IMG/VR virus record: IMGVR_UViG_3300017731_000087
Location: 1-20,231 of that record
DNA length: 20,231 nucleotides
Direction: 5' to 3' (one strand)
DNA from: a virus
Part shown: positions 1 to 20,231 of the stretch, one piece after another
How the letters are laid out: every line of letters starts with the position of its first letter
Position numbering within the stretch: the first letter of the stretch is position 1
Position numbers and translations under genes: made by a program
The notes under the pieces: model-generated
The model's database searches: none
What the model saw: the letters and a program-made list of their open reading frames with translations, nothing else
What the model was told of the DNA's origin: nothing

Positions 1-1
1 A

Positions 2-853
2 ATGAAAAAAACTGAAGCTGCAGATAAAGAAACAAAAAAAACTGAAGCTAAAGAGAAATTTAAAAAAGGACTTAAAGCTTTAGCAGATGATGATGATAAT
101 CCACTAGCTCCTAAAAGTACATTGATTGGAACACAACAAGGTCGTTCTACACAATTATCTATGCAACAAGATGCAAGGGCAAGAGCAAGACAAAGGCTTG
201 GCATGTTTAATGAGGGCGGCAATGTTAAAATTGAGCCAGAAAAAATTGAGCCACCAAAGCCAGAAAAAGGTTTTCTAGGTAGAATGGTGGATAGTGTTAG
301 GGCTAATTATCAAGCTCTAAGAGATATTGACTATGACCCAGAGACAAAATCACTAGGTAAGTACGACCCATTTGCAGGCTTTGATAGAACTGAAAGACTT
401 CGTATTGGATTAGCAATGATAGGTCAAATGCCACAGCTAGGACAAGGACCACTGCAGGCAGCAGCCGCAGGTGCAGGTACGGTTCTTTCAGAAATAGGTG
501 AAGAAAGGGCTGCAGAGGAACTTGCTCAAGCAAAATTAGATGCTGCAGCAATAGTTGACCCCAAACTAGCCTCTGGCTCTTTGTTAAAAACTCATGTTGA
601 TGACGTTGTAGCAAATTCTATGGGGGCAGTTGTTACCAAACAATTTAATCCAGCAACAAATCAAGAAGAAACTATTATTACAATTGATGGAAAAGCAATA
701 AGTGGTGATAAACAAAAGCAAATTGGTACAAAAATTGCAGAAGGTAAAGCAATTTATAATAAAGCTTATTCTGACTATATGGAGAGAAGAACTACGGTTA
801 GGCCGACAGAGAGTGAAGCATATCAGAAGTGGGTAACAGGCATAAATAAATAA
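2..853 (+). CDS. Virion-associated protein, probably the C-terminal part
   Basis: The frame is open from the window edge and the first ATG is at base 2, so it cannot be told whether this is the start or an internal Met of a longer gene; the annotation is best read as partial. The visible 283 residues begin with a very Lys/Glu-rich, low-complexity stretch (about residues 1-28), followed by an Arg/Gln-rich segment ending in LGMFNEGG (about 66-73), a phrase I associate with marine phage structural proteins. A Gly/Ala-rich amphipathic stretch lies near residues 135-170. The gene ends 21 bases before the giant virion protein gene and shares its strand and its AT-rich, AGA-using codons. The likely role is an internal or tail-associated virion protein, inferred from position. 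No enzymatic motif is visible. Confidence 0.6.
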   Translation: MKKTEAADKETKKTEAKEKFKKGLKALADDDDNPLAPKSTLIGTQQGRSTQLSMQQDARARARQRLGMFNEGGNVKIEPEKIEPPKPEKGFLGRMVDSVRANYQALRDIDYDPETKSLGKYDPFAGFDRTERLRIGLAMIGQMPQLGQGPLQAAAAGAGTVLSEIGEERAAEELAQAKLDAAAIVDPKLASGSLLKTHVDDVVANSMGAVVTKQFNPATNQEETIITIDGKAISGDKQKQIGTKIAEGKAIYNKAYSDYMERRTTVRPTESEAYQKWVTGINK

Positions 854-874
854 ACCATAATAGTTGGAGAATAA

Positions 875-3800
875 ATGGAAACTCCAGTCCCATACACAGG
901 AACATTCGCACAAGCTAGAGAAAACGAAGACCTTTTATTTAAAGAGGGTCTTACTAATAGCGCACGTGCAATATTAGAAATACCTGAAGACGAAGACTTT
1001 ACTTTTGAAAATGCAGAACAAGCAATTCAAGAGGGTCGTATTGATGCGTCTATTCTAGAAGAAACTAGAAAAGAAGCTAGAGAATTTATTGCTGAAGCTT
1101 ATGAGTTTCCTTTAGATAAATATCAAAAAGCTATAGATGAAGTTGAAAGAGATAGGCAGGTTATATTACCTGGTCCAGACGGTCAAGATAAAAGAACTTT
1201 AGCTGAGTTTAATGAAGAGAGAGCAGGAGTTGGGGCAGGGATTGCAGCTAGAGGCATTGAAATAATAAAAAATGTTCCTACAGATATAGCAGAAATATCT
1301 GGCGATGTGGTGCAAGATGCTATTGATATAGGAAGACTTATTTATAATTTGCCAGGTTTAGTAACTGGCGATAAAGAATCCAGGCGTGTGGTAGGAGAGT
1401 ATTTCCTTAAAAATTTTTCTGAAATGAACTCTATATCTCCAGATACTGTAAATATGATTTTAAAAAAATCAGGTGCATCTGAAGAAGATGCTAGTCAAAT
1501 ACAAGACTATCTTGTAACATATCGAAAAGAAAATCCTACATTAGGTAAACAAATAACAGACCCTGTAAAAGAAACAGTAGGTAAAGCAGTAGATGTTTTA
1601 GAAGAAAATGCTAGAAGCAGTGAGCTTGGTAATAAAATAGTTGATTCAATTTACAGAACAGCCGACCCTCAACTTACACTTACTGAAGAAATTTTAGCTG
1701 ATATATTTATGATTGGTGCTAATGTCAAAGCATTAAGAAGATGGACAACTGGTGATAAAAGATACGATGCAGCAGCTTTGCGAATGGCTGCTGCTTCTGC
1801 TACTGGACAAAAGAAAAGAAAAATACAACAAGAAATTGATAGACGCACAAAATTAAAACCAGATGACCCTCAGTATATTGATAAAAAAGAATTGCCTGCT
1901 CGTGTAGGTAAAGAACCTATACTTAAACCAGATGCTTTAAAAATTAAAAGTGTACCACGGACTTATGCAGAAACAACTGCTGCATATATGGCAATTGATT
2001 CTGGTGAAGAATCACTAATGCCTATGCTTTTATTAGATGATGAAGAAGTTAGAATTAGAGATGATGTAGATACAGTTGGTTTTAAACAAATTTTAGCTGG
2101 CATTAATGCTTTAGATAACCACACTAATGGCGCAGTATCTGAAACTCTTAACAAGCTTACTGTAAATCCTGATGATAGTGCAGCAACTAGAAGATTAAAA
2201 CAATTGGTTGACATTGGTTTAGCTGATGGTATCTTGGTTGGAACAATAGGATTGGGTCAATTGGGTCAACGGTTTGGTAAGGGAACTATTTCAACATCTA
2301 AAAATGCTCTTAGAATTGCAGCAGATATGAAAGATGCTGGAACTAGAACATTAAATTTATCTAAAAAAGTAAAAGAAGGAATTAGAAAGCCACCCGAAAC
2401 TTCAGAAGGTTCTATTGTTAGTGGGAAAACAGAAGTTATTGAGGACGCACCTGGAGAGTTTAAACAACAGGGTGTTGTTAGAAGATATCTTGGTAATATA
2501 AATACTAAGGCAGGAAGATTGTTTAGGTCTGATGCAGGTCTGCCAGAAGAAATGCACGGTGAGTTTTTAAAATCAAAGCGTTGGTTGGCGGCAACAGAAA
2601 AAAGAACGAAGCGTTTAGCCAATGAAGTTGAAAGTGTAATTAAAGATTTTAATTTAGATAGGACTGTTGTTAATGAAGCATTGCATGGCAATATAGCAGC
2701 TATTAGAACGCTTGCTCCAAAAGCTGCGGAGCGTCTTGCAAGAATTGCTGGAGAGTTTGCTAAAAATGAATCATTAATTAAAAAGGCTTTACGTATTCCA
2801 CAAAATCAAAAACTATCAGCAGCCGTTGGACCTGATGGTGTTTACATGACACGCTCATTTAGATTTACTCAAGACCCTCAGTGGTCTAAACGTATTAGAA
2901 ATTATGTTGAAACTGGTAATGTTCAAAATCCTTTGGGAAGAACTTGGTCACGTTTGTCTACAGATTTAGGTGCAGCAAATAAAGCTTATAATGATAAGGT
3001 TATTGAGGTTGTTGAAAACGGAAAAGAATACCTTAGAAAAACTATGGGCGTTACTGATGAAGCTGAACTAAATGCAATTATTAAAAGCATAGTTGATGGA
3101 GATAATGGTAAAGTTTATACTGGTTTTTTAGATTTGCTAGAGGGTAAAGTTCCGCAAGGAGTAACAAAAGGTTTACGTAAAAGAAAAGAATTAGATAAAC
3201 CAATCCTAGAACTCTTAGGAGAAATTAAAGACCCTGTTCTAAATACCTTGCAAACATTAAGAACACAAAATAATATTATTGCAAAAGTAAGGTATATGGA
3301 TAAGCTTGCTAAGTATGCCTCTGAAAATGTAGGCAAAGAAATTAAAGTGTCTGGTATTTTGCCAATTGGCAGGCAGACAACTACGTTTACAAAAACTGCC
3401 TCTAAGAAAGGTAAGATTAGTAAAGACGTTGGAGATTTAACAGGCACGTTTGACAATTATATAGATGAACAGTTGGGTTCATTGGGTGCAAATACTACTC
3501 TTCGTAAATTAACGCCTCAAGATGCACAGCGACTTGCAGAAATAACTAATAAAAGAAAACAAAATCCTGCATCTTTAACACCAGACGAAAAGAAATTTTT
3601 AAATGAGGTTAGCGGAGAAAGAAAACTAGAACTTGGTAGATATGCAACTAGTCCTTTATTTCAAGATATTCTTACTCGTGGTATAGATGCTTTTAATGCT
3701 GATAGATTTTATAAAGCTTTACCCTTTGGTTCTTTTGTTAGAAATGCTGTAGGTTATGGTCAGAATGTTCAAACTATCCTTGACCATACTGCTTATATGT

Positions 3801-5995
3801 TACAAGTAAGTGGTGCAGCGTTTATGTTGGCTGCTAATGGACACTTATTTAACCCTGCTAGAACAGCAAAAAACTTAATGGTAACAACAAAAAAATATTC
3901 TGACCGTTTAGTTGGCGACCCGACTAAAGAAGACCTAGAGTTATTTGAGTTTCTAATTGGTGAGGGTGGTGTGTTGGATACAAACCTTGTAACTGGTACG
4001 TTGCAAGATAATGTTAAAACATTGGATGATGTGCTTGCAGAAATGTCTGCTGACCAATTTGATAAAGGTTTTTATAATAGGCTAATTAAAACTCCCTTTA
4101 GAAAACTAGGTGATGTTTATGGTGCAACAGATAATGCAGCAAAGTTAACAGCATTCTTTGGTGAATTTGATGACCTTGCTAAAATTTATCCAGACGCAGA
4201 CCAAAAACAATTATGGCGTTTGGCAGCAGACAGAGTTAAAAACACTGCACCTAACTACGGCACAGCCGCACCTATTGCACGGTTTATAGGTCGTACTCCT
4301 GTTGTTGGTACGTATGTATTATTCCCAGCAGAAGTTTTACGTACTAGTTACAATATAATTAAATATGGCGTACATGATTTTTCAAAAGGTGTCTATACTG
4401 GTAACAGGGCTTTGGCAATGCACGGCATGAAAAGATTAGCTGGACTTGCCGCAGTTACCGCAGGAATGAATGAGCTTATAAAAGATAACAATATTAAAAA
4501 TGGTTGGACAGAAAACAATACAAGACTAATTAAATCTATTGACCCTGACTATGCTTATAGTTCTAGAAAGCTTGCAATAACTCCTTTATATTATGACGAT
4601 GAAGGTAATATTGTTACACGATATGGAGAGTATTCTATGATAGATGCCTATTCATATTTATTTGACCCTGTAAATGAAATGGTTGCTCGTGCTATGTCTA
4701 CATCTCCTGTAGACCCTGAAACAGGTGAATATAGAGAACCGTTTACTGAAACAGAACAAAATGAATTTTTTAATAAGGTCGCAAGAAATGTACTTTCACC
4801 ATACTATAGTGGTAAATCTATGGCAACGGCTGGATTATCTTTATTAGCAAATGTAGATGAACGTGGTAATCCTATTATACAACCGCTTACACAAGAAGCG
4901 TTTAGAGAAAATCCATTTGCTACAGACACACTACGTAGAATAGGTGAAGATGTATTTCCAGTATTAGAAAGGACATTAAAACCTGGTGCGCTTACTAACT
5001 ATAATAGAGAAGTAGATGCTGTGTTATCTGAGACATTTAGAAATGACGAAAATCTAACAGACAATCCTGACAGTGTGTTTAGCAAAAGACCGCCAGAAGG
5101 ATATAAGATTGGCTTGACTCGTGCAGGATATCCAAACCGTGCTGTAGATGCTAAAGTATTTAATAGAACAGGATTTAAAATAGTTACAAATAATGTGTCA
5201 CGTGGTGTAGGCAGAGAGTTATATGATGGTATACAACTTATATCATCTAATAGAAAGGCTCCTGTAAATGCTATTCGTGAAATTGAAAATAAAGATATTG
5301 CTAAATTTAAATCAAGTTATAATCAATATATTTCAGAAGGTTTAGATTCAAAAGAAGCTGTAGCTTTTGCAGCACAAGATGCTTTCTCAGGATTTTATTC
5401 TGCTGTAGATAGAAAAGCAAAAGATAATTTGGAGGGATATGTTAAAGTACGTGATAGGGCGGCTAGATTTTTTGGAGCATCTGTTCTTAATAAAGAGGGG
5501 GACTTTGTACAACCGACACCAGAAGATTTATATAGAGCAATGTCGTCTTTTAATGAAGTCCTTGGTCCTAAATATAGGGTTAATGAGAACGCCTTAAAAA
5601 CAATTATTTCTGGTCAAGTTTTGCCTTTCTTTGGCAATCAAGATAGAGAAGACGTTATAATGGCAACTCTTGAAAAATTAAATAATAGTGGTTTTGATAT
5701 TAATGACCCTATATCAACAAATCTTGTTGAAAATTTCTCAAAATATTTAGTAGCTAGGCAAACTCCTAATAGAGATTTAATAAATGAGTTAGTTGAAGAT
5801 AGAGTTACATACTTACAATTTAGGGGAGAGACACCAGAGGATGCTCTTAAAATTGCCACAGAAGAGATACAACATTTGGATTTACCAGAACTGCAGGGGT
5901 TAACTGATGTTCTTATAGGAACAGAAGACGACCCATTTGTAGGTTTTGAAGAGCCAATTGAAGTACCACTATCTGATTTAAGGAATATACAATAA
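875..5995 (+). CDS. Giant internal virion (DNA-ejection-type) protein, 1,706 aa
   Basis: This 1,706-residue protein fills a quarter of the window and lies directly before the lysis genes, where podoviruses encode their largest internal core or ejection proteins (T7 gp16 is the functional reference, though no clear sequence match is claimed). The start ATG at 875 is preceded by GGAGA at 866-870. The sequence is mostly charged and helix-forming. Short hydrophobic or amphipathic segments lie near residue 449 (ADGILVGTIGLGQLG), near 979 (AAFMLAANGH), near 1136-1160 (RTPVVGTYVLFPAEVL) and near 1185-1200 (RLAGLAAVTAG). These could insert in a membrane during DNA ejection. I see no convincing lysozyme, transglycosylase or peptidase motif at its ends. 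Codons are AT-rich, with AGA the dominant arginine codon. It could also be a tape-measure or polyvalent protein; function is inferred from size, position and composition. Confidence 0.75.
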   Translation: METPVPYTGTFAQARENEDLLFKEGLTNSARAILEIPEDEDFTFENAEQAIQEGRIDASILEETRKEAREFIAEAYEFPLDKYQKAIDEVERDRQVILPGPDGQDKRTLAEFNEERAGVGAGIAARGIEIIKNVPTDIAEISGDVVQDAIDIGRLIYNLPGLVTGDKESRRVVGEYFLKNFSEMNSISPDTVNMILKKSGASEEDASQIQDYLVTYRKENPTLGKQITDPVKETVGKAVDVLEENARSSELGNKIVDSIYRTADPQLTLTEEILADIFMIGANVKALRRWTTGDKRYDAAALRMAAASATGQKKRKIQQEIDRRTKLKPDDPQYIDKKELPARVGKEPILKPDALKIKSVPRTYAETTAAYMAIDSGEESLMPMLLLDDEEVRIRDDVDTVGFKQILAGINALDNHTNGAVSETLNKLTVNPDDSAATRRLKQLVDIGLADGILVGTIGLGQLGQRFGKGTISTSKNALRIAADMKDAGTRTLNLSKKVKEGIRKPPETSEGSIVSGKTEVIEDAPGEFKQQGVVRRYLGNINTKAGRLFRSDAGLPEEMHGEFLKSKRWLAATEKRTKRLANEVESVIKDFNLDRTVVNEALHGNIAAIRTLAPKAAERLARIAGEFAKNESLIKKALRIPQNQKLSAAVGPDGVYMTRSFRFTQDPQWSKRIRNYVETGNVQNPLGRTWSRLSTDLGAANKAYNDKVIEVVENGKEYLRKTMGVTDEAELNAIIKSIVDGDNGKVYTGFLDLLEGKVPQGVTKGLRKRKELDKPILELLGEIKDPVLNTLQTLRTQNNIIAKVRYMDKLAKYASENVGKEIKVSGILPIGRQTTTFTKTASKKGKISKDVGDLTGTFDNYIDEQLGSLGANTTLRKLTPQDAQRLAEITNKRKQNPASLTPDEKKFLNEVSGERKLELGRYATSPLFQDILTRGIDAFNADRFYKALPFGSFVRNAVGYGQNVQTILDHTAYMLQVSGAAFMLAANGHLFNPARTAKNLMVTTKKYSDRLVGDPTKEDLELFEFLIGEGGVLDTNLVTGTLQDNVKTLDDVLAEMSADQFDKGFYNRLIKTPFRKLGDVYGATDNAAKLTAFFGEFDDLAKIYPDADQKQLWRLAADRVKNTAPNYGTAAPIARFIGRTPVVGTYVLFPAEVLRTSYNIIKYGVHDFSKGVYTGNRALAMHGMKRLAGLAAVTAGMNELIKDNNIKNGWTENNTRLIKSIDPDYAYSSRKLAITPLYYDDEGNIVTRYGEYSMIDAYSYLFDPVNEMVARAMSTSPVDPETGEYREPFTETEQNEFFNKVARNVLSPYYSGKSMATAGLSLLANVDERGNPIIQPLTQEAFRENPFATDTLRRIGEDVFPVLERTLKPGALTNYNREVDAVLSETFRNDENLTDNPDSVFSKRPPEGYKIGLTRAGYPNRAVDAKVFNRTGFKIVTNNVSRGVGRELYDGIQLISSNRKAPVNAIREIENKDIAKFKSSYNQYISEGLDSKEAVAFAAQDAFSGFYSAVDRKAKDNLEGYVKVRDRAARFFGASVLNKEGDFVQPTPEDLYRAMSSFNEVLGPKYRVNENALKTIISGQVLPFFGNQDREDVIMATLEKLNNSGFDINDPISTNLVENFSKYLVARQTPNRDLINELVEDRVTYLQFRGETPEDALKIATEEIQHLDLPELQGLTDVLIGTEDDPFVGFEEPIEVPLSDLRNIQ

Positions 5996-6459
5996 TGCAA
6001 ATAACAGCAAACTTTTCATTAGATGAAATGACCAAAAGTCAGACTGCATTACGCAAAGGTATTAACAATATGCCTGACCCGATACACTTGCATAACCTAC
6101 GTGGTCTGTGTCATAATATACTACAGCCAGTGCGTGAGCATTTTGGCAGACCTGTATCTGTTAGCAGTGGTTTTCGCTCAGTTGAACTGTGTCTTGCCAT
6201 AGGCAGTAGCTCTGCAAGCCAACATGCAAAAGGACAAGCCGCAGACTTTGAGGTAATTGGGATAGATAACAAAGAGGTTGCAGAATGGATTAGAGATAAT
6301 CTAGACTTTGACCAGTTAATACTAGAATTTTACAATGAGGGGGAGCCGCAGTCTGGCTGGATTCATTGTAGCTATACAGGCATAGACCAGTTTGGAATAG
6401 AACGTAATCGTAAGTCTGTGCTAAGATATGACGGTAAAAACTATATGAACGGATTTTAA
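5995..6459 (+). CDS. Zinc D-Ala-D-Ala carboxypeptidase-type endolysin (peptidase M15A)
   Basis: This 154-residue protein should cut peptide cross-links in host peptidoglycan at the end of infection. The M15A zinc-site pattern is clear: SGFRS at 58-62, then S-x-H-x(3)-G-x-A-x-D around H77 and D84, a catalytic Glu candidate E111 in LILEF, and W122-x-H124 in GWIHCSY as the third ligand. Length is that of a single catalytic domain with no cell-wall-binding domain. No signal peptide is visible, so release depends on the holin encoded two bases downstream. The start ATG overlaps the previous stop by one base (TAATG), suggesting translational coupling. Its G+C content is clearly higher than that of the virion gene before it (50% versus about 33% in sampled lines), so its origin may differ. 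Family assignment is firm; role as the endolysin is supported by context. Confidence 0.92.
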   Translation: MQITANFSLDEMTKSQTALRKGINNMPDPIHLHNLRGLCHNILQPVREHFGRPVSVSSGFRSVELCLAIGSSSASQHAKGQAADFEVIGIDNKEVAEWIRDNLDFDQLILEFYNEGEPQSGWIHCSYTGIDQFGIERNRKSVLRYDGKNYMNGF

Positions 6460-6460
6460 C

Positions 6461-6826
6461 ATGATACAATTTTTAACACCTATAGCCAGCCTTGCAGGTA
6501 AATGGATGGAAGGCAGGCAACGCAAAACAGAACTCAAGAGTAAGCTTGAAGAAGCTAAACTACAGGGGCAGATTAAACATGCAGCCAATGATTCAGCATG
6601 GGAAGCTAAAGCTATGGATGCTTCAGCAGACTCATGGAAAGACGAGTTGTGGACGCTTTTTTTCGTTGGCTTGCTGTGTGCCTGCTTCTATCCTCCAGCG
6701 CAACCCTATATTGCAGACGGATTTAGATTCCTCAGAGAGGACTGCCCTGAGTGGTTATCTTGGGGTATCTTAGTATCAATCGGTGCAAGCTTTGGTGTTA
6801 AATCTATTGGGGCATTACGTAAATAA
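6461..6826 (+). CDS. Holin, GTA-type three-transmembrane family
   Basis: This 121-residue protein probably forms the inner-membrane lesion that lets the endolysin reach the wall. It has an N-terminal hydrophobic stretch with a Gly turn (about residues 1-15), a Lys/Glu/Gln-rich amphipathic helix (20-50), then KDELWTLFFVGLLCACFYPP (about 60-79) and WLSWGILVSIGASFGVKSIG (about 98-117) as two strong membrane segments. This arrangement, including the W-K-D/E-E-W lead-in before the first strong segment, resembles the holin family known from gene transfer agents and alphaproteobacterial phages. It starts one base after the endolysin stop, giving an endolysin-holin pair. Assignment rests on topology, motif resemblance and position. 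Confidence 0.82.
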   Translation: MIQFLTPIASLAGKWMEGRQRKTELKSKLEEAKLQGQIKHAANDSAWEAKAMDASADSWKDELWTLFFVGLLCACFYPPAQPYIADGFRFLREDCPEWLSWGILVSIGASFGVKSIGALRK

Positions 6827-6849
6827 ATGATACAAAATGAGAGAGAGAA

Positions 6850-7317
6850 ATGGAACCTATATCAACTACGCTGGCAGGCATCGCCCTAGTTCAGAAGTCT
6901 GTGGAGTTTATCAAGTCTAATATCAGTACAGTTAATGATATTAAAGACATTGCTAGTGCTGTTGATGGCATGTTTTCTGGTGAGCAGCAGATACAACAGA
7001 AAAGATATGGTAATAAATCTATTATAGGACAAACAAAAGACGCTGCCTCTACTGTTATTGATGCTAAACTAGCTCAAGAACAAATGTATGAAATGAAAAA
7101 ACTAATTAACTATAGGTTTGGTCATGGTACATGGGAGCAGATAGTAGCTGAAAGAGCAAAGCGTATACGAGAAGAGAAGGAAGCTATAGCCGAACAAAAA
7201 CGTATAGCACGAAAAAAACAAAAGGATTTTGAAGATATGTTGTTTGTTGGCGGCTCTATCTTTGTTGGTGTAGCTCTTTTCCTTGGTGTAGCTATTGGGA
7301 TATTTACTTTAGGTTAA
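6850..7317 (+). CDS. Small coiled-coil protein with C-terminal membrane anchor, unknown function
   Basis: I do not recognise a characterised family, although the opening MEPISTTLAGIALVQKSV resembles small proteins I associate with marine phages. The 155-residue protein starts with a mildly hydrophobic helix (about 3-18). A basic/acidic helical region at about 115-138 (RAKRIREEKEAIAEQKR) looks like a coiled coil. It ends in one strong transmembrane segment (about 141-164 of the reading, FVGGSIFVGVALFLGVAIG). A GAGAGAG ribosome-binding site precedes ATG 6850. It is the last gene of the late arm, directly after endolysin and holin, so a lysis accessory or a membrane-associated virion part are the natural guesses. 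A classical inner spanin has its membrane segment at the N-terminus, so the topology here is reversed. Its stop overlaps the convergent GDP-mannose dehydratase gene by 9 bases. Confidence 0.72.
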   Translation: MEPISTTLAGIALVQKSVEFIKSNISTVNDIKDIASAVDGMFSGEQQIQQKRYGNKSIIGQTKDAASTVIDAKLAQEQMYEMKKLINYRFGHGTWEQIVAERAKRIREEKEAIAEQKRIARKKQKDFEDMLFVGGSIFVGVALFLGVAIGIFTLG

Positions 7318-8334
7318 AGCAGTTTCCATCATTTCATCAATCATAGACTCAAAGGTGTACTTAGGTTCCCAGCCTAGTACATCTTTTGCTTTTTGTGGAT
7401 TACCTAACAGTAACTCTACTTCTGCAGGGCGATAGAAGTCTGGATTAATTCTAACAACTGTGTTGTCGTATTCATCCATACCAACTTCATTCAAGCCTGT
7501 ATCACCTTCCCATTTGATTTTCATATCTACTGCAGCAAAGCACCTCTCAACAAGCTCACGCACAGAATGTAGCTCACCTGTAGCCAGCACATAGTCATCA
7601 CCTTCTGGCTGTTGCATCATAAGATACATACCTTCGACATAATCTTTAGCATGTCCCCAGTCTCGTTTAGCATCTAGGTTTCCTAGCTCAATGTGTGACT
7701 GCTTTCCCTTTGCTATATTAGCTACGCCTTGTACAATTTTTTGTGTGACAAACTCAGCACCACGCCAAGGTGATTCGTGATTGAATAGGATGCCATTAGA
7801 TGCGTGTATGTTATATGCCTCACGATAATTTTTTACAGTCCAGAAGGCAAACTGCTTGGCTACCCCGTATGGGCTACGTGGATAGAAGGGTGTAGCCTCT
7901 GATTGGGGTGTTTCTAAAACCTTTCCATATAGCTCTGAGGTGGACGCTTGATAAAATTTGGTATGGTCGGATAGGCCAAGTGTACGGATGCACTCTAAGA
8001 GCTTTAAAACCCCTATAGCGTCCACATTAGCAGTGTATTCTGGCATATCAAAAGACACACGCACATGAGACTGTGCCGCAAGGTTGTATACTTCGTCAAA
8101 TAAGTTGGTATCAAACAGGTGCATCAGGCTACCCGTGTCGGTCAAATCACCGTAGTGTAGTTTAAAGTTAGGGTTATCTATCAGGTGTGCAATACGTTTG
8201 GATGGCTCTGAGGACACACGCCGTTGTAGGCCGTGTACAATATAACCTTTTTCAAGAAGTAGTTCTGCTAGATATCCACCGTCTTGTCCTGTGACACCAG
8301 TAACAAGGGTTGTTTTTTCTCCAAGATTATTCAT
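7309..8334 (-). CDS. gmd: GDP-mannose 4,6-dehydratase
   Basis: The enzyme converts GDP-D-mannose to GDP-4-keto-6-deoxy-D-mannose using bound NADP(H), the entry step to GDP-fucose, GDP-rhamnose, GDP-perosamine and related sugars. The 341 residues cover a full-length short-chain dehydrogenase/reductase of this family. Visible are the nucleotide-binding TGVTGQDGGYLAE (12-24), R-R-V-S-S near 38-42, STSELYG with T132 and E134, and the catalytic Y156-x(3)-K160 in SPYGVAK. NHESPWRG (185-192) has Trp where the family normally reads ESPRRG. I chose ATG 8334, which has AAGAGG 9 bases upstream, rather than 8394, which would add 20 residues in front of the Rossmann fold. It overlaps the terminase gene upstream by 8 bases and is the last gene of the glycan cassette. 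No GDP-fucose synthase or reductase partner is in this window. Confidence 0.95.
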   Translation of the reverse strand: MNNLGEKTTLVTGVTGQDGGYLAELLLEKGYIVHGLQRRVSSEPSKRIAHLIDNPNFKLHYGDLTDTGSLMHLFDTNLFDEVYNLAAQSHVRVSFDMPEYTANVDAIGVLKLLECIRTLGLSDHTKFYQASTSELYGKVLETPQSEATPFYPRSPYGVAKQFAFWTVKNYREAYNIHASNGILFNHESPWRGAEFVTQKIVQGVANIAKGKQSHIELGNLDAKRDWGHAKDYVEGMYLMMQQPEGDDYVLATGELHSVRELVERCFAAVDMKIKWEGDTGLNEVGMDEYDNTVVRINPDFYRPAEVELLLGNPQKAKDVLGWEPKYTFESMIDEMMETALT

Positions 8335-8779
8335 CTGATACATCCTCTTCTTCTTCTTCAAAGTCTTCAGGCCAAGTAGACATAAACAGTTCATACATTT
8401 TTTCTTTGCCTATAATTTTCATGGCGGCACATATCTTTCCCTCAAGACCTGCTACGTCCTGTGGTCCATCGTCTTCTGCATTGTTGCCACGTACACGAGA
8501 TAATAACTCAAGAGCCTTGAGTGCAGTTTGACCATTGCCATTTGCTTTGGCTTGCTCGTACTGTTTCTCAAGCTCTGAGACAACATCTACATCTGTGCTG
8601 TATTCGTCTTCAAGTTCTTCAAGCCTGCGCTGGATGGCAGGTTCTTGTAGCAATCTGTATCCCTGATTGTGTGCAGACTTTTCACTATAGCCAGCAGAGA
8701 TAGCAGACTGAGTAGCATTCTTGTTGATAAGATATGCTTGACAAAACTTTTCTTGACGCTCTTTAAGCTGCCCTGTCAT
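8327..8779 (-). CDS. Terminase small subunit (Terminase_2-like)
   Basis: This is probably the DNA-recognition subunit of the packaging motor. The 150-residue protein has the N-terminal helix-turn-helix pattern of the family: LKERQEKFCQAYL, then NATQSAISAGYSEKSA, then a RLLQEPAIQRRLEEL block (residues about 5-62). A coiled-coil or oligomerisation segment follows (about 65-105) and the tail is extremely acidic (FEEEEEDVSDE). The chosen ATG at 8779 has GAGG about 10 bases upstream; the longer frame to 8860 would add 27 unlikely residues. The start overlaps the previous stop by 17 bases, so it is co-translated with the sugar-modification genes. A large terminase subunit is not in this window. The position inside a glycan cassette is unusual, and an alternative role as another phage DNA-binding protein is possible. 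Confidence 0.8.
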   Translation of the reverse strand: MTGQLKERQEKFCQAYLINKNATQSAISAGYSEKSAHNQGYRLLQEPAIQRRLEELEDEYSTDVDVVSELEKQYEQAKANGNGQTALKALELLSRVRGNNAEDDGPQDVAGLEGKICAAMKIIGKEKMYELFMSTWPEDFEEEEEDVSDE

Positions 8780-11045
8780 CCATAAATTCCTCAAAAGTTT
8801 GAAACTCTTGATTGTAATACGACTGCTCAAAGACTTGATAAGCAAGAGTATTATTACCATAGAAGTCTATGTTTAGTGCTAGGTCTTTTCTTTCAAGCAT
8901 CTTCTCAAGGTCTTGGGCAAGGGCTAGTAACTCGCCTGTTGTCCAGAACTTAAACCCACCAGTTTCTACATGCAAGTATTTTGGTTGTCCTGCTTCGTCT
9001 TTTGCTTCTTTATCTACAGCATCTTCTGGTACGCTACAATCAAATCCAAACAGGTGTAGGTTGCGATAGCCTAATGTTTCAAGCAGACCGATGGCTCGTG
9101 TGGCAGAGGCAGTACCGCCAGAGATAAATACTGTGCCTGTAGGAATAGGAAGCTTGGTATTGATTACAAACTTATCTTCCCTGTCTGCGTCACGTACAGC
9201 ATCTGTAAAGGCATGAAAGCCTTTTACATTATCTGTCTTAGACATAATGTAGTCTACTGCAGAGATGTCTGTCATGCTGGCAATTACAAATAGTGTGCTT
9301 GGGTCAACCTCTTTAAATAGGTCTTTGCGTTTTACTCCGTGCGTGCTTACACCGTCTACAGGCCGTGGGTCTAGAATGACACAGGCTGTAGGTTTAATAC
9401 CTGCTTTAAGAAGACGGGGATATGAATGCTTGACACACCATACTTCGGCATCATATTTCTTTTGAACTTTCTTAATTTCTTTCATGTTAAGTTGACCGCC
9501 TGATACAATGATGGCGTGCTTGTTATTTGTTTTGTATTGCTTGACCCAATCAAAGTCATTAATCTTTTCTACGTTGTAGATAATGTTGTTATGGATGTCG
9601 TCCTGTGGCATTGAGTCTTTTGGTTTTACAATGATGGGAATACGCATGAACTCTTGTGGTAAATCTTTCTCTTTGGGAGAGATAACTACGCCAAGATGAA
9701 CCTTGCCGCCAAAGGCAGTTGGGTCATCTGATGGAAGAATATATTTATTAGTGTCCTTAATTTTTTCAAAGGTTCGTATGATTCCGTTGTAGTCAGGGTT
9801 GTCCAAAAACTCTTTGTCTTCATGTGAATAGTAGTCATCGAATACAATAACGGGTACGTCTTTCAAGAAAGTGTAATCGCTTTTAACTGTATCATATGAA
9901 TGACCGCCATCAATATAAGCAAGGTCTACGTCATCGAATCTCTTAGATTTCATGGTGTCCTTGGTGTCACCGCAATTTAGATTGTAGGTAAACTTCTTAT
10001 TGTTCTTTGCCATCTTGACAGCAAACTCTGCAAGTCTACGGGACACAGCCTCAGTAGGATTGTGCGCCTTGATGTTTAGTTCTACCTTATCTGTCTCCTC
10101 TGTGGCCTCTTCAAATAAATCAAAGCCACGATAGTGTACTGTATCTACATTTTCAAAAGCAGCAAGTGCCATCTCAATGGCTCGACCACCATTCCATGTG
10201 CCTGTCTCTACAATAGTAAAGGTGTTACGGTCTTCAGAGTAGAAGCGAACCAAATCTGCAAGCTGTTTGTAACGCTTTGGACCTACAATATCAGGAGATA
10301 CTTCCTGTTTCTTTTGCCACTTACGACTACCTTTGTTATGTATAAAGTGTTCATTTAACATACAGTTTTCAAACATCTCTAGGCCACGCACTCCCTCTGA
10401 CAAGTTGCGTATCTTTGAACCATGTGCTTCATATATCTTGAGCAGGCGGGTGTACACAAATGAATCAGTCCACTCACGATAGCTGAATACTTCGTTAGTG
10501 TCATATGCGCCACGTATATCTACGATGTGAGAGCAGGCGTTATGATATGCCATGTTCCATGCAGTAAATCCTGTTTCGCTGTAGTCAATGTCAATGCGAC
10601 CAAGGTGAACCATGTCTACCTCGTCAAGCATAATCTTAGCTGCGTCCTCTGCGGTAAATCTTTTCTTTGTAACAGTGTCGGCATCAAGCCATGCCAACCA
10701 TCCCTTGTATTCTTCTTCAATTAACTCAAAGGCAAGGTCTGAGTAGGCATATACTTTATTACAAAAACGTACTGCGTCCAGCCTGTAATTGTATGGTGCT
10801 TCCGCAAAGCGTCCGTTTTTATCTGCATTACGCTTAATAAAATCGTTGCGTGCTTCTACATCTTCTATGTGACGGTAGGTAATGAAGCTTGCCTGCGGCA
10901 GTCCGTCTGTTTCTTTTTTGTAACCCTCAAGGTACACGTATAGTTTAAAGTCGGTCGGTTTCCATTTGCTTATGACAGACTCCAGCATAGGCAGTCCATA
11001 TTCTTCTTCGTGTTTTTTAGGAAAGCTTGTTACAAAAGTATACAT
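8763..11045 (-). CDS. Three-domain glycosyltransferase - methyltransferase - DUF115 (MptE/Maf-like) fusion
   Basis: This 760-residue protein joins three recognisable parts. Residues about 1-240 look like a nucleotide-sugar glycosyltransferase: it opens MYTFVTSFPKKHEEEYG and carries the metal-binding D121-A-D123 in WLAWLDADT. Residues about 275-455 look like a class I S-adenosylmethionine methyltransferase of the Methyltransf_24 kind: IVETGTWNGG (278-287) is the cofactor loop, and YIDGGHSYD (377-385) and VFDDYY (401-406) are the typical later motifs. Residues about 505-735 match the DUF115 fold shared by archaeal MptE and the flagellin-modifying Maf proteins: AIIVSGGQLN (511-520), VILDPRP (556-562), ISGGTASATRAIGLL (641-655) and LHLFGFDCS (663-671). 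The natural guess is synthesis and transfer of a methylated sugar onto protein or lipopolysaccharide. The gene follows its upstream neighbour after a 2-base gap. Domain identity is well supported; substrate is unknown. Confidence 0.85.
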   Translation of the reverse strand: MYTFVTSFPKKHEEEYGLPMLESVISKWKPTDFKLYVYLEGYKKETDGLPQASFITYRHIEDVEARNDFIKRNADKNGRFAEAPYNYRLDAVRFCNKVYAYSDLAFELIEEEYKGWLAWLDADTVTKKRFTAEDAAKIMLDEVDMVHLGRIDIDYSETGFTAWNMAYHNACSHIVDIRGAYDTNEVFSYREWTDSFVYTRLLKIYEAHGSKIRNLSEGVRGLEMFENCMLNEHFIHNKGSRKWQKKQEVSPDIVGPKRYKQLADLVRFYSEDRNTFTIVETGTWNGGRAIEMALAAFENVDTVHYRGFDLFEEATEETDKVELNIKAHNPTEAVSRRLAEFAVKMAKNNKKFTYNLNCGDTKDTMKSKRFDDVDLAYIDGGHSYDTVKSDYTFLKDVPVIVFDDYYSHEDKEFLDNPDYNGIIRTFEKIKDTNKYILPSDDPTAFGGKVHLGVVISPKEKDLPQEFMRIPIIVKPKDSMPQDDIHNNIIYNVEKINDFDWVKQYKTNNKHAIIVSGGQLNMKEIKKVQKKYDAEVWCVKHSYPRLLKAGIKPTACVILDPRPVDGVSTHGVKRKDLFKEVDPSTLFVIASMTDISAVDYIMSKTDNVKGFHAFTDAVRDADREDKFVINTKLPIPTGTVFISGGTASATRAIGLLETLGYRNLHLFGFDCSVPEDAVDKEAKDEAGQPKYLHVETGGFKFWTTGELLALAQDLEKMLERKDLALNIDFYGNNTLAYQVFEQSYYNQEFQTFEEFMDDRAA

Positions 11046-11047
11046 AA

Positions 11048-11722
11048 TTATTCCTCTGAGTATAGGTTGTTAAATATTTGGTTAGTATCAAGAGTATAAT
11101 CTAGGTCGCTCTTGCTGTAATGTATTTGTGCTGATGGCTTGAAGTCTGGCGCACCCTCACCTGTAACAAACCAGGCTGGATGCGTGACCCTAACCCTGTT
11201 GTTAGGTAGGGCAACAATGTTTCCTGTCCACTCACCTGCGTCCAGCAGGCAAAGCACGTGGCTTTGTTTGTGTTGTGCAGAGTCATCAGCTATCTCGCTA
11301 TCTGTGTAGTCCACAGTGAATAGATACTTGGCGGGGTACATCTCCCCATCAATCTTTACAAGCCAAGGACAGGGGGTTGCTCTGTCGATTGTATACACAG
11401 AGTGTGTTCGTGATGCACAATCCCACGGCTGTGCTTGGTGCGTTGCCATTTGTTGAGGCCAATCTTCTACAGGGATGTCTCCCATCAAGCCTGTGATAGG
11501 CATCCTTGCCCACATTGCACCGCCATGCACCGTATCTTCTTCTTCGCCTTCGGCAGATATGCCTGTAAATATAATCTGAAAACTAAGGCATCTGTTGGGC
11601 ATTGTCGTAACACCGACAGCCATGCCATGTAGAAACTCTCCGTGATATGCTTCGTGATTGTGCGTGAAGTCACGGCGTACCCAGCATTTAAAGTGGGGTA
11701 TGTTGCTATGCAAGAACGCCAC
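11048..11722 (-). CDS. Conserved marine-phage-type protein of unknown function, GTG start
   Basis: I do not recognise a domain. The 224-residue protein begins AFLHSNIPHFKCWVRR and is rich in His, Trp and aromatic residues, with several beta-like stretches (LSFQIIFTG, YLFTVDYTD, HVLCLLDAGEWTG). No membrane segment, signal peptide or nucleotide-binding loop is seen. The overall impression is a compact beta-rich domain. The start codon is GTG at 11722, sharing one base with the TAG stop of the glycosyltransferase upstream, with GGAGA 8 bases before it. Tight coupling to two glycosyltransferase genes suggests a role with the glycan product or with the virion part that carries it. This is inference from position only. 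Confidence 0.75.
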   Translation of the reverse strand: MAFLHSNIPHFKCWVRRDFTHNHEAYHGEFLHGMAVGVTTMPNRCLSFQIIFTGISAEGEEEDTVHGGAMWARMPITGLMGDIPVEDWPQQMATHQAQPWDCASRTHSVYTIDRATPCPWLVKIDGEMYPAKYLFTVDYTDSEIADDSAQHKQSHVLCLLDAGEWTGNIVALPNNRVRVTHPAWFVTGEGAPDFKPSAQIHYSKSDLDYTLDTNQIFNNLYSEE

Positions 11723-12486
11723 TACATATTCTCCAGTATAAGCTGAGTAGTTATTTCTTTTTCAGTGGCAAGCCATTCTTCTGTGTACGCTTCGTCAATA
11801 GGTCGCTTCGGTTTCCAGTCTTTAAACCACGGACCACCTGTCGTAAAGTGAGCATTCTTCGCCTCAACATGTTCGCTTGAGTGTCCGTCAAGCCAATTCC
11901 ATTCTTCATGTATGTCTCCAATCTCGTCATCGTCAAGCCACCCAAAAGAGTGCAGCCAAGAACCTGTTTGCAGGTTGACCGCATCAACTGTTAGCTTTTT
12001 GTTGCTTGGGTGGGAGCAGTTGAACAGCATAAAGCTAGACCAGTTTTTTCTACGATAGCGGGTTTGTGCAACTCCGTCCATCTTTGCTCCTTCGGGTGGC
12101 TCATATTTGTGCTTGATACACTGAACAGCAAAGTCTGTTCGCTTACCGTAAACGCCAAAGATACCTTCGATGTCACCACGCACAAACATGTCAGCATCCA
12201 TAAACAATGCCAGACCCTGATACTGGTTCAATGCAGGAACCAAGAAACGGGTAAATGTAAAGTCTGTACTAAATGGTTTGTTGTCGAAGACATCATATCG
12301 TTGTTTCGGGTCGTGTTCAAACACACGTGAAGCCCTGCGGTACAAGCCAATGCGCCGAAGCTCTGGCTCAAGCAGGGGGATGATGTCGTATTTTGTATTG
12401 TATTTACGGATTGAGTGTTCCAGAACTTCGTAAGCTCTGCTGTCACGGTCATCATATCCAATATAAATAACTGGTCTTCTTTTCAT
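11722..12486 (-). CDS. Glycosyltransferase with DxD motif
   Basis: The 254-residue protein is probably a retaining GT8-like or related cytoplasmic sugar transferase. After the start it reads RRPVIYIGYDDRDSRAYEV, a typical beta-strand/loop opening. LALFMDADMFVRGDI (about 92-106) contains the DxD metal site. GGPWF (about 218-222), near the end, is a common acceptor-side motif. I chose ATG 12486, with GGAGC five bases upstream; the frame runs back to 12549, but that extension would read through the leader hairpin and has no ribosome-binding site. It is the first gene after the promoter at 12562-12590 and so heads the glycan cassette. Donor and acceptor cannot be read from sequence. Confidence 0.85.
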   Translation of the reverse strand: MKRRPVIYIGYDDRDSRAYEVLEHSIRKYNTKYDIIPLLEPELRRIGLYRRASRVFEHDPKQRYDVFDNKPFSTDFTFTRFLVPALNQYQGLALFMDADMFVRGDIEGIFGVYGKRTDFAVQCIKHKYEPPEGAKMDGVAQTRYRRKNWSSFMLFNCSHPSNKKLTVDAVNLQTGSWLHSFGWLDDDEIGDIHEEWNWLDGHSSEHVEAKNAHFTTGGPWFKDWKPKRPIDEAYTEEWLATEKEITTQLILENM

Positions 12487-12505
12487 AACTGCTCCAATAT
12501 AAGGT

Positions 12506-12552
12506 GCGGTGGACATGAGAGAGAGAAAGGACTGAAGAACTCTGCCCACCGC
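12506..12552 (-). other. 5' leader hairpin of the glycan cassette
   Basis: GCGGTGG at 12506-12512 is the exact reverse complement of CCACCGC at 12546-12552, giving a seven-base-pair, GC-rich stem that can be extended with four A/T pairs across a small bulge. In the - strand transcript the stem starts within a few bases of the predicted start site (about 12555), encloses a 33-base loop in which AGAG and CTCT can pair, and ends about 19 bases before GTG-free leader sequence containing the GGAGC ribosome-binding site. No U-tract follows, so it does not look like a terminator. A 5' stabilising or regulatory stem-loop is the likely role. Confidence 0.55.
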
Positions 12553-12561
12553 TTATCTTAT

Positions 12562-12590
12562 ATTATATGAAAATTATGCAGCTAAGTCAA
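12562..12590 (-). promoter_or_regulatory. Near-consensus sigma-70 promoter
   Basis: On the - strand TTGACT (12590-12585) is followed by exactly 17 bases and then TATAAT (12567-12562). That is five of six -35 positions and six of six -10 positions at the ideal spacing. It lies inside the last codons of, and just past, the PD-(D/E)XK-type gene that ends at 12574, and points at the glycosyltransferase gene starting at 12486. The predicted transcript would begin near 12555. It would let host RNA polymerase transcribe the glycan cassette separately from the replication genes. The match is seen directly; activity is inferred. Confidence 0.75.
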
Positions 12591-13089
12591 GAACTTTTTT
12601 ATAGTCTTGTAATTCTGTTTGCTGCAGATACCAACAAGCCCTTTTAAACTTGCCGTTATTGTCACCAAAGTTTATATCATTATATAATGTATCTGCCTGT
12701 ATTGCACCACGGCATTCATAATCGCCATTTTTACCTACCATTAACATGAACACATCTATGTTTTTGTTTTTAGAGTTTGACAATAGACAACCTGTTTGCC
12801 ACGGCGTAGTCTTTACATCAATGCGGAGTCCGTTGTATTCTACATCTCCCATCTCTAGGCCAGAGGCAACACCTTTTGTGCCAAGAGTAAACAAGTCTGT
12901 GGGATATACATCAAGAAGTTTACATGCCGCAAGCTCTGATTCTGCACCCATGATGTCGGGTTCTATTCCAGATAGGTTTTGAGCCACAAGTTTTTGGTTT
13001 ATAAGTTTACCTCTGTTTCCATAGTATCTGCTTTTTGCTATAAGAAGAGCAATCTTTTTTTCTAGCTCGTTTAAAATAATCTTTGTCAT
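12574..13089 (-). CDS. Predicted PD-(D/E)XK-superfamily nuclease-like protein
   Basis: The 171-residue protein has a pattern compatible with a PD-(D/E)XK nuclease core: an acidic helix MGAESELAACKLL (E50, E52), then G-D82-V-E-Y-N-G-L and R-I-D91-V-K93-T-T as the D...(D/E)xK pair, and a later FMLMVG strand. The N-terminal 45 residues are Lys/Asn/Gln-rich. I chose ATG 13089, which overlaps nothing essential of the upstream gene; a GTG at 13101 would add four residues. The ribosome-binding site is weak, so translation may depend on coupling to the 66-residue protein gene just upstream. A sampled line has 37% G+C, lower than nrdJ upstream and the cassette downstream. Substrate is unknown; a role in cutting host or competitor DNA is only a guess. 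Confidence 0.65.
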   Translation of the reverse strand: MTKIILNELEKKIALLIAKSRYYGNRGKLINQKLVAQNLSGIEPDIMGAESELAACKLLDVYPTDLFTLGTKGVASGLEMGDVEYNGLRIDVKTTPWQTGCLLSNSKNKNIDVFMLMVGKNGDYECRGAIQADTLYNDINFGDNNGKFKRACWYLQQTELQDYKKVLDLAA

Positions 13090-13090
13090 A

Positions 13091-13291
13091 CTATTCTGCA
13101 CCGTAATACTTATTTATTGTTTGAATCTTTTCATCGGCGGCGGCAATCTTTTCTACCTGTGTTTCAATGGCTTCGACAACATCGGGGTGTTCTCCAATAC
13201 CAACAGATTGGTTTAAGTAAACTTCAACATTGGCTTGTGCTACTGCAATCTCGCCTTCTAGTTTTTTAGTAAGTGCCTCTAATAAATTCAT
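13091..13291 (-). CDS. Small conserved coiled-coil protein, unknown function
   Basis: This 66-residue acidic protein (MNLLEALTKKLEGEIAVAQA...) is predicted to be almost entirely helical, with a central VGIGEHPDVV turn separating two helices. The pattern fits a short helical hairpin or dimerising coiled coil. CGGAG lies about 8 bases before ATG 13291, and the start overlaps the glutaredoxin stop as ATGA, so the two are translationally coupled. It resembles small proteins I have seen in marine phage genomes, none with a known role. Being in the nucleotide-metabolism run suggests an accessory function, but nothing in the sequence proves it. Confidence 0.72.
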   Translation of the reverse strand: MNLLEALTKKLEGEIAVAQANVEVYLNQSVGIGEHPDVVEAIETQVEKIAAADEKIQTINKYYGAE

Positions 13292-13518
13292 AATGTTAAC
13301 TCCGCATTTAGTTCAGAAAATCCCCCAATGTATTTACCATCAATCATAATTTGTGGTACTGTCTTCTTGTCAGGGAAGAGCCTTGAGAACTCTCCCAAGT
13401 CTACATCAACTCCTATCTCGTAATAGGTGTAGGGAAGGTCACGTTGCTCACACAACACCCTCGCTCTGTCGCAAAAGCTACAGTATTTTTGTCCATATAT
13501 CTCAATCTTGTACGCCAT
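13288..13518 (-). CDS. grx: Glutaredoxin
   Basis: This 76-residue thioredoxin-fold protein is a likely dithiol electron donor for the ribonucleotide reductase encoded just upstream. The redox site is C13-S-F-C16 in YGQKYCSFCDRA, a variant of the usual CPYC. The cis-Pro loop is TVPQI (53-57) and the glutathione-binding GGFSEL follows (65-70). A third cysteine, C23, sits on the first helix. ATG 13518 has AGGAG five bases upstream, which decides it over the frame extension to 13539. The length is that of a minimal bacterial or phage glutaredoxin. Its position, separated from nrdJ only by the DUF1289 gene, supports the pairing with the reductase. Confidence 0.93.
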   Translation of the reverse strand: MAYKIEIYGQKYCSFCDRARVLCEQRDLPYTYYEIGVDVDLGEFSRLFPDKKTVPQIMIDGKYIGGFSELNAELTL

Positions 13519-13526
13519 ATTGTCTC

Positions 13527-13712
13527 CTACTTGTGCCACAAGCCTTTCAATCTTTTCTTTGCATTTATGTTGGCCTGCTTTTTGTTTTCATGTGACATGC
13601 TTTGCCAGTTTGTTAGGTCTTCAGTTGTTCTCCCGCAGTGGATGCAGAAGTCGTGAACATTACTTAGCTCACAACTATCTGCACCCGTATCTGCTTTACA
13701 GGGACTGCTCAT
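13527..13712 (-). CDS. DUF1289-like small Cys-rich (predicted metal or Fe-S binding) protein
   Basis: The 61-residue protein carries the DUF1289 signature: M-S-S-P-C near the N-terminus, then C-I-H-C-G-R-T-T-E-D-L-x-x-W followed by M-S-H-E-x-K. Four cysteines, C5, C14, C23 and C26, could bind zinc or an iron-sulfur cluster. In the family as I know it the first two cysteines are about three residues apart; here eight residues lie between them (KADTGADS). The ATG shares its A with the nrdJ stop (TGATG), with no obvious ribosome-binding site of its own, so it is probably translated by coupling. The gene ends 8 bases before the glutaredoxin start. A redox or metal-delivery role for the reductase is plausible inference. 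Confidence 0.8.
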   Translation of the reverse strand: MSSPCKADTGADSCELSNVHDFCIHCGRTTEDLTNWQSMSHENKKQANINAKKRLKGLWHK

Positions 13713-15637
13713 CAGGCAGCAGTTAGGTCAACGACCTCACAGGAATCACCAGAGCAAGCCAGTGTTTGCGTACCTGCGGTGTTGTCTTCCTTCTCGTAAT
13801 CAGAAAGCCTTGACCAGTCGATTGACTTGGGCATAGCACTAAGTGCTTCAGTATATACTGCCTTGTCACAGTCCTGATAAGGTGCTTGTGCATAGGTGTG
13901 GTCACTGTGGGGCAGGAAGGATACACCAGAGCAGATGTCAAAGTTATCGTATACCCATGCGCCAACCTTGAGCCACTCCTCGTCACGAACTGTGATGTTC
14001 ACTGATGGCTTGTGTTCGCACCACTCAAGGGCATACATCTTCCACAACTCAAGTTGCTCAATCGCAGTCATGTCGTTGCGTGTAATCGCACCGTCAGGTG
14101 AAGCCACTGGAAAGCTAAACACTGTCGTGCTTTCAGGCTTCATAACGCAAGGCTCTGCAGGAATGCCTACGTCCTGCATGAACTGCGTCAACGGGTCTTT
14201 GTTATCACCTCGTACAGTTCTAATATAATGCGTGCTATGACGAGCGTGAATGCCAGAGGCACTATCAACAAGCTGCGAAACAGTACCTGAAGGCTTGACA
14301 CAAGTGATGGCCGCAGATGCACTAATTCCAAGTTGCTGTGCAACCTCGTTGTTTGTCTGTACAGCAACGTGGCGCAACTTATTAAGTATTTTTGCAGTCG
14401 GTTTGTTTGTGATTTCATTGTCCATAATACCTGTCAGGCTCACACCCAACAGCCTTTCCTCTTCCGTGTTACGTTTCCATACAGGCCGCAGATACGGCAT
14501 GTGTGTATATGTGGATTGAATCGTACCCAAAATTGTAGCAAGCTTTACTTTGCGTGCTAAAGTTTTCTCTGTGTCGGTTGGGCGAACCACAACCTCTGTC
14601 AGATTACAGAACTGATAAGGACGAAGTATAATTTCACTGCACGGGTTTGTCCCCCACTCTCTACCAGTTTCACGGCGACCATTGCGCTCAACGTGTTTGT
14701 CTGCTGCGTCACGGCTGAAGATGCCACGCTCACCAGACTTAGACTCGACCAGTGCTGTCCACTCACGCATGAATGTTTCCATGTCAGGCTTCTCAGTGTA
14801 GGCAACAGAGTTGTTAGCCAACGCACGTTGACCCTCATTCTCCCACCACTGCCCCGACTTGGCATGACGCATACGGTCATCGGATAGATTGGACAGGCTA
14901 ATCATTGCACTGCGGCGTACACCGCCGACAACTACAACCTCGCCAATCTTACACATGATGTCGTGACACTCAACGCTGTTGAGCTTGCGACCAGTTGCGC
15001 CTTTGAACTTACCTACAACAAAGTTGAACAGGTCGTTAAGCGGCTCTGGTCCAGAGGCACGCCCACCAAATGTCTTGAGTCGTGCGCCTGCAGGTCTAAT
15101 CTTCGACAAGTCCCACTTGGGGATGTCACCTACATAGAGCAGAGAGATAAGCTTACGCAGACTCTTTGCCCAGCCTTCCTTGCTATCCTGTACCACAATA
15201 ATATCTTCTACCTCTGCGAGGTCTTCGGGTACTTGCGGTAGCTTCTGTATTGCCTGACGCTCGACTGAAAAGCCTACGCCTGTACCGCATAGAAGAATAA
15301 ACATAGCCTCGTCAAAGGCACGGGGGTGGTCAACAGGCAGGTAGCTACAGTTATACACACATGTGTTGTCATGGTCAGCCGCTTGGCCTGCTGTCATCAA
15401 GGCACGCATAGAAGGCATTACCTCTAGGTTGAGGATTGCTTCCTCGATTTCATTAATTGTTTTGGTGTCGATGTCTGCGGGACGCACGATGTTGTCTATG
15501 AATCTGCCTACTGTTTCAGCCCATGTCTCTCTTCGGTTCTCTTCCTCAATCCATCTAGCGTATCTAGATGTAGCAATAAATGTTTGGTAATCGGTTGGTA
15601 GGTGGTTAGTCGTAGTCATATTCCTTGTCATCGGCAT
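13712..15637 (-). CDS. nrdJ: Adenosylcobalamin-dependent (class II) ribonucleotide reductase
   Basis: The 641-residue enzyme reduces ribonucleotides to deoxyribonucleotides using a radical from coenzyme B12, so the host must supply or salvage cobalamin. It resembles the monomeric Lactobacillus-type enzyme. NTCVYNCSY (91-99) gives the first redox cysteine (C97 by my reading). NPCSEI (331-336) has the radical cysteine C333 and E335. C344, eleven residues on, is the second redox cysteine, as in the Lactobacillus enzyme. KPSGT (448-452) is the phosphate loop. The C-terminal C628-SGDS-C633 pair is the shuttle that glutaredoxin or thioredoxin reduces. GAGGAG lies just upstream of ATG 15637; in-frame ATGs at 15631 and 15619 are alternatives. 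The start overlaps thyX by 32 bases. No separate small subunit is present, as expected for class II. Confidence 0.96.
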   Translation of the reverse strand: MPMTRNMTTTNHLPTDYQTFIATSRYARWIEEENRRETWAETVGRFIDNIVRPADIDTKTINEIEEAILNLEVMPSMRALMTAGQAADHDNTCVYNCSYLPVDHPRAFDEAMFILLCGTGVGFSVERQAIQKLPQVPEDLAEVEDIIVVQDSKEGWAKSLRKLISLLYVGDIPKWDLSKIRPAGARLKTFGGRASGPEPLNDLFNFVVGKFKGATGRKLNSVECHDIMCKIGEVVVVGGVRRSAMISLSNLSDDRMRHAKSGQWWENEGQRALANNSVAYTEKPDMETFMREWTALVESKSGERGIFSRDAADKHVERNGRRETGREWGTNPCSEIILRPYQFCNLTEVVVRPTDTEKTLARKVKLATILGTIQSTYTHMPYLRPVWKRNTEEERLLGVSLTGIMDNEITNKPTAKILNKLRHVAVQTNNEVAQQLGISASAAITCVKPSGTVSQLVDSASGIHARHSTHYIRTVRGDNKDPLTQFMQDVGIPAEPCVMKPESTTVFSFPVASPDGAITRNDMTAIEQLELWKMYALEWCEHKPSVNITVRDEEWLKVGAWVYDNFDICSGVSFLPHSDHTYAQAPYQDCDKAVYTEALSAMPKSIDWSRLSDYEKEDNTAGTQTLACSGDSCEVVDLTAA

Positions 15638-16283
15638 GTAGCTCCTCTCCAGTTAGTGCTTTCCAGCTATATTTAAAATCAAATCGTGAGCATTCCTGAC
15701 TAATCATTTCAGCAATCTCACGTGTCTCCTTCTGTGCCGTGTCGTGTAGACGTTGGTTAACTACACGAGAAAAGGCATACAGAGAACCAGACCAGTACCA
15801 CTCTGTGTACATGTTCTGCGGTAACACCATGCGTGCAAGCTCTGGTGCTACGCCATCCTCAAGCATATTGTCGTATGTCTTTATTGCCTGCTCCATGAAT
15901 GAGCGAATGTCATACGGTATTTTGTCGCTTGCACTCCCCTGTTTTACATTGTCTGCACGCTTTCTCCACATCTTAGGTACGTAGAACTTGGGTTCATAGT
16001 CCACATAGCGGCGGCTGACTTCATTCCAAGCCAACCCCACTTGGTGCTTGATAAGCTGTCGTGCCACAAATAGGGGTGCTTCAATACGAAACTGCAAGAA
16101 GCAATGCGAGAAGGGCGACCAGTGTGCGTGTTCAGCTAAGTAACTGATAAGCTTCTGGTCTTTCTCTGAAAGGTCGTGGTGATTAGCCACCTTGACCCGC
16201 TTTGATTCCTTGTTAAAGGAAACACGGGCAGCGTTTACTACTGTAAGGTCGCTGCCCATATAATCAATCAATGATACTTTCAT
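15606..16283 (-). CDS. thyX: Flavin-dependent thymidylate synthase
   Basis: The 225-residue enzyme makes dTMP from dUMP using FAD, NADPH and methylene-tetrahydrofolate. Conserved parts are HWSPFSHC (54-61), the region RQLIKHQVGLAWNEVSRRY (75-93), which corresponds to the ThyX signature, and a late R-x-x-x-M-L-P-Q (151-156) and E-W-Y-W-S (161-165) that shape the substrate pocket. The usual RHR triplet reads KHQ here, and one extra residue lies before the N-E-x-S-x-R-Y core. That pattern resembles a phage subgroup I recall rather than a defect. GGAG lies about 10 bases before ATG 16283. It overlaps nrdJ, so the two nucleotide enzymes are co-translated. Confidence 0.94.
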   Translation of the reverse strand: MKVSLIDYMGSDLTVVNAARVSFNKESKRVKVANHHDLSEKDQKLISYLAEHAHWSPFSHCFLQFRIEAPLFVARQLIKHQVGLAWNEVSRRYVDYEPKFYVPKMWRKRADNVKQGSASDKIPYDIRSFMEQAIKTYDNMLEDGVAPELARMVLPQNMYTEWYWSGSLYAFSRVVNQRLHDTAQKETREIAEMISQECSRFDFKYSWKALTGEELHADDKEYDYD

Positions 16284-16304
16284 TAGTCGAAGACTCCAAT
16301 TATA

Positions 16305-16580
16305 CTACACTTGTTCCAACGAAGCAATAAGCTTATTGAGATACCACTGACATTTTTTTAGGTCTTCCACAGGCTTTCCCTTGTACTTGTATCGCCACAA
16401 GTATTTCATGCAGTTGCCCTTCAAATATCCTGTAAATTCTTCGGCTGTCATGCTGGCCTCAATAGCATCAATGGCTTCAATTCCCTTGAAGTTGTAGTGT
16501 GTTGGGCTGTTTACGACATCTGGTTGTTCAAAATGCTTGAACTTAGTGTCCAAGGATTGCGTTGATTCGTTTTCTGACAT
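16305..16580 (-). CDS. DUF3310 protein
   Basis: The 91-residue protein carries the phage DUF3310 core: VVNSPTHYNFKGIEAIDAIE (about 22-41), then F-T-G-Y-L-K-G-N-C-M-K-Y-L-W-R-Y-K-Y-K-G-K (about 49-69) and D-L-K-K-C-Q-W-Y-L-N-K-L. Proteins of this family are common in phage nucleotide-metabolism regions and are often labelled nucleotide kinases without solid proof; no Walker P-loop is visible here. ATG 16580 has AGGAG nine bases upstream and is preferred over a TTG two codons earlier. Its first 38 bases overlap the end of the upstream gene. The function is unknown; context suggests dNTP supply. Confidence 0.88.
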   Translation of the reverse strand: MSENESTQSLDTKFKHFEQPDVVNSPTHYNFKGIEAIDAIEASMTAEEFTGYLKGNCMKYLWRYKYKGKPVEDLKKCQWYLNKLIASLEQV

Positions 16581-16875
16581 ACTCAATTTCTCCTGTGTGC
16601 AACACCTTGTAGGCGAAGTCTCTCATATAGTTCGGGTCAACACCTGCATTGGTACATACTTCCTCGAAGTCCTGTGCCGTGGTTCCTATGGAAGCAAAGA
16701 ACCATGCCGTTGCCCTGTCCCTTTCAATGCGTGCTTCTGATGGCTCACCTCTATACGGTTGCTTGGTCGCATCAAGTAATGCCTGCAGTATGACACATAG
16801 ATACAGTGTCTGTTCAGGCGAGGACAAGTCTGGTCTGAACTCGTCCAAGTGAAGTGTTATTCTACTATTTGACAT
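16543..16875 (-). CDS. Unknown phage protein, about 110 aa
   Basis: No characterised family is recognised. The sequence has a short N-terminal strand (SRITLHLDEF), a helical EQTLYLCVILQALLDAT segment, R-D-R-A-T-A-W-F-F, then F-E-E-V-C-x-N-A-G-V-D-P-x-Y-M-R (about 77-92). The last phrase is a pattern I recall in small proteins of alphaproteobacterial phages, and looks like a helix-turn-helix-type unit. I chose ATG 16875 (MSNSRITL), which overlaps the endonuclease gene by 11 bases; an ATG at 16911 would give a basic 12-residue extension. The ribosome-binding site is weak, suggesting coupled translation. DNA binding is possible but unproven. Confidence 0.68.
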   Translation of the reverse strand: MSNSRITLHLDEFRPDLSSPEQTLYLCVILQALLDATKQPYRGEPSEARIERDRATAWFFASIGTTAQDFEEVCTNAGVDPNYMRDFAYKVLHTGEIEYVRKRINAILGH

Positions 16876-17263
16876 TTGCTTTGTCAAGCCATTCTTGCGG
16901 AATGCCCTCATTTAATTTGCAGAACTGATAGCCATACTTGTTACACCAGTCTGCGTAGGTCATCTTCCCGCCCTTGTATAGCTTGCGATATGGATTGTCA
17001 AACACAAAGCGAATGTCTATGTCTGGGTACTGGCTCTTAATAAAGAGGTGTTTCTTCCTGTCCTCTGCCATGAACCGCCCCTTCACTTCAAGCACAACGC
17101 CATTGGGTAAGAAGAAGTCGGGTGTATACTTCTTATCCTCACGCCACTCGTAGGGTAGCGTATCTTTCTCGTACTCGAAGGCTATCTTTAATTTGTGAAG
17201 CTGTTGTGCCGCCTCGTATTCTGAATTGGATTTGTATTCGTGTTTATATTTTTTTCTTTTCAT
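16865..17263 (-). CDS. T7-type endonuclease I (Holliday junction resolvase)
   Basis: The 132-residue protein should cut branched DNA and help degrade host DNA and resolve replication intermediates before packaging. It matches the T7 gp3 family throughout. E15 lies in the N-terminal helix, D49 in YTPDFFLPNG and E59-V-K61-G-R form the metal site, with the same 10- and 2-residue spacing as T7. DRKKHLFIKSQYP (68-80) and DIRFVFDNP follow, then YKGGKMTYADWC. Length is close to the T7 protein (149 aa). ATG 17263 overlaps the upstream nuclease stop as ATGA and has GGAG just upstream. Catalytic residues are all present, so it should be active. Confidence 0.94.
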   Translation of the reverse strand: MKRKKYKHEYKSNSEYEAAQQLHKLKIAFEYEKDTLPYEWREDKKYTPDFFLPNGVVLEVKGRFMAEDRKKHLFIKSQYPDIDIRFVFDNPYRKLYKGGKMTYADWCNKYGYQFCKLNEGIPQEWLDKANVK

Positions 17264-18117
17264 ATCTCCAGTTCTTCGACATTCGGTGTCTTCGCTACTT
17301 GCGTCATGTACCTCACGCCATTAGAATATTTGAATGCACGAAGACCAGCACCACCATTGGCATCAGCCCAGCATTTCTTCTTGTATGGACAGAATACACA
17401 GCCAATCGCCAGCTTGCGGTTGCCTGACTCTCCATCCTTTGCATCATTGTAGCAACGAGCAGGGGCGGTTTCACTTTGAACCATGCCCTTGAGGTGGCGC
17501 ACACGGGCAGGAGCATCAATCATCTCAAGCTCATGCACACGGGTCACTGCAAGCTCACCACTGTTCTTATCAATAGCAAGGAATGCTGCCTCATTGCGGT
17601 TGTTCTTTGTTGCGTATGCACTAATTTGTGCGATGTACCCAAACGGGTCATCGTCTGACAGCCTGTTCTCTTTGAACTTCTTGAATCCAAATGCAGAGGC
17701 AGACTTGATATCTGTAAGCACACCATCAATCACGCAGTCCTGATGTCCAAGCACACCCTCTACCTCTACGGTGTCCTGCGCCTCTTCGACTGTATGCCCA
17801 GACACTTTGGTCAGGCAAATCAGGAGAGCCTCAAGAACATGACCCATCAGGAACTTAATACGGGTCTGTCCATTCAGAGGCTCTCCGTCTTCACCCTGTA
17901 CTCCGTACCAGATTTGACGGTCTGGCTTTCCGATTTGAGAAAGTCGTAGGTTAGATGCACCTGTACGCTCTCCCTCACGAAGCACAGTCTCAGTAGCCTC
18001 TCGCACTAGGCTACCAACTTCGTCCAGTGCTTCTTGCACTGAAGGGTTAGACACATCAACACCTTTTTCTAGGGTCGAGTAAATGTCCTGTACGAGTGTG
18101 TCGAGTGTCTTAGTCAT
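17260..18117 (-). CDS. PD-(D/E)XK exonuclease, Cas4/AddB-like, with a C-terminal cysteine cluster
   Basis: The 285-residue protein is a probable DNA exonuclease of the kind phages use for recombination or host DNA breakdown. The nuclease core shows a G-H125-x-D127 pair, the motif D131-G-V-L-T-D136-I-K138-S-A, and Y161-I-A-Q164-I as the helical QxxxY-like element. Near the end, C222, C240-V-F-C243 and C249 could ligate an iron-sulfur cluster, as in Cas4 and AddB, although all four lie after the core here. ATG 18117 with AAAGGA six bases upstream is the start; the frame extends to 18162 only by reading through the tRNA gene. There are no CRISPR repeats or Cas1/Cas2, so a CRISPR role is not supported. 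Confidence 0.86.
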   Translation of the reverse strand: MTKTLDTLVQDIYSTLEKGVDVSNPSVQEALDEVGSLVREATETVLREGERTGASNLRLSQIGKPDRQIWYGVQGEDGEPLNGQTRIKFLMGHVLEALLICLTKVSGHTVEEAQDTVEVEGVLGHQDCVIDGVLTDIKSASAFGFKKFKENRLSDDDPFGYIAQISAYATKNNRNEAAFLAIDKNSGELAVTRVHELEMIDAPARVRHLKGMVQSETAPARCYNDAKDGESGNRKLAIGCVFCPYKKKCWADANGGAGLRAFKYSNGVRYMTQVAKTPNVEELEI

Positions 18118-18132
18118 GGCTATCCTTTCGGT

Positions 18133-18209
18133 TGGCGAACACGGCAGGACTTGAACCTGCAACCTGCAGATTAGAAGTCTGCTGCTCTATCCAGTTGAGC
18201 TACGTGTCC
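18133..18209 (-). tRNA. tRNA-Arg (anticodon UCU), CCA encoded
   Basis: The - strand folds as a complete 77-base tRNA. The acceptor stem is GGACACG with CGTGTTC (one G-U pair). The D-arm is GCTC/GAGC with GG and A20, an arginine identity base. The anticodon arm is GCAGA-CTTCTAA-TCTGC, with anticodon TCT after T33. The five-base variable loop is AGGTT and the T-arm is GCAGG-TTCAAGT-CCTGC. G73 and a genomic CCA end at 18133. It reads AGA codons. It lies within the replication transcript, its 5' 23 bases overlapping the end of the membrane-protein gene and its 3' end 15 bases before the nuclease start. Confidence 0.97.
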
Positions 18210-18414
18210 CAGCTTTTCTCTTTATGGTTTTGCGAATGCGTTGTGCCTTGTGTGCAATGTACTCTTCCTCATCTGCGAAGAAGTTGTGCAGTGATTTGAG
18301 GACACGCAACTGAAGTGCTTTCAGGTGCCTGCCTCGTGGCATTGCCCAGCCTATAATAAAACCTGCAAGTCCGAAGCACAGTATCACAAGGTATTCGGGT
18401 AAGTTTGTTTCCAT
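18187..18414 (-). CDS. Small membrane protein, unknown function
   Basis: The 75-residue protein has one N-terminal transmembrane helix, PEYLVILCFGLAGFIIGWAM (about 6-25), followed by a basic cytoplasmic-type tail with an ADEEEYIAHKAQRIRKTIKRK helix. A strong AGGAG stands seven bases before ATG 18414, which argues that the gene is real despite its size. It resembles small inner-membrane proteins of early or middle phage regions, but no family is recognised. The TAG stop at 18187-18189 lies inside the D-arm of tRNA-Arg, so its last eight codons are shared with the tRNA gene and tRNA maturation would remove the stop codon from that transcript. Confidence 0.7.
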   Translation of the reverse strand: METNLPEYLVILCFGLAGFIIGWAMPRGRHLKALQLRVLKSLHNFFADEEEYIAHKAQRIRKTIKRKAGTRSSTG

Positions 18415-18431
18415 CTCAGTCTCCTATGTAA

Positions 18432-18462
18432 GTGATAGCGTTCCCGCCCTCGCAGCTATCGC
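18432..18462 (-). other. Hairpin in the 18415-18504 intergenic gap
   Basis: GTGATAGC (18432-18439) pairs with GCTATCGC (18455-18462) through eight pairs, one of them G-U, around a 15-base loop. It lies just before the ribosome-binding site of the membrane-protein gene and after the SSB stop. No run of T follows on either strand, so it is not a standard terminator. It may be an RNA-processing site or limit read-through between the two genes. Confidence 0.45.
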
Positions 18463-18504
18463 CAGCGACCAAATCCAACTGTCGCCCCCGTGCTTATCAA
18501 CTAT

Positions 18505-18972
18505 CTAGAAAGGGATGTCGTCATTCAATTCTGTGCTAGTTGATGGTGCGTCTGAAGCAGTAAAGCCATCTTCGACATCGAAGTCTTCCCCTGCTTTGTA
18601 CTCAACCAAGTCCACAACTTGAACCTTCTTGAGCAGTGGTGATACACCTGACTTGCCATTCATTTCCCACGGGAACGGTGTGTACATTACATTCACAACG
18701 CTACCATTACCAATGAGGCCAGTGAATGCCTGCTTCTGTGCATCCACAACTGTGGGTGCTTCGTTCTGCGAACCATCACGGCGTGTTACCTTCTGGCGAA
18801 TGTGAACGAAGTCACCACGGTCATCGCCTTTGTTCTTGATGGTAAGACCATCTGCCTCAAGTGCGGCACGATTGTTGTCATCAACAAGAATGTCGATGCC
18901 CCACTCAGGTTCGTAAGTGGTGTTTGGTTGTTGTACTGATGCCCAATATGCTTTACCTTTTACTACGGTCAT
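18505..18972 (-). CDS. ssb: Single-stranded-DNA-binding protein
   Basis: The 154-residue protein probably coats single-stranded DNA at the fork, in the role of T7 gp2.5. The body reads as a beta-rich OB-fold-like domain: V-x-G-K-A-Y-W-A-S-V at the start, EWGIDILVDD (about 23-32), K-G-D-D-R-G-D-F-V-H-I, IGNGSVVNVMY (about 86-96) and VQVVDLVEY. It ends in an acidic tail finishing DDIPF, the tip used by bacterial SSB proteins to recruit partner proteins. ATG 18972 is chosen with AAGG about 11 bases upstream; the frame to 19044 would extend through the promoter region. It lies between PolA and the nuclease genes, as expected for a replication module. Confidence 0.85.
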   Translation of the reverse strand: MTVVKGKAYWASVQQPNTTYEPEWGIDILVDDNNRAALEADGLTIKNKGDDRGDFVHIRQKVTRRDGSQNEAPTVVDAQKQAFTGLIGNGSVVNVMYTPFPWEMNGKSGVSPLLKKVQVVDLVEYKAGEDFDVEDGFTASDAPSTSTELNDDIPF

Positions 18973-19026
18973 ATTTCGTTTTACCTTTCGTTTTGGTTGT
19001 AATGTCGTGACGTTATTGCCGACGAC

Positions 19027-19038
19027 CACTATATAGTG
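19027..19038. promoter_or_regulatory. 12-base perfect palindrome, possible operator
   Basis: CACTATATAGTG reads the same on both strands. It covers the -10 hexamer and most of the space to the start site of the candidate promoter at 19033-19061. A dimeric regulator bound here would block RNA polymerase. No second copy was noticed in the window. Confidence 0.4.
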
Positions 19039-19061
19039 CCACATCCAGAATCAAATGTCAA
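19033..19061 (-). promoter_or_regulatory. Candidate sigma-70 promoter for ssb and downstream replication genes
   Basis: On the - strand a perfect TTGACA (19061-19056) is followed by 17 bases and CACTAT (19038-19033). The spacer ends in TGG, an extended -10 (TGn) element that can compensate for the weak -10. It lies in the 99-base gap between the PolA stop and the ssb start, the longest gene-free stretch of the right arm. A start near 19026 would leave a leader of about 50 bases. Confidence 0.5.
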
Positions 19062-19071
19062 CACTTTTTTT

Positions 19072-20231
19072 CTAGTGGGTATCTCCCCACGTTTTCCCGA
19101 CCTTGTATTCACTGTCGAGAGGGCAACGAACTTTGAGAGATTGCTCTGTCAGTTTCATCGCCAGCTTTGTAACCTCGCCAAGTTCTTCGGCGTGGTCTTT
19201 ACGAACCTCGAACTGGTACTCATCGTGAATACTCGCAACAAGTCTGAAGTCGAGGTTGCGTTTAGTTGCCTGTATGATAATGTGCTTGAGCCATTCCTTA
19301 CAGACGATTGCACCTGCCCCCTGTAGCAGGGAGTTGAGTGCTGCATGTGCAGAGCGTATCTGCAACACACGCCCATCAATACCTAGCACATAGCCACGTG
19401 ATGCAAGCTTATCTACCTTGCTACGCAGTGCCTTGAGTGCAGGCATGTTGGATAAAAACTTATCAATTAATTTCTTACCTTCTTTAGCAGAGCCATCTAC
19501 AATCTTACCAATCTTAGCCGCACCTGCTCCATACAGGAATGCGTAGATGAATGTCTTGGCATTGTCACGTGTCGGCAACCCTGCCGCCTTTTGGTTTGCG
19601 GTATGCACATCACCCTCAACAACCTCACGTGTGAAGTCCCTGTCGTTCATGTAATGTGCAAGCATCCTCAACTCTAGTGAGCTTGCGTCACTACCAAGAA
19701 GCACATAATTATTAGAAGTAGTAGTCCATACATCTCTACAATCCTTTCCATAAGGTGAGTATACTGCGGGTACTTGCGCCATGTTAGGCGAAGTGTGTGT
19801 CATACGACCTGTGATTGTACCCAGCGTCCAAACCTTACCATGCACCCTGCCATCTTCACCGACTGCATCTATCCAAGACTTAATCTGTGAGACACGTTTC
19901 TCCAAGAGAAGAAAGCGTGCAACCATCTGTGCTTCGGGTATGTCAACCTTTGCTAACACTTCCTCTGACACAATGGCTTGGCCTTTCTCTGTGTAGGCAT
20001 GAGGCTTCCAGCCTAACTCCGACAGACGCTCTGCAATCTGCTTGCGTGATGCGGGGTTGAACACAGTCACCTTGTCCTTCAAACGATTACCTGTTTTATC
20101 AGAGTATCTAATCTCAGTAATCGGCGGGAACTTCTGCTGTAGTGTTGCTTTGATTTGTGTTGCCTCGTCCGACAGTCGAGCCATCAATTGGATGGGGGTA
20201 GGCACGTTGAGTGCAAAACCGTTACGCTCCT
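19072..20231 (-). CDS. DNA polymerase, family A (T7-like), N-terminus beyond the window
   Basis: This is the polymerase domain of the phage replicase. The frame stays open to the window edge (the first complete codons read ERNGFALNV), so the GTG at 20205 is an internal Val and the 3'-5' exonuclease part lies outside. Numbering from the first full codon at 20229, GRMTHTSPNMAQVP (about 141-154) leads into motif A LLGSDASSLELRML (D181). Motif B is RDNAKTFIYAFLYGAG (about 221-236) with the O-helix Lys and Tyr229. Motif C is ASIHDEYQFE with D336 in HDE. All catalytic residues are present. The position equivalent to E. coli Pol I F762 is Tyr, as in T7. It is the first right-arm gene visible and transcribes toward the SSB gene. 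Confidence 0.96.
   Translation of the reverse strand, partial: ERNGFALNVPTPIQLMARLSDEATQIKATLQQKFPPITEIRYSDKTGNRLKDKVTVFNPASRKQIAERLSELGWKPHAYTEKGQAIVSEEVLAKVDIPEAQMVARFLLLEKRVSQIKSWIDAVGEDGRVHGKVWTLGTITGRMTHTSPNMAQVPAVYSPYGKDCRDVWTTTSNNYVLLGSDASSLELRMLAHYMNDRDFTREVVEGDVHTANQKAAGLPTRDNAKTFIYAFLYGAGAAKIGKIVDGSAKEGKKLIDKFLSNMPALKALRSKVDKLASRGYVLGIDGRVLQIRSAHAALNSLLQGAGAIVCKEWLKHIIIQATKRNLDFRLVASIHDEYQFEVRKDHAEELGEVTKLAMKLTEQSLKVRCPLDSEYKVGKTWGDTH

Follow-up and report, generated by a model that had tools for sequence, protein, structure and literature searches.

What would a phage do with a single protein that joins a glycosyltransferase (GT), a methyltransferase (MT) and a DUF115 domain, and is such a protein a genuine unit? 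The question is raised by one gene in a virus record of 20,231 bases, to which we refer in its entirety as the window. The gene starts with an ATG just preceded by AGAGGAA and continues as a single intact frame of 760 residues, confirming the position, strand and GT-MT-DUF115 composition that a first-pass annotation had assigned to it (Table 1). The minus strand of the window carries genes for a DNA polymerase, thyX and a ribonucleotide reductase, followed by the GT8-like gene, the phrog_3704 gene, the fusion, terS and gmd, with several unassigned genes interspersed, and the plus strand encodes a 1706-aa virion-type protein and an M15 peptidase. The fusion therefore shares its strand with the replication genes and lies opposite the virion genes, so that its strand does not speak for late expression.

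Table 1. Positions in the window of the fusion gene, its three domains and the genes around it, with the evidence for each assignment.
Feature	Position	Strand	Evidence
760-aa GT-MT-DUF115 fusion gene	8763..11045	(-)	open frame, Pfam, AlphaFold2, 145 distinct full-length relatives
Domain 1, GT-A glycosyltransferase, residues 1-240	10326..11045	(-)	DxD 121-123, HxKGxxK 236-242; structure match
Domain 2, class I O-methyltransferase, residues ~249-460	9666..10298	(-)	Methyltransf_24, MycF fold; D379/D403/D404 presumed metal site
Domain 3, DUF115 / MptE-like, residues 474-730	8856..9626	(-)	PF01973; HPPK 8sd5, Maf 5mu5
GT8-like glycosyltransferase gene	11722..12549	(-)	Glyco_transf_8 21.6 bits, below cut-off 24.3; phrog_28018 E 1e-48
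phrog_3704 gene, between GT8-like gene and fusion	11048..11722	(-)	PHROG match E 2e-26
Small terminase subunit gene (terS)	8327..8860	(-)	PF03592 63.9 bits, cut-off 26.1
GDP-mannose 4,6-dehydratase gene (gmd)	7309..8394	(-)	TIGR01472 493.2 bits, cut-off 415

Three domain folds in one chain

An AlphaFold2 model of the full chain, built with 29 aligned relatives, had a mean pLDDT of 81.9 and a pTM of 0.44, values that give confidence in the domain folds and not in their relative placement. Modelled alone, residues 1-240 reached a pLDDT of 91.1 and a pTM of 0.90, and this model matched the bacterial GT6 enzyme 4ayl (Z 14.8, rmsd 3.4, 185 aligned), with further GT-A matches to alpha-1,3-galactosyltransferase 1g8o (Z 14.3), PBCV-1 2p73 (13.7) and glycogenin (13.3). 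On the strength of the model we are confident in predicting that domain 1 is a retaining-type GT-A glycosyltransferase, with D121-A-D123 as its DxD motif. The scores for GT6, 1g8o, 2p73 and glycogenin lie close together. Pfam gave no match above cut-off in residues 1-237 and, when residues 1-240 were searched at E <=1, returned just a CotE stretch (E 0.22) and no GT-family profile; a profile of the domain likewise matched no solved sequence at E <=10. The sequence HNKGSRK at 236-242 fits the pattern HxxGxxK, which we take to be the C-terminal motif of GT8 enzymes of the LgtC type, and D121, D123, E191, W192, D194, H208 and G239 are identical in all 145 distinct proteins of the family described below.

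The middle domain matches Methyltransf_24 at residues 279-405 (35.5 bits against a cut-off of 26.3) and contains the cofactor stretch E280-T-G282-T-W284 and a DGGHS motif beginning at 379, so that the DxD motif, cofactor loop and DGGHS motif named by the first-pass annotation are all present. In a structure search with the model, residues 249-459 matched MycF (4xvz; Z 15.8, rmsd 2.9, 166 aligned), to which the domain also gives a weak profile match (E 0.009), and from the model the domain appears to resemble MycF and other sugar O-methyltransferases most. The sugar O-methyltransferases SpnH and CalS11, as well as COMT-type and tRNA enzymes, all score within about 1 Z of MycF, so the substrate cannot be named from the fold alone, and the TylF profile score of 19.9 bits falls below the cut-off of 23 and places the domain outside TylF by profile. 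E280, G282, W284 and D309 are identical in 145/145 distinct proteins. D379, D403 and D404, presumably the counterparts of the metal-site aspartates of MycF, are all kept along with H382 in 119 of the 145, the equivalence to the MycF site being drawn from a rough alignment.

The C-terminal third belongs to the MptE-like family PF01973 by score (residues 487-674, 51 bits, cut-off 34.6), and residues 474-730 fold as the DUF115 domain that had been proposed there, matching HPPK of M. jannaschii (8sd5; Z 15.1, rmsd 3.2, 194 aligned). That enzyme is the closest single-domain fold for this part of the chain. The family's GxGPSL sequence, which we assume to be its phosphate-loop motif, reads SGGQL in the window protein, where GxGPS finds no match; among the rows compared, the fused ones have this loop altered and the split protein L146 (see below) retains it as SGGPSL. 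Judged by sequence comparison, DUF115 is the least changed of the three domains, all 145 distinct proteins agreeing at 19 of the 26 positions tabulated. All three domains look to be under purifying selection, as dN/dS estimates of 0.03-0.10 suggest in 23 of 24 comparisons (three domains in each of eight relatives; the remaining one, DUF115 of locus L020, yielded no value). The 145 proteins have no hydrophobic segment (19-residue Kyte-Doolittle mean <=1.41), and by hydropathy the fusion is soluble.

The fusion is carried by many aquatic phages

Four successive scans of viral contigs, in which the query grew, found 18, 141, at least 542 and at least 528 stretches encoding relatives, from each of which the best 80 loci at most were taken, so that distant forms are under-sampled. 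Among 221 loci with any domain match, 207 have all three domains in one frame (repeat entries counted), and these yield 145 distinct proteins no shorter than 730 aa, which form 63 clusters at 90% identity and extend down to 40% identity to the window protein. Many aquatic phages carry the fusion. An assembly join was considered and rejected, since the frame is open and intact, at 741-777 aa, in 80 of 80 loci checked and the same domain order recurs in the 145 distinct full-length proteins, the recurrence in related phages that the first reading of the locus had named as support.

A tblastn search with the whole protein against 50,697 phage records matched two, by domain 1 alone, and the MT-DUF115 protein of L146 matched none in a search of phage records; DUF115 had no match among plasmids. 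In HTVC103P, the top match of the polymerase, no feature is annotated as a glycosyltransferase in bases 1-50,000 of 54,103. A host origin was also considered: a single-sequence scan of genome contigs gave no match, and an alignment scan gave one, on a contig titled as a Myxococcales MAG (L146). This contig bears terL, portal and major-head genes and is 100% identical to the viral contig L147, and a host origin by way of L146 was rejected on these grounds. In 188 genomes of the same phylum, MT-DUF115 was matched in L146's own genome alone.

In the open-licence PMC literature we found no paper on a phage DUF115/MptE-like enzyme or on the GT-MT-DUF115 order, and no fused GT/MT enzyme of virion glycosylation; look-up of terms in PMC9038755 and PMC10783043 returned nothing relevant. 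The earlier remark that this order is not known as a described system agrees with those searches, but one relative of 714 aa is already deposited (A0A6J7X5Q0, 30% identity over 755 columns).

A conserved cassette occurs in fused and split forms

A GT8-like gene lies 5′ of the fusion in all 106 contigs with room for it, directly adjoining in 93 and about 660 bases away in 13 (a space occupied in the window by the phrog_3704 gene), and terS lies 3′ in all 105 contigs with room. These counts derive from 115 contigs after removal of 24 repeat entries by contig name and of the contig of L018/L021/L090, whose gene runs off the contig; groups of near-identical contigs, L002-L007 for instance, were kept, so the counts are not independent. 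A second set, partly overlapping the first, has the GT8-like gene upstream in 63/63 contigs and terS downstream in 58/63. Two of the five contigs without terS end soon after the fusion (L205 and L165) and three have other settings (L156, L202 and L198), with L156 and L198 showing a large, functionally unassigned protein upstream and a holin downstream. Of 69 contigs with over 2 kb of sequence 3′ of the fusion, 28 contain gmd, and each of these carries a fusion at least 61% identical to that of the window; gmd is absent nearby in the other 41. It also occurs near the fusion in L156 (by Pfam) and L202 (by similarity).

In nine contigs (L146, identical to L147, and L148-L155), MT-DUF115 is a separate gene. 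The gene order in L146 is terL, a GT-like gene scoring below the Pfam cut-off, an FkbM methyltransferase, an MT169 methyltransferase, a radical SAM gene, GT8, GT, MT-DUF115 and portal, with the major head protein beyond the portal. By similarity to L146, the GT gene lies upstream in seven of the nine, the exceptions being L153 and L155, which look alike, and terL and portal are present in seven and eight, respectively, with the misses at contig ends. When 47 MT-DUF115 sequences were placed in a quick tree, a branch with SH-aLRT 100 set the eight split forms apart from the rest, so that either a single fusion or a single fission would suffice. The GT is also a separate gene, near other sugar genes, in phage Mosig, where it lies beside a GT8-like gene, and in phage MW202713, about four genes from terL.

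The unit is therefore larger than the fusion: a conserved GT8 + GT + MT-DUF115 cassette, which one lineage carries with GT and MT-DUF115 fused and another with the two as separate genes. As the split cassette exists, fusion is not required for the job. What emerges is a phage glycan cassette, widespread and so far uncharacterised, of which nature provides a fused and a split version.

One clade has altered two of its three active sites

In one clade, comprising 21 of the 145 distinct proteins, MT residues D379 and D404 and GT residues R150, E157, H236 and K242 are changed together, with loss of the C-terminal HxxGxxK motif of the GT; its five rows in the tree share one branch (SH-aLRT 100). 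Among residues invariant in the other 124 proteins, the clade has changed 14/36 in the GT, 6/36 in the MT (excluding D379 and D404, because both vary elsewhere) and 2/48 in DUF115. A stand-alone MT169-type methyltransferase gene lies directly 3′ of the fusion in 23/23 loci of this clade versus 0/152 among the remaining fused loci that extend 700 bases or more downstream (repeat entries among them), a contrast that counts as one evolutionary event and not as 23. In one clade member this stand-alone enzyme scores 27.7 against Methyltransf_23, with a cut-off of 27.

The pattern fits a scheme in which the GT and the MT perform two steps of one job and DUF115 is the part not to be lost. Five distinct proteins outside the clade speak against too neat a version of that scheme: their MT site is altered (N382/N403/N404 in three, N379 in one and N403/G404 in L011), yet H236 and K242 are intact and no extra methyltransferase gene lies downstream. 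The clade with two altered active sites and the fused/split pair together make the role of each domain testable.

A proposed role in building an O-methylated glycan

From the folds, sites, partner genes and fused and split forms observed above, we infer a chemistry for each domain, an order of steps, and the likely sugar, acceptor and cellular location. The explanation that we prefer, with confidence barely better than even, is that the fusion is a soluble phage enzyme that assembles and attaches an O-methylated glycan, more probably on the virion than on the host. The phage would make or take up a sugar nucleotide, in gmd-bearing phages a GDP-6-deoxyhexose; sugars would be transferred by the GT8-like enzyme and by domain 1; the middle domain would O-methylate a sugar hydroxyl, using SAM and a metal; and DUF115, whose fold is shared with Maf, would make or guide the bond to the acceptor. 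The expected product is an O-methylated glycan, with a phage structural protein as a likelier carrier than the host. For the clade of the window, the probable donor is a GDP-6-deoxyhexose, supplied by the phage's own GDP-mannose 4,6-dehydratase. Observations that run against this explanation include the SGGQL loop, the absence of gmd in 41/69 contigs and the missing GT gene in 2/9 split contigs. The first-pass annotation had suggested that the phage builds and attaches a methylated sugar in one step; the sugar part gains from the context of GT8-like and gmd genes, whereas the split form shows that a fused chain is unneeded.

That annotation had also left a choice between modification of the host surface and decoration of the virion. 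Several settings have the cassette next to genes for terminase, portal or holin, which points to a virion-protein acceptor, and on this recurrent placement beside packaging or late genes we lean towards virion decoration. The same enzymes could instead alter a host surface glycan, such as LPS, capsule or another envelope sugar, and thereby block rival phages or the re-adsorption of progeny. Phage transferases that modify O-antigen are well known, and they usually need membrane partners; the fusion, checked along with six other genes of the window, has no hydrophobic segment, and the split form is located between terL and portal. In the window, however, replication and nucleotide genes precede the fusion on the same strand, as would be expected for a gene acting before lysis, and owing to this strand we regard a host-surface role as a serious rival to virion decoration, if a clearly less likely one.

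Two further readings concern DUF115 itself. It could be a pyrophosphokinase like archaeal MptE, or the fusion could act on a small molecule or nucleic acid, in which case the sugar reading would be wrong or partial; M. jannaschii HPPK is indeed the nearest single-domain fold, and thyX, a gene related to folate, is present in the clade of the window, but we consider this improbable given the constant GT8-like partner, the GT-A domain, the sugar-methyltransferase-like middle domain and the altered GPSL loop of the fused rows compared. Least probable of all is a DUF115 that is now a non-catalytic scaffold binding the acceptor for the GT and MT domains, for although the GPSL loop is kept in split L146 and altered in the fused rows compared, this domain is the least changed, with 19/26 positions invariant (145/145) and only 2/48 altered in the changed clade.

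Relationship to known glycosylation systems

Archaeal MptE/HPPK (M. jannaschii) shares its fold and Pfam family with the phage DUF115 but is a single domain of the pterin pathway, and the GPSL loop is altered in the phage fusion. The metal-dependent sugar O-methyltransferases TylF and MycF have a fold in common with the phage MT, which differs in being fused to a GT and to DUF115.

Over residues 250-745 the top structure match is Maf 5mu5 (Z 18.5, 348 aligned), at an rmsd of 14.2 that requires the match to be read domain by domain. In both Maf and the phage MT-DUF115, a PF01973 domain follows a Rossmann-type domain. The Maf N-domain is described in PMC11339370 as a degenerated Rossmann domain with weak similarity to methyltransferase motifs, whereas the phage MT looks intact and is preceded by an extra N-terminal GT. 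Maf_flag10_N (PF20157) has no match in the window protein at E <=1, and the Maf-type C-terminal helical bundle is absent, the chain ending about 30 residues past the HPPK/DUF115 match in a region of short helices. By domain content, the phage fusion is no Maf.

The likeness nevertheless raises the idea that the phage MT-DUF115 is the complete Maf architecture and the Maf N-domain a decayed methyltransferase remnant, with a Maf-like cytoplasmic system putting an O-methylated glycan on a virion protein and the altered-site phage clade repeating the decay, its loss made good by a stand-alone replacement. We compared profiles with four Maf-like proteins (PF20157 matched 6 of 188 genomes, partially; L227 and L228, by eye other proteins, were left out), and DUF115 alone aligned (prob 73.8, E 2.9e-5), the MT and the Maf N-domain failing to do so. 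For this reason the idea, which draws on domain order, one fold match and one published sentence, is rather unlikely as it stands and is offered as a lead on the identity of the N-terminal domain of Maf glycosyltransferases. If it were true, phages would hold a cytoplasmic Maf-like system that decorates their own virion protein.

Phage glycan genes with parts of this content occur elsewhere as separate genes. In cluster O mycobacteriophages an O-methyltransferase gene adjoins three glycosyltransferase genes, and modification of capsid and tail-tube proteins by this set has been reported (PMC11600133, with reference to Freeman et al. 2023); in contrast to the phage fusion these are separate genes, and the account of them there does not mention DUF115. 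In the Pelagibacter phage Mosig EXVC030M, Mosig_00189 resembles domain 1 (29%) and adjoins Mosig_00188, which resembles the GT8-like gene (39%); the genes are separate, with no MT-DUF115 match within the region compared.

A fused viral enzyme is known from the chlorovirus PBCV-1, whose A064R is one polypeptide made of three transferase domains; it builds the tip of the capsid glycan and methylates it, and the virus encodes a GMD of its own as well (PMC9614988). A064R and the phage fusion are alike as single viral chains with three transferase domains that include a GT and a methyltransferase, and domain 1 of the phage protein matches a PBCV-1 capsid glycosyltransferase of known structure, 2p73 (Z 13.7, rmsd 3.2). 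A064R has the order GT-GT-MT, lacks DUF115 and comes from a eukaryotic virus, whereas the phage protein is GT-MT-DUF115, so that the two would be similar in working without belonging to one family, and the phage fusion may be regarded as a bacterial-virus counterpart to the chlorovirus capsid-glycan fusion.

Genes around the fusion and its relatives

The GT8-like gene and the fusion lie next to each other in 93 of 106 contigs and are separated by about 660 bases in 13, and in the window a gene assigned to phrog_3704, whose PHROG name is 'ferredoxin', sits between them. In the relatives, the two-domain gene near the fusion of L198 has a putative further function of the sugar-nucleotide type, and the split cassette of L146 includes a radical SAM gene. 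At its methyltransferase site, the fusion allele of L011 shows the substitutions D403N and D404G, the remainder looking intact.

Features of the window and of related loci
Feature	Locus	Position	Strand	Remark
Virion-type protein, 1706 aa	window	875-5995	+	
phrog_3704 gene	window	11048-11722	-	between GT8-like gene and fusion
tRNA-Arg gene, anticodon TCT	window	18133-18209	-	
Fusion allele	L011	3644-5923	+	93% identity to window's
Cytidylyltransferase-like and mannose-6-phosphate isomerase C-terminal (cupin) domains, one gene	L198	7505-8287	-	near fusion
Radical SAM protein with SPASM domain	L146	5988-6932	+	within split sugar cassette

Elsewhere in the window, the tRNA gene overlaps the start of an unassigned 300-aa frame (17260-18162), and the virion-type protein is partially matched (24%) by a Pseudoalteromonas phage gene annotated as an ADP-ribosyltransferase. 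The pelagiphage HTVC103P has genes annotated as a toxin-activating lysine-acyltransferase (9458-9907) and an S-adenosylmethionine decarboxylase (15085-15462).
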